From positions 1-47,271 of the forward strand of contig PWSY01000185.1 in assembly GCA_003563055.1 (NCBI GenBank): a stretch of DNA of 47,271 bases. Direction: 5' to 3'. This document shows positions 1 to 47,271 of this stretch, piece after piece. The notes under the pieces were generated by a model. The model was given only the letters and a program-made list of their open reading frames with translations. It was not told the origin of the DNA and searched no databases. The DNA is from Anaerolineaceae bacterium (lineage in GTDB: Bacteria; Chloroflexota; Anaerolineae; Anaerolineales; Anaerolineaceae). Every line of letters starts with the position of its first letter. Position 1 is the first letter of the stretch. The position numbers and the translations under genes were made by a program.

Positions 1-141
1 AGTTCTGTTATCATTGGTTGCTTAACTCCTGACCTTGATTTCTAGTTTTGGTGATTGTACCATCGAAGCCAGGGATAAGCGTAGAACATATTCACGCTAA
101 TCTTCTTATGCCAATTTTAATTGAATTTTCCCAAGATATGG

Positions 142-170
142 TTGACAACAGGGTGGGTGAAAGATATCCT
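142..170 (+). promoter_or_regulatory. Promoter of the selenocysteine tRNA
   Basis: A perfect -35 box TTGACA (142-147) is followed after 17 bases by TATCCT (165-170). The predicted start of transcription lies at about 177, the first base or so of the tRNA, as is usual for a dedicated tRNA promoter. Nothing else is recognisable in bases 1-141. Confidence 0.7.
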
Positions 171-177
171 TATCAGT

Positions 178-271
178 GGGAATGGATAGGTCCTGGTGGG
201 CCTCCCGGTCTTCAACACCGGTGACGGGTCGCGTTGCGAGCCGTGGTGGGTTCGACTCCCATCCATTCCCG
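178..271 (+). tRNA. selC: tRNA-Sec (anticodon TCA)
   Basis: A 94-base selenocysteine tRNA. The 8-bp acceptor stem pairs 178-185 with 263-270 perfectly. A 6-bp D stem closes a 4-base loop, the anticodon loop 210-216 reads CTTCAAC with TCA at 212-214, and a long variable arm (about 9 bp, one mismatch) spans roughly 223-243. The T arm carries TTCGACT. The discriminator is G271, followed by CC, so CCA is not fully encoded. The extended acceptor, 6-bp D stem and long variable arm together are specific to tRNA-Sec. Its presence implies selA, selB and selD elsewhere and at least one selenoprotein; none was found in this window. Confidence 0.95.
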
Positions 272-369
272 CCTTAGGTTTAATAAAGAGCTGACCTTCT
301 CTCTTTGAGTATCACTTTACCTACCTGCCCTGAACATGACAGAGGGCCAGATAAGCCTGCACCCGGTGA

Positions 370-1749
370 CTAAAGCTCATATTCAGACAAGAGCACCTTG
401 GCCGGATCCATCTGGGGGAGCATCAATTCAATAAAGGCACTTTCATCTTCAGGCAGTGATTGCGCCTCTTCGAATAGCCTGTCAAGCCAGCGCTGCTCGA
501 TTTTTGAGTAAACCAGCTCACCCTCACGCCCGGCTTGCTGAAGGCGATTCAAGACCGCCAAAGCCGCCTGACGGGTGCGCTGATAGGGTGTTTTTTCAGC
601 CACAATTTGCTCGGAAATGGCCAAAACGACATCCGGCCGCAGGACATATGCTTGTGGATCTAAAGCGGCATCTGATTCGACAAACCAATCCCGTAACTGA
701 TGTGCAGCTCTTTTGCCGTCTGATGAAGCGGTGTTCATCAAGCGTGTTGCGTACACCAATTGCTCCAGTGAAACCGTTGGCGCCATACCGCTGAGAAGTT
801 TTACATTATTAACCGATTCATTACTCCATAAATCAGCGACGGCCCTGGCAATATTGCCAACTGGCGAAAAATGAGCACCGGCCGCTTCGGCACCCTCCAG
901 CGAAATTGGGCAGCCGGTAATGGCTTTGATGTAAGGCCCCTCGTAAGCACAATCTTTATTCGGGCCGACAGCGCCCTGTTCAAAGGCCACCAATGAACGG
1001 GCAACGGCCAGAACTCGGATCGTCGCCGCCCACACCTTGGGGATAAACTTCTGCTCAGCTAAAACCATAGCGGTATTGGCAAAACCACAGGCAGTGTCAC
1101 CTGCTGCAAGAGAGTCATATTCTCGGGCAATCCCCACGATACGCTCCCACAGCCAAGCCATATCCCGGGTCCCCAGAACGCCCAAAGCAAACACCGATAA
1201 TTTCAGGTCGCCATTCAGAATGGCCTCGTCATGTATTTCCTTGCCGCCAGTTGACTCGATTGCCAAAAAATCCGCACCTGCCTGGGCACTCAACTCAAAA
1301 GAACGGAACATCTTTTCGACAAACTCACCACTACGCATCATAGGCGGTCGAGCAAACTCACGAATATCATTGGGTGTAACCCGTAGCGCAGTCCTGATAC
1401 CGTGTTTTTCCTGAAACTGCTCCAATACCGAACGTAGGATTTCCACCACCTGCACCCCCCATTCGGGTTGCAATGTCAAGTCAGGCAATAACTCAAATTC
1501 CACCACCAAACCTTCGCTATACAGCTCAACCGCACGTTGGCAGGCTGCAGTGATCATTTCATTGTACTGGCGGCGAACCTCAGGTAGGGTAGCCTGTTCA
1601 ATAATCATGTCAGGTAAAGTGAAATTTAATTCGGGGTACACACGACCACCGCCAATCACCAACCCATTTTTAAGCGTGACAGGTTTGGGGCAACTGCCAA
1701 AAACAAAATCATCCAATTCAGTAATAGCTAAGACAGAAAACCGAGACAT
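370..1749 (-). CDS. mtaB: Methanol:corrinoid methyltransferase MtaB
   Basis: A 459-residue protein, the usual length for the zinc subunit of the methanol:corrinoid methyltransferase, which moves the methanol methyl group to the corrinoid protein MtaC. The N-terminal block VFGSCPKPVT...VYPELNF is typical of the family. E165, C221 and C267 fall where the zinc ligands Glu164, Cys220 and Cys269 lie in the methanogen enzyme. MtaC and MtaA are not in the window, so the partner genes must be elsewhere, or the enzyme serves a related methyl donor. The ATG at 1749 has an AAAGGA ribosome site about 7 bases upstream and a strong promoter at 1787-1814. The gene sits alone and points toward the tRNA-Sec gene. 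Confidence 0.88.
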   Translation of the reverse strand: MSRFSVLAITELDDFVFGSCPKPVTLKNGLVIGGGRVYPELNFTLPDMIIEQATLPEVRRQYNEMITAACQRAVELYSEGLVVEFELLPDLTLQPEWGVQVVEILRSVLEQFQEKHGIRTALRVTPNDIREFARPPMMRSGEFVEKMFRSFELSAQAGADFLAIESTGGKEIHDEAILNGDLKLSVFALGVLGTRDMAWLWERIVGIAREYDSLAAGDTACGFANTAMVLAEQKFIPKVWAATIRVLAVARSLVAFEQGAVGPNKDCAYEGPYIKAITGCPISLEGAEAAGAHFSPVGNIARAVADLWSNESVNNVKLLSGMAPTVSLEQLVYATRLMNTASSDGKRAAHQLRDWFVESDAALDPQAYVLRPDVVLAISEQIVAEKTPYQRTRQAALAVLNRLQQAGREGELVYSKIEQRWLDRLFEEAQSLPEDESAFIELMLPQMDPAKVLLSEYEL

Positions 1750-1786
1750 GAGGTGTTCCTTTCTTGGATATTTTCAGGTTACCTCA

Positions 1787-1814
1787 ATTATACACACAAT
1801 GACAACGTTGTCAA
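1787..1814 (-). promoter_or_regulatory. mtaB promoter overlapped by a 14-bp palindrome
   Basis: On the minus strand TTGACA (1809-1814) and TATAAT (1787-1792) are both perfect and 16 bases apart, 38 bases upstream of the mtaB start codon. The perfect palindrome TGACAACGTTGTCA (1800-1813) overlaps the -35 box and the upstream part of the spacer. A palindrome with a central CG over a consensus promoter suggests repression by a dimeric regulator, perhaps LacI- or TetR-like; no regulator gene is adjacent. Confidence 0.75.
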
Positions 1815-1875
1815 TTGGTATTAATAATGACCTAAAAACTATTGACCCTTGGGTAGTGGCTGCATTATTCCCTCA

Positions 1876-1906
1876 GAAAAATAATAGCAGCTCATACCAG
1901 AGCTGC
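1876..1906 (-). terminator. Rho-independent terminator of the small membrane protein gene
   Basis: GCAGCTC (1887-1893) and GAGCTGC (1900-1906) form a perfect 7-bp stem with a 6-base loop. Read on the minus strand it is followed by TATTATTTTT. It lies about 95 bases downstream of the stop of the 1999-2343 gene and upstream of mtaB, insulating the two. Confidence 0.75.
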
Positions 1907-1998
1907 CTTAGGGACACCTGCTAACAGTCCCATTCACGCGCCATGCCCACTCGGGTGGAGATCCTTTTTTTAACACATTTATAAAACCTAGATAAAGA

Positions 1999-2343
1999 TC
2001 ATTTAGCCCGAGTACCAGGTGCTACCTTCTCCAACACCCATACAGCGCCAAATACGCCCCCACCAGCTGCCAGGGCGCCAGCGAGAGACCAGCCAACACC
2101 CGCCCCCATCAAGCGGGTTAGTGCCAGCCCAACCACACCAAATAACAGGATGAACCCCACCAGACCACGAGTAATCCAACCCACCTGAAACTCGGTCGGT
2201 GCTTCTGTGACAGCCCTTTGTTGTTTAAATGCTTCTACAGCAACCTGCCAGACCGTCCAAATTAAGAATATCATCCCCCCAGCCAGTGCAGCAAAAAGGT
2301 ACGCTGTCTCCCACGTGCTTAATGCTTCAAGATATTCTGCCAT
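1999..2343 (-). CDS. Small membrane protein of unknown function
   Basis: A 114-residue protein with about three hydrophobic segments: near residues 15-33, 58-78 and 84-104. Gly/Ala-rich stretches lie in the last segment, and short charged loops (KQQRAVTEAPTEF near 39-52) separate them. The start ATG at 2343 has an AGGAAAT-type ribosome site just upstream. No domain is recognised. It resembles the membrane portion of NfeD or OB-fold inner-membrane proteins only in general composition, which is not enough to name it. It is transcribed alone and ends at a good terminator. Confidence 0.6.
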   Translation of the reverse strand: MAEYLEALSTWETAYLFAALAGGMIFLIWTVWQVAVEAFKQQRAVTEAPTEFQVGWITRGLVGFILLFGVVGLALTRLMGAGVGWSLAGALAAGGGVFGAVWVLEKVAPGTRAK

Positions 2344-2468
2344 CGATTTCCTTTCTCAAAAACCACTCGCCTGTAATTATAGCCCATCACACAAAGCACT
2401 CACCAAATCTGCACGCCTGCCTGCATGGAATAGAACTTGCAAACACAAAACCAAAAGAGGTTTGCCTT

Positions 2469-3113
2469 ATGATACGACAAAAACACCTGATAAGCTGTGT
2501 CATGCTTCTGTTTCTGGTCACGGGCTGCCAGATATTCCCCGATATCTACCCCAACCCGACCCGGACGCCAGATGACCTCTGGGTTAAAACCACCACCCCA
2601 GCAGCGACCACCTCGGTCAACCCCATCACCAGGACGCCGGAAAAGACAGCGACAGTTACCCCTATTACCCAGAAGACCAGAACACCGACCGAGCCTATAA
2701 TTCTAACAGCGGTACCATTCCCTGTCTTCGTTCCTCAGGAAGGCAATCCGGTCTACCTGACCAATTTTAATCACCCCGATGCAGGTTGTGGTTGGATTGG
2801 CGTTGCTGGACAGGTTTTTGATGAATCTGGCCATGAGTTAAAGGATTTAACAGTCCTGTTAGGGAACACTCGGGATGGAGAAAGAAACCAATTGGCAGCC
2901 ATAACTGGTCTGGCCACGGCTTATGGGCCAGGTGGATATGAAATCAACTTTTTAGATAGAACTTTTGAATCCAGTGCGTTGTATTGGGTGCAGGTATATA
3001 AGCGGGGAGGGCATCCAGTCTCAGAGCGGGTATTCTTTGATACCTATGACAATTGTGAAAAAAACCTGATCCTGATCAATTTCGTCACACGTGAAACAAC
3101 CAGCAATCCATAA
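2469..3113 (+). CDS. Putative lipoprotein with Thr/Pro-rich linker
   Basis: A 214-residue predicted lipoprotein. The signal sequence runs from MIRQKHL to the lipobox LVTGC, with the acylated cysteine near residue 19. A Thr/Pro-rich spacer covers about residues 30-75, followed by a globular domain of about 130 residues containing GCGWIGVAGQVFD, which looks like a beta-sandwich carried on the outer face. The ATG at 2469 is chosen over the longer open frame from 2229 because AAAAGAGG stands 8 bases upstream and a signal peptide begins there. The stop lies 7 bases from the convergent stop at 3121. Substrate or role unknown. Confidence 0.75.
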   Translation: MIRQKHLISCVMLLFLVTGCQIFPDIYPNPTRTPDDLWVKTTTPAATTSVNPITRTPEKTATVTPITQKTRTPTEPIILTAVPFPVFVPQEGNPVYLTNFNHPDAGCGWIGVAGQVFDESGHELKDLTVLLGNTRDGERNQLAAITGLATAYGPGGYEINFLDRTFESSALYWVQVYKRGGHPVSERVFFDTYDNCEKNLILINFVTRETTSNP

Positions 3114-3120
3114 CCAGCAG

Positions 3121-4665
3121 CTATGACGACAACGGATGTCTCTGCTTGAGAGATAATTCGGCCCGCGCCAATACACCGCCAGCAGAAATCAAACCAAACA
3201 TAATCCACTCATATGGTATGGCAAAGGAATCCATACTAAAACCTTCAACAAGGTAAGCCAATAGGAATAGCTGGCCTGCCAGACCAACCAGGCGGAGGAT
3301 ATTGTTTTCACTCTTAAGAACCAGCCCTGCGCTCCGCCAGAGCAGATACAGCCATGCCAGATATACTGCCAGCCCAATAAAACCAGTTTCAGAGAGCAAG
3401 CGCGTCCATAAATTCTTAGAATTGGCCAGATAATTCGCCCGGAAGATCACATCCCGAATTTCATAGGATTCATAAGCCGCACCATGCACTCGATCCATAA
3501 AATAAAAACCAGCATTACCAAGGCCGACCCCAAATGGAAAATCGTTAAAAATATGCCATCCCCCCAACCAGTATATGACCCGCTCATAAAAAGCAAGGTC
3601 TCGGGCGCGGTAAACAAATTCTGTTTCCGTTAGAGAAAAAACTTCAAACAAATTTTGTGATGAAACACCCGAAAGGAGTGCATAGCGATAATCCCAACTG
3701 CTAGCCAGCGCCACATAACCGCTCAATGCGCCAGCCGCAAACCCAAACATGATCGCCAGCATCAACCCAGCTAAAAGGGCCTTGACCCACAATACCTGTT
3801 GGGGCGGCTTTTTCCGATGTGTTAATAACCAACCGATTAATGCCTGATGTAGTTTACGGAACAATAAAACCCCTAAAAATGCCACTGATGCAAAAAGGGC
3901 AATCAGACCAATGCGTGGTGAACTGAAACCATACACAACCAGACCTGAAGCCATGAGAAAATCTTCTGCCTGGAAAATCCATAACCGGAACTTAAATAAT
4001 GACACACGCAGGAAAATGGCAGCCAACCAGATTGGGAACAACACCAGGTTAAATTGACGCACAAACCAGGATGGTTCGTAGGCAAAGCCTGTCACCCGGT
4101 TGGTAAACAACATGCTGGGTGATTGAATTGCCAGCGCAGATCGGACTGCTAAAAACCCCTCAGGTAAATGGTAGGCCCTGACGATGGTTCGCAGTAATAT
4201 CACCTCTACCATCGTCCATACGATCAGCAGGAAACCACCAATATAAATGAATAATAATGTTCGCCGAAAAGCTTTTTCATCCTGGTGGTACACTGCTGTA
4301 AGCAGGTAAAAACTCAACCCAATGGTGAGCGTGAAGAACGCCCGCATACTCTGATCAAAAAAAGTGCGACCGCGCGCGTAGTAACCATTTAAAAAGAATG
4401 CCAACCCCGAGACTATTAATGCAATCGCAACAAAATACAGGTAAGGAACAACCTCCACTGGAAACTTACCCCGCGCCAACACATAAGGCAATAACCACAA
4501 CACCATTAATAAGACCAACGGGATCGCTGAAAACGGGGCAACAACTGCCCCGGTTAATCGAGCAAGAAAAGGGAAACTGGTTAATGGCAAACCAATTAAT
4601 AAAAGGAACCAGAGGGTGGTTACAAATAAGCGATAGGCTGAATTTTTAGTTAGCGCTGAAAGCAT
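3121..4665 (-). CDS. O-antigen ligase/polymerase family membrane protein
   Basis: A 514-residue multi-spanning membrane protein with about eleven hydrophobic helices. A large loop near residues 325-410 (ending in FPFGVGLGNAGF and RAN..NSKNLWTRLLSETGFIGL) matches the Wzy_C/WaaL pattern of O-antigen ligases and polysaccharide polymerases. It starts 2 bases after the stop of the Wzz-like gene, so the two form an operon for surface-polysaccharide assembly or chain-length control. No glycosyltransferases are nearby, so the substrate cannot be inferred. The final residues are polar. Confidence 0.8.
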   Translation of the reverse strand: MLSALTKNSAYRLFVTTLWFLLLIGLPLTSFPFLARLTGAVVAPFSAIPLVLLMVLWLLPYVLARGKFPVEVVPYLYFVAIALIVSGLAFFLNGYYARGRTFFDQSMRAFFTLTIGLSFYLLTAVYHQDEKAFRRTLLFIYIGGFLLIVWTMVEVILLRTIVRAYHLPEGFLAVRSALAIQSPSMLFTNRVTGFAYEPSWFVRQFNLVLFPIWLAAIFLRVSLFKFRLWIFQAEDFLMASGLVVYGFSSPRIGLIALFASVAFLGVLLFRKLHQALIGWLLTHRKKPPQQVLWVKALLAGLMLAIMFGFAAGALSGYVALASSWDYRYALLSGVSSQNLFEVFSLTETEFVYRARDLAFYERVIYWLGGWHIFNDFPFGVGLGNAGFYFMDRVHGAAYESYEIRDVIFRANYLANSKNLWTRLLSETGFIGLAVYLAWLYLLWRSAGLVLKSENNILRLVGLAGQLFLLAYLVEGFSMDSFAIPYEWIMFGLISAGGVLARAELSLKQRHPLSS

Positions 4666-4667
4666 GC

Positions 4668-5321
4668 TCAGCGCTCCTTGACCAAGTGGTTAAAATAACG
4701 CCCCCTAAAATCTACCCAAAGGATACCCACAAGAAAGCCAATCAATGTGCCAGCCAGCACCAATGTGTTCCTGTTATAGTATGTAGCCGATTGTGGCAAG
4801 GTCGCCTCGGTAACCTGTGAAATGTACACAAAGGATTCTGCATCACCAGAAGCCTGAGCTTCGCGTAAAGCCTCCATACCAATGTCAGACCAGTAATTTA
4901 CAATCGCCTGGGCAATTGCCGGATCTTTATGTCGGTACCGTAAATGCCAGCGTGCAAGGTATCGCTGTATTTGTTTATTCCGCATGAACGAATGGTAATC
5001 AATTGATGGGTCCAGTGTCCGGGCAAATGCCTGGGCATCAGGTCTTTTTGCCAGCAACACCCGTTCCACGACCTGTAATGCCAGGTCTTCATCATATTGG
5101 GTAAATACAACCGGGTGACCGTATTCCCCAACCAAACCCTCAAAATTAATTTCTGTAAAATCAATGCTGGCATGAAAAGTCGCTTCAGCCTGATAGACTG
5201 GTGGCTGGATGAAGGTGAAGCCCAGCCCCAGCAAACCACCAATACTGGCAAACATGACAATTTTCCACCATCTCCGAAGGAGATGATTAAAAGCCGCCAC
5301 AGGATCAAAAGCATCCCGCAT
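4668..5321 (-). CDS. Wzz-like polysaccharide chain-length/co-polymerase protein
   Basis: A 217-residue protein from the start chosen here. One transmembrane helix lies near residues 20-40 and a second near 185-205, with a periplasmic-type segment between them that starts PPVYQAEATF, the layout of Wzz/PCP proteins. The ATG at 5321 is preferred to the upstream alternative at 5384 because AGGAAGG precedes it by 7 bases and family members start just before the first helix. It lacks the tyrosine-kinase domain of some relatives. The following O-antigen ligase-like gene begins 2 bases downstream, and the pair probably acts together. Confidence 0.75.
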   Translation of the reverse strand: MRDAFDPVAAFNHLLRRWWKIVMFASIGGLLGLGFTFIQPPVYQAEATFHASIDFTEINFEGLVGEYGHPVVFTQYDEDLALQVVERVLLAKRPDAQAFARTLDPSIDYHSFMRNKQIQRYLARWHLRYRHKDPAIAQAIVNYWSDIGMEALREAQASGDAESFVYISQVTEATLPQSATYYNRNTLVLAGTLIGFLVGILWVDFRGRYFNHLVKER

Positions 5322-5479
5322 AAAACAACCTTCCTGATAATATTTCGTCCTCAAAAAAGCAACCCATATTATATCGTAACTCACTTATAAAGGTAATTTG
5401 CAATTGGAGAAAGGTGTCCTTTTGCACTTTGGGGTATAAATAGATAAAGCTGTTCAGGCTAAGCGGATAACAAAATCAT

Positions 5480-7531
5480 ATGAAAAGAAAACCATCTTCA
5501 GCACCCATCATCATCACAATCCTCCTGGTCTTAGGCTTGTGCTGCCTGTGTATTTGCCTGATTCTTTTCGTCAGTGGTTCTAGGTTGTATTCAGTACAAA
5601 ATGTCACCGAACCCACCATTATGATTGGCAACCATCCCAACCCTGTCCCAATAACCACATCGCCCCCACTCCCCACAAAAACCTCCCAAGCCATTGTTGA
5701 TCCTACCCCCACACCAAACCTACCAGTTGTACCTGCAGAAGAATCGCTAAAAACCTTAAGAAATGAGATCGTGCCAATCAACGATCCAATTGAACTGGCG
5801 GAACGGCTGGGTGGAAAAAGCAACATTCCAAAAACATACCCAGACCCAAATGCACCCTATAGCGTTGGTGATCATAAAATTTTTTGGGTTACCAACGTCG
5901 ACACCAATGAAAATTTTCAAATCACTGCCACAGTACGCTATCTTGGTGATAATGTCTATATTTGGATTGAAAATGGTGTAACTTATGATGAGGCGGACCT
6001 GGTCGCTCTGGGTGACACCTTTGACAAAGAAATCTACCCCACCACCCGGGCCTTTTTTGGTAGTGAGTGGTCACCAGGTGTTGATCATGACCCAAGGATT
6101 CACATTGTCTATGCCGGCGGGTTAGGGCAATCTCTGGCTGGCTATTACTCTTCTGCAGATCAACTTCATCCCGATGCCCACGAGTTTTCCAATGCCCATG
6201 AGATGTTTCTAATCAACTCAGATACCGTGTATCTGTGGCAGGAGTACATTTATGGCACCCTGGCCCATGAGTTCCAGCATATGATCCACTGGCATATTGA
6301 CCGAAACGAGGAGACCTGGTTGAACGAAGGCTTTTCCATGTTATCAGAAATCCTCAATGGCTACAATCCGGGTGGGTTTGATTATGCCTACATTAAAAAT
6401 CCAGACCTTCAATTAACAGACTGGGGGGCTGAAATTGGGAGCAATGCACCCCATTATGGGGCATCCATGCTCTTCACAACCTATTTTTTTGACAGGTTTG
6501 GTGTAGAAACCACCAAGGCCCTGGTGGCAAACCCAAAAAATGGAATGGAAAGTATCGATGATGTACTGGCACAACGTGACATCCGGGACCCACTCACTGG
6601 TGAAATCATCACTGCTGAAGATGTCTTTGCAGATTGGGCCGTGACCAATATCCTGGGTGATAGCAGTATCGCAGACGGACGCTATCATTACGAGATTTAT
6701 CCTAATGCGCCGCTCGCCTCACCAAGCATCAATTTTACCAATTGTCCTCAGGACACAATGTCTTATAGTGTGACACAATTCGGTGTGGATTATCTTTCAA
6801 TAACCTGCAGCGGAGAACACACGCTGATTTTCAGCGGCAATACAACGACCCGGGTATTACCAACCAATCCATACTCAGGAAAATATTATTTCTGGTCTAA
6901 CATGGGCGACCACTCAAATATGTCTCTTGAACGCCCATTCGACTTCAGGGAAGTCAGTGGGCCGCTGTCGATGACCTTTCAGACTTGGTATGACCTCGAA
7001 AAAGATTACGATTATGTTTTCGTTTCTGCATCCACAGACGAAGAAAATTGGCAAATCCTCAATACGACTTCCTGCACAATGGAGAACCCCTCGGGTAACA
7101 GTTACGGCTGCGGGTTAAATGGAAGCTCAGATGGCTGGCAACAAGAAACCGTCAACCTGGATATGTTCGCTGGCAAGGAAGTCACCATCCGGTTCGATTA
7201 TGTCACCGATGCCGCCGTCAATGGTGACGGGATTCTTATCGATGACATTCAGATCGATGCTATCGGATATTTTACAGATTTTGAACTCGATAACGGTGGA
7301 TGGTACGCAGAGGGCTTTGTACGGATCAAGAACATTCTGCCCCAGATGTTCCGGGTGTCAATGATCACTTTTGGCGACGAGATCACAGTCTCTACTTTAC
7401 ATCTGGACGAAGATAATAAAGCAAGCCTGGACTTCAAAATAGGCGCTGACATTGATTCCATAGTCCTGGTAATCAGTGGGACCACTCCCTACACACGGCA
7501 AAAAGCCCAATACCAGTTAGGGATCGAATAA
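5480..7531 (+). CDS. Secreted gluzincin-type zinc metallopeptidase
   Basis: A 683-residue protein with an N-terminal membrane anchor or signal (about 11-34, unusually Cys-rich: GLCCLCICL) and a Pro/Thr linker to about residue 85. The peptidase domain carries H263-E264-F-Q-H267 and a likely third zinc ligand E283 in WLNEG, as in M6- or M30-like peptidases. The last 250 residues look like beta-sandwich domains, with a MAM or jelly-roll flavour (DGILIDDIQID). It probably acts outside the cell on proteins. The ribosome site before 5480 is weak. It is divergent from the Wzz-like gene and followed by a separate glycosidase gene. Confidence 0.8.
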   Translation: MKRKPSSAPIIITILLVLGLCCLCICLILFVSGSRLYSVQNVTEPTIMIGNHPNPVPITTSPPLPTKTSQAIVDPTPTPNLPVVPAEESLKTLRNEIVPINDPIELAERLGGKSNIPKTYPDPNAPYSVGDHKIFWVTNVDTNENFQITATVRYLGDNVYIWIENGVTYDEADLVALGDTFDKEIYPTTRAFFGSEWSPGVDHDPRIHIVYAGGLGQSLAGYYSSADQLHPDAHEFSNAHEMFLINSDTVYLWQEYIYGTLAHEFQHMIHWHIDRNEETWLNEGFSMLSEILNGYNPGGFDYAYIKNPDLQLTDWGAEIGSNAPHYGASMLFTTYFFDRFGVETTKALVANPKNGMESIDDVLAQRDIRDPLTGEIITAEDVFADWAVTNILGDSSIADGRYHYEIYPNAPLASPSINFTNCPQDTMSYSVTQFGVDYLSITCSGEHTLIFSGNTTTRVLPTNPYSGKYYFWSNMGDHSNMSLERPFDFREVSGPLSMTFQTWYDLEKDYDYVFVSASTDEENWQILNTTSCTMENPSGNSYGCGLNGSSDGWQQETVNLDMFAGKEVTIRFDYVTDAAVNGDGILIDDIQIDAIGYFTDFELDNGGWYAEGFVRIKNILPQMFRVSMITFGDEITVSTLHLDEDNKASLDFKIGADIDSIVLVISGTTPYTRQKAQYQLGIE

Positions 7532-7734
7532 TCCCTCCAAAAACCACCTCATCCGATTGTTAGATCGGCATGAATGGCAACCAGAAATAATACTGACATG
7601 TGTGAACCAATAGCTCAATCACCTTTAAGGCGGGGAACGATTCCATTTATTCCGCCCACATATCTGATGTTTAACACAATCTCAATGATTATTTAAAATA
7701 GGCAATCCTCAATATCATAAAAAGGAATTCTTCA

Positions 7735-9537
7735 ATGGCATCAGAAGTTTACAGTGTCGTACCCGGTCACATCACCACACGATGGACTGAAGATGTTGAT
7801 CCTCAATCCCCACTACCAGAATACCCGCGTCCCCAAATGGTTCGAAAAAGCTGGCAGAGTTTAAATGGTCTCTGGGACTATGCCATCACACAAAAAGAGA
7901 ACTCAAAACCAAATGTGTTTTCTAAAAAAATCCTGGTGCCGTACCCCATCGAAAGCGCGCTTTCAGGAGTCAAACGCTCCCTGCGGCCTGAAGAACAACT
8001 TTGGTATCATCGAACTTTCATTCTGAATCCTGCATGGGGTGGTGGCCGGGTCTTGCTCCACTTTGGCGCGGTGGATTGGTCATGCCAGATATTTGTTAAT
8101 GGACAGCTGACAGGTGAACACCAGGGCGGCTATGACCCCTTCACCTGTGACATCACCCAATGGGTCGCCGAAGGCGAAAATCAGATCCTGGTTTCAGTAT
8201 GGGACCCCAGCGATTCTCAGCCGATCCAGCGGGGAAAACAAGTTCTAAAACCCGGGTTCATCTGGTATACAGCAATTTCCGGGATCTGGCAAACCGTTTG
8301 GCTGGAACACGTTCCCGAGACTTATATCGAGTCGATTAAGATCACCCCCAACTTGGATCAATCCTGTGTGACCATAAACAACTGTGTGCGAGGATCTGCG
8401 GTGGATTTAATCCTCAAAGTTAGCGTGATTGATGAAGGTGAATCAGTCTTCGAAGTAGACACCAAACCCAATCAACCTCTCACCATACCCATAGACCAAT
8501 CGAAATTATGGTCACCAGATTCTCCTCACCTATACGATCTGAAACTGAGCTTGATAAAAGATGGCGCTGAGACAGACCGGGTTGAAAGTTATTTTGGGAT
8601 GAGAAAATTCAGCCTGGACAAAGACCATCATGGTCATTTACGATTCTGTTTGAATAATAAACCGCTTTTTTTATATGGCCCCCTTGACCAGGGTTACTGG
8701 CCAGATGGTTTGTACACAGCTCCCACAGATTCAGCGATGCACTGGGAAATCAGATTTCTCAAAGAAGCTGGCTTCAACATGCTCCGCAAACACATCAAGG
8801 TTGAACCGGCGCGTTATTATTATCATTGCGACAAAATCGGCCTGATCGTCTGGCAGGATATGGTCAGCGGCGGTATCAGCCCGAAGCCAATCTGGTTTAT
8901 CTTTTCACAACGGCTTAAAAAACTGCGGGATGACAGGTTCTATCGCCGCTTAGGACGTGGCAGCAAGAAAAATCGCGATCAATTTAAATTAGAATACCGG
9001 CGAATGATAGACGCCCTTCACAATGTTGTCTCGATTGCCATCTGGTGCCCATTTAATGAAGGATGGGGGCAATTTGATGCAGCTAAAATCGCAGATTGGA
9101 CCAAAGACTATGACCCCACTCGACTGGTTGATCATGCCAGCGGTTGGTTTGACCAGGGTGGCGGTGATTTTAAAAGTGAACATCATTACTTCAAACCCCT
9201 GCCAGAGCCAGAGCCAGAGCTTGAACGCGGCTGGATCTTATCGGAATTTGGGGGGTATAACCTAAAAATAGTCGGACACACCTGGGAAAACAAAAAGAGC
9301 TTTGGCTACAAAAAAATGGATGACATCGATACTTTAACAGACAATTACCTTGATCTATTATTTAATCAGCTCAAACCCTGGATTAAGGCAGGCCTGTCCG
9401 CTGCAGTTTATACCCAGACAACGGATGTTGAAGTTGAATTGAATGGATTCTTAACCTATGACCGGGAAGTCGTCAAAATGGATATGGACGTGGTTAAGGA
9501 AGCCCACACGCAGCTCATTCAACTGAGATCACCGTAA
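7735..9537 (+). CDS. Glycoside hydrolase family 2 enzyme
   Basis: A 600-residue protein of the three-domain GH2 layout: a sugar-binding jelly roll (about 35-200, with LWYHRTF and HFGAVDW), an immunoglobulin-like domain (about 200-300) and a TIM barrel (about 300-595). The acid/base is expected at E442 in PFNEGWGQFD and the nucleophile at E504 in ILSEFGG. It has no signal peptide, so it is cytoplasmic. Family members cleave beta-galactosides, beta-glucuronides or beta-mannosides; specificity cannot be read here. The start ATG has AAAGGAA 6 bases upstream. No sugar transporter is adjacent. Confidence 0.88.
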   Translation: MASEVYSVVPGHITTRWTEDVDPQSPLPEYPRPQMVRKSWQSLNGLWDYAITQKENSKPNVFSKKILVPYPIESALSGVKRSLRPEEQLWYHRTFILNPAWGGGRVLLHFGAVDWSCQIFVNGQLTGEHQGGYDPFTCDITQWVAEGENQILVSVWDPSDSQPIQRGKQVLKPGFIWYTAISGIWQTVWLEHVPETYIESIKITPNLDQSCVTINNCVRGSAVDLILKVSVIDEGESVFEVDTKPNQPLTIPIDQSKLWSPDSPHLYDLKLSLIKDGAETDRVESYFGMRKFSLDKDHHGHLRFCLNNKPLFLYGPLDQGYWPDGLYTAPTDSAMHWEIRFLKEAGFNMLRKHIKVEPARYYYHCDKIGLIVWQDMVSGGISPKPIWFIFSQRLKKLRDDRFYRRLGRGSKKNRDQFKLEYRRMIDALHNVVSIAIWCPFNEGWGQFDAAKIADWTKDYDPTRLVDHASGWFDQGGGDFKSEHHYFKPLPEPEPELERGWILSEFGGYNLKIVGHTWENKKSFGYKKMDDIDTLTDNYLDLLFNQLKPWIKAGLSAAVYTQTTDVEVELNGFLTYDREVVKMDMDVVKEAHTQLIQLRSP

Positions 9538-9565
9538 TATTTATTCTGATTGATTTCTTGATGAT

Positions 9566-9599
9566 AAAAAGAAAAGGTTGCCTCGAACTAGAGACAACC
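9566..9599 (-). terminator. Rho-independent terminator of the STAS gene
   Basis: The stem 9576-9584 pairs with 9591-9599. The single non-Watson-Crick position becomes a G-U pair only when read on the minus strand, where TTTTCTTTTT follows. It therefore terminates the STAS gene 39 bases after its stop codon rather than the GH2 gene. Confidence 0.75.
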
Positions 9600-9637
9600 C
9601 GGGAACTTGTACGAATGATCGTGCTGTTGGTGGGGGG

Positions 9638-9973
9638 TTAAATATTCCCAACGGCCTCAAGCAGGTCATCATAAATCTGAAAATATGGGCCTATGCCAAC
9701 CAGGTCCATCGATTCACGAATGCGTTCATCCATTTTGACGAGCACCAATTCTCCCCGGTTCAATTTTTTGACCTCTTTTTGAATTCGGATCAATGCCCAC
9801 CAACCTGCGCTGGAAACAAAGGTCACATCTCGCATATCAAAGATGATATTATACTGACCTTTTTCTATCAATTGACTTAATGCCGCTTCAACTTCAGGGG
9901 CAGTATAACTATCAATACGCCCGCTGGTATAAAGTACTGTGCTTCGTTTATATTCCGTAACCTCAAAGTCCAT
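9638..9973 (-). CDS. STAS-domain anti-sigma factor antagonist (SpoIIAA-like)
   Basis: A 111-residue protein, entirely one STAS domain. The segment FVSSAGWWALI near residues 69-79 holds the serine that is phosphorylated by a partner anti-sigma kinase in SpoIIAA/RsbV proteins. Family members switch partners in response to dephosphorylation and free a sigma factor or activate a phosphatase pathway. No anti-sigma kinase or sigma factor gene is adjacent, so the partner must be elsewhere. The ATG has AGAAGGTGC upstream. Transcribed alone and ended by a hairpin terminator. Confidence 0.88.
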   Translation of the reverse strand: MDFEVTEYKRSTVLYTSGRIDSYTAPEVEAALSQLIEKGQYNIIFDMRDVTFVSSAGWWALIRIQKEVKKLNRGELVLVKMDERIRESMDLVGIGPYFQIYDDLLEAVGNI

Positions 9974-10154
9974 TGCACCTTCTCCATTAATAATCGTCAG
10001 AATTTTCCAAACTGACCCAATTATAACTCAATCCGCCATCAAAATCATACCCTTCAACAGATACAATATCGAATGATGCTTTTACACAGGCACTTGCAAC
10101 CATTACATCTATCTATTATATATTAAAACCTGGTTTTTGTTTAAGATACGGATC

Positions 10155-10175
10155 CTTGACATGGTCAAGTATAAT
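10155..10175 (+). promoter_or_regulatory. miaB promoter with adjacent inverted repeat
   Basis: A perfect -10 box TATAAT (10170-10175) ends 8 bases before the ATG. CTTGAC-ATG-GTCAAG (10155-10169), a perfect 6-bp inverted repeat, touches it on the upstream side. The TTGACA inside the repeat is too close to act as -35. The spacing predicts a start of transcription at or next to the ATG, so the mRNA is probably leaderless; there is no Shine-Dalgarno sequence. Confidence 0.55.
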
Positions 10176-10183
10176 AACCGCCT

Positions 10184-11515
10184 ATGAAATACCATATATG
10201 GACAGAAGGTTGCCAGATGAACGTCGCTGATTCGCGCCGGTTAGCATCTGCTTTGGAACAAATGGGCTATCTACCCACCAGAAAGCCCAAAGAAGCAGAT
10301 GTGATTGTGCTCAATACTTGCGTTGTCAGGCAAAGCGCTGAAGATAAAGCAATCGGTCGACTCAGCTCACTGAGACCATTGAAAGATAATAATCCAAACC
10401 TGGTCATCAACCTGATGGGCTGCCTGATTGGAGTTCGGGGGAACCAGGAAATCCAGAAACGGTTTCCATGGGTGGATGTTGTCTCTCCGCCTTCTGACCC
10501 GGGCCCCCTCTTGCACTATCTTACTGAACGTGCAGGCAGACAACAAATTCAAGAAAACCAGACCAAACGCAACGCAGTTTTAGACGACGAATTGATTCTC
10601 CCCCTGGAAGAACAGGGTAAATTAGTTTCTGCCTATATTCCAATCGTTTACGGCTGTTCCCACGCCTGCACCTACTGCATTATCCCAGCCAAACGAGGCA
10701 TTGAACACTCTCGACCATACCAGGAGGTCCTGTCAGAAGCCAAAGCTCTTGTCAAACAGGGCGTCAAAGAAATCACGCTATTGGGCCAAATTGTAGACCG
10801 ATACGGTCTAGACCTGTCAGAGCAGCTCACACTGGCAATGTTACTGCGAGACCTGCACAAGATCGATGCGCTCAAACGAATTCGTTTCCTGACCTCTCAC
10901 CCAAATTGGATGACGGATGAATTACTGGAAACAGTTGCCGGCCTTCCCAAGGTTTGCCCCCATATAGAAGTACCCATCCAGGCTGGTGACAATGAGATCC
11001 TAAAAGCAATGCGCCGAGGGTATACGGTTGAATCTTACCGGGAACTGATACAAAGAATACGACGACTTATTCCTGGTGTGTCCATTGCTACCGATATCAT
11101 TGTGGGCTTTCCAGGGGAAACAAATACCCAATTTCAGAAAACTTACGAATTACTCAATGATTTAAAGATGGATGTTGCTCATCTTGCTCGATACTCCCCG
11201 CGTAAAGGTACTTTTTCTGCACGGAAAATGGTTGATAACATTCCAAATGAAGAAAAGATGCGTCGTTTTCGTCTTTTGGAATCGTTACAAGAACAAATCG
11301 CCAGCGATATCAACGCCCGCTTGAAGGGACGCACAGTAAGCGTTTTGTTTGAAGAGAAAACACGCGGACGATGGCGTGGGCGAACACCCACCAACAAACT
11401 GGTCTTTGTCGACAGCCAAAACCAGTTGCTTGGCCAGGAACAAGATGTCACCATCACCTGGACAGGCCCCTGGTCATTGATTGGGACGATTGAACCCGTA
11501 AGCAGTTCAGGTTAA
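10184..11515 (+). CDS. miaB: tRNA-2-methylthio-N6-dimethylallyladenosine synthase MiaB
   Basis: A 443-residue radical SAM methylthiotransferase that adds the 2-methylthio group to i6A37 in tRNAs reading UNN codons. The N-terminal UPF0004 domain has its three cluster cysteines in EGCQMN, NTCVVR and MGCLIG. The radical SAM cluster motif is in GCSHACTYCII (about residues 158-168). A TRAM RNA-binding domain forms the last 65 residues (about GRTVSVLFEE onward). The related RimO and MtaB (e-MtaB) enzymes are less likely given the N-terminal motif and overall length. The gene is single, with a probable leaderless start. Confidence 0.9.
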   Translation: MKYHIWTEGCQMNVADSRRLASALEQMGYLPTRKPKEADVIVLNTCVVRQSAEDKAIGRLSSLRPLKDNNPNLVINLMGCLIGVRGNQEIQKRFPWVDVVSPPSDPGPLLHYLTERAGRQQIQENQTKRNAVLDDELILPLEEQGKLVSAYIPIVYGCSHACTYCIIPAKRGIEHSRPYQEVLSEAKALVKQGVKEITLLGQIVDRYGLDLSEQLTLAMLLRDLHKIDALKRIRFLTSHPNWMTDELLETVAGLPKVCPHIEVPIQAGDNEILKAMRRGYTVESYRELIQRIRRLIPGVSIATDIIVGFPGETNTQFQKTYELLNDLKMDVAHLARYSPRKGTFSARKMVDNIPNEEKMRRFRLLESLQEQIASDINARLKGRTVSVLFEEKTRGRWRGRTPTNKLVFVDSQNQLLGQEQDVTITWTGPWSLIGTIEPVSSSG

Positions 11516-11575
11516 TATTTCTGCTTTCCGCGTAATCATGACAAGTGGAGCCAGGTACACTGGTGTGTTTTGAAC

Positions 11576-12265
11576 CTATCCAGGGTGAAAATTTTTGTCC
11601 TCAAAACTGCACAGATCTTCCACAGGGCAGCGGTAGCAATGCCATTTTCTTGCACCGCAAACTTCCCTGCCCAGACGGATAAAATTTAAATGCAGATCAT
11701 AATAAGCCTTTTCTGGGATCACTTCTTCAAGATAAGTGTGGGTTTTTTCAACTGAGAAATTTATCGGCCGCAATCCTATTCTCCCGGTGACCCGGTAGAT
11801 ATGCGTATCCACAGGGAAAGCTGGAATACCCAACGAGAACAATAATACAATCGCCGCTGTTTTTGGCCCAACCCCTTTCAGGTTTGTCAACCATGCATGG
11901 GCCTCAGCCCGAGACATTTCTCTTAAAAACCCCAGCCTGATTTCTCCCCTGGTGTGGCTTGCTATAGCTCGCAAAGCTTGTTGAATTCTAGGCGCTTTCT
12001 GGTTTGCCAATCCTGCCGTCTTGATTGCCTCAACAACATCCTCTGTCGGTGCATTCATTACAGATTCCCAATCGGGGTAAGCCTGTGTCAACTGGTCAAA
12101 AGCAGCATCCCGATTATTATCATTGGTGTTTTGAGACAAAATGGTTGACACCAGCTCATCCACCGGGGGCAGAGGGTCGCGCGCGCGGGGCTTCCCATAA
12201 GCGTCAACCAATCGCTGACGAATTTGATCAAATTTGAGGCCCTGAATGTGATCAGCTGATGACAT
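11576..12265 (-). CDS. nth: Endonuclease III-like DNA glycosylase/AP lyase
   Basis: A 229-residue HhH-GPD protein of base excision repair. The helix-hairpin-helix LKGVGPKTA holds the catalytic lysine (K135) and VDTH holds the catalytic aspartate (D153). The C-terminal C-X6-C-X2-C-X5-C array binds a 4Fe-4S cluster. It should remove oxidised pyrimidines. The ATG at 12265 shares one base with the asparaginase stop (TGATG); a TTG three bases upstream at 12268 is an equally possible start, with AGGAGG at a better distance. Co-transcription with the asparaginase is likely. A third-class thymine or mismatch glycosylase is possible, since the HhH-GPD family is broad. Confidence 0.85.
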   Translation of the reverse strand: MSSADHIQGLKFDQIRQRLVDAYGKPRARDPLPPVDELVSTILSQNTNDNNRDAAFDQLTQAYPDWESVMNAPTEDVVEAIKTAGLANQKAPRIQQALRAIASHTRGEIRLGFLREMSRAEAHAWLTNLKGVGPKTAAIVLLFSLGIPAFPVDTHIYRVTGRIGLRPINFSVEKTHTYLEEVIPEKAYYDLHLNFIRLGREVCGARKWHCYRCPVEDLCSFEDKNFHPG

Positions 12266-13326
12266 CAATGTGTCAATGCCTCCTGTTCAGTCATTGAAAA
12301 AACAGTGCGAATTTCTCCGACGATAAGATCACGCCAATTCTTGACCGGCTTATTGCCATAACATTCCAGCTGGGACAATTGTGCCGGGTCAAGAATGCCT
12401 AAAGCAGCTAATATCGACAGGCTCACACATGTCCGTGCCCTGCCCGAATGGTCGCCGTCAGAGATCTTGATAGCAATCCCAAGACCCGGAGACTCCTTCC
12501 CCCGCACACCGGGCATCACGCCAATAATTTGATAGCCCTCTGCCCCACCTTTAGAGAACACATCTCCTCTCGCCGTGATCATCAGTTCTGTATCAAACTT
12601 ACCAGGACCTGCAACCATAACAGGATGTTGTCTCATTGCAGCAGTGATCAACTGGCATGCCTGTGAACGATTGGCCCCTAAATTGGATGGATCTGCCATG
12701 TTTGCCACCGCTTGCGCCATGTTTTTAAGGGGAACGCCGTAAACTGGCGCAGAGCATCCATCAATACCTGCCGGCATCTCTTCAGGAGTCATTGCAACCA
12801 TTTCTGACAATGATTTTCTGATGGTTGTCTGGACAGGGTGATTAGGTTCCAGGTAGGCTTGCTTTGTCAGTGATCGTAAACAGGCATGCGCTAGCATACC
12901 CGTATGCTTCCCCGAACAATTATGATGGAGTGGCCCAGGTTCTTGACCTGCTTTTTTCATCACCTCGCGTGTGGCTGAATCACCAGGCCAGTGAACGCCA
13001 CAGGCAAGATCATCTTCAGAGATGCCAATCTTTTTGTGCATGCTTTGTAAAACCGCTCTGTGCCGATCTGTCCCAGAATGTGATGCGCACATTATAGCAA
13101 TTTCTTCCCCTGACAGGTCAAAGGCCTCTGCACCACCCATTTCAATGAATGGCAGCGCTTGGAAAGGTTTGATGGAACTGCGAGGATAAGTCATTAAATG
13201 ATGATTGCCCTCATGGGCCAGTACCTTGCCGTTTGAATCGATCACAATAAAGGCACCATAATGGATTGATTCAACGATATTCCCACGGATAACTTCAACC
13301 AAAGGCTTGCAATCATCAACCTTCAT
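12265..13326 (-). CDS. L-asparaginase II family (Rhizobium ReAV type)
   Basis: A 353-residue protein of the Asparaginase_II family, unrelated to the E. coli and plant types, which hydrolyses asparagine to aspartate and ammonia. The residues reported for the Rhizobium etli enzyme appear at a constant offset of two: S50 and K53 in SSIK, and the zinc-site trio C137, K140 and C191 (HNCSGKH and DGCSAP). No signal peptide is present, so it is cytoplasmic. The start ATG is preceded by AAGGAAAAG. It overlaps nth by one base, probably one transcript, although the two functions are unrelated. Confidence 0.88.
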   Translation of the reverse strand: MKVDDCKPLVEVIRGNIVESIHYGAFIVIDSNGKVLAHEGNHHLMTYPRSSIKPFQALPFIEMGGAEAFDLSGEEIAIMCASHSGTDRHRAVLQSMHKKIGISEDDLACGVHWPGDSATREVMKKAGQEPGPLHHNCSGKHTGMLAHACLRSLTKQAYLEPNHPVQTTIRKSLSEMVAMTPEEMPAGIDGCSAPVYGVPLKNMAQAVANMADPSNLGANRSQACQLITAAMRQHPVMVAGPGKFDTELMITARGDVFSKGGAEGYQIIGVMPGVRGKESPGLGIAIKISDGDHSGRARTCVSLSILAALGILDPAQLSQLECYGNKPVKNWRDLIVGEIRTVFSMTEQEALTH

Positions 13327-13345
13327 ATATCTTTTCCTTCCTTCG

Positions 13346-14188
13346 CTAATTTGTGCCAGGATAATGCCGCTGCAGGTAATGTTCCAATCCCCAAACCAGG
13401 CGATTTACATAAGGATCTGTTAAGGTTTTTTCATAATCCAGCTCTTTTATCAATTGGGAGACTGCATCAGTTATTGCCTCAACTCGACCGTCGCGCATTG
13501 CCAGGGTTGGTATCCGTGCCTTAATCGCAGTGAGGAAATCAACCAGTTGATCAATCCAATGTGGTTTGACAACCGCATTTCTTCCACTAACGATTTTGTA
13601 ACCATTGAATGCTTCTGATTTTAACCAGTCAAGTTCTTGCAACCAAATATCCAGGTCTGACCAGGCAAGAAAGGGGGGCTGGTTGACAACCACACTGTCT
13701 CCAACAAAGATGACTTTTTCCGCATTATAGCGCACCCAACTGCCGGCTATATGAGCGCCAGGTTGGTGAGTGATGATAACCGGCTCATCATTCCAATAAA
13801 TCAAGAGTTCATCCTTATAGGTAATATCGGGTAAAGCCCAATGGATATTCTCCGGCAGGTCGTCGGCTTCCCAATCAGCACCCGCATCTACATCCTGCCC
13901 ACGGGCGGTTGTTGGCCTTTTGCCAATAATATCAACCACGTTCTGATGACCTAAAACTTTAAATTCCATGGCGGGAATGCCAAGAGTCCGATCAATATGT
14001 GAGTCTAACATCACCAGTATTTTATCAATGCCGCCACCTAAACTGATCAATTTTTTCCGCCAGGACATCAAATTTGGCCCTCGAAATGGTGCATCAACCA
14101 TCAATAACCCATGATCTAGTTTAAGCACACCCAATACAACATTTGGATAGTTGTTTTCAATGAATACGTTATTGGCTATTTCCTCCAT
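13346..14188 (-). CDS. Metallo-beta-lactamase-fold protein with degenerate metal site
   Basis: A 280-residue protein with the MBL-fold order of motifs: LDHGLLMVDAP near 23-33, then DSHIDRTLG near 62-70 at the place of HxHxDH, GAHIAG near 145-150 and FVGDSVV near 162-168. In the first motif two of the three histidines are replaced (by Asp and Arg), while the later His and Asp remain. It may therefore bind one metal ion, or none, and could be a non-catalytic or altered enzyme. Start ATG has TTGGAG upstream. It sits 20 bases upstream of the asparaginase and may be in the same operon. Confidence 0.7.
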   Translation of the reverse strand: MEEIANNVFIENNYPNVVLGVLKLDHGLLMVDAPFRGPNLMSWRKKLISLGGGIDKILVMLDSHIDRTLGIPAMEFKVLGHQNVVDIIGKRPTTARGQDVDAGADWEADDLPENIHWALPDITYKDELLIYWNDEPVIITHQPGAHIAGSWVRYNAEKVIFVGDSVVVNQPPFLAWSDLDIWLQELDWLKSEAFNGYKIVSGRNAVVKPHWIDQLVDFLTAIKARIPTLAMRDGRVEAITDAVSQLIKELDYEKTLTDPYVNRLVWGLEHYLQRHYPGTN

Positions 14189-14277
14189 AAAACTCCAAAT
14201 CTAAATTATCAAAAGAAGGTCTTGTTCAGCTTGTAATTATACGACCAAAATCAAGACACCAAGTGTTTATATACAAT

Positions 14278-14849
14278 TCAGGTTTGGCAACAGAAAATAT
14301 CAACCCCTTGATGTTTCGTTGCATTCAAGGTCAAACCAAAATAAGGCAAAGGATCTAAGGTGTTACACACCTTCAATTCATTTAAGATACCGCCCTCACC
14401 ATTATCTTCAACAACTGAAGAGTACAGATGGGCCCCTGCAGGAACATCCTCACTCCTGGAATAATTCTCTTGAAACCCCAACAAGGTGCCTACCGAAACA
14501 ACACTTCGCTCGTTCCTGGCGGAAAATTTACTGCAACCAGGTAATGACCTGTTTCTTCGGCCATATGAGCGTAATAAGTCCATGTTTGTCGATCTGGTTT
14601 CAGCGGATGTGCAGGGATGCGAATGATCACGGCAGATTTCCAATCAGCAATTCGGGTGAGGTAACTATCGTATGAAGCGTAAACAGGTGTTTTCCCCACT
14701 TCAGTCCCGGAGAAGATATCAACGCCCTTATGAATATTCCAGGGGCGGAATAGATCCTTCCAAATAAAACCAATCAGCCCCCTGGTTGGCATAATGAAAG
14801 GGGCTTTTCCACATCGCGCTAGAGCCGGGAGGATCGGATCGGGAAATTC
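14278..14849 (-). pseudogene. Frameshifted M23 (LytM-type) peptidase relic
   Basis: Two overlapping minus-strand frames together encode one M23 endopeptidase domain. Frame one (14490-14849) covers the PFIMPTRGLIGF strand, HKGVDIFSG (zinc-binding H and D) and TYYAHM. Frame two takes over at about 14500-14515 with VSVGTLLGF, then AGAHLYSSV where the HLHFE zinc motif belongs, and NTLDPLPYFGL at the C-terminus. One frameshift joins them. There is no signal peptide and no start codon with a ribosome site before the open frame begins at 14849, so the N-terminus is lost too. HLHFE has decayed to HLYSS, supporting a dead gene rather than a sequencing slip. Confidence 0.75.
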
Positions 14850-14941
14850 TTACATTTTGTATATTTATCTCCAACACCTTATTAATAGAGAAAATTTATT
14901 ATCAAGATGATGACAGTAATAATCAATAAACGGAGGAAAAT

Positions 14942-15358
14942 ATGACCTTATATATCAACCCTGTTCGAGGCCCTCGACGTCGCCGCATGATGGATGAATT
15001 GATGCAAGATAGAGATGAGGAGTTCCTGTCGGAATTAACCTTTCCCATCGATGTAATAGCAGATAAAGACTCCTTCACGATCAAAGCTCTCATTCCAGGT
15101 GTACATCCTGATGATATCGATATCCAGATTGTGGACGAAAGCGTTACGATATCAGGTGAATTAAGTTCGGATCGCGAGGAAGGTAAACGCTATCTGCTGG
15201 CTGAACGTCCCAGCGGAAGATTCCACCGGGTGATCACCTTGCCCACGCCACTGGATGCCCATAAAGTGGACGCGTCCATTGAAAATGGTGTGCTGACGCT
15301 TTACATCCCTAAAGCAGAACAGGCCAAACCTCGATCAATAAAAATCAAGCAAAAATAG
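14942..15358 (+). CDS. Small heat-shock protein Hsp20
   Basis: A 138-residue ATP-independent chaperone. A short arginine-rich N-terminal arm (VRGPRRRRMMD) precedes the alpha-crystallin domain at about residues 35-130, with the conserved ending of the type ENGVLTLYIPKAE (about residues 115-127). The C-terminal tail is brief. The ATG is preceded by CGGAGG with good spacing. No CIRCE operator (TTAGCACTC inverted repeat) is visible upstream. A strong inverted repeat follows the gene at 15391-15428. Confidence 0.92.
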   Translation: MTLYINPVRGPRRRRMMDELMQDRDEEFLSELTFPIDVIADKDSFTIKALIPGVHPDDIDIQIVDESVTISGELSSDREEGKRYLLAERPSGRFHRVITLPTPLDAHKVDASIENGVLTLYIPKAEQAKPRSIKIKQK

Positions 15359-15371
15359 ACCCGTAACACAA

Positions 15372-15569
15372 GTGAGTTCAAACGGCGATGAAAATGGCGG
15401 CGTGGCAAAACCAACCACCCGCCATTTTGCTTTGGTGATTGCTTTGGTGATTGCTTTAGTAATTGCTTTAGCAATTGGACCCATTATTCAGTGGATTTTA
15501 ATTAATAGTCGTTCTTTCAACTGTACCAGAATTGCCTCAAATTTAAAAACTTACGCATTAGTATATTGA
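15372..15569 (+). CDS. Possible 65-residue membrane peptide
   Basis: An open frame starting with GTG at 15372. It has a polar N-terminal arm and one hydrophobic segment built from repeats of ALVI, encoded by a 12-base tandem repeat. There is no Shine-Dalgarno sequence, it overlaps the inverted repeat downstream of hsp20, and no family is recognised. It may be a by-product of the tandem repeat rather than a gene. Confidence 0.2.
   Translation: MSSNGDENGGVAKPTTRHFALVIALVIALVIALAIGPIIQWILINSRSFNCTRIASNLKTYALVY
15391..15428 (+). terminator. Perfect 10-bp inverted repeat after hsp20, probable terminator
   Basis: AAAATGGCGG (15391-15400) and CCGCCATTTT (15419-15428) are perfect complements with an 18-base loop, 33 bases after the hsp20 stop. 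The terminal T stretch belongs to the stem and is followed by GCTTTGG, so it can end transcription in either direction, though the U tract is short. Confidence 0.6.
15429..15476 (+). repeat. Four tandem copies of a 12-base repeat
   Basis: GCTTTGGTGATT occurs at 15429-15440 and again at 15441-15452 without change, then as GCTTTAGTAATT (15453-15464) and GCTTTAGCAATT (15465-15476). Read in one frame it encodes ALVI repeats. Divergence increases toward the 3' end, as expected of a slippage-generated array. Confidence 0.9.
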
Positions 15570-15907
15570 AGGTCATCTCCTTCCTTACCTGATCTACAAC
15601 GATAGGATAATCCCATATCAAAATCAAAGCCCCTCAGTAATAAATGACCCCTGTTTAGCCCCTAACCTGTTGGTGATAATTGGAAATTTCTTCCCATTTA
15701 TTAGAAAGCTATCAGAAGAAATATCCCATGACAAGAATGACCTATGAAAACTACGCTGTGACAGAGGCAAACAATGCTTGAGTCTGAAATGACATTTATG
15801 TATTTTCCCACCTGCTTGCTTTATCAGGTAAAATGCCAACCATAAACACCCGTACAACTACTCTTGGTTATTTTTTTGTGGTATGATGCTGGCGAGGAAA
15901 ATGACAA
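15570..15907. other. 338-base stretch without a supported gene
   Basis: A minus-strand open frame of 77 codons (15624-15857) lacks a ribosome site and family features and is not supported. I see no tRNA, terminator or clear promoter, apart from AT-rich sequence and GAGG about 10 bases before the start of the next gene. Confidence 0.5.
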
Positions 15908-16288
15908 ATGGACAATAGAATTACAATCATCGAAGGCCCAACGCCAAATTTTGATTCGGTCGACACAGACATCGTCATGGGCATTAACGGATGGACAGCC
16001 GGACTGAGTGAAGGCCCCTATCTCTACGATACTGCCCGAACAACCTTACGCACCTTCAATGGTGAAGCTCTGGTTGAACGCTGCCATAAGGCCTGGGCAC
16101 AAAAGACGACCATGTTTCTTGAATATCGCGATCCTATTGGCATGAAGAAGGAAGTTCCCATTGTGGCTGCCAGAGCAATTGACTCCGATGGTGGCAACAT
16201 TTTGATCCTGTGGGTTCGTCAAGACCCTGAATTGGACGAAGAGTCGGATATCGATATCGACTTTGATGATGTCGATTTCGATATGTAA
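15908..16288 (+). CDS. Small acidic protein of unknown function
   Basis: A 126-residue soluble protein with a compact body (about residues 1-108) and a very acidic C-terminal tail, DPELDEESDIDIDFDDVDFDM, of which 13 of the last 21 residues are Asp or Glu. No signal peptide or membrane segment is seen. The ATG has GAGGAAAATG upstream. I do not recognise the family; the body looks well structured (WTAGLSEGPYLYDTARTTL). It is monocistronic, ended by the hairpin at 16315-16331. Confidence 0.75.
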   Translation: MDNRITIIEGPTPNFDSVDTDIVMGINGWTAGLSEGPYLYDTARTTLRTFNGEALVERCHKAWAQKTTMFLEYRDPIGMKKEVPIVAARAIDSDGGNILILWVRQDPELDEESDIDIDFDDVDFDM

Positions 16289-16314
16289 TAATCCCCCATT
16301 CTATAGAAGAGACA

Positions 16315-16337
16315 AGCGCCCACTGGGCGCTTTTTGT
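16315..16337 (+). terminator. Rho-independent terminator
   Basis: AGCGCCC (16315-16321) and GGGCGCT (16325-16331) form a perfect 7-bp stem with a 3-base loop, followed by TTTTG. It ends the 15908-16288 gene. On the other strand it may also stop the tRNA-Arg transcript. Confidence 0.88.
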
Positions 16338-16350
16338 TTCTTAATTTTAA

Positions 16351-16424
16351 TACTCCAGGAGGGACTCGAACCCCCAACCTAGGCGTTAGGAGTGCCTTGC
16401 TCTATCCAGTTGAGCTACTGGAGC
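16351..16424 (-). tRNA. tRNA-Arg (anticodon CCT)
   Basis: A 74-base tRNA on the minus strand. The acceptor GCTCCAG pairs with CTGGAGT (a G-U at the end), the discriminator is A and CCA is not encoded. The anticodon loop is CTCCTAA, so the anticodon is CCT and the codon AGG. The T arm reads GGGGTTCGAGTCCC. It lies 27 bases downstream of the M23 peptidase stop on the same strand and could be part of that transcript. Confidence 0.93.
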
Positions 16425-16451
16425 TTGTTTATTAAGTGATTATAACACAGA

Positions 16452-17561
16452 TCATGGTAGTACAGTCCACGGATTGAGGAACCCGCCCATGTACCTGACC
16501 TCGAAATGCAGGTGCGGTCCGGTCGAATTGCCTGTTGAACCAGCACGGCCAATTATATTTCCCTGGACCACACCAGCCCCACAGGAAACATTCATCGAAC
16601 TCAAGTGCGCATAAAGCGTATGATAACCATTGCGATGATCAATCATGATCATGTTTCCATATCCACCCAGCCAACCAGCGAACACGACCACGCCGGAATC
16701 AGCGGCATATATCGGTGCACCAGTCGCAGCCGCAATGTCGATTGCGAGATGACCGGACCAGTAATCATTACCGGAAAGATAACGGTTGTCTGTGGGCCAC
16801 TGAAAGAACCCCCCGCCATAAAGACCAGGGCCGCTGACCTCACACCCACCCGGAATGCCTGCATATACGCCCGCCCTGCCAACCGGAATCGTCGGCACCA
16901 CCCATTGCTGAAATTCGCGCCTTCCGCCAGGTATCATAACAACTTTGCCAGGCTCAATTTCAGGATCTGTCAAATCCAGACGATTGCCATGCCAGATGAG
17001 AATATCATCTGCAGAAGCCCTGAAGTCCCTCGCAACGTCTTCTAGGGAGTCGCCTTCTTTCCATTCATAAAGGATTCCATCTGTCGGCGGTATCCGTAAG
17101 ACCTGGCCGACATGCAATGAATGTGGATCATCTCTGAGCACATCAAAATTTGACCAAAGAACGGTTTCTGGTTTAATATCAAATTTATTGGCGATGCTAA
17201 AAACAGAATCACCTGCAATAACCTCATATTCAACCGTCTCACTTCTCAAAACCGTGGGGGCAATGGTCTGGGTTTCTGGATAGCGTACCAGAAAAGTCTC
17301 ATGAATTTCCCCTTCAAAACTCGGCATCTCTGCCAAAATGGAAGAAGAAGCCTCAGAGACAGGCTCGACCGCAACAAATTCAGCCACGTCATTTGCTCCA
17401 GTCAGTTCCTGGGCCAGGATAGGCTGCCAAAAAAGAATCGAAACCAAAACAGCCACCAGGATACCTGTCACAACCCAGGAAACCCATAATGCCAAATTAT
17501 CCCCTGTCGGTTTTGATTTTTGTTTTTCTATTTCTTTATTATCTTTATCCAAGGTTATCAC
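16452..17561 (-). CDS. LysM-domain M23 peptidoglycan endopeptidase
   Basis: A 369-residue envelope protein. A membrane anchor or signal segment lies at about residues 24-46. Two LysM domains follow (about 107-155 with GDSVFSIANKF, and 160-210 with EGDSLEDVARDF). The M23 peptidase domain (about 265-365) has zinc ligands in HLAIDIA (H and D) and HLHFEV (H), with catalytic H in LYAHL. It should cut peptidoglycan cross-links outside the membrane. It starts 14 bases after the rho stop. The GTG at 17561 has poor spacing; TTG at 17552, with AGGTGAT upstream, may be the true start. All zinc residues are present, unlike the relic at 14278-14849. Confidence 0.88.
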   Translation of the reverse strand: MITLDKDNKEIEKQKSKPTGDNLALWVSWVVTGILVAVLVSILFWQPILAQELTGANDVAEFVAVEPVSEASSSILAEMPSFEGEIHETFLVRYPETQTIAPTVLRSETVEYEVIAGDSVFSIANKFDIKPETVLWSNFDVLRDDPHSLHVGQVLRIPPTDGILYEWKEGDSLEDVARDFRASADDILIWHGNRLDLTDPEIEPGKVVMIPGGRREFQQWVVPTIPVGRAGVYAGIPGGCEVSGPGLYGGGFFQWPTDNRYLSGNDYWSGHLAIDIAAATGAPIYAADSGVVVFAGWLGGYGNMIMIDHRNGYHTLYAHLSSMNVSCGAGVVQGNIIGRAGSTGNSTGPHLHFEVRYMGGFLNPWTVLP

Positions 17562-17575
17562 CTCGAGATCAATCG

Positions 17576-18850
17576 TTAAGTTTCACCATTAAGTGTTTCA
17601 AGAAATTCCATGTTGTTCTTCGTTCGAGAGATTTGTTGGATCAAAGCTTCCATAGCCACTGCTGTATCCATACCCGCGCCTTGAGGGGGTGAGCTGATCA
17701 TTTGAATATACATCCGCCGCATTAACCATGCCCGCCTTAAAATATCCGGCCCAAGCAGCAAATCCTCACGACGCGTTGAAGACCGCTCAATATCAATGGC
17801 CGGGAATGTACGTCGCTCTTGCAACCGACGTGAAAGATGCAGTTCCATATTCCCAGTTCCTTTGAATTCTTCGAAGACAACATCATCCAAACGGGAACCA
17901 GTATCCACCAATGCAGTCGCGATGATAGAAAGTGAACCGCCTTCTTCCAGGTTGCGCGCAGCACCAAAGAAACTTTTAGGGGGGTACAGGGCTGACGGAT
18001 CCAATCCACCTGAAAGGGTTCTGCCAGAAGGATTGACCACCAGGTTATAGGCGCGAGCCAACCGGGTTAATGAGTCCATCAAAACAACCACATCATGACC
18101 AGATTCAACCAGACGTTTTGAGCGCTCTAATGCAATCTCTGCCATGCGAACATGGGCAGAGACCGGTTCATCAAATGTAGAAGCCACGACTTCAGCCTCC
18201 ACTGAACGATCCATATCCGTGACCTCTTCTGGGCGTTCGCCAATCAAGGACATGATCTGACGCACATCAGGATGATTATGAAATATCCCATTTGCAATTT
18301 CCTTTAGGATAGTTGTTTTACCAGCTTTAGGTGGTGAAACGATCATCCCGCGCTGCCCACGTCCAATGGGAGCAACCAGGTTGATGATCCGATTTGAAAG
18401 AACCTTTGGATCGTACTCTAAATTGAAGCGTTTATCTGGAAAAATAGGCGTCAACTCCCCAAACACCGGTCTTTGCCGGGCTTCTTCAGGGGTAAGCCCG
18501 TTGACATACTCTACTTTTAACAAACCATAGTGACGTTCTGATTCTCGCGGTGGTCGAACATGGCCAATGACCATATCGCCCGGACGCAGCTCATAACGCC
18601 TTAATTGCGCCTGAGAGACATATACATCCTCGTGCCCTATACGATAATTTTGACGTAAGAAGCCAATGCCCTCATTCATTATTTCCAATACCCCACCACG
18701 GACTTCAAGACCTTCCGATTCGCCCATCGCCTTTGAAATCATCAGAATCAAAGCTTCTTTTTTGTGACGTTGGGGTCTGGGGATGCCCATATCATGAGCA
18801 ATTGAACGTAATTCGGTCAGCGGTTTTTTTTCTAACCCTAATATATCCAT
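17576..18850 (-). CDS. rho: Transcription termination factor Rho
   Basis: A 424-residue hexameric RNA helicase that ends transcription at unstructured C-rich RNA. It has an N-terminal Rho_N helix (about 1-40), the cold-shock-like RNA-binding domain (about 50-120, with YVSQAQLRRYELRPGD) and the ATPase domain with Walker A PPKAGKT (about 173-179), LIGERPEEV and VVLMDSLTRLARAYN. Length and motif order are typical. A weak ribosome site precedes the ATG. It is the first gene of a minus-strand operon with the M23 peptidase, perhaps running on to the tRNA-Arg gene. Confidence 0.97.
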   Translation of the reverse strand: MDILGLEKKPLTELRSIAHDMGIPRPQRHKKEALILMISKAMGESEGLEVRGGVLEIMNEGIGFLRQNYRIGHEDVYVSQAQLRRYELRPGDMVIGHVRPPRESERHYGLLKVEYVNGLTPEEARQRPVFGELTPIFPDKRFNLEYDPKVLSNRIINLVAPIGRGQRGMIVSPPKAGKTTILKEIANGIFHNHPDVRQIMSLIGERPEEVTDMDRSVEAEVVASTFDEPVSAHVRMAEIALERSKRLVESGHDVVVLMDSLTRLARAYNLVVNPSGRTLSGGLDPSALYPPKSFFGAARNLEEGGSLSIIATALVDTGSRLDDVVFEEFKGTGNMELHLSRRLQERRTFPAIDIERSSTRREDLLLGPDILRRAWLMRRMYIQMISSPPQGAGMDTAVAMEALIQQISRTKNNMEFLETLNGET

Positions 18851-19362
18851 AAATCAACTTTTCTCTTCAAGTATGAAAGCTCTAAACAAAAATTGCATGC
18901 TGTGTGTTTAATGCGCCTGTATACACATACACAAGACATTAAAATGAGTGTAAACAATAAAATTGGTAGATAAAATCTCAGATTCTACAAAAAGAACGCT
19001 ATCCCGTGCACTGCCCCGTGGATTCTTTTTCTAAGCTTAGCAGGTATTTGATTTCTGTGAATGTCATTCGGGAAGCAGTCTTTCGCACAGCTGCCGAGAT
19101 AAGAAACAAGGTTAATCTCAGATCAGCGTTTAATGATTTTTCTGGATAGCTAGATAATTATATCAGTCTTTTAAAACCCTCGCAAGTCATTATTTCAGAT
19201 CAAGTATATCTCCATAATGTATATACTTACATTCATAATACTTGAATTTCCCAAACGGTCAAGTCCAATTTTTGGTCAATTACCGACGATACCACGGTCA
19301 TTTATCTGTGCTATGCTATAATCTCCTCATAAATATCATTTTTGATCTCACAGGAGTTCCTT
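18851..19362. other. 512-base divergent intergenic region between rho and ftsK
   Basis: No open frame is supported. Visible structure: AAAAAGAA (about 18989) and TTCTTTTT (about 19022) as a loose inverted pair, and a cluster of inverted repeats. AAGTATAT (19202-19209) pairs with ATATACTT (19220-19228), and TCAAGTAT (19200-19207) pairs with ATACTTGA (19239-19246). A -10 TATAAT lies at 19317-19322 for ftsK, with no good -35. The cluster may be an operator or a leader structure. Confidence 0.45.
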
Positions 19363-21636
19363 TTGGCACGCCGGTCATCTAAGAAATCCACACCCAGCAA
19401 ACTCATAAAAGGCCGTACAAAATCAGCATCTCAACAGACTTTCCTTTCTGGTATTTCAACACAACGCAGGTTGGACATCCTGGCCATTTTTTTGGTGCTG
19501 ATTGGTCTCCTGACATTGATAAGTCTCTTCTCCCAGACACCAGGCAGCATCACGGGATGGTGGATCATCCAACTCAAGTACGCGATGGGATGGGGTACCT
19601 ATATTTTCCCCCTGGTCTTGATCCTATTGGGCATTTGGATTCTCCTTCGGAACATCGATAGTCTGCCCCCCCTCTCAACTGAACGACTGGTTGGCATCAT
19701 TCTTTTCTTTACTAATATGACTGCCTGGTTTCATCTGTTCATTGATGGTGGCCAACCAGAAGCGATATCAGGCCTGGGTGGTGGGCAGATTGGCGCCTTT
19801 ATAAAACTAGGGTTTGTACGCACGCTGGGAAGGCCAGGTGCAGTTATCGCTCTAATAGCCTGGCTGTTGATCAGTTTGATCCTTATATTGGACCTTATCA
19901 TGGCGAATGTCATCAGGTGGTTGGGACACACAGTTGAGAAAATTGTTAATAAACTGTTTAAACTTATTAAAAGACTCCTGACCCAGGTGCGCAGTCACAG
20001 AAAACTCAAAGATCATCCATCAACAGGCCAGGTTCAATCGACGATAACCCAGTCAAACTCTAAACAGACACCTGAACAAACACCGAATAAAACGACCTCT
20101 CAAGATTCTGAGGTCGACCCCAACAACTTAGACGGCAATGGCATACCCACAGAGCCAATTTGGGAGCTGCCTGATCCGGACATGATCCTCGACCCGGCCA
20201 TTGAAGCCCCCGATGATGGTGAAAATGATCGGCAGAGAGCCCGGGTGATAGAAGAAACACTCCGATCTTTTGGTGCGCCTGCCCAGGTGGTCGATATCCG
20301 CAGCGGCCCAACTGTCACTTTATTTGGGGTTGAGCCTGCATTTATAGAAACTCGCAATGGGAAAACCCGTGTACGCGTTTCAAAAATCACTGCTTTGGTG
20401 GATGACCTGGCTTTGGCCCTAGCAGCTGCCCGCATCCGCATCCAGGCCCCTGTCCCAGGCAAGGGATATATCGGCATCGAAGTTCCAAATCGGCAGGTCT
20501 CGCTGGTCTCGTTGCACGAAATTATCAACAGCCCGGTCTATAAAAACCTCCAGTCACCCCTGAAAATGGCGTTAGGTAAAGATGTGGCCGGCAAGACTGT
20601 CGCTGCCGATCTGACCAACATGCCGCATTTATTGATCGCAGGCACAACCGGCGCAGGGAAATCTGTTTGTATAAACGATATCCTGACCTGCTTTTTATTA
20701 AACATGACCCCGGATGACCTGCGCCTTATTCTTGTAGACCCAAAACGTGTCGAGCTGACCGGCTATAATGGCATTCCACACCTGCTGGCACCTGTCATCG
20801 TGGATGCAGAACATGTTGTCGGTGCCTTGCAATGGATGATGCGGGAAATGGACAGCCGTTATCGAAAATTCTCGGAAGCCACAGTGCGAAATATCGCTGA
20901 CTACAATACCCTGTGCACACAGACTCAGAAGAAAAAATTACCTTATCTACTGGTCGTCATAGACGAACTGGCAGACCTGATGTTGCTGGCACCCGACGAA
21001 ACAGAACGCACGATCACCCGACTGGCACAGCTTGCAAGGGCAACAGGCATTCACCTGATCATTGCTACCCAGAGACCTTCGACCGATATCATAACAGGAC
21101 TCATCAAGGCAAACTTCCCTGCTCGGATCGCATTTGCAGTTGCCTCATCGGTAGACAGCCGTGTTATCCTCGACCAACCTGGAGCAGAACGTCTGCTTGG
21201 CCGTGGTGACATGCTTTTTCAAGCACCAGATGCCGCTTCTCCCATCAGAATCCAAAGTGCGTTTGTCTCAGACACAGAAATCAACCGTCTGGTCACCTAT
21301 TGGCGTAGCTTCACTGTTTCTAAAGGGGCACCACAGCGACCAGATCAGCCGGCTGCTTTTCAAACAACTAAAGGCGTGCCCTTCAAACAAACACCCCTTT
21401 GGGAAGAATTTTTAGAGGATAAAGATCTTGACCCAAGGTTTGATGAAGCCCTTGCAGTTATTCGGGAAGAAGGGCAAGCTTCCGTGTCCATGCTGCAGCG
21501 TAAAATGCGCATTGGTTATACCCGTGCGGCGCGAATAATTGATACCATGCAAGCCAAAGGGATCATCAGTGAGCCAGACCCAAAAACACAACTGCGAGAC
21601 ATTCTCGACCAGGATGAAGCCCAAACTAATCTCTGA
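19363..21636 (+). CDS. ftsK: DNA translocase FtsK/SpoIIIE
   Basis: A 757-residue protein that pumps chromosomal DNA at the division septum. About four N-terminal membrane helices (about residues 40-180), a variable linker to about 250, the motor domain with Walker A GTTGAGKS (427-434), Walker B LLVVIDELADLM and the C-terminal gamma winged helix (about 700-757, with SVSMLQRKMRIGYTRAARII). The TTG at 19363 is chosen because CAGGAG stands about 7 bases upstream; an upstream TTG at 19342 has none. All motor motifs are present and the length is normal. No neighbours related to division are visible. Confidence 0.95.
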   Translation: MARRSSKKSTPSKLIKGRTKSASQQTFLSGISTQRRLDILAIFLVLIGLLTLISLFSQTPGSITGWWIIQLKYAMGWGTYIFPLVLILLGIWILLRNIDSLPPLSTERLVGIILFFTNMTAWFHLFIDGGQPEAISGLGGGQIGAFIKLGFVRTLGRPGAVIALIAWLLISLILILDLIMANVIRWLGHTVEKIVNKLFKLIKRLLTQVRSHRKLKDHPSTGQVQSTITQSNSKQTPEQTPNKTTSQDSEVDPNNLDGNGIPTEPIWELPDPDMILDPAIEAPDDGENDRQRARVIEETLRSFGAPAQVVDIRSGPTVTLFGVEPAFIETRNGKTRVRVSKITALVDDLALALAAARIRIQAPVPGKGYIGIEVPNRQVSLVSLHEIINSPVYKNLQSPLKMALGKDVAGKTVAADLTNMPHLLIAGTTGAGKSVCINDILTCFLLNMTPDDLRLILVDPKRVELTGYNGIPHLLAPVIVDAEHVVGALQWMMREMDSRYRKFSEATVRNIADYNTLCTQTQKKKLPYLLVVIDELADLMLLAPDETERTITRLAQLARATGIHLIIATQRPSTDIITGLIKANFPARIAFAVASSVDSRVILDQPGAERLLGRGDMLFQAPDAASPIRIQSAFVSDTEINRLVTYWRSFTVSKGAPQRPDQPAAFQTTKGVPFKQTPLWEEFLEDKDLDPRFDEALAVIREEGQASVSMLQRKMRIGYTRAARIIDTMQAKGIISEPDPKTQLRDILDQDEAQTNL

Positions 21637-21671
21637 CAAACACCAATAAAGAAAACAGGTGAGCATATAAA

Positions 21672-21774
21672 TTGACAATTACCACTTAACCGGTACAATA
21701 GTGATAGCTGGTTATTATCCTCAGGATCAACAATTAAGTTGAGGGTTGTCAAGAACCAACTTAACCCTTATAAT
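21672..21774 (+). promoter_or_regulatory. Tandem promoters of rpsA with an overlapping inverted repeat
   Basis: P1: TTGACA (21672-21677), 16 bases, TACAAT (21694-21699). P2: TTGTCA (21746-21751), 17 bases, TATAAT (21769-21774). Both spacers share an ACCACTTAACC-like sequence. The P1 transcript contains TTAAGTTG (21734-21741) and CAACTTAA (21757-21764), a perfect 8-bp inverted repeat that covers the P2 -35 box and extends inward by GGTT and AACC. Confidence 0.75.
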
Positions 21775-21808
21775 CAGTGAGAAATTCAACTCTGGAGTTA
21801 TATATTTT

Positions 21809-23557
21809 ATGAACCAAAATGATGTAATGAAAACAATGGGGGAAGATGAGGAGCAGGAAGAGCCCACCAACAAAATGGAAGCCCTGTTAGCTGAAGAAGG
21901 CCTGACAATTGACTTTCCGAAACGTGGTGAAATCCGCAAGGGTACCATCGCCAGTATCAGTGACAATCAGGTCTTGGTCAGTGTTCGGGCTAAATCAGAA
22001 GGTATCCTGGCAGGGAAAGAACTGGATTCAATCGACGAAGAGACCATAAAGGCCTTCGAGGTTGGGGATGAAATTACAGTGTATGTGGTCAACCCTGAAG
22101 ACCAGAATGGGAATATGATCCTCTCCTACACCCGGGCGCTGGAAGAAGAGAACTGGCAAACAGCAGAAGACCTGTTGGAATCTGATGAATCGTATTTTTC
22201 CAAAATCGAAGGGTACAACAAGGGTGGGCTGTTGGTACCCTTAGGTACCATTCGTGGTTTTGTCCCTGCCTCCCAAATTGGCTTGAGCCGTCGACTAACG
22301 ATTACAGGAAATTCTCCTGAAGAACGGTACAGCGAAATGGTTGGTGAGGATATCGAAGTCTGCGTTATTGAAGTCGACCGAGATCGCCGCCGCCTGATCC
22401 TCTCTGAACGCGCTGCCAGCAGCGAAACCCGTGACACCATCAAAGAACGGGTTATCGAAGACTTGGAAGAAGGTGATGTTCGCACCGGTCGGGTGACCAG
22501 CTTGGCTGATTTTGGCGCCTTCGTAAATATCAACGGTGCTGATGGCCTCGTACACCTCTCCGAGCTATCCTGGGACCACATCAATCACCCAGGTGAGGTT
22601 TTAGAGGTCGGACAAGAAATCGAAGTGAAAGTCATCAGCATAGATATTGATCGTAAGCGGATCGGTCTTTCAATCCGCAGACTTCAGGATGACCCCTGGG
22701 ACGATCAAATAGAGGAACTGACTGAAGGTCAACTAGTTGAAGGCAAGATCACACGCCTGACGAACTTTGGTGCTTTTGCCCGCTTACTGCTTGACGATGT
22801 GGAAGGTGACCTTGAAGGTCTTATCCACATATCCGAGATCAGCGAACGACGTATTGAACACCCCAAAGAGGTACTGAGCGAAGGGGATGTTGTCACCCTG
22901 CGAATCATCAAGATAGAGGGCGATTCCCACCGGATTGGGCTGAGCATGCGTCGGGTTGATTCCCCGGCATACACAGATCTCGACTGGAAAACCTTGACTG
23001 AAGAGTTTGACGTCGATGAGCTGACCGAAGAGGGGTTGGAAGCACCGCCCTCGGACCAGCATGAAGAAACAGAAAACGAAACGGGGTCAGAAACAGCAGC
23101 CGAAGCAGAAAATCTTGAGGATGCTGAGGAAATTCCGGCAGATGCGGAATCAACAATCGAAGTAACCGATGAACTTGAAGAAGTAACAGAAGAAGATGAA
23201 ACGGTTTTAGAAACACCAGCCAATGCAGAAAATGCTGATGATGGTGAGGAAATTACACCAGAAGCAGATTCAACAACTGAAGAAGCCAATGAACATGAAG
23301 AAGTAACAGAAGAAGATGAAACGGTTTTAGAAACATCAGCCGAAGCAGAAAATGCTGATGATGGTGAAGAAATTACACCAGAAGCAGATTTAACAGATGA
23401 ACCTGAAGAAGTAGCAGAAGAAGATGAAACGGCCTCAGAAACGACAGTTGATGCAGAAAATTCTGTTGATGCTGAAGAAATTCCAGCAGAAGCGGAATCG
23501 ACAATCGAAGTAACCGATGAACCTGAAGAAGTTGTAGAAGAAGAACCAAACGAGTAA
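21809..23557 (+). CDS. rpsA: 30S ribosomal protein S1
   Basis: A 582-residue protein that carries mRNA to the ribosome. It has four S1 RNA-binding domains (about residues 38-110, 130-195, 210-285 and 295-370) with the signature GRVTSLADFGAFV and GLVHLSELSW in the third. After that comes a tail of about 165 residues, nearly all Glu, Asp, Ala, Thr and Val, made of about four 40-residue repeats. Most S1 proteins have no such tail. The ATG at 21809 is chosen over the TTG at 21746 because GGAG lies about 11 bases upstream and P2 starts inside the longer version. A strong hairpin follows. Confidence 0.95.
   Translation: MNQNDVMKTMGEDEEQEEPTNKMEALLAEEGLTIDFPKRGEIRKGTIASISDNQVLVSVRAKSEGILAGKELDSIDEETIKAFEVGDEITVYVVNPEDQNGNMILSYTRALEEENWQTAEDLLESDESYFSKIEGYNKGGLLVPLGTIRGFVPASQIGLSRRLTITGNSPEERYSEMVGEDIEVCVIEVDRDRRRLILSERAASSETRDTIKERVIEDLEEGDVRTGRVTSLADFGAFVNINGADGLVHLSELSWDHINHPGEVLEVGQEIEVKVISIDIDRKRIGLSIRRLQDDPWDDQIEELTEGQLVEGKITRLTNFGAFARLLLDDVEGDLEGLIHISEISERRIEHPKEVLSEGDVVTLRIIKIEGDSHRIGLSMRRVDSPAYTDLDWKTLTEEFDVDELTEEGLEAPPSDQHEETENETGSETAAEAENLEDAEEIPADAESTIEVTDELEEVTEEDETVLETPANAENADDGEEITPEADSTTEEANEHEEVTEEDETVLETSAEAENADDGEEITPEADLTDEPEEVAEEDETASETTVDAENSVDAEEIPAEAESTIEVTDEPEEVVEEEPNE
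23096..23554 (+). repeat. Acidic 120-base repeats in the rpsA tail
   Basis: Four in-frame units: 23096-23215 and 23216-23335 (40 codons each), 23336-23443 (36 codons, four deleted) and 23444-23554 (37 codons plus stop region). A common core is AEN...EEI...EE...EDET. Units 2 and 3 are the most alike, units 1 and 4 share IPA and STIEVTDE. The pattern suggests duplication with later loss and exchange. Confidence 0.85.
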
Positions 23558-23572
23558 TTTCAAATAAAGAAA

Positions 23573-23606
23573 TTGACGCACCGACAACTCGGTGCGTCAA
23601 TCATTT
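23573..23606 (+). terminator. Hairpin terminator of rpsA
   Basis: TTGACGCACCGA (23573-23584) and TCGGTGCGTCAA (23589-23600) form a perfect 12-bp stem with a CAAC loop, 15 bases after the rpsA stop. The following bases are TCATTT, a weak U tract, so it may act more as a Rho-dependent or attenuation structure. The M19 gene begins 12 bases later. Confidence 0.75.
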
Positions 23607-23612
23607 AACCAC

Positions 23613-24713
23613 ATGTACTTAATCCTTGACGCGCACCAAGACCTGGCCTGGAATATTATTAATTTGAATCGCGACTATACGCAATCTGCCTACCATATTC
23701 GAGAAGCCGAAAAAACTACTCCCATCCCTGCTTATAATGGCAACACCTTACTTGGATGGCCCCAGTGTCAGGAAGGAAATGTGGCTATCGTGTTCGGCAC
23801 TTTGTTTTGTACACCATCAAGAAAAGATCGAGGGGAATATGAGATCCGCTTATACGATACCCCCCAACAAGCACACGACTGCTATCGCCAGAACTTAGAT
23901 GCCTATCACCGCTTGACTGAGGATCATCCCGGAAAATTCCGCCTGATCCTTAATCAACAAGACCTGACCACCCATTTAGCGGTATGGCATGATCACCTGG
24001 TCAAAGCCCAGGACCCGCCCCCACCCGTGGGAATTGTGTTACTGATGGAAGGGGCAGAAGGTGTTCGACAACCCCCTGAGGTTGAAAAATGGTACGAATG
24101 GGGTGTACGAATGATCGGGCCTGCCTGGGCAGGTAATCATTATTGTGGCGGGACTCGGGAACCTGGTCCGCTCACAAAACAAGGCTATGCCTTATTAGAA
24201 TGCATGGCTGGGCTGGGCTTACCTTTAGACATCAGCCACATGGATCACCTTTCAGCCAGGCAGGCCCTGGATTTCTATCCAGGCCAGGTTATCGCCACTC
24301 ACTCAAATGCTGAAAATTTAATCAATGCCATCCCCATCAACCGGCATCTTAAGGATGAAACCATCCAACAACTGATTGAAAGGGGTGGGGTTATGGGAAT
24401 CGTCCCATTTAATCCTTTCTTAGACTGGGACTGGCGTGACCACGGCGGTCGAGAGGCGGTCACACTTGACCGGGTTGTCGCTCAAATTGATTACGTCTGC
24501 CAAATGGCAGGAGATACAACCCATGTTGGCCTGGGCACTGATTTTGACGGCGGTTTCGGTGTTGAATGTGTGCCCCAAGAAATTGATACCATTGCCGACC
24601 TGCCAAAATTAGCCCCACTCCTGACCAATAAGGGTTACAATAAAGAAGATATCGATCGTATTTTTAGTGGCAATTGGATCAGCGTATTAAAGAACACCCT
24701 GCCCAACTCATGA
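23613..24713 (+). CDS. Membrane dipeptidase family M19
   Basis: A 366-residue protein of the renal dipeptidase family, a TIM-barrel metalloenzyme that hydrolyses dipeptides and related compounds. Metal and active-site motifs are LDAHQDLAW (residues 4-12), LPLDISHMDH, ATHSNAENL and VGLGTDFDGGFG. There is no signal peptide, so it is cytoplasmic. The ATG at 23613 is preferred to the GTG at 23592, which lies inside the terminator hairpin. There is no Shine-Dalgarno sequence. The next gene overlaps its stop (ATGA), so the two are translationally coupled. Natural substrate unknown. Confidence 0.88.
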   Translation: MYLILDAHQDLAWNIINLNRDYTQSAYHIREAEKTTPIPAYNGNTLLGWPQCQEGNVAIVFGTLFCTPSRKDRGEYEIRLYDTPQQAHDCYRQNLDAYHRLTEDHPGKFRLILNQQDLTTHLAVWHDHLVKAQDPPPPVGIVLLMEGAEGVRQPPEVEKWYEWGVRMIGPAWAGNHYCGGTREPGPLTKQGYALLECMAGLGLPLDISHMDHLSARQALDFYPGQVIATHSNAENLINAIPINRHLKDETIQQLIERGGVMGIVPFNPFLDWDWRDHGGREAVTLDRVVAQIDYVCQMAGDTTHVGLGTDFDGGFGVECVPQEIDTIADLPKLAPLLTNKGYNKEDIDRIFSGNWISVLKNTLPNS

Positions 24714-25252
24714 GAAATTCAGAAGCCAATCACCAAGAAGCACCTGAACAGGCAAAAAATCCGTCAGAGACCAATTTAACCTATCCAAAAACCCGAATCC
24801 GGTTGGGGTTGGTCATGTCTATCCTTGGATACTTTTTATTTATTCTCGGTGTACGCCCAGGTCTCTTCAACCTGGATCGCAGTCCCACAGTCGGTTTTGT
24901 CCAAATTTCAGTTTTTTTACTTGGTCTTGGGGTTATCACCCTAGGCAGTTATATGACCCTCAACTCACTCTGGCCTGAAGGAAAAAAATCTATCGCAGCG
25001 GATATCGGGTCACGTCTGGTGAGCACCGGCTATGTTATCAGTGTCTTTACCGGGATGGCAGACATTTTTGGGCTGGGCAGTCACCGGTTACCAAACGTGT
25101 TTTTTGGACCATTACAAGCACGGGGTATGTCAATTGGCATGGCAACGATTGCTGTCGGGTTTTTGCTGCTTATTCGTTATAAACGCCCAGAATTAAACAA
25201 AAACACAGCTGATGATTCAGAAGAGAAATCCACAACAAATTCTGAAGAATAG
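24710..25252 (+). CDS. Four-helix membrane protein of unknown function
   Basis: A 180-residue protein with a polar N-terminal arm of about 25 residues and four predicted helices: near residues 33-53, 62-86, 104-126 and 139-160. The C-terminal tail is Glu/Lys/Asn-rich. The ATG at 24710 overlaps the dipeptidase stop by ATGA, so an upstream open frame from 24674 is not used. No family recognised. Co-expression with the M19 dipeptidase is likely. It ends 5 bases from the convergent stop at 25258. Confidence 0.7.
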   Translation: MRNSEANHQEAPEQAKNPSETNLTYPKTRIRLGLVMSILGYFLFILGVRPGLFNLDRSPTVGFVQISVFLLGLGVITLGSYMTLNSLWPEGKKSIAADIGSRLVSTGYVISVFTGMADIFGLGSHRLPNVFFGPLQARGMSIGMATIAVGFLLLIRYKRPELNKNTADDSEEKSTTNSEE

Positions 25253-25257
25253 CTCGT

Positions 25258-26613
25258 TTATTTTCTCTCAATAACACTTAACATCTTTTCATTCGTGTCA
25301 AATTTATATCCAGGCTGCCCTTTCTGATCGGCAATCTCTTGCTCTGCCTGCCAAAGCCTTTCCAGTCCTTCTAAATTGACGACTGTTTTATCAGGTTTTG
25401 GATCATTTCGAATAACCGTCAGAACTGCCTCTTTATCCATCGGGGCAAGTGTTTCCAGATATCGCAACACTGCTTTTGCCCCCCTTTCAGCATCCTTGCG
25501 CGCTAACCCCACGATCCCTTCAGCCGCTAATCGGGCCCATCCACTGATAAAGATGTCTTCACAATGTGTGCATAAGCCCGGGTTATAGGCTTCATAGGAA
25601 ATGCCATCCACTGGAAAGCGCGGTTCCGGATTGGTGACGTAATTTCCATGCGCGACAGGCAGCCCGAAACTTGAATCCACATGCGATCCTATTGAAAAGA
25701 TAACCGTATCAGCGGCAACCGTTTCCATCTCTCCGATTCCACGGGAATTTAACTGATCTCCTTCCCGCACCAACCGATTTTTTTCAAAAACAATTTCTTT
25801 TAAACGACCGTTCTGATCCCCAATTAACCGCATGGGAGAACGTAAAAATTGCATTTTAAAATGCAAGTGGGAGTCGCAATCGTTTGCTTTTTGGCGAGCT
25901 TTTGAAAGTAACGAGATAAATGAGTCCACATCATCCCCCACAGATTCGATAACCGGTTGGGCTTCATTCACTGCTTTCTGGATAGCTTGTAAATCAAGAC
26001 AACCTGCCACCGGTTCCAGGGTCTCCTTATCAAACTTAACTTCTGCTGGGCCACGGCGGGCAAAAGCTGTCACTTTCCGGGGGATATTTTCCTGGGCCAG
26101 ATAGTGAACAATATCCAGCATTACATTTCCAGCGCCAATCAATACCACCTGACGTCCAACGTTCAAATCCATACCAACATATTCTGGCAAATGATTATAG
26201 TGAAAAACAATATCATTCGCTTGATAAACGCCATCCAGGTCTTCACCTGGCAGGCCCAACCAGTTATGCTCTTGTGCACCTGTTGTGACCATCAAGGCCT
26301 GAAATCCCATGTTTCTGAGCTGATCCAGTGTAATATCGCCCGACTGTCCAATGGTAAGGTTCCCCTGGTAATGCACCCCTGGCATTTCAAGAATACGCTT
26401 GAATTGTTTGTGCAAACCTTTCCGCATCTTAAACTTGTCAGGGAAAATGCCATATTCTGCCAAGCCGCCAGGTTTTATATCTCGATTAAACAAAACAACC
26501 TGGACGCCATTTCGTGCAAGAAATCGCGAAGCAAACAGCCCAGCGGGACCCGCCCCAATGACGGCTACGAGATAGGTTTTCGAAGGCCTTTCGTTCAACG
26601 ATTCTTGAATCAA
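25258..26613 (-). CDS. FAD-dependent ferredoxin-NADP reductase-like oxidoreductase
   Basis: A 451-residue two-dinucleotide-domain flavoprotein. An FAD-binding GAGPAG motif sits near residues 20-25, then PGGLAEYGI, and an NADPH-binding GAGNVMLDI near 155-163, the plan of adrenodoxin reductase/FprA and the small subunit of glutamate synthase. Two cysteines near CTHCED (about 351-356) could hold an iron-sulphur site, but there is no full ferredoxin motif. It probably passes electrons between NADPH and a ferredoxin. The TTG at 26613 is used because AGAGGTGAT stands just upstream. Its promoter region holds a copy of the 102-bp palindromic element. Confidence 0.8.
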   Translation of the reverse strand: MIQESLNERPSKTYLVAVIGAGPAGLFASRFLARNGVQVVLFNRDIKPGGLAEYGIFPDKFKMRKGLHKQFKRILEMPGVHYQGNLTIGQSGDITLDQLRNMGFQALMVTTGAQEHNWLGLPGEDLDGVYQANDIVFHYNHLPEYVGMDLNVGRQVVLIGAGNVMLDIVHYLAQENIPRKVTAFARRGPAEVKFDKETLEPVAGCLDLQAIQKAVNEAQPVIESVGDDVDSFISLLSKARQKANDCDSHLHFKMQFLRSPMRLIGDQNGRLKEIVFEKNRLVREGDQLNSRGIGEMETVAADTVIFSIGSHVDSSFGLPVAHGNYVTNPEPRFPVDGISYEAYNPGLCTHCEDIFISGWARLAAEGIVGLARKDAERGAKAVLRYLETLAPMDKEAVLTVIRNDPKPDKTVVNLEGLERLWQAEQEIADQKGQPGYKFDTNEKMLSVIERK

Positions 26614-26662
26614 TAATCACCTCTTATGATAAATTCCAAAATCAGATAAGCTTGTATTATGG

Positions 26663-26764
26663 GTAACTACTCAGGCAACCCTGCTTCTGAAGGGTGGGAG
26701 GTGTGGTGTGGCGGCTTCGCCGCCACACCACACCTCCCTATTCCCTTACATGCTGAGTAGTTAC
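26663..26764. mobile_element. 102-bp palindromic MITE-like element, copy 1
   Basis: Perfect 11-bp terminal inverted repeats GTAACTACTCA (26663-26673) and TGAGTAGTTAC (26754-26764) surround a 20-bp perfect hairpin (26696-26715 with 26719-26738, loop TTC). It is flanked by TATTATGG on both sides (26655-26662 and 26765-26772), a perfect 8-bp target duplication. There is no reading frame. Copy 2 at 36282-36383 has the same length with 9 differences. Confidence 0.85.
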
Positions 26765-26861
26765 TATTATGGGCTATAATCAATAATGCATTTCATCGGC
26801 TGAATTATACTGGATGAAATAACAAATGATTTTTTAACAACAATTAAAGCGAAAGCATCAT

Positions 26862-28148
26862 ATGGTAAACAAATTAACATTTAATCAACTGCCCAATGGT
26901 TTAACCGTTCACTTAAAAGAGATCCATACCGCACCGATAATCAGCACCTGGGTATGGTACCGTGTGGGATCTCGTAATGAAACGCGAGGGCATACGGGCA
27001 TCTCCCATTGGGTCGAACATATGCAGTTCAAGGGCACTGAAAAATACCCAGCAGGCTACCTGGATCGAGAAATTTCACGGGTAGGTGGAATTTGGAATGC
27101 CATGACTTACCTGGATTGGACAACCTATTTTACAACGCTGCCAGCGCACATCAATGAAATCAGCCTATCCATGGAAGCTGACCGCATGGACAACAGCCGT
27201 TTTGAACCCGGGGAAGTAAACCTTGAGCGTACCGTGGTCATCTCAGAGCGAGAAGGCAAAGAGAACCAACCCCTATTCTTATTAGGAGAAGCCGTTCAAA
27301 GGGCTGCTTTTTCATCACACCCCTATCGATACGAAGTGATTGGCTTGAAGAAAGACCTTCAAACCCTTACACGTGAAGACCTTTACCAGCATTATAAGCA
27401 ATACTATCGACCAGGTAATGCCGTTCTGGCCATCGCTGGGGATTTTGATACAGAAACCATGCTGGATAAAGTGAATACCTTTTTCGGTGATATTCCTGCT
27501 GGGCAAGAATCTGAGATCACCATCCCTGAGGATCTCCGCCCGGATAAAGAAAAAAAGATCACTGTGACCGGGCCTGGCGAAACCAGTTATGTCCAAATTG
27601 CCTATCGTGCGCCATCTGCAAACAATCCCGATTTCTTTGCGCTGACCGTTTTAGACAGCCTGCTGACCGGCCCCAGCAGCTTGAATATGTTCGGTTCTGG
27701 CGGCACCACCAATAAAACCAGCCGGCTTTACCGCGCCCTGGTCGAAGGTGAAATCGCCGTTTCATGCTATGGGTCTTTACAGGCCACGCAAGACCCCTAC
27801 CTTTACACCATCAACCTGACGGTGCACCCATCACACACGCCTGAAACGGTCTTGAATGCCGTTGATAAAGAAATAGCACGCGTGTTGAGCTCACCTGTCA
27901 CCAAACCTGAAATTGCTCGCGCCATTAAACAGGCCAAAGCCTTGTTTGCCTACAGCAGCGAAAATATTTCCAACCAGGCATTCTGGTTGGGATACGCGAC
28001 CATGTTTGCCAGTTACGATTGGTTTACAAATTATGTCGATCACCTGGCAAAGGTCACACCAGAAAAGGTTCTGGAAATAGCCCAATCCTATCTCGCCTCC
28101 GATAACCGCGTGGTTGGATTTTACACACCCGAAGAAAGAAAAAACTGA
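26862..28148 (+). CDS. M16 zinc peptidase, catalytic subunit
   Basis: A 428-residue insulinase-family metallopeptidase. The inverted zinc motif is H49-W-V-E52-H53. It has the two-domain fold (about 1-220 and 220-428) of processing peptidases and of bacterial homologues that cut peptides or membrane-associated substrates. No signal peptide is seen. The ATG at 26862 has only a weak ribosome site. It is followed after 3 bases by a second M16 gene of identical length without the motif, so the two are expected to form a heterodimer. Confidence 0.9.
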   Translation: MVNKLTFNQLPNGLTVHLKEIHTAPIISTWVWYRVGSRNETRGHTGISHWVEHMQFKGTEKYPAGYLDREISRVGGIWNAMTYLDWTTYFTTLPAHINEISLSMEADRMDNSRFEPGEVNLERTVVISEREGKENQPLFLLGEAVQRAAFSSHPYRYEVIGLKKDLQTLTREDLYQHYKQYYRPGNAVLAIAGDFDTETMLDKVNTFFGDIPAGQESEITIPEDLRPDKEKKITVTGPGETSYVQIAYRAPSANNPDFFALTVLDSLLTGPSSLNMFGSGGTTNKTSRLYRALVEGEIAVSCYGSLQATQDPYLYTINLTVHPSHTPETVLNAVDKEIARVLSSPVTKPEIARAIKQAKALFAYSSENISNQAFWLGYATMFASYDWFTNYVDHLAKVTPEKVLEIAQSYLASDNRVVGFYTPEERKN

Positions 28149-28151
28149 ACC

Positions 28152-29438
28152 ATGAGACACACAGTCTATGAAGAACACTATAACGCTTTGCCAGGACCGG
28201 ATAATATCACCAGGGAGGTGCTTGAAAATGGGATCACTGTCCTCACAAGATCAAACTTCAACAGCCCGACCCTGTCGATCAAAGGCTATCTGCACAGCGG
28301 CAGCTTTTTCGATCCAGACGATAAGTTAGGCCTGAGCTACCTGACGGCACTTGGTTTGATGAATGGTACTGCGAATTATAACTTCCAGGGATTATACAAT
28401 GAGATCGAATCTGTTGGTGCCAGTCTGAACTTTTCCTCAGGAACCCTGACAACCTCTTTCAGTGCACATTGTCTGAGCGAAGACCTGTCATTATTATTGG
28501 GTCTTATCTCAGAAAGCCTGCGTTCACCCACTTTCCCTCAAAAGGAATTCAACCGCCAAAAAATGCAAATGTTGACCGCCCTGGCAATCCGCTCCCAGGA
28601 CACTGCATCTATGGCCTCACTCCTGTTCGACAAGGTCATTTATTCCGGGCATCCTTACGAACGCCCAGAAGAAGGTTACACCGAAACCATCCAGGCAATC
28701 GAACAGGAAGATATCGAAGATTTCTATCAGCGCACCTTTGGACCCCGGGGAATGGTTATCGCCATTGTTGGTGCGGTTGAACCCCAACAGGCAGTCGATG
28801 CGGTAAAAAATACCCTCGGCGATTGGGTCAATGAGGCACAGCGCCAGCTACCCGATATCCCAGCAGCCACACCCATCTCTGAGACAACCCGAAAAAACCT
28901 TTCTATTCATGGCAAATCTCAGGCCGATATCGTCATGGGCAGTTTGGCGCCCGAACGACTCTCTCCGGATTATCAATCTTTACGCATTAGCAATAACATC
29001 CTGGGTGAATTTGGGATGATGGGCCGCCTGGGGCACCGAGTACGTGAAGAAGCCGGTTTGGCATACTATGCATACTCATCTCTCAGTGTTAGTATCGGCC
29101 CGGGTGCCTGGGAGATGATCGCCGGTGTTAATCCCGATAACATTGAACAAACCATTGCGCTCATCACCGAAGAAGTTCGGCGCTTTGTGTCAGAGCCGGT
29201 TTCTGAACAAGAGTTGGATGATTCCAAGTCTTTTTTCCTTGGACGGATGCCCCTAATATTAGAATCAAACAGCGGTGTAGCCATATCGCTGCTCAATATC
29301 GAACGTTTTAACCTGGGCATGAACTATTTCATCGAATACCCGAAACAAATCCAGGCAGTAACAGCGCAGAATGTGCTTGATTCCAGTCGAAAATACCTCA
29401 ACCCAGACCGCCTGGGGATCGCCTTTGCAGGCCCATGA
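28152..29438 (+). CDS. M16 peptidase-like protein, non-catalytic subunit
   Basis: A 428-residue homologue of the upstream gene. The HxxEH segment is replaced by LSYLTALGLMNGT (about residues 60-72), so no zinc can be held. It keeps the C-terminal half typical of the family (REEAGLAYYAYS). It is presumably the partner that shapes the substrate chamber, as in mitochondrial processing peptidase. The stop codon lies within the ribosome site of acpS, so all three genes form an operon. Confidence 0.88.
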   Translation: MRHTVYEEHYNALPGPDNITREVLENGITVLTRSNFNSPTLSIKGYLHSGSFFDPDDKLGLSYLTALGLMNGTANYNFQGLYNEIESVGASLNFSSGTLTTSFSAHCLSEDLSLLLGLISESLRSPTFPQKEFNRQKMQMLTALAIRSQDTASMASLLFDKVIYSGHPYERPEEGYTETIQAIEQEDIEDFYQRTFGPRGMVIAIVGAVEPQQAVDAVKNTLGDWVNEAQRQLPDIPAATPISETTRKNLSIHGKSQADIVMGSLAPERLSPDYQSLRISNNILGEFGMMGRLGHRVREEAGLAYYAYSSLSVSIGPGAWEMIAGVNPDNIEQTIALITEEVRRFVSEPVSEQELDDSKSFFLGRMPLILESNSGVAISLLNIERFNLGMNYFIEYPKQIQAVTAQNVLDSSRKYLNPDRLGIAFAGP

Positions 29439-29448
29439 GGTCTTCAAC

Positions 29449-29817
29449 ATGATCCTTCGAACGGGCATCGATACGATTGAAATCTCACGCTTGGAGGGCA
29501 TCCGACCTTCCATCCGAAAACGTTTCATCGAGCGCGTTTACACACGCAAAGAAATTTCCCAGGCACAAGACCGGGCTGAAGCCTTAAGTGGCTTGTTTGC
29601 AGCCAAAGAAGCCGTTTCTAAAGCCCTCGGTACAGGCATCGGAAAAGTTCGCTGGCAGGATATCGAGATTCTTCACCAGCCCAGCGGACAGCCAATCGTG
29701 ATGCTTCACGGCAATGCAAAAATGATGGCAGACCAACTGGGGCTGCATACCTGGTCTGTAAGCATCAGCCACGACCGCAATAAAGCCATTGCCCTAGCTG
29801 CTGCACTAGGTGATTGA
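29449..29817 (+). CDS. acpS: Holo-ACP synthase (4'-phosphopantetheinyl transferase)
   Basis: A 122-residue protein that transfers phosphopantetheine from CoA to acyl carrier protein. The magnesium site appears in TGIDTIEI (D8 region) and FAAKEAVSKALGTG. The ATG at 29449 is preferred because GAGG (29436-29439) stands 9 bases upstream and the family begins with such a motif; the longer open frame to 29371 runs inside the preceding gene. It is the third gene of the M16 operon. Confidence 0.93.
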   Translation: MILRTGIDTIEISRLEGIRPSIRKRFIERVYTRKEISQAQDRAEALSGLFAAKEAVSKALGTGIGKVRWQDIEILHQPSGQPIVMLHGNAKMMADQLGLHTWSVSISHDRNKAIALAAALGD

Positions 29818-29902
29818 ATAGACTGCATCCATCGACTGAACAAGATTGCATTTTCCTGTACATTACCTAACACTTTAAGTGAAACTGTCTTAAAATATTG
29901 TT

Positions 29903-30556
29903 ATGAACTTGTTAACGGTCAGCGACAAAGAGTGTTCGCTTATTTACTGTCCCCAAATAAAAAAGTATTTCAGCGATATTGACCTGGCCGTTAGTTGTGG
30001 GGATCTCTCCTATTATTACCTTGAATACATCGTCAGCTCGCTCAATGTGCCCCTGTATTATGTACGCGGCAACCACGCCAAGAAAATCGAATACGGATGT
30101 GCTGGCCCACGGGAAAAACCCTGGGGAGCTATCAACCTGCATAAAAAAGTCATCCGTGACACACATTCGGGCCTTATTTTTGCTGGTATAGAAGGTTCCC
30201 TGCGATACAACTTCGGGAATTACCAATATACACAATCACAAATGTGGTCGCTGGTTATGACCCTGGTACCATCATTGATCCTAAATAAGATACGCTACGG
30301 TCGTTACCTGGATTTTTTTGTCACTCACGCCCCACCCTGGGGAATCCATGATCAGAAAGACCTCGCCCACCAGGGCATCAAAGCCTTTAATTGGCTGATC
30401 AAATCCTTTCAGCCCACCTACCACCTGCATGGCCATGTCCATGTCTACCGACCGGATCAGACCGTTGAAACCAGATTGGGGAATACGATAATTTTAAATA
30501 CATATGGTTATCGTAAACTTGCACTAGAAAGACAGCACGTGTTCCAACCTGAATAG
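29903..30556 (+). CDS. Calcineurin-like metallophosphoesterase
   Basis: A 217-residue phosphoesterase with metal-site motifs VSDKE (about residues 6-10, in place of DxH), SCGDLSYY, VRGNHA, THAPP and LHGHVHVY (about 173-180). The first DxH is changed to DKE. A stretch of hydrophobic residues near 115-125 may be a helix near the membrane. Substrate unknown. There is no Shine-Dalgarno sequence; TAAAAT lies 6 bases upstream, so the mRNA may be leaderless. Confidence 0.8.
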   Translation: MNLLTVSDKECSLIYCPQIKKYFSDIDLAVSCGDLSYYYLEYIVSSLNVPLYYVRGNHAKKIEYGCAGPREKPWGAINLHKKVIRDTHSGLIFAGIEGSLRYNFGNYQYTQSQMWSLVMTLVPSLILNKIRYGRYLDFFVTHAPPWGIHDQKDLAHQGIKAFNWLIKSFQPTYHLHGHVHVYRPDQTVETRLGNTIILNTYGYRKLALERQHVFQPE

Positions 30557-30615
30557 CCATCCCGCTAAAGTTATGGTTTGATAGAAATCCCACATCGTCA
30601 TTTAAACGAATTAAT

Positions 30616-30634
30616 ATCTACTCAGGCAGCCCCT
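30616..30634. repeat. Possible 5' fragment of the 102-bp element
   Basis: CTACTCAGGCAGCCCCTGC matches the left end of the 102-bp elements (CTACTCA-rGCArCCC-TGC) at 17 or 18 of 19 positions with one inserted C. No hairpin and no right end follow. It may be a truncated copy or chance. Confidence 0.3.
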
Positions 30635-30724
30635 GCAGGCTCTTATCAACCCGCTTGCTCGCAGGAGATAAACAAAAGGATGCAGGCGACATGACCAGTT
30701 GAATAGGTAACCACCAGAACCAGG

Positions 30725-30982
30725 TCAGGGCACTGGACTATTTTGCTGCTGGACACCTATCCAAAAGTGATGGAGAAGCATTGAATTATTCACACACACA
30801 GTCACTTTGCCTGCCATCAAGACCTTGTCAGGCATCATGCTGGGGTGGACAAAACACAGGTTAGGTGTCTGACCATATTTTTTCTGATAATAAGCAGCCG
30901 CCTTTTTAACCTTACTGAGAAAATCTGATTGAGGATTGTTATCAAACCATAACATACCCATTTCAATAACTTCTGCTTGCAT
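30725..30982 (-). CDS. Small uncharacterised protein, second gene of the SOS-like operon
   Basis: An 85-residue soluble protein with a helical middle (FLSKVKKAAAYYQKKYGQ) and a Cys/His-containing second half. I do not recognise a domain. The ATG lies 3 bases after the stop of the ATPase gene (TAGataATG), with GGGAG about 8 bases upstream, so it is certainly translated in the same transcript and shares the LexA-like promoter at 31856-31897. The co-occurrence suggests that it is a partner or effector of the ATPase. It converges with the metallophosphoesterase. Confidence 0.7.
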   Translation of the reverse strand: MQAEVIEMGMLWFDNNPQSDFLSKVKKAAAYYQKKYGQTPNLCFVHPSMMPDKVLMAGKVTVCVNNSMLLHHFWIGVQQQNSPVP

Positions 30983-30985
30983 TAT

Positions 30986-31831
30986 CTAGTCTCCCAGAGG
31001 CAATAACCGGTAATTCACCCACTCTTTCCCCGAATAAACCTGGAACGAACCTGGTTCTAATCCCGCTACCTGAGGGCATAAACCCATCGTCAGGGTTTTC
31101 GTAGTATCTGGACACAAGACCCGGCCCACAACCCTGGTACGGAAAGGGTCAATCCAATATCGAAAAGCAGTGGCATACCTGGCATTGATTGCTCCAATCA
31201 GCCAGACACCGGATTGTGCGCCATATTCCAGAAACCAGCGTAAATTGACCTGGGCTTCAAAACTGAGTTCTTCCACAAAATTGAAATCATCGAGAATGAA
31301 CAAAATATCCGGGCCTCTTTGAGTCCTTTGCCTGCGTGTATCTGCTAAATCCGTTAACGCCTGAATGGTATCGTCAACCGGATCATCATGCCAGGCGTAG
31401 ACGCCCTGCAGGTGTGCTAGCCGGTTGCCCTCCCTCTGTAAATTGGTCCATTCATTCGGGTTGAGCGTCAGGACCGTTACTTGCATTTTGCTGGGTGAAT
31501 ATGTGCGAATGGCAGATTCAACCATGACCTGCAACTGGTGGGTCTTGCCAAAGCCCTCTTCACAACAGACCAAAATAGCACCCATTTCCGGGTTGGCCAG
31601 CTCCAGCAGAAAAGGCAGGCCATCCGCACACTGCCCCAACAAAATTGAACCTGAAGGCATTGGCCCGCACCCTCGCAGCAAACTCCCCACGGTGGTTATC
31701 TCATAATGATCATAGCTGCCTTTTCGACCCTTAAAATGCGTTGGCTTTTGCACAGTACAAATTGAAAATTGCTTTTTGCAGGTTTGGGTCTCATTCAGCA
31801 CAACACCCGTTGTGACTATATTCGATGGCAT
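30986..31831 (-). CDS. P-loop ATPase (FtsK/HerA-like) under LexA-like control
   Basis: A 281-residue P-loop protein from the ATG at 31831 (a TTG at 31834 also fits). About 90 N-terminal residues precede Walker A CEEGFGKT (residues 90-97, with Cys at the first Gly position), and Walker B is DILFILDD, with the two Asp at 181-182. A conserved stretch follows (NARYATAFRYWIDPFRTRVVG). The plan resembles the motor of FtsK/HerA-type ATPases but is shorter and lacks a known accessory domain. AAGGAGG stands 8 bases before the ATG, and the promoter is strong and carries two LexA-like boxes. Function unknown; a DNA-damage role is inferred from control alone. Confidence 0.75.
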   Translation of the reverse strand: MPSNIVTTGVVLNETQTCKKQFSICTVQKPTHFKGRKGSYDHYEITTVGSLLRGCGPMPSGSILLGQCADGLPFLLELANPEMGAILVCCEEGFGKTHQLQVMVESAIRTYSPSKMQVTVLTLNPNEWTNLQREGNRLAHLQGVYAWHDDPVDDTIQALTDLADTRRQRTQRGPDILFILDDFNFVEELSFEAQVNLRWFLEYGAQSGVWLIGAINARYATAFRYWIDPFRTRVVGRVLCPDTTKTLTMGLCPQVAGLEPGSFQVYSGKEWVNYRLLPLGD

Positions 31832-31855
31832 CAAGTCTACCTCCTTACGATATAA

Positions 31856-31897
31856 GAACTTATGTTCTAATTATACAGAACTTTTGTTCTGTGTCAA
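31856..31897 (-). promoter_or_regulatory. Strong promoter with two LexA-like operators
   Basis: On the minus strand TTGACA (31892-31897) and TATAAT (31870-31875) are both perfect, 16 bases apart. Box 1 GAAC-AAAA-GTTC (31878-31889) fills the spacer and box 2 GAAC-ATAA-GTTC (31856-31867) lies just after -10. Their centres are 22 bp apart, on one face of the helix. GAACN4GTTC is the core of the Gram-positive-type LexA box. AAGGAGG at 31840-31846 is the ribosome site of the ATPase. Confidence 0.88.
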
Positions 31898-31911
31898 GCG
31901 CGTGATGGGAT

Positions 31912-32208
31912 TTGTTAAGAATATTTAACAATCTGAAACCCTTGTTTCCTGAGCCAAATCTGTGGTATAAAAGTCCTCATGAAGATGATACAGTCGAAAA
32001 AGCGTTATCATTTTTCAACCGCCAGGGTGCGGCTAAAACAATTGAATATACGGAAATCAAGCGGCTGACTCTCATTTGTGCTATTGATGAGATAACGAGG
32101 TGGAGGTTCCTCTCTGCAAAGAGAGCGCTAACCCGTCTTTTACGGGAAAAATCGATCGATCAGCGGATGCCTTCTGGGCCTGAACACGGGCCTAATTTTT
32201 CCTTCTGA
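31912..32208 (+). CDS. Doubtful 98-residue open reading frame
   Basis: An open frame from a TTG at 31912 with no ribosome site. It encodes a polar protein with a helical, basic second half (LSAKRALTRLLREKS). It lies between the SOS-like promoter and glnA and could be a short gene, but no family is recognised and the start is weak. Confidence 0.25.
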   Translation: MLRIFNNLKPLFPEPNLWYKSPHEDDTVEKALSFFNRQGAAKTIEYTEIKRLTLICAIDEITRWRFLSAKRALTRLLREKSIDQRMPSGPEHGPNFSF

Positions 32209-32226
32209 CAAAATGGATGTTCAAAA

Positions 32227-32244
32227 CTGTATGGTGACATACAG
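32227..32244 (+). promoter_or_regulatory. Inverted repeat upstream of glnA
   Basis: CTGTATG-GTGA-CATACAG is a perfect 7-bp inverted repeat with a 4-base centre, 126 bases upstream of the glnA ATG. There is no T stretch, so it is not a terminator. It may be an operator of a nitrogen regulator or a leader hairpin. Confidence 0.45.
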
Positions 32245-32370
32245 GCCAAAGCAACCATAGTGGCCCAAGTGCCTGGATGTTTGTATTTGCCTTGGCATTG
32301 TACTGCTTCCAGCGATTACTGGCTAACTCTGGCGGAATAATTGATTCGTGTTCAATAAACGGAGGCCCTG

Positions 32371-33711
32371 ATGAATAATGAAGATGTATTAAAAAGAATT
32401 AAGCAAGACGGTATTAAGTTCATTTCGTTTCAATTCACAGATGTAAATGGCGTGGTCAAGAGCGTGGATGGTCCTGTGAACCAGGTGGAACGGGCATTAA
32501 ATGATGGCATCTGGTTTGATGGTTCCTCTGTGGAAGGGTTCGCCCGTATTCAGGAAAGCGATATGCACCTGGTACTAGACCCAGATACATATGCCGTACT
32601 GCCCTGGACGCCCAAAGAGATGCGTCGCGCAAGGGTATTATGTGATATTTATCTGCCAAATGGCGACCCCTTTGAAGGTGACCCCAGAGGGGTCTTAAAA
32701 CGACGCTTAGCGCAATTACAAAAAGATCATAACTGGATTCTAAACATCGGTCCAGAACCTGAATTCTTCCTCTTCTTGCAAAACGGAAAAGAGACCATTC
32801 GCCCGGTGCCCCATGATGTGGGCGGCTACTTTGACTTTTCTGCCAATGATGAAGCGGTCCAGGTGCGAACTGAGTTGATGGATGCTCTAAGTGAAATGGG
32901 GCTTGAAATTGAGATGGGACATCATGAAGTCGCCCTGGGACAGCATGAGATCGATTTCCATTTTGCTGATGCGTTGAAGACAGCGGATAATGTGTTAACT
33001 TTAAAATACGCGGTGAAGGCAATTGCTGCCCAGCATGGGCTGATTGCCTCATTTATGCCAAAGCCTGTTTATGGCATCAACGGCTCGGGCATGCATTGTC
33101 ATCAATCCATTTTTAACCAGCAAGGGCAGAACCTGTTTTACGATAAACAAGACCCGTACCAGCTTTCAGAATTGGCATACCAGTTCATTGCCGGCCAACT
33201 TCACCATGCCAAAGCCCTTTCTGCAATCGTAGCCCCCACTGTAAACTCATATAAACGACTGGTTCCCGGCTATGAAGCACCCGTTTATATTGGCTGGGCA
33301 CAGGTCAATCGCTCCGCTCTGATTCGCATTCCCCAACCGTTATCTGACAAGCCCAATACAGTACGCTTAGAATTACGCTGCCCGGACCCCTCCTCTAACC
33401 CGTACCTGGCCTTCAATGCCATGCTGGCAGCGGGTATTGATGGTATTGAGCAAACCCTAACCTGCCCAAAACCCTTGAACCAACTCAATGTTTATGACCT
33501 GACAGACGATGTCCGCCTTGATTTGGGTATTGATATGTTACCTGGCTCTCTGTTTGAAGCATTAAATGCTTTTGAAAGCAATCATGTGCTGAAAAATGCC
33601 CTGGGTAAAAACCTGACTGAGGCATTTTTAAAAGCCAGGCGAACTGAATGGGAAGCCTTCCGGATCGATGTCACCGATTGGGAGTTGAACCGGTACCTGA
33701 CGACAGCCTGA
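32371..33711 (+). CDS. glnA: Glutamine synthetase, type I
   Basis: A 446-residue GSI that makes glutamine from glutamate, ammonia and ATP. Signatures are FDGSSVEGF near residues 49-57, EPEFFLF near 129-135, NGSGMHCHQSI near 235-245 and LELRCPDPSSNPY near 330-342. The length is that of the GSI-alpha subtype, which normally lacks the adenylylation control of the beta subtype; NVYDL near 373-377 carries a Tyr but a different context from the adenylylation site. The ATG has CGGAGG upstream. A perfect terminator follows. Confidence 0.95.
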   Translation: MNNEDVLKRIKQDGIKFISFQFTDVNGVVKSVDGPVNQVERALNDGIWFDGSSVEGFARIQESDMHLVLDPDTYAVLPWTPKEMRRARVLCDIYLPNGDPFEGDPRGVLKRRLAQLQKDHNWILNIGPEPEFFLFLQNGKETIRPVPHDVGGYFDFSANDEAVQVRTELMDALSEMGLEIEMGHHEVALGQHEIDFHFADALKTADNVLTLKYAVKAIAAQHGLIASFMPKPVYGINGSGMHCHQSIFNQQGQNLFYDKQDPYQLSELAYQFIAGQLHHAKALSAIVAPTVNSYKRLVPGYEAPVYIGWAQVNRSALIRIPQPLSDKPNTVRLELRCPDPSSNPYLAFNAMLAAGIDGIEQTLTCPKPLNQLNVYDLTDDVRLDLGIDMLPGSLFEALNAFESNHVLKNALGKNLTEAFLKARRTEWEAFRIDVTDWELNRYLTTA

Positions 33712-33745
33712 AGTGCTACTGGCTTTAACAACCCCTCCTATGCAC

Positions 33746-33774
33746 AAAAACACCTTCATCGTGAAGGTGTTTTT
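33746..33774 (+). terminator. Rho-independent terminator of glnA
   Basis: AAAAACACCTTCA and TGAAGGTGTTTTT form a perfect 13-bp stem with loop TCG, with T5 at the end. It lies 34 bases after the glnA stop and may work both ways because of the flanking A stretch. Confidence 0.93.
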
Positions 33775-33919
33775 AATTGTAAAGCCCTTCTGCTTGATTT
33801 CAAAAAGGCACCGTCGTAAAGGCAACCCCCGTGCACAGCAAGGAATGCATGGAAAATGATTCTACCAACAGAGAATAATCAAATCCCTATCAAAAATAAT
33901 AAACAGCAAGACAGGTTCG

Positions 33920-35215
33920 TTAAATCACCTCGTGCAACGGCAGCGCGTAGAAAGGCACCAGCATCTCATCAACACTGAGCCCGCCATGACGTCCGGCCAT
34001 ATGGTTAGGCTTTGGTGCCCACCACAGGTAAGCATCCGCCCTGGCGATAACAACCAAATCGCCCAACCGATCACGAACCTGTTGATGAAAAGGCCTGCTG
34101 CCAAACAAACCACTTTCAAGTGCTTCGCCTGAATCAACCAAATCAAATTTTTCAGGCCAAACCTTTTTGAAATAGTCTCTCACAGCACCCACCCTGCCTG
34201 GCTTAACATAAAGAAAAGCCAGACGGTTCTCACAGGTCGGCTGCATCACCAGGTGATCCATCAATTCGGGATGGTATTCCAAATTATAATGATCATTCTT
34301 GGGTGTTGTCATAGAACCATGATCACTGGTTAAAATCAAAAGAACATCCTTACCAACTTCTTTAGAGAGCTTCTTAATGAAAGCCTCGAAGAATAAGAAT
34401 GAAAAATGGGTGAACTGTAAATCAACCCGTGCATCCTGGGCACTGAAACGATGCATGAGCGTGTCGATATCACTGTAATAAACATAGATAAAATCTCGGA
34501 TTCCCTTGCGTCTGTTGACATGCTCCGCCAGGCTGACACATAAATCTGCTTCATCAACAAAGGCGTTCAGGTTAACATCTTTCATCTGCATCGTCGAAAG
34601 TCCCGAATGAACAATCGATGTGTGGAGAAAAGCGGTCGGCAGGATGCCATTCATATCCAAATGCGTGCCTAATAGAGGCGATGGCAGAAATGTGCGTGCA
34701 TCAAATCCAGAACGAGCCAACCCGCCCAAATCACCCCGGGCGCTGGCCGCACAATGGAGGATGTTATTAATCACCATCCCAAATTCCTTAGCCCACATCT
34801 CATAACCAATAATCCCGTGAGCAGCCGGGCCTTCACCCGTCCAGAGTGTGGTCAGCGCAGACGAGGTTGTGCTTGGACAAACACTGGTGATTGGGCAGTA
34901 GACACCCCGCTCTAAAAAGCGGCCCCACATGAGATGATGCCCGCGATCCATCAACCTATTCAGCAGGTTGTAACCCAACGCATCAACCAGTAAGAGCACT
35001 ACTTTCTCATAAGGCCCGTCAATTGGTTTGATGATTGTTTTATCCAAAGGCGCTTTACCAAAAGGGGGCACACCCAATAATTGACAAATGGCGCTGGGGA
35101 TATTCACCAGGGACAGCCCATCATAATCAGGCAGGATCTCGTCACTACCGAGATCTTGAAGCTTAAGATTCCGCTCATTGATTCGCTTTAATACCTGCAC
35201 TGTGAAGTCAGTCAC
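33920..35215 (-). CDS. Alkaline phosphatase-fold phosphodiesterase family protein
   Basis: A 431-residue protein of the type I phosphodiesterase/nucleotide pyrophosphatase family. It contains LLLVDALGYNLL near 72-83 (first metal aspartate), CPSTTSSALTTLWTG near 113-127 (nucleophile Thr or Ser) and LTSDHGSM near 294-301 (metal ligands). No signal peptide is present. The start is GTG at 35215 with AAAGGAGG close upstream. Members hydrolyse phosphodiesters or sulfates; substrate unknown. It may share a transcript with the nucleoside phosphorylase upstream, separated by 247 bases. Confidence 0.85.
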   Translation of the reverse strand: MTDFTVQVLKRINERNLKLQDLGSDEILPDYDGLSLVNIPSAICQLLGVPPFGKAPLDKTIIKPIDGPYEKVVLLLVDALGYNLLNRLMDRGHHLMWGRFLERGVYCPITSVCPSTTSSALTTLWTGEGPAAHGIIGYEMWAKEFGMVINNILHCAASARGDLGGLARSGFDARTFLPSPLLGTHLDMNGILPTAFLHTSIVHSGLSTMQMKDVNLNAFVDEADLCVSLAEHVNRRKGIRDFIYVYYSDIDTLMHRFSAQDARVDLQFTHFSFLFFEAFIKKLSKEVGKDVLLILTSDHGSMTTPKNDHYNLEYHPELMDHLVMQPTCENRLAFLYVKPGRVGAVRDYFKKVWPEKFDLVDSGEALESGLFGSRPFHQQVRDRLGDLVVIARADAYLWWAPKPNHMAGRHGGLSVDEMLVPFYALPLHEVI

Positions 35216-35232
35216 ACATCCTCCTTTTTGAT

Positions 35233-35448
35233 TTACCTACCATAATTCAAAGCATCAGCAAGTAGCAGCTTGAAGAACCCAAAACCACGACCCCATCCTG
35301 AATCACTCTGCCATAACTGGCGATCAGAGCACATTGATCCAACCAGCAGCCAAACCTCACCTTCCATCGCCTGCCACACCCTGAAATTCAACCGCAGGAT
35401 TACCTTAAGCTGAGCGCCGACCTCACCCAAGAATATATCAAACAACAT
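35233..35448 (-). CDS. Doubtful 71-residue open reading frame
   Basis: An open frame on the same strand as its two neighbours. It has an amphipathic N-terminal half and a Trp/Gly-rich middle (QLWQSDSGWGRGFGFF). No ribosome site and no family are recognised. It fills an otherwise empty gap of 247 bases between the phosphorylase and phosphodiesterase genes. Confidence 0.25.
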   Translation of the reverse strand: MLFDIFLGEVGAQLKVILRLNFRVWQAMEGEVWLLVGSMCSDRQLWQSDSGWGRGFGFFKLLLADALNYGR

Positions 35449-35462
35449 CAGCCCATTGGTGA

Positions 35463-36230
35463 TTATATTTCGAGTACAGCTTCCGCTGCCAGCAAGAAAA
35501 GATGGCGCCGAATCTCATCCCGACTGGTCCACTGGCGGCCATCCCACGCTTCAGGAATAACGGCATCGCCACCATAAAGAATCTGTCCAAAATGCACCTT
35601 ACGAAATTGCGCAGCGGCAAAAAATGCCGCCGATTCCATTTCGACAGCCAAACACCCTTCCGCCAGGTAAGTTGCTGCCTTCCTGGGTGTTTCACGGTAT
35701 ATAGCGTCTGTGGTCCAGGTCTTGGTTTTTAAATAATCAATGCCATGACGGGAGAGGACAGATTCGATCGCTTGAAGCGCATATGGGTCTGCCTGAACCT
35801 CGCGAGAGAGTGGCATGTAATGATATGACGTTCCCTCATCTCGGATGGCTGACACCGGCACAAGGATGTGTCCCACAACAATCTCCTGGTCAAGGACACC
35901 ACATCCACCACAGGCGATGAATTTCTGGCAACCTCGCGCAATCATCTCTTCCAACAAAGCCACTGCCAAAGGGGCACCAATTCCTGGATGAAAAAATGCC
36001 AGTCGCTTCCCCGCATGGTTTATCTCATAAAGCGGATGCAGCCCCATTTCCGACTTAGAATGTGCCAATACTTTTGTATGATAATTTTCAGTCAGCCACT
36101 GAATAACATCGGCAAAGAAACAAATCACACAATGTTCGGGAACATCACATGCGTCAACGAGTTTAGCAGGTTCCAGAATAGCTTCAGGTGTAGGATCAAA
36201 TTCCAGGATCGGAAATGCTTCTGTTTTCAT
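35463..36230 (-). CDS. Nucleoside phosphorylase (PNP/UDP family)
   Basis: A 255-residue enzyme that splits nucleosides with phosphate. Motifs are HPGIGAPLAVALLEEMIARG near 80-99, GGCGVLDQ near 107-114, a nucleobase-binding TTDAIYRETP near 172-181, and EMESAAFF near 196-203, whose Glu and Asp-like residues bind the ribose. It is closest in layout to uridine phosphorylase. The ATG has a weak ribosome site. Copy 2 of the 102-bp element lies in its promoter region. Confidence 0.85.
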   Translation of the reverse strand: MKTEAFPILEFDPTPEAILEPAKLVDACDVPEHCVICFFADVIQWLTENYHTKVLAHSKSEMGLHPLYEINHAGKRLAFFHPGIGAPLAVALLEEMIARGCQKFIACGGCGVLDQEIVVGHILVPVSAIRDEGTSYHYMPLSREVQADPYALQAIESVLSRHGIDYLKTKTWTTDAIYRETPRKAATYLAEGCLAVEMESAAFFAAAQFRKVHFGQILYGGDAVIPEAWDGRQWTSRDEIRRHLFLLAAEAVLEI

Positions 36231-36281
36231 ATCATTTATCGTCTTTCCTAATGATTTCTACATCCTTATTGAATTAGTTAA

Positions 36282-36383
36282 GTAACTACTCAAGCAGCCC
36301 TGCTTCTGAAGGGAGGGGGCTGTGGTGTGGCGGCTTCGCCGCCACACCACAGCCCCCTATTCCCTCGCATGCTGAGTAGTTAC
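36282..36383. mobile_element. 102-bp palindromic MITE-like element, copy 2
   Basis: The terminal repeats GTAACTACTCA and TGAGTAGTTAC are unchanged from copy 1. The inner stem (36314-36334 with 36338-36358) is extended by one pair to 21 bp. Nine of 102 positions differ; four of them make two compensatory pair changes (A-T to G-C, and G-C to C-G). The flanks TTAGTTAA (36274-36281) and TTAGTATA (36384-36391) agree at 6 of 8, a decayed target duplication. Confidence 0.85.
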
Positions 36384-36481
36384 TTAGTATAAATGATAAT
36401 TTGGCAAGAGTGGTCAACCTGGCCTATCTGGTGTAAAATGGGAAACACCAGCCTTCCATAACACATTCGGATCACAGATTT

Positions 36482-37957
36482 ATGTCAAAAATTAATCAAC
36501 CAAACAGCCTGAGCCCAAAACCAGAAATTAACCTCGCTTTTGCGCCCGAAATTGAGATGGCAGATTGTGGATATGCATTCCACCCCATCGCAGGTTTCGA
36601 ACTCGAGGTTGACGGTTCTGTCTATATGTATTCCAAAGATGGCAATATCGAGATCAGCCTGTTTGGCGGTGAATTATCCAATAAAACCTCGATCGGAGAG
36701 CTTAACGATACACTGGCCAGTAATTTTTTAGAAGATGTTGATGAGTTTCGCTTAATTAAGGCTGGCAAGGATGTCATCCAGGGGATAACAGGTTTTCTCA
36801 ACGAGATTCAATTCGGCAACGCTGAAGAAGAAGGTGTTGGTCGAGCATTGATCTGTTCACCTTTTATCAATCAATACTTTTTTTTACTGGTGATCTGTTC
36901 TGCGGACGATTGGGAATCTCAAGGGCAACCCGTTTTCGAAGCCCTAAAATCGAAGATCACCTTCCATCCCCAATTCAAGCCGGTCGACGATGTCGAACAC
37001 ATTCATGATCATCCCGATCTGACCATCGAAACCTACCAGGCCATCACACCAGAAGACAATTTTATCCTCACAATTGAAGAGGGTGATGTTTCCCTTCTCC
37101 TGGCTGCCCGATCTCACAAAACCAATGATAATGTATCGCTTATCCAGTTTGTCACGCCGGATGGAAACTGCCTCTATCACTTTGAGCCAGTTTCTGGCAC
37201 TTTTTCCAGCCATCTTTACAACCACCCCTTGGTGAGCAACCTGGGCGAAGTTTGTTTCTACTACCCTCATACCCCCCAGAAAACTTTATTGCCAGGCAAT
37301 TATCTTTTTTCATTCTTCACAGACACCCGCCAAAACCTGCAGGAAATTCAGATCATTATTCGTTCCAGGCCAGTGAAGGAACTGCAGAAAGTCGATTTGA
37401 ATTTTTGGTTAGCATTAGAAAATGACCGGTTCAATAACCCAGATTATTTACAATCCTTTATCTCCAACATCCATCAATCGCTGACTCAGCACTTGGCACC
37501 TGTAAAACTGGCGCCTGGAAAATGCGACTGTTTTTTCCCTGCACCCGATGAGTTGTCTCTCTTCACCACGGTTAACCTGGATACAGATCTGCCTGATTGC
37601 AGTTACATGATCGCAGAAAGTGTCAATAACGACCGTGCACTCAATATTGGCCTGGTTGAACAACTGACCACGGGTAATCCCCCTATTCAAGCACCCTGCC
37701 AGGCGGTAAGCAGCGGTTCTCCCGGGATGATCCTGTCATCGATCTCTCCCCATGCCTGCATTGTGATTGGTTTATCGGGATACCTGAACGACCAGGGTGA
37801 AGTGAATTTCACCGGTCTAGCGGATGCAATCATCCAACAACTGCTCGTTTTTAGCGGCATCACTGGTGAGGGAGAATTGGAAAGCGATATCCTCTCCCTA
37901 TCTCCTGAGGCCATACACCACCTCAGATACCACCCTCTTTTTTACGACTCAGATTGA
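36482..37957 (+). CDS. Uncharacterised 491-residue protein
   Basis: A soluble protein with no signal peptide or membrane helix. The N-terminal half (about 1-165) begins with a beta-rich domain resembling PsbP-like folds. The middle (about 170-300) is beta-rich (TIEEGDVSLLLAARSH). The C-terminal half (about 305-490) has a Cys-containing region (KCDCFFPAPDE) and ends with acidic SGITGEGELESD. I cannot assign a function; it seems to have three folded parts. Its stop region overlaps that of the convergent methyltransferase by 16 bases. The 102-bp element lies 98 bases upstream. Confidence 0.7.
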   Translation: MSKINQPNSLSPKPEINLAFAPEIEMADCGYAFHPIAGFELEVDGSVYMYSKDGNIEISLFGGELSNKTSIGELNDTLASNFLEDVDEFRLIKAGKDVIQGITGFLNEIQFGNAEEEGVGRALICSPFINQYFFLLVICSADDWESQGQPVFEALKSKITFHPQFKPVDDVEHIHDHPDLTIETYQAITPEDNFILTIEEGDVSLLLAARSHKTNDNVSLIQFVTPDGNCLYHFEPVSGTFSSHLYNHPLVSNLGEVCFYYPHTPQKTLLPGNYLFSFFTDTRQNLQEIQIIIRSRPVKELQKVDLNFWLALENDRFNNPDYLQSFISNIHQSLTQHLAPVKLAPGKCDCFFPAPDELSLFTTVNLDTDLPDCSYMIAESVNNDRALNIGLVEQLTTGNPPIQAPCQAVSSGSPGMILSSISPHACIVIGLSGYLNDQGEVNFTGLADAIIQQLLVFSGITGEGELESDILSLSPEAIHHLRYHPLFYDSD

Positions 37958-38796
37958 GCTCGATTTTTAATCCACTGGATAGAGTCTATTCCCTCAAAAC
38001 GTTCCCGCATAACCTTTATCGCCTGTGGGTTATTATCCACCAAAATAAAATTACGCCCCAACTGCAGGCAAACCTCACCGATAGTGCCGCTGCCTGCAAA
38101 GAAGTCCAACACCAGATCACCTGGTTTTGAAGATGCAGCAACAATCCGGCTCAGCACACCTGACGGCTTCTGCGTAGGATAACCGGTTTTTTCCTGGCTA
38201 TTCGTCCCTACAATGGTATGCCACCAGGTATCGGTTGGAAATTTCCCCTTTGCCGCTTTTTCCTTCCCTACCAAACCCGGGGCCATATAGGGGATCCGAT
38301 CCACTTCATCCCGATTGAAGGTATACCTTTCAGGATCCTTAACATAAAACAAGATATTGTCGTGTTTGGCTGGCCACCGGTATTTCGACCTGCCACCAAA
38401 GTCGTAAGCCCAAATGATCTCGTTCAAGAACGATTCACGACCAAATATTTCATCCAGCAAGATCTTACAATAATGCACTTCCCGGTAATCAATGTGAAAA
38501 TAAAAGCTGCCGGTTCGCTTCAATACCCTGTGTGCCTCTTGCAGACGCGGCTCGAGGAAGCCCAGGTAGTCACTGAAATGATCACGGTACGCCCGTTCGC
38601 CAAGGATTGTGGTCTGGTAGCGATTACCGCCAAACCCTATTCGATCACCACGATCACTTTTTTCAACCGAAATCTGTTTTCGTGCCTGTTGCTTACCGGT
38701 ATTAAATGGCGGATCAATGTAGATCAGGTCAACAGACTCATCCCTTAAAGTAACAAGGACATCCAGGTTATCACCAAAAATGATTTTGTTCTTCAT
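37942..38796 (-). CDS. Orphan beta-class DNA methyltransferase
   Basis: A 284-residue adenine-N6 or cytosine-N4 DNA methyltransferase. Motif IV, DPPFNTG (28-34), comes first and the S-adenosylmethionine motif DLVLDFFAGSGTIGEV lies near the C-terminus, the beta-class order. No target-recognition domain of the Type I or III kind is present, and no restriction endonuclease is near. It may be a solitary regulatory methylase or the remnant of a restriction-modification pair. The stop overlaps that of the 491-residue gene. Target sequence unknown. Confidence 0.85.
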   Translation of the reverse strand: MKNKIIFGDNLDVLVTLRDESVDLIYIDPPFNTGKQQARKQISVEKSDRGDRIGFGGNRYQTTILGERAYRDHFSDYLGFLEPRLQEAHRVLKRTGSFYFHIDYREVHYCKILLDEIFGRESFLNEIIWAYDFGGRSKYRWPAKHDNILFYVKDPERYTFNRDEVDRIPYMAPGLVGKEKAAKGKFPTDTWWHTIVGTNSQEKTGYPTQKPSGVLSRIVAASSKPGDLVLDFFAGSGTIGEVCLQLGRNFILVDNNPQAIKVMRERFEGIDSIQWIKNRAQSES

Positions 38797-39046
38797 CCAC
38801 TTATTGTATCATCATCAATAGACACCGGCACAGAAAAATTTAATATAATCAACTCACAAACCATGCGTCTGGCGTTTCCCTTTCATCCAAACACACGCAA
38901 ACCACACGGATTGCTAACTAATTTCACACGAAAACAACGTACTTCAACACCTGTAAAGCTCAACTCTAACAGCAGATTAATGTTTTCTCAGTAGGGTAAT
39001 CATAAAGAAGAGCAAAATAAAAGAATACAAAGGAGCTGTTTTCATA

Positions 39047-41083
39047 ATGAAAAAATTGAGATTACTCAAAATTATGGGAAGTGTTATGATCATTATTCTA
39101 TTTTTGGCTTCTTGCGAAGCATTCAGCCCCGAAGAACCATCCCAAGAAGTGATTGAAACAGCGGCTGCAGAAACACAAATCGCTGTTCAAACAGAAACAG
39201 CCGTAGCAGAAGTTGAACAAAAGGCACAGGAAGTGGCACAGACACAAACTGCCTTTGCAGAATTAGAACCAGAGCCAACAGACACGCCCGAGCCCACACC
39301 TACCCGTACAGAAGAGCAAACCGACCCTGTAGCAGACAGATGTCATTGGGCGGGTTTTGTCAGAGATATCACTATCGAAGACTCAACTATTCTCAACCCC
39401 AGACAGGTTTTCACAAAGATATGGCGCCTTGAGAACATTGGCACCTGCACCTGGAACACCAATTTCCAGGTGTCATTCGAGTCCGGGAACCAGATGGGGG
39501 CGCCCGCAACATCCAGCCTACCGCAGGCCGTTGAACCAGGAGAGACTGTAGACATCAGCATCGATATGACCGCGCCTGCTTCTCCCGGCACCTATACTGG
39601 ATACTGGATGCTGGTTAGTGAGACCGGCGAAGTATTTGGTCTTGGTGATGATGCCAGCAGCCCCTTCTGGGTCCGCATTCGCGTGACCGAAGAGGATGAA
39701 TACGTGGTTTACAACCTGGCTGAAAATTACTGCCAGGCTGGGTGGCGTTCCAGTGCGGTCGACCCAATCCATTGCCCCAGCGAAGAAGATCTCGAAATGG
39801 GCTTTGTCCAGGCCGTTGACCAACCCCGGTTGGAAGATGGGAAAGTTTATCACCAGCCCGCCATCCTGACCTACCCCGATTTCGGTGAATCCGGGTATAT
39901 GGTCGGCCGTTACCCACCCTTGTTGATCGAAGAAGGAGATAGCTTCCGGGCGACGATTGGGTGCCTGCACAATGCCACCAGTTGCAATGTGAACTTCACT
40001 TTGCGCGTGTTAGAGCCAGGCGTTGGCTTCCATACACTTGGTATGTGGCACGAAATTTATGATGGGCTCATATACCCCATTGACGTGGATTTGTCTGAGT
40101 TCGCCGGTATGGAAGTAGAGCTCACCCTTTCGGCGATTGCTGTTGATGACACAAAGGATAACTACGCCCTTTGGGTAGACCCACGAGTTGTGCGTGGAAC
40201 CGATCCTGACACCCCATACAACAGGGCCCGTTTTATCGACGATATCACCATAGAAGACTCAACTGTTCTCGACCCCGAGCAACCCTTCACAAAAACCTGG
40301 CGGATCAGAAATGTTGGAACAAACAACTGGGATGCGGGTTACAAAGTGATATTTAGTTCGGGCAACCAGATGGGTGCCCCATCAAGTGTCACCCTACCAC
40401 ATATCGTTGAGCCCGGTGATTCTGTTGATATCAGCATAGATATGACCGCGCCTGCTTCTCCCGGCACCTATACTGGATACTGGATGCTGGTTAGTGACAC
40501 CGGCGAAGTATTTGGTCTTGGTGATGATGCCAGCAGCCCTTTTTGGGTCCGCATTCGCGTGACCGAAGAGGATGAATTCTTGGTTTACAACCTGGCTGAA
40601 AATTACTGCCAGGCTGGCTGGCTTTCAAGAGTGGTCGACCCAATCCAATGCCCCAGCGATGAAGATCTCCGGGCTGGTTTTGTCCAGTCTGTCGACCAAC
40701 CCAGGCTGGAAGATGGCAAAGTGTATGATCAGCCCGCCATCCTGACCTACCCCAATTTTGGTGAATCCGGGTATATGGTTGGCCGTTACCCACCCTTATT
40801 AATCGAAGAAGGGGATAGCTTCCGGGCGACGATTGGGTGCCTGCACAATGCCACCAGTTGTAATGTGAATTACACCCTGCGTGTATTAGAACCTGGTATT
40901 GGTTTTCACACCCTTGGCATGTGGCATGAGGTTTATGATGGGCTCATATACCCAATTGATGTGGATTTGTCTGAGTTCGCCGGAATGGAAGTAGAGCTCA
41001 CCCTTTCAGTCATCGCAGTTGATGACTCAATGGATAACTTCGCGCTTTGGATCGATCCACGGGTTGTACGGGAAGCAGATTAG
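39047..41083 (+). CDS. Lipoprotein with two Nbr1-type four-tryptophan domains
   Basis: A 678-residue lipoprotein. The signal sequence ends at the lipobox FLASC (Cys near 23). A Glu/Thr-rich linker (about 30-95) is followed by two copies of a 292-residue unit. Each unit starts with an Nbr1/FW domain (FTKxWRxxNxGTxxW...PGTYTGYWMLVS, about 100 residues) and continues with a Cys-containing beta-sandwich domain with ATIGCLHNATSCN. Such proteins sit on the outer surface. The ATG has AAGGAG upstream, and a terminator follows. Ligand unknown. Confidence 0.85.
   Translation: MKKLRLLKIMGSVMIIILFLASCEAFSPEEPSQEVIETAAAETQIAVQTETAVAEVEQKAQEVAQTQTAFAELEPEPTDTPEPTPTRTEEQTDPVADRCHWAGFVRDITIEDSTILNPRQVFTKIWRLENIGTCTWNTNFQVSFESGNQMGAPATSSLPQAVEPGETVDISIDMTAPASPGTYTGYWMLVSETGEVFGLGDDASSPFWVRIRVTEEDEYVVYNLAENYCQAGWRSSAVDPIHCPSEEDLEMGFVQAVDQPRLEDGKVYHQPAILTYPDFGESGYMVGRYPPLLIEEGDSFRATIGCLHNATSCNVNFTLRVLEPGVGFHTLGMWHEIYDGLIYPIDVDLSEFAGMEVELTLSAIAVDDTKDNYALWVDPRVVRGTDPDTPYNRARFIDDITIEDSTVLDPEQPFTKTWRIRNVGTNNWDAGYKVIFSSGNQMGAPSSVTLPHIVEPGDSVDISIDMTAPASPGTYTGYWMLVSDTGEVFGLGDDASSPFWVRIRVTEEDEFLVYNLAENYCQAGWLSRVVDPIQCPSDEDLRAGFVQSVDQPRLEDGKVYDQPAILTYPNFGESGYMVGRYPPLLIEEGDSFRATIGCLHNATSCNVNYTLRVLEPGIGFHTLGMWHEVYDGLIYPIDVDLSEFAGMEVELTLSVIAVDDSMDNFALWIDPRVVREAD
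39365..41080 (+). repeat. 876-base in-frame tandem duplication inside the lipoprotein
   Basis: Every matching point in unit 1 is 876 bases (292 codons) before that in unit 2, for example GATATCAC at 39365 and 40241. A block of about 130 bases (39563 onward and 40439 onward) is identical but for single substitutions. No insertion or deletion separates the units. Confidence 0.9.
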
Positions 41084-41105
41084 ACTGAGACGATTTAACA
41101 GGAAG

Positions 41106-41132
41106 AGGTTGGGGTTTCTCCCAACCTTTTTT
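41106..41132 (+). terminator. Rho-independent terminator of the lipoprotein gene
   Basis: GGTTGGG (41107-41113) and CCCAACC (41120-41126) form a perfect 7-bp stem, followed by TTTTTT (41127-41132). It lies 23 bases after the stop codon. Confidence 0.92.
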
Positions 41133-41518
41133 ACCAAACTTTTTAAGAATGCATCAGGTAACAGGTCATTTACAGGATTGAATTACTCAAATAGCCCTAA
41201 TTGTCGCTTTTTAAACCTGGCAGGATGAGGTGCAACATAGGTTACCAACCTGAATATTTTGCAGAAATAATAATAAATTGACCTCAAAATTGGCTGATCA
41301 ATCAGCCAAGGAAACCCAATCCTTACAAGATCATATCATAATGATAACAACTTCTTCTAATATCTAAATATTACAATAAATGCCCTTGATTTATAAATTA
41401 ATTTAAGTTAAGATGCTTAAGTGATAATCGTACACCCCAAAAACCCCCGGGGCTGGAATCCGATTAAAGCATTACCAGCGACAGGTGATGATAGTGGCAA
41501 AGTATTAAAGGACGGTCA
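41133..41518. other. AT-rich 386-base intergenic region with a palindrome
   Basis: No gene is supported. TTGGCTGAT-CA-ATCAGCCAA (41290-41309) is a perfect 9-bp inverted repeat with no T run, so an operator or second hairpin. Weakly promoter-like AT-rich sequence follows at about 41380-41430. The next gene has AAAGGAC before its GTG. Confidence 0.5.
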
Positions 41519-42565
41519 GTGAGCAAGGAAAGAAGCGCGTTTAATAACATATCCCGAAACGCCCTTTCCTACCTGGTGATTCTGGCGTTTTTTATTACCT
41601 TCAGACCTTTATCCGTCACAGCCAATACTGTAAATACCGCCGATGAATTTTATTTTTCTCACGCCCAGGATCAAACAACAACGCTACCCACCTGGGAGCC
41701 CCCCCTGGATCCAACCTTCAAGGATAATGCCCCGGTGGTTTATGCTTCCGGAAGTGCGCTCATCCAGGGCAGGTTTCCCACTTGCACAACCTGTCCCCCC
41801 GAAGCAACGGATCATCGTAAGCCAGATCTGCCCCCCGACATAATACCACCCCATAAATGGCCGCACTCCCCATCTGTCAAAGTCATTGCTGTTTGGCCAT
41901 CTGGTGATACCACTTCCTGCTCTGGTATGCTCATACAGCCCAATTACACCCTCACTGCAGCTCACTGTGTCTTTACACACACGCCCGGACACTGCATCAG
42001 TGAGGACTCCTGCTGGGTTGATCATCTACAAATCTCCAGTCATTATGGCCACGAAAGCCAGGAGGTAACGGCTTTTACAAAAATCCTGACCTGGACAGCC
42101 TGGACAAGCAACCGCGACTATGATTACGACCTTGCAGCCGTGGAACTGGAAGATCATATCGGTGAAGAATTAAGAGGTGTTGGATGGCTGGGTTTTGGGT
42201 TTAATAACGATTTGGATAAAACTTTCTTTCCCAAGGCTGAGTTTATGCACTCAAGTTTTCCGGTTCATGATCCAAACAACGACAAAGAGCTGTTTATTTG
42301 GAAGGGGCAACTACAAACGCCTGAAAATCAGGCTCACCTGTTATACTCGAACGGGGCAAGCACATATGGTCAAAGCGGCGCTGCCTTACACAGCCCAAAC
42401 GCCAATCATATCATTTATGGGGTCTTATCTCACCTTGCTGAAGATGGCACAGAAACCGGTTATACTAGGATCACCTACGATAAGTTTTTCGCTATCCGGG
42501 ATTGGATCACCGGTGGGATCAAGTCGCTCAATTTTTATCACTTTATCCCGCTGGTCAACCGATAA
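41519..42565 (+). CDS. Secreted V8-like serine endopeptidase
   Basis: A 348-residue secreted protease of the S1B (glutamyl endopeptidase) type. The signal peptide is at about 14-36, with a Pro-rich propeptide-like stretch to about 125. The catalytic triad appears as His in TAAHC, Asp in DYDLAAV and Ser in GQSGAAL. Cys pairs such as CTTC and SCS suggest disulfides. The last residues YHFIPLVNR resemble a short sorting motif. The GTG start with AAAGGAC upstream is used. A small membrane protein follows after 50 bases. Confidence 0.85.
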   Translation: MSKERSAFNNISRNALSYLVILAFFITFRPLSVTANTVNTADEFYFSHAQDQTTTLPTWEPPLDPTFKDNAPVVYASGSALIQGRFPTCTTCPPEATDHRKPDLPPDIIPPHKWPHSPSVKVIAVWPSGDTTSCSGMLIQPNYTLTAAHCVFTHTPGHCISEDSCWVDHLQISSHYGHESQEVTAFTKILTWTAWTSNRDYDYDLAAVELEDHIGEELRGVGWLGFGFNNDLDKTFFPKAEFMHSSFPVHDPNNDKELFIWKGQLQTPENQAHLLYSNGASTYGQSGAALHSPNANHIIYGVLSHLAEDGTETGYTRITYDKFFAIRDWITGGIKSLNFYHFIPLVNR

Positions 42566-42615
42566 TTTCAGAGTGCCTGTACATCATCTAAAAGCCACGA
42601 TTAAAGGAGACTATA

Positions 42616-42963
42616 ATGGCCCATATTCCAGAAGATGATAATTTTGATGAATTTATGAACGCATCCGGTGATGAGTGGAGCAAACCGCAAAAACCACCCG
42701 ATAAACCAGACATGAGGACAACCCACACAGACAGGTGGGGATCACCCCTGCCTCAAAAAGGAACAGCCAGCGATCACGATCGATGGGGTTCAGAACAGGC
42801 ACAACCAGCCAGATCAGAGGCTGGACTGCCAGCAAAAAAAACCGGCAAAAGGCCATGGTGGATTATAGCCATCATCCTGGCAGCTGTCCTCTGCCTGTGT
42901 CTTTGTTTGCTGTTTGGGCTCCCACTCCTGGGATTAAACCTGTTTTCATTTCTTCCCACTTAA
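42616..42963 (+). CDS. Small C-terminally anchored membrane protein
   Basis: A 115-residue protein with a hydrophilic, Pro- and Asp-rich N-terminal two-thirds and a single membrane helix at about residues 81-104 (PWWIIAIILAAVLCLCLCL), followed by a hydrophobic tail. The helix has several Cys, like the anchor of the metallopeptidase at 5480. No family recognised. The ATG has AAAGGAG 6 bases upstream, and a hairpin terminator follows 22 bases after the stop. Confidence 0.65.
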   Translation: MAHIPEDDNFDEFMNASGDEWSKPQKPPDKPDMRTTHTDRWGSPLPQKGTASDHDRWGSEQAQPARSEAGLPAKKTGKRPWWIIAIILAAVLCLCLCLLFGLPLLGLNLFSFLPT

Positions 42964-42984
42964 CCCAACTGCGGAATTAAAGTC

Positions 42985-43022
42985 AAGCCGCACCGATTAC
43001 AATATTTAGTGCGGCTTCTTTC
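42985..43022 (+). terminator. Probable terminator between convergent genes
   Basis: AAGCCGCAC (42985-42993) and GTGCGGCTT (43009-43017) are a perfect 9-bp stem with a 15-base loop, followed by CTTTCCC. It lies between the small membrane protein and ppk. Confidence 0.65.
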
Positions 43023-43043
43023 CCAATATAAAAACCTGATCCC

Positions 43044-45179
43044 CTAGTAGTGATCGAGGAACCAGTCTTGAACATCGATCAAATCAGACCCGTCGGGATG
43101 TTCGGCGCGCAGGTAGCTGCCATCCGACTGCATATGCCAGGCCTTGATATTCGCTTGCAGATAAATTTCAAGGACACTATCCCGTAAATGGCGGACCATT
43201 TTTGAATCTTCAACTGGAAAGAGCACCTCTACTCTCTGGTTGAGGTTTCGCGGCATCAAGTCTGCACTGCCCATATAAATGACTTCTTTACCATGATGAT
43301 GGAAATAATAAATCCGTGAATGTTCTAAAAACCGCCCCAGCACGCTGACCACACGGATATTGTCACTGAGCCCCTCAACGCCTGGCCGCAGGGAACAGAT
43401 GCCGCGAACAATCAGGTCTATCTGCACCCCGGCTTGAGACGCACAGTACAACAGCCTGATCATGTCAGCATCCACCAATGAATTCATTTTTAATATAATT
43501 CTGCCATCACCATGTTTCTTATGGTAAGCCATTTCTTTACAGACTAATTTATAGAACTTCTCCCGCAATTGTAAAGGCGCCACCATCAATTTTCGATAAT
43601 CTTGTTTAGCAGAATATCCCGTCAAATAGTTAAATAAGTCTGTGGCGTCGGCACCTATATCCTCATCACTGGTGAACAGGCCAATGTCTTCGTATAATTG
43701 GGCTGTGATGTGGTTATAATTCCCCGTCGCCATATGCACATAACGGCGAATGTGCTCACCTTCTTTACGCACCACCAGGGCAACTTTGGAATGTGTTTTC
43801 AATCCCATCAAGCCATAAGTGACATGGACCCCTTCTTGCTCCAGGAGTTTGGCCCATTCAATGTTGCTCTCCTCATCAAAACGTGCCTGCAGCTCTACTA
43901 AAACGGCGACCTGTTTGCCATAATCACGCCGGGCTTGCAATAAAGCCCTGACAACAGGCGAGTTTCGCCCTACCCGGTAAAGGGTCTGCTTGATCGCCAG
44001 GACATTCGGGTCAATCGCAGCATTGTGAAGAAAATCGACCACGGGATCAAAGGATTCATAGGGATGATGCAGCATGATGTTTTGCCGTTTAATAACCTTA
44101 AAAAACTCCTCAGGGGTCTTGTCATGGCCAAACTTGAACGCCTCAGGCAAGACCGGGGTGAAACGTTTATACTTTAAGTCAGCTCGGTCTGCCTGATAAA
44201 TTTGGTTTAAATGACGCAGTATGATCGGTTTATCATAAGAATAAATAAATTGCGGGTCAACTTTTAGGTTCTCCACCAGAATCCTCAAAACATAATCTGG
44301 CATATCCGTGCTGACCAATAACCGAACCACAGCTCCAAACCGACGCCGTCGAACACTTTCTTCCATAACCTCCAGCATATCCATAACTTCCAAACCCTGC
44401 AGTTCAATTTCAGCATTACGTACCACGTGAAAAGGATGCGCTTCGATGACCTCCAATCCAGGGAACAGGTCTGCCAGGTTGGCCACAATCACTTCACTGG
44501 CCCACACATATGCATGCTTGCGGGCACGCTTGGCGCGTGGTGAGGTATCGTAGGCAGTTTTATGCACTGGTAAAAAATGAGAAATCGAACCTGGGACTTT
44601 AAGACGGGCAAAATGACGGATGTTTGCGGGGTCTTTTACCAGGATGGCCAGGTTATAACTCAAATTCGATATGTAAGGAAAAGGGTGCCCAGGATCAAAA
44701 GCCAGAGGTGTCAATATGGGAAAAATGACTTCCTTATAATACGCATCCACCCTTGCTTTTTCAGATTTGCTCAGGTCTTCATAATGATGGATTTTAATCC
44801 CCTCATCTTCAAGCTGTGGCTTGAGCACATTGAGAAAACAGTCCTGTGCGTCCTGGATTATCTTATACGCCTTCTTCCGTATCTCTTGTAATTGAATTTG
44901 AGGTGATTTATCCTCAAAATAGAATCGGTCTTTCTTGGGCACCAGACCCATCGTCAGACCACCCACACGCACCATGAAGAACTCATCCAATACCGACCCC
45001 ACAATAGCCAGGAATCGAATGCGTTCCAATAAGGGGTTGTTGGGATTCAGTGCTTCAAAAAGCACACGGCGGTGAAATTTAAGCAAACCCAACTCACGGT
45101 TGAGATAATTCATCGGGTCATCCAGTGACGGCACCCGTCTGTCCTCATATTGATCGTGTATTTTTTCTTTCGTTCCCAT
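43044..45179 (-). CDS. ppk: Polyphosphate kinase Ppk1
   Basis: A 711-residue enzyme that makes polyphosphate from ATP and can run in reverse. It has the four-domain family layout. The two active histidines are expected in THSKVALV and in the HHHGKEVIYMGSADLM region, and MATGNYN and RVEVLFPV are also present. The ATG at 45179 is chosen over the TTG at 45194, which has no ribosome site. It converges with the small membrane protein. The nearby ppa fits polyphosphate and pyrophosphate turnover, though on separate transcripts. Confidence 0.95.
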   Translation of the reverse strand: MGTKEKIHDQYEDRRVPSLDDPMNYLNRELGLLKFHRRVLFEALNPNNPLLERIRFLAIVGSVLDEFFMVRVGGLTMGLVPKKDRFYFEDKSPQIQLQEIRKKAYKIIQDAQDCFLNVLKPQLEDEGIKIHHYEDLSKSEKARVDAYYKEVIFPILTPLAFDPGHPFPYISNLSYNLAILVKDPANIRHFARLKVPGSISHFLPVHKTAYDTSPRAKRARKHAYVWASEVIVANLADLFPGLEVIEAHPFHVVRNAEIELQGLEVMDMLEVMEESVRRRRFGAVVRLLVSTDMPDYVLRILVENLKVDPQFIYSYDKPIILRHLNQIYQADRADLKYKRFTPVLPEAFKFGHDKTPEEFFKVIKRQNIMLHHPYESFDPVVDFLHNAAIDPNVLAIKQTLYRVGRNSPVVRALLQARRDYGKQVAVLVELQARFDEESNIEWAKLLEQEGVHVTYGLMGLKTHSKVALVVRKEGEHIRRYVHMATGNYNHITAQLYEDIGLFTSDEDIGADATDLFNYLTGYSAKQDYRKLMVAPLQLREKFYKLVCKEMAYHKKHGDGRIILKMNSLVDADMIRLLYCASQAGVQIDLIVRGICSLRPGVEGLSDNIRVVSVLGRFLEHSRIYYFHHHGKEVIYMGSADLMPRNLNQRVEVLFPVEDSKMVRHLRDSVLEIYLQANIKAWHMQSDGSYLRAEHPDGSDLIDVQDWFLDHY

Positions 45180-45360
45180 CCAAAACCTTTTCAACTCGTG
45201 TCACCCAGGTAACCTAAGTATACAATACCTCGACTGAAATTCTATTTGATAACATATACAAATTACAAGCTGAAATCTGTCCAGGATTGATACAAACCAA
45301 ACGATGACAATGCATATTGTTTCAGCGGTAGCTTTGAGGGTCAAATGTATCGACGTGTTA

Positions 45361-45594
45361 TTAGAGCCAGGCAAGCATGGCGATAATTGTGATGAGAGCA
45401 GCCAGGCCGCTCAAATATATCCAGCGCACATATTTGCGACGATTGTTCAACTGGTTGTTGAGTAGTTGTTTGGTCGAGTATAAAATAACGGAGTTCATTA
45501 ATAAGAGTGGAATGAGATAAATTAAACCCAGCCAACCCAATAGAACAGGCAGAAAGCTGATGAGGACAACCATCGAAAAAATGACGCCGCGCAA
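45361..45594 (-). pseudogene. C-terminal fragment resembling UbiA prenyltransferases
   Basis: A 77-codon frame from a TTG with no ribosome site, encoding a hydrophobic helix pair (FSMVVLISFLPVLLGWLG and AALITIIAMLAWL). The first looks like the last membrane segments of UbiA-family prenyltransferases. The frame is closed by a stop about 30 bases upstream and has no polar N-terminal half, so it is either a truncated relic or a small membrane protein. The similarity is by eye only. It lies in front of the divergent uridine-kinase-like gene. Confidence 0.35.
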
Positions 45595-45645
45595 TCCGCA
45601 GCATCGATACCGGACGCAATCTATTTACCGGCTATAATAAATACT

Positions 45646-46332
45646 ATGAAGCGCAGTGTTATGGTTGAGGAACTGGCAAGCCTGATCTGTCAAATCAGTA
45701 ACGCCCATCCGCTCAGGGTGGCGATAGATGGTGTTGATGCATCTGGAAAGACCACCCTGGCTAAAGATCTCTCAGAAGCGCTGACCAACACACATCGTCA
45801 AATCATTCAGGCCAGTGTTGACAACTTTCATAACCCAAACCACATACGCAAACAAAAGGGCGAGCTTTCCCCGATCGGTTTTTATTATGACTCTTATAAC
45901 TATCCTGACCTCATTTATAACCTTCTAGCGCCATTAGGTCCGGGTGGAAACCGGCGTTATCGGACGGCTGTTTTCGACTATCGTCAGGATAAAGTAGTAG
46001 AACAACCATTTAAAACTGCTGCAGAAAACGCGATTTTGTTGATGGACGGAATCTTTCTGCTAAGACCTTTGCTGATACCTTACTGGGAGTTCACGGTCTA
46101 TATCAAAGCTGACTTCACCAACACGTTCGCCAGAGGTGTCTCACGGGATACCGAGCTTTATGGGTCAGGAGAAAATGCAGCACGAAGGTATCGTGAACGT
46201 TATATTCCCGGCCAACAATATTACCTTCAAACAGCCAGACCGCTTGATGAGGCAGATGTCGTAATCGATAATAATAATTTTATTGCGCCAAAAATATTGC
46301 GGTCTCCTTCAGATCAAGCACTTTCCAGATAA
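45646..46332 (+). CDS. Uridine kinase-like P-loop protein
   Basis: A 228-residue nucleoside kinase-like protein with Walker A GVDASGKT (residues 29-36), then VDNFHNP and a lid segment with REDTELYG-type residues (RDTELYG). A fold like phosphoribulokinase/uridine kinase is likely; the substrate could be uridine, pantothenate or another nucleoside. TATAAT (45633-45638) is only 7 bases before the ATG and no ribosome site is visible, so the mRNA may be leaderless. The pyrophosphatase gene follows 40 bases later. Confidence 0.8.
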
Positions 46333-46372
46333 ATATGGCATAATATATACAATATCTATAATGGAGAGAAAC

Positions 46373-46987
46373 ATGAGTTTTCCAGCACCTTTTTACCGTT
46401 GGCGCCCACACCCATGGCACGGCCTCGAGGTTGGGCCAAAACCGCCCGATAAGGTTTTCGCGTACATTGAAATGACCCCCTTTGATTCGATTAAATACGA
46501 GGTTGACAAGGTCACCGGGTACCTTTATGTCGACCGCCCTCAACGCACAACATCATTGCCCCCAACCTTATATGGGTTCATCCCCCGAACTTATTGTGAC
46601 AAGCGGGTCAAGGCAATGTCAAGCGGCGCTGAGAGCGGTGATGGTGACCCTCTGGACATTTGTGTCGTCAGTGAAAGGCCGATCAATCGTTCAGAAATTT
46701 TCTTGAATGCGGTTGTGGTGGGAGTCATCCAGTTACTCGACCATGGAGAAGCCGATGACAAAATCATTGCAGTTCTCGAGAATGACCACATCTATGGCCA
46801 CGTAAAAGACCTTGAACAGCTGCCGAGGGTGATTGTTGAGCGATTGAAACATTATTTTCGAACTTATAAAATGGTCGAAGGTCAGGAAGCGGAAATTGAG
46901 ATCCTGAATGCCTCTGGCGCTGAGAAAGCAAGAAAGATCGTTCAGGCCGCGATCGACGATTATGATGAGGCTTTTGGCCGGGGTTAG
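46373..46987 (+). CDS. ppa: Inorganic pyrophosphatase, family I
   Basis: A 204-residue soluble enzyme that hydrolyses pyrophosphate. The signature DGDPLDICV (about 86-94) holds three metal-binding Asp, and further ligands lie downstream ([15 protein letters not shown]). The ATG at 46373 is chosen over 46283 and 46361 because GGAGAG stands 6 bases upstream. It is probably co-transcribed with the uridine-kinase-like gene. The next gene is trmD. Confidence 0.93.
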
Positions 46988-47074
46988 GGAGATCAATTCA
47001 TCCACACCAAAGAGTGGAAAGTACATTGAGATTACCAGGCTGAAACGAGGACATACACAATAATCTATTCATCC

Positions 47075-47271
47075 ATGCGTTTTTCAATCTTCTCTTTATT
47101 TCCAAATGTGTTTGACCCATACCTTAACACCAGCATCCTCAAACGGGCGCAGGATAATGGCGCTCTGCAGGTGAAGACATACAATATCCGTGATTGGGCC
47201 AGGGATAAACATCACACAACAGATGATACACCTTACGGTGGCGGCGGTGGCATGGTTATGAAACCCGAACC
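47075..47271 (+). CDS. trmD: tRNA (guanine-N1)-methyltransferase TrmD, 5' part
   Basis: The first 65 codons of trmD, cut by the end of the window. They show the N-terminal strand RFSIFSLFPNVF, then ILKRAQDNGALQV and the glycine-rich YGGGGGMVM, typical of TrmD, which methylates G37 of tRNA. No ribosome site is visible just upstream of the ATG. The 88-base gap after ppa holds no terminator, so read-through is possible. Confidence 0.93.
   Translation, partial: MRFSIFSLFPNVFDPYLNTSILKRAQDNGALQVKTYNIRDWARDKHHTTDDTPYGGGGGMVMKPE

Follow-up and report, generated by a model that had tools for sequence, protein, structure and literature searches.

A two-gene operon in the window, the 47,271-nucleotide stretch of Anaerolineaceae DNA analysed here, is very probably controlled by LexA. 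It very probably belongs to the cell's emergency response to DNA damage, because a double LexA switch is conserved in the promoters of its relatives. The operon encodes a predicted degenerate FtsK-family ATPase and an 85-residue protein, here called P2. P2 represents a family for which neither Pfam nor the PDB gave a convincing relative and which recurs behind a LexA-type box across the phylum. The operon is read here, tentatively, as a LexA-repressed SOS effector module of Chloroflexota that may act as a checkpoint on segregation or division.

Both genes lie on the minus strand behind a promoter whose hexamers match the consensus at 12 of 12 positions and are separated by a 16-bp spacer. This is the perfect TTGACA-16-TATAAT promoter that the first-pass annotation of the window had described. 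The two perfect GAAC-N4-GTTC boxes that it had placed in the spacer and past the -10 hexamer are also present. The core GAACTTTTGTTC occupies the spacer (31878-31889) and the core GAACTTATGTTC lies just downstream of the -10 hexamer (31856-31867), with the box centres 22 bp apart. Transcription of the pair would start near position 31863. The stop of the ATPase gene (30986) and the start of the P2 gene (30982) are separated by 3 bases, which confirms the two-gene arrangement first proposed, and the P2 ribosome site GGGAG, as read from the sequence, sits inside the 3´ end of the ATPase gene. The features are as follows.

31892-31897, minus strand: -35 hexamer TTGACA, read from the sequence and retained in 16/16 genus genomes.
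31877-31890, minus strand: LexA-type box 1, AGAACAAAAGTTCT (core 31878-31889), within the promoter spacer, with at most one mismatch in 16/16 genus genomes.
31870-31875, minus strand: -10 hexamer TATAAT, from sequence reading and genus comparison.
31855-31868, minus strand: LexA-type box 2, AGAACATAAGTTCT (core 31856-31867), which covers the predicted start of transcription and differs at no more than one position in each of the 16 genus genomes.
31840-31846, minus strand: ribosome-binding site AAGGAGG of the ATPase gene, read from the sequence, with similar sites before the ATG in several relatives.
30986-31831, minus strand: gene of a degenerate FtsK-family ATPase (281 aa), named from a Pfam FtsK_SpoIIIE match below the cut-off and from Foldseek.
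31541-31564, minus strand: Walker A-like CEEGFGKT with the first Gly changed to Cys, from the sequence and genus comparison.
31286-31306, minus strand: Walker B-like ILFILDD, from sequence comparison.
30725-30982, minus strand: gene of P2 (85 aa), with conserved GMLWFDN, YYxKYG, NLCFVHP and HFWIGV motifs and a predicted beta-alpha-beta-beta-beta order.

The ATPase probably starts at ATG 31831 (281 aa) and not at TTG 31834 of the 282-aa open reading frame, because a GGAGG lies upstream of the ATG and five named relatives have ATG starts near that position.

The number of boxes in the window is by itself compatible with chance: two GAACN4GTTC sites are present where 0.77 are expected, and at least two occurred in 19 of 100 shuffles, which is not significant. 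The extended form AGAACN4GTTCT occurs at four places in the genome that contains the window, a 2.47-Mb draft that is 75.5% complete and of which the window is one contig. Two of the four places are at this promoter, and a control pattern was found once. What exceeds chance is the arrangement of the boxes and its conservation. Every one of the 16 genus genomes retains the block TTGACA - AGAACNNNNGTTCT - TATAAT - AGAACNNNNGTTCT: no box has more than one mismatch, the two 10-position sites together have zero to two, and the spacing is 21-23 bp. The DNA that flanks the block is divergent in these genomes. A block conserved amid divergent flanks suggests that the promoter sites are functional, more strongly than any other observation made here.

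The same genome encodes a LexA homologue, and LexA_DNA_bind matches were found in 38 of the 41 genomes searched, this one included. The protein (locus L094) carries VAGEP, GDSM and TLKYF motifs, which we take to be the autocleavage site and the Ser-Lys pair. Its own promoter reads TTGACA-TCGAACGTATGTTCGAG-TATGAT, in which the box lies between the -35 and -10 hexamers exactly as box 1 of the pair does. Exact GAACN4GTTC is present in 29 of the 30 lexA loci fetched, mostly about 60-100 bp from the match. The situation at recA is less strict. In 29 of 30 recA loci, an exact-match scan found no box anywhere, and the locus L096 contains two exact sites, one within the gene match and one distant. Such a scan is escaped by a one-base variant of the box. 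When up to one mismatch was allowed, a site was found in 23 of the 28 loci whose recA gene could be located, compared with 3 of 28 for the backwards pattern. The 11 genus recA loci fetched, including the one in this genome, have TGAACATNTGTGCTAA in common, at a distance of about 90-130 bp upstream of the estimated gene start, and the conserved one-base variant of the LexA box in the genus recA loci (L108, L114, L115, L117, L119-L121, L122 and L123-L125) is GAACATNTGTGC. The box that the first-pass annotation expected before lexA and recA is consequently exact at lexA, and at recA it is a conserved version with one mismatch, not a perfect one. The LexA homologue and the box in its promoter support the LexA-controlled SOS operon that the annotation had proposed. 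Its identification of GAACN4GTTC as the core of the Gram-positive-type LexA box also agrees with a 2012 study, in which B. subtilis and other Gram-positives have GAAC-N4-GTTC as their LexA motif (PMC3323433).

On this basis, LexA dimers bound to both boxes, one between the -35 and -10 hexamers and the other over the start site, would shut the promoter of the pair. After DNA damage, RecA-stimulated self-cleavage of LexA would open it, so that the pair would be induced. A bulk scan for the box in one genome (G009) gave 31 pattern matches compared with 27 for a control, which indicates that most single boxes there arose by chance; only sites with extended flanks or a conserved position were therefore used.

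The box is associated with P2 over the phylum. P2 relatives were found in 49 of the 61 near-circle genomes, 44 of them with a single copy, in 86 of 400 genomes sampled across the phylum and, with a narrower query, in 114 of 297 genomes of the class. Neighbourhoods were read for 53 of the 54 near-circle matches (a weak match in G014 was omitted), 40 matches of the phylum sample and 40 of the class search; near-duplicate families were thinned by eye, and many of the genomes are incomplete. The first set comprises 93 P2 copies, of which 6 adjoin both mraY and murD and 87 lie elsewhere. Exact GAACN4GTTC occurs within 2 kb upstream in 61 of these 87 loci; neither the backwards pattern nor the 2 kb downstream gave any match (0/87 each). 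Three of the 87 (L010, L150 and L212) have at most 136 bp of upstream DNA, which is too short to show a box. Usable upstream DNA is present in 23 of the 26 loci that lack an exact box. Among these 23, AGAACN4GTTCT with one mismatch is present within 1.3 kb in 11 and absent in 12, with no match for the backwards control. The second set of 40 copies has 4 in the dcw cluster and 36 elsewhere. An exact box lies within 2.5 kb upstream in 19 of the 36 (21 when one mismatch is allowed), and two exact boxes lie downstream; the backwards control gave no exact match and two with one mismatch. The 15 loci that have neither an exact nor a one-mismatch box include 4 with less than 1.7 kb of upstream DNA. 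The box at P2 loci is often extended to TAGAACN4GTTCTA. The footprint in 16/16 genus genomes together with the association outside the dcw cluster led to the rejection of chance palindromes as an explanation.

P2 itself has no described function in the libraries and literature searched, and the same holds for the gene pair, as had been claimed. It has no match in NCBIfam or PHROGs and no convincing one in Pfam, where the best value (E 0.0024, in 1 of 24 members) is not credible. Comparison with the PDB gave no credible relative by sequence (best E 0.058) or by fold (best E 0.72); the weak fold matches include phage capsids and, lower in rank, FtsZ. A model built from six sequences (pLDDT 78) has the order beta-alpha-beta-beta-beta. 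P2 lacks an obvious transmembrane stretch and a LysM match, and to our knowledge it has no counterpart in E. coli. No relative was found among 50,697 phage and 72,556 plasmid records, and viral contigs gave no credible one, the lone match of 12 residues (L259) being due to chance; a phage or plasmid gene was rejected for this reason. A toxin-antitoxin pair also seems unlikely because P2 occurs alone and in the dcw cluster. A P2 tree was computed over 79 columns with 51 of 93 rows, 2 rows being omitted for scores below 30 and 40 for a matched stretch that was short or contained a stop. With 22 of 48 inner branches open, it supports nothing firm; its five dcw rows need three changes.

The ATPase appears from its sequence to be a degenerate relative of soluble FtsK proteins that are themselves found behind LexA-type boxes. 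Its match to the FtsK_SpoIIIE motor family of Pfam (PF01580) scores 19.6 bits and falls below the cut-off of 24, and Pfam gave no match to the FtsK alpha domain. A model (pLDDT 63) matches the EccC, EssC and FtsK motors in Foldseek (best E 8.5e-9), and EccC5 is the only PDB profile match (E 0.006). The best NCBIfam match is the EccC/EssC family, at 21.6 bits compared with an equivalog cut-off of 346.55, and membership of that family was rejected on this score. The Walker A motif starting with Cys that the first-pass annotation reported is present as CEEGFGKT. All 16 genus genomes keep the GKT and the window has the DD, and the first Gly of the canonical P-loop is changed. The P-loop is also altered, or is not found by motif, in several other loci of the same family, which suggests that pumping is hardly the conserved function; any ATPase activity of the window protein would be conjectural. 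The short FtsK/HerA-like motor of the first-pass annotation stands as a statement of descent, since the relatives outside the family include LexA-boxed soluble FtsK proteins, although in the genus the motor is degenerate and scores below the Pfam FtsK cut-off. A full housekeeping FtsK is encoded separately about 10 kb from the pair (19342-21636, plus strand), with four transmembrane segments and alpha, motor and gamma domains. An FtsK match lies likewise about 10 kb from the pair in G009, G010, G012 and G013.

Short FtsK proteins of other families were found when the window ATPase served as the query. Eleven of their loci were read: nine encode canonical FtsK-like proteins of about 335-365 aa, one (L296) is degenerate and one (L299) is cut by the contig end. 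An exact box lies upstream in 7 of the 11, in one case as two boxes 21 bp apart, and P2 is near none of them. The proteins of L146, which has P2, and L293 pass the cut-offs for both the FtsK alpha domain (PF17854) and the motor (PF01580; E 1.7e-29 and 6.5e-32, respectively); they are about 340-355 aa long, and no gamma domain was found in either. A small protein with two hydrophobic stretches, as judged by eye, often follows the FtsK gene and is itself followed by P2 in many genomes. The order FtsK, membrane protein, P2 is present in 18 of the 36 second-set loci, 10 with an exact box and 8 with neither an exact nor a one-mismatch box; in 3 of the 10 boxed operons the box lies more than 0.5 kb before the FtsK match. 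The same order occurs in L146 and L217, with a box, and in L203, which has none. P2 stands alone behind a box in L129, L130, L138, L145, L148, L155 and L160. The operon in the genus of the window contains no membrane protein.

These forms can be ordered, as far as their sequences indicate, into a series of FtsK with membrane protein; FtsK, membrane protein and P2; degenerate ATPase with P2, as in the window; and P2 alone. The fuller form, which occurs elsewhere in the class, would be in effect a split, damage-induced FtsK, in which a soluble FtsK-type translocase (alpha domain and motor, no membrane region) is joined by a small membrane protein and P2. If the series runs in this direction, the motor became a small degenerate ATPase in the genus of the window, where the ATPase and P2 are left, and elsewhere P2 alone remained behind the box. 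P2 is probably the core part of the module, because many genomes retain P2 and the box where the motor is decayed or absent. Boxed loci that encode FtsK and the membrane protein but no P2 count against P2 as the core.

Some P2 copies lie in the dcw cluster of cell-wall and division genes. A P2 copy adjoins mraY, murD or both in ten genomes (G038, G040, G050, G053, G059, G247, G477, G499, G613 and G632), and the copies that sit between these two genes come from several families of a single class. The contig of one of them (L341, in G477) begins too close to show mraY. Homologues of PBP, MurF, FtsW or MurG are found around the dcw copies where the contig allows; the dcw and other neighbour genes were named by similarity to a few proteins identified by reading. 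None of the ten copies has an exact box, and a one-mismatch site was found in 1 of the 4 scanned. Nine of the ten genomes hold further P2 matches. In the tenth, G050, the dcw copy is the only one, and no LexA_DNA_bind match was found.

Because P2 copies sit in the dcw cluster, it is proposed that P2 contacts the divisome or the septal wall-synthesis machinery. The module would act at the septum, where P2 would delay closure and the FtsK-derived partner would clear or sense DNA. Among the roles in repair, mutagenesis or cell-cycle arrest that the first-pass annotation had offered, the evidence leans towards segregation or cell-cycle arrest, and a function in division or segregation is a tentative assignment. 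A more specific version is doubtful. It holds that Chloroflexota possess an SOS division checkpoint of their own that consists of P2 and a LexA-induced split FtsK, made up of a soluble motor and a small membrane anchor. The box-free dcw P2 would take part in normal septal wall synthesis, and the damage-induced copy would either compete with that machinery or recruit it, stalling septation while DNA is cleared; in the genus of the window, the motor would have decayed to a regulatory ATPase. The dcw copies allow a cheap, direct test of whether routine wall synthesis and the damage response rely on one and the same protein family.

The main rival, which is somewhat less likely, is that P2 and its partners assist SOS repair or translesion synthesis, with damaged DNA or a repair polymerase as their target, and that the dcw cluster merely offers its P2 copies convenient constitutive expression. 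DUF6504 proteins occur in the neighbourhood of translesion polymerase genes. In the family with the working label f46, a DUF6504 protein lies directly before P2 in six genomes (G092, G101, G128, G136, G160 and G167; matches above the cut-off, with positions compared) and also in G333 (L199; PF20114, E 8e-8), a pairing that favours repair. L157 has the order ATPase, DUF6504-like protein (E 0.0012, below the cut-off), P2; one DUF6504 copy in the genome of the window adjoins a radical-SAM-like gene, named by reading; and FtsK motors move on DNA. Against repair, only the f46 protein among three intervening proteins tested from P2 loci matched DUF6504, and DUF6504 is named nowhere in the literature searched. 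The place that dcw P2 copies from several families of a single class share, between mraY and murD, also speaks against it, as does the reading by eye of the P2 operons, in which no polymerase or nuclease was noticed. Nor did imuB or dnaE2, the marks of an ImuA-ImuB-DnaE2 mutasome, stand out beside P2 in the loci read. Proteins of similar size occupy the place of DUF6504 in L196 and L214 and have no Pfam match. As separate observations, DUF6504 loci of the f46 type comprise L199, L273, L274, L276-L279, L286 and L288, with a LexA-type box upstream in L274, L276, L278 and L279, and G150 has three DUF6504 genes, two of which have an exact box near by (L286 and L288).

A function in defence or in a mobile element is very improbable; in that case the FtsK/HerA-like ATPase and P2 would counter phages or plasmids, and DNA damage caused by phages would account for the LexA switch. 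In favour of it, the LexA-boxed FtsK relative of L293 matches the PADLOC models SspH (E 5.1e-36) and mad8 (E 3.6e-24) over its motor part. The proteins of the pair (P0001 and P0002) match no PADLOC model at E 0.01. The phage, plasmid and viral-contig searches described above also argue against this explanation, and a single copy in 44 of 49 genomes with similar neighbours within a family is unlike a defence island. Boxes of another repressor, or a housekeeping pair with a chance palindrome, would fit the box count in the window but are most improbable, given the same box at the same position in the lexA promoter, the association of the box with P2 over the phylum and the known Gram-positive LexA motif (PMC3323433).

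The LexA-repressed checkpoint module proposed here resembles several known systems in part. Soluble FtsK proteins of the SftA/SpoIIIE type presumably have, like the relatives described above, an FtsK motor without a membrane domain of its own. The arrangement here differs from that type in that a single operon, behind a LexA box, encodes P2 and a small membrane protein of its own, with no gamma domain found in the two FtsK proteins tested. The EccC/EssC proteins of type VII secretion are the best Foldseek and NCBIfam matches of the ATPase, yet it falls far below the cut-off, and no ESX genes were noticed when the operons were read. SulA, YneA, SosA and SidA are small LexA-controlled SOS division inhibitors; no sequence relation of P2 to them was found in Pfam, NCBIfam or PHROG. 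YneA blocks, or stalls, FtsW according to one report, and P2 is unlike YneA as described there in having no obvious transmembrane stretch (PMC13396833). The closest precedent for an SOS-induced septal translocase is E. coli ftsK, which is driven by the SOS promoter dinH (PMC4080785) and which, as very probably here, places an FtsK-family motor under LexA control. E. coli induces its full membrane-anchored FtsK, whereas here a separate soluble or degenerate relative is controlled and the full FtsK is encoded elsewhere. The Gram-positive LexA box has an identical core and is likewise placed over the promoter in the 2012 study (PMC3323433); here it is doubled, at a distance of 21-23 bp in the genus. 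That study omitted Chloroflexota because no LexA motif had been defined and/or too few complete genomes were available (PMC3323433). The present analysis supplies such a motif, with the core GAAC-N4-GTTC that is often extended to TAGAAC-N4-GTTCTA, together with a few candidate targets. No described SOS regulon, effector or division checkpoint of Chloroflexota appeared in the titles and abstract openings among the matches listed, in a search that left out most subscription papers. A LexA-controlled effector is a known kind of gene; within the scope of these searches, both the module and P2 are novel.

Further LexA-type boxes were observed in G009. In L238 (1501-1512), the box TAGAACACAAGTTCTA follows a TTGACA-like site and precedes a gene whose product, of about 260 aa, contains several hydrophobic stretches; the gene is another candidate LexA target, and its product a possible division inhibitor. 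In L249 (1501-1512), the box TAGAACATTTGTTCTG precedes two genes that lack a convincing Pfam match: the first encodes a 185-aa protein, and the second seems to resemble the beginning of a family B DNA polymerase. Boxes in L242 and L244 lie near genes that resemble those of a single-strand-binding protein, an integrase and a terminase, named by reading, and these loci are possibly prophages under host LexA. Two RNA elements were found elsewhere in the window. A selenocysteine tRNA (RF01852; 178-270, plus strand, 75.2 bits) indicates that the organism probably makes selenoproteins. A glmS ribozyme (RF00234; 32049-32268, plus strand, 39.2 bits against a gathering threshold of 37) lies some 100 bp upstream of the gene for glutamine synthetase (32371-33711) and not before glmS; it is also present in four of the seven related loci scanned (L001, L005, L164 and L165), with a gene of the same size and cluster near by.
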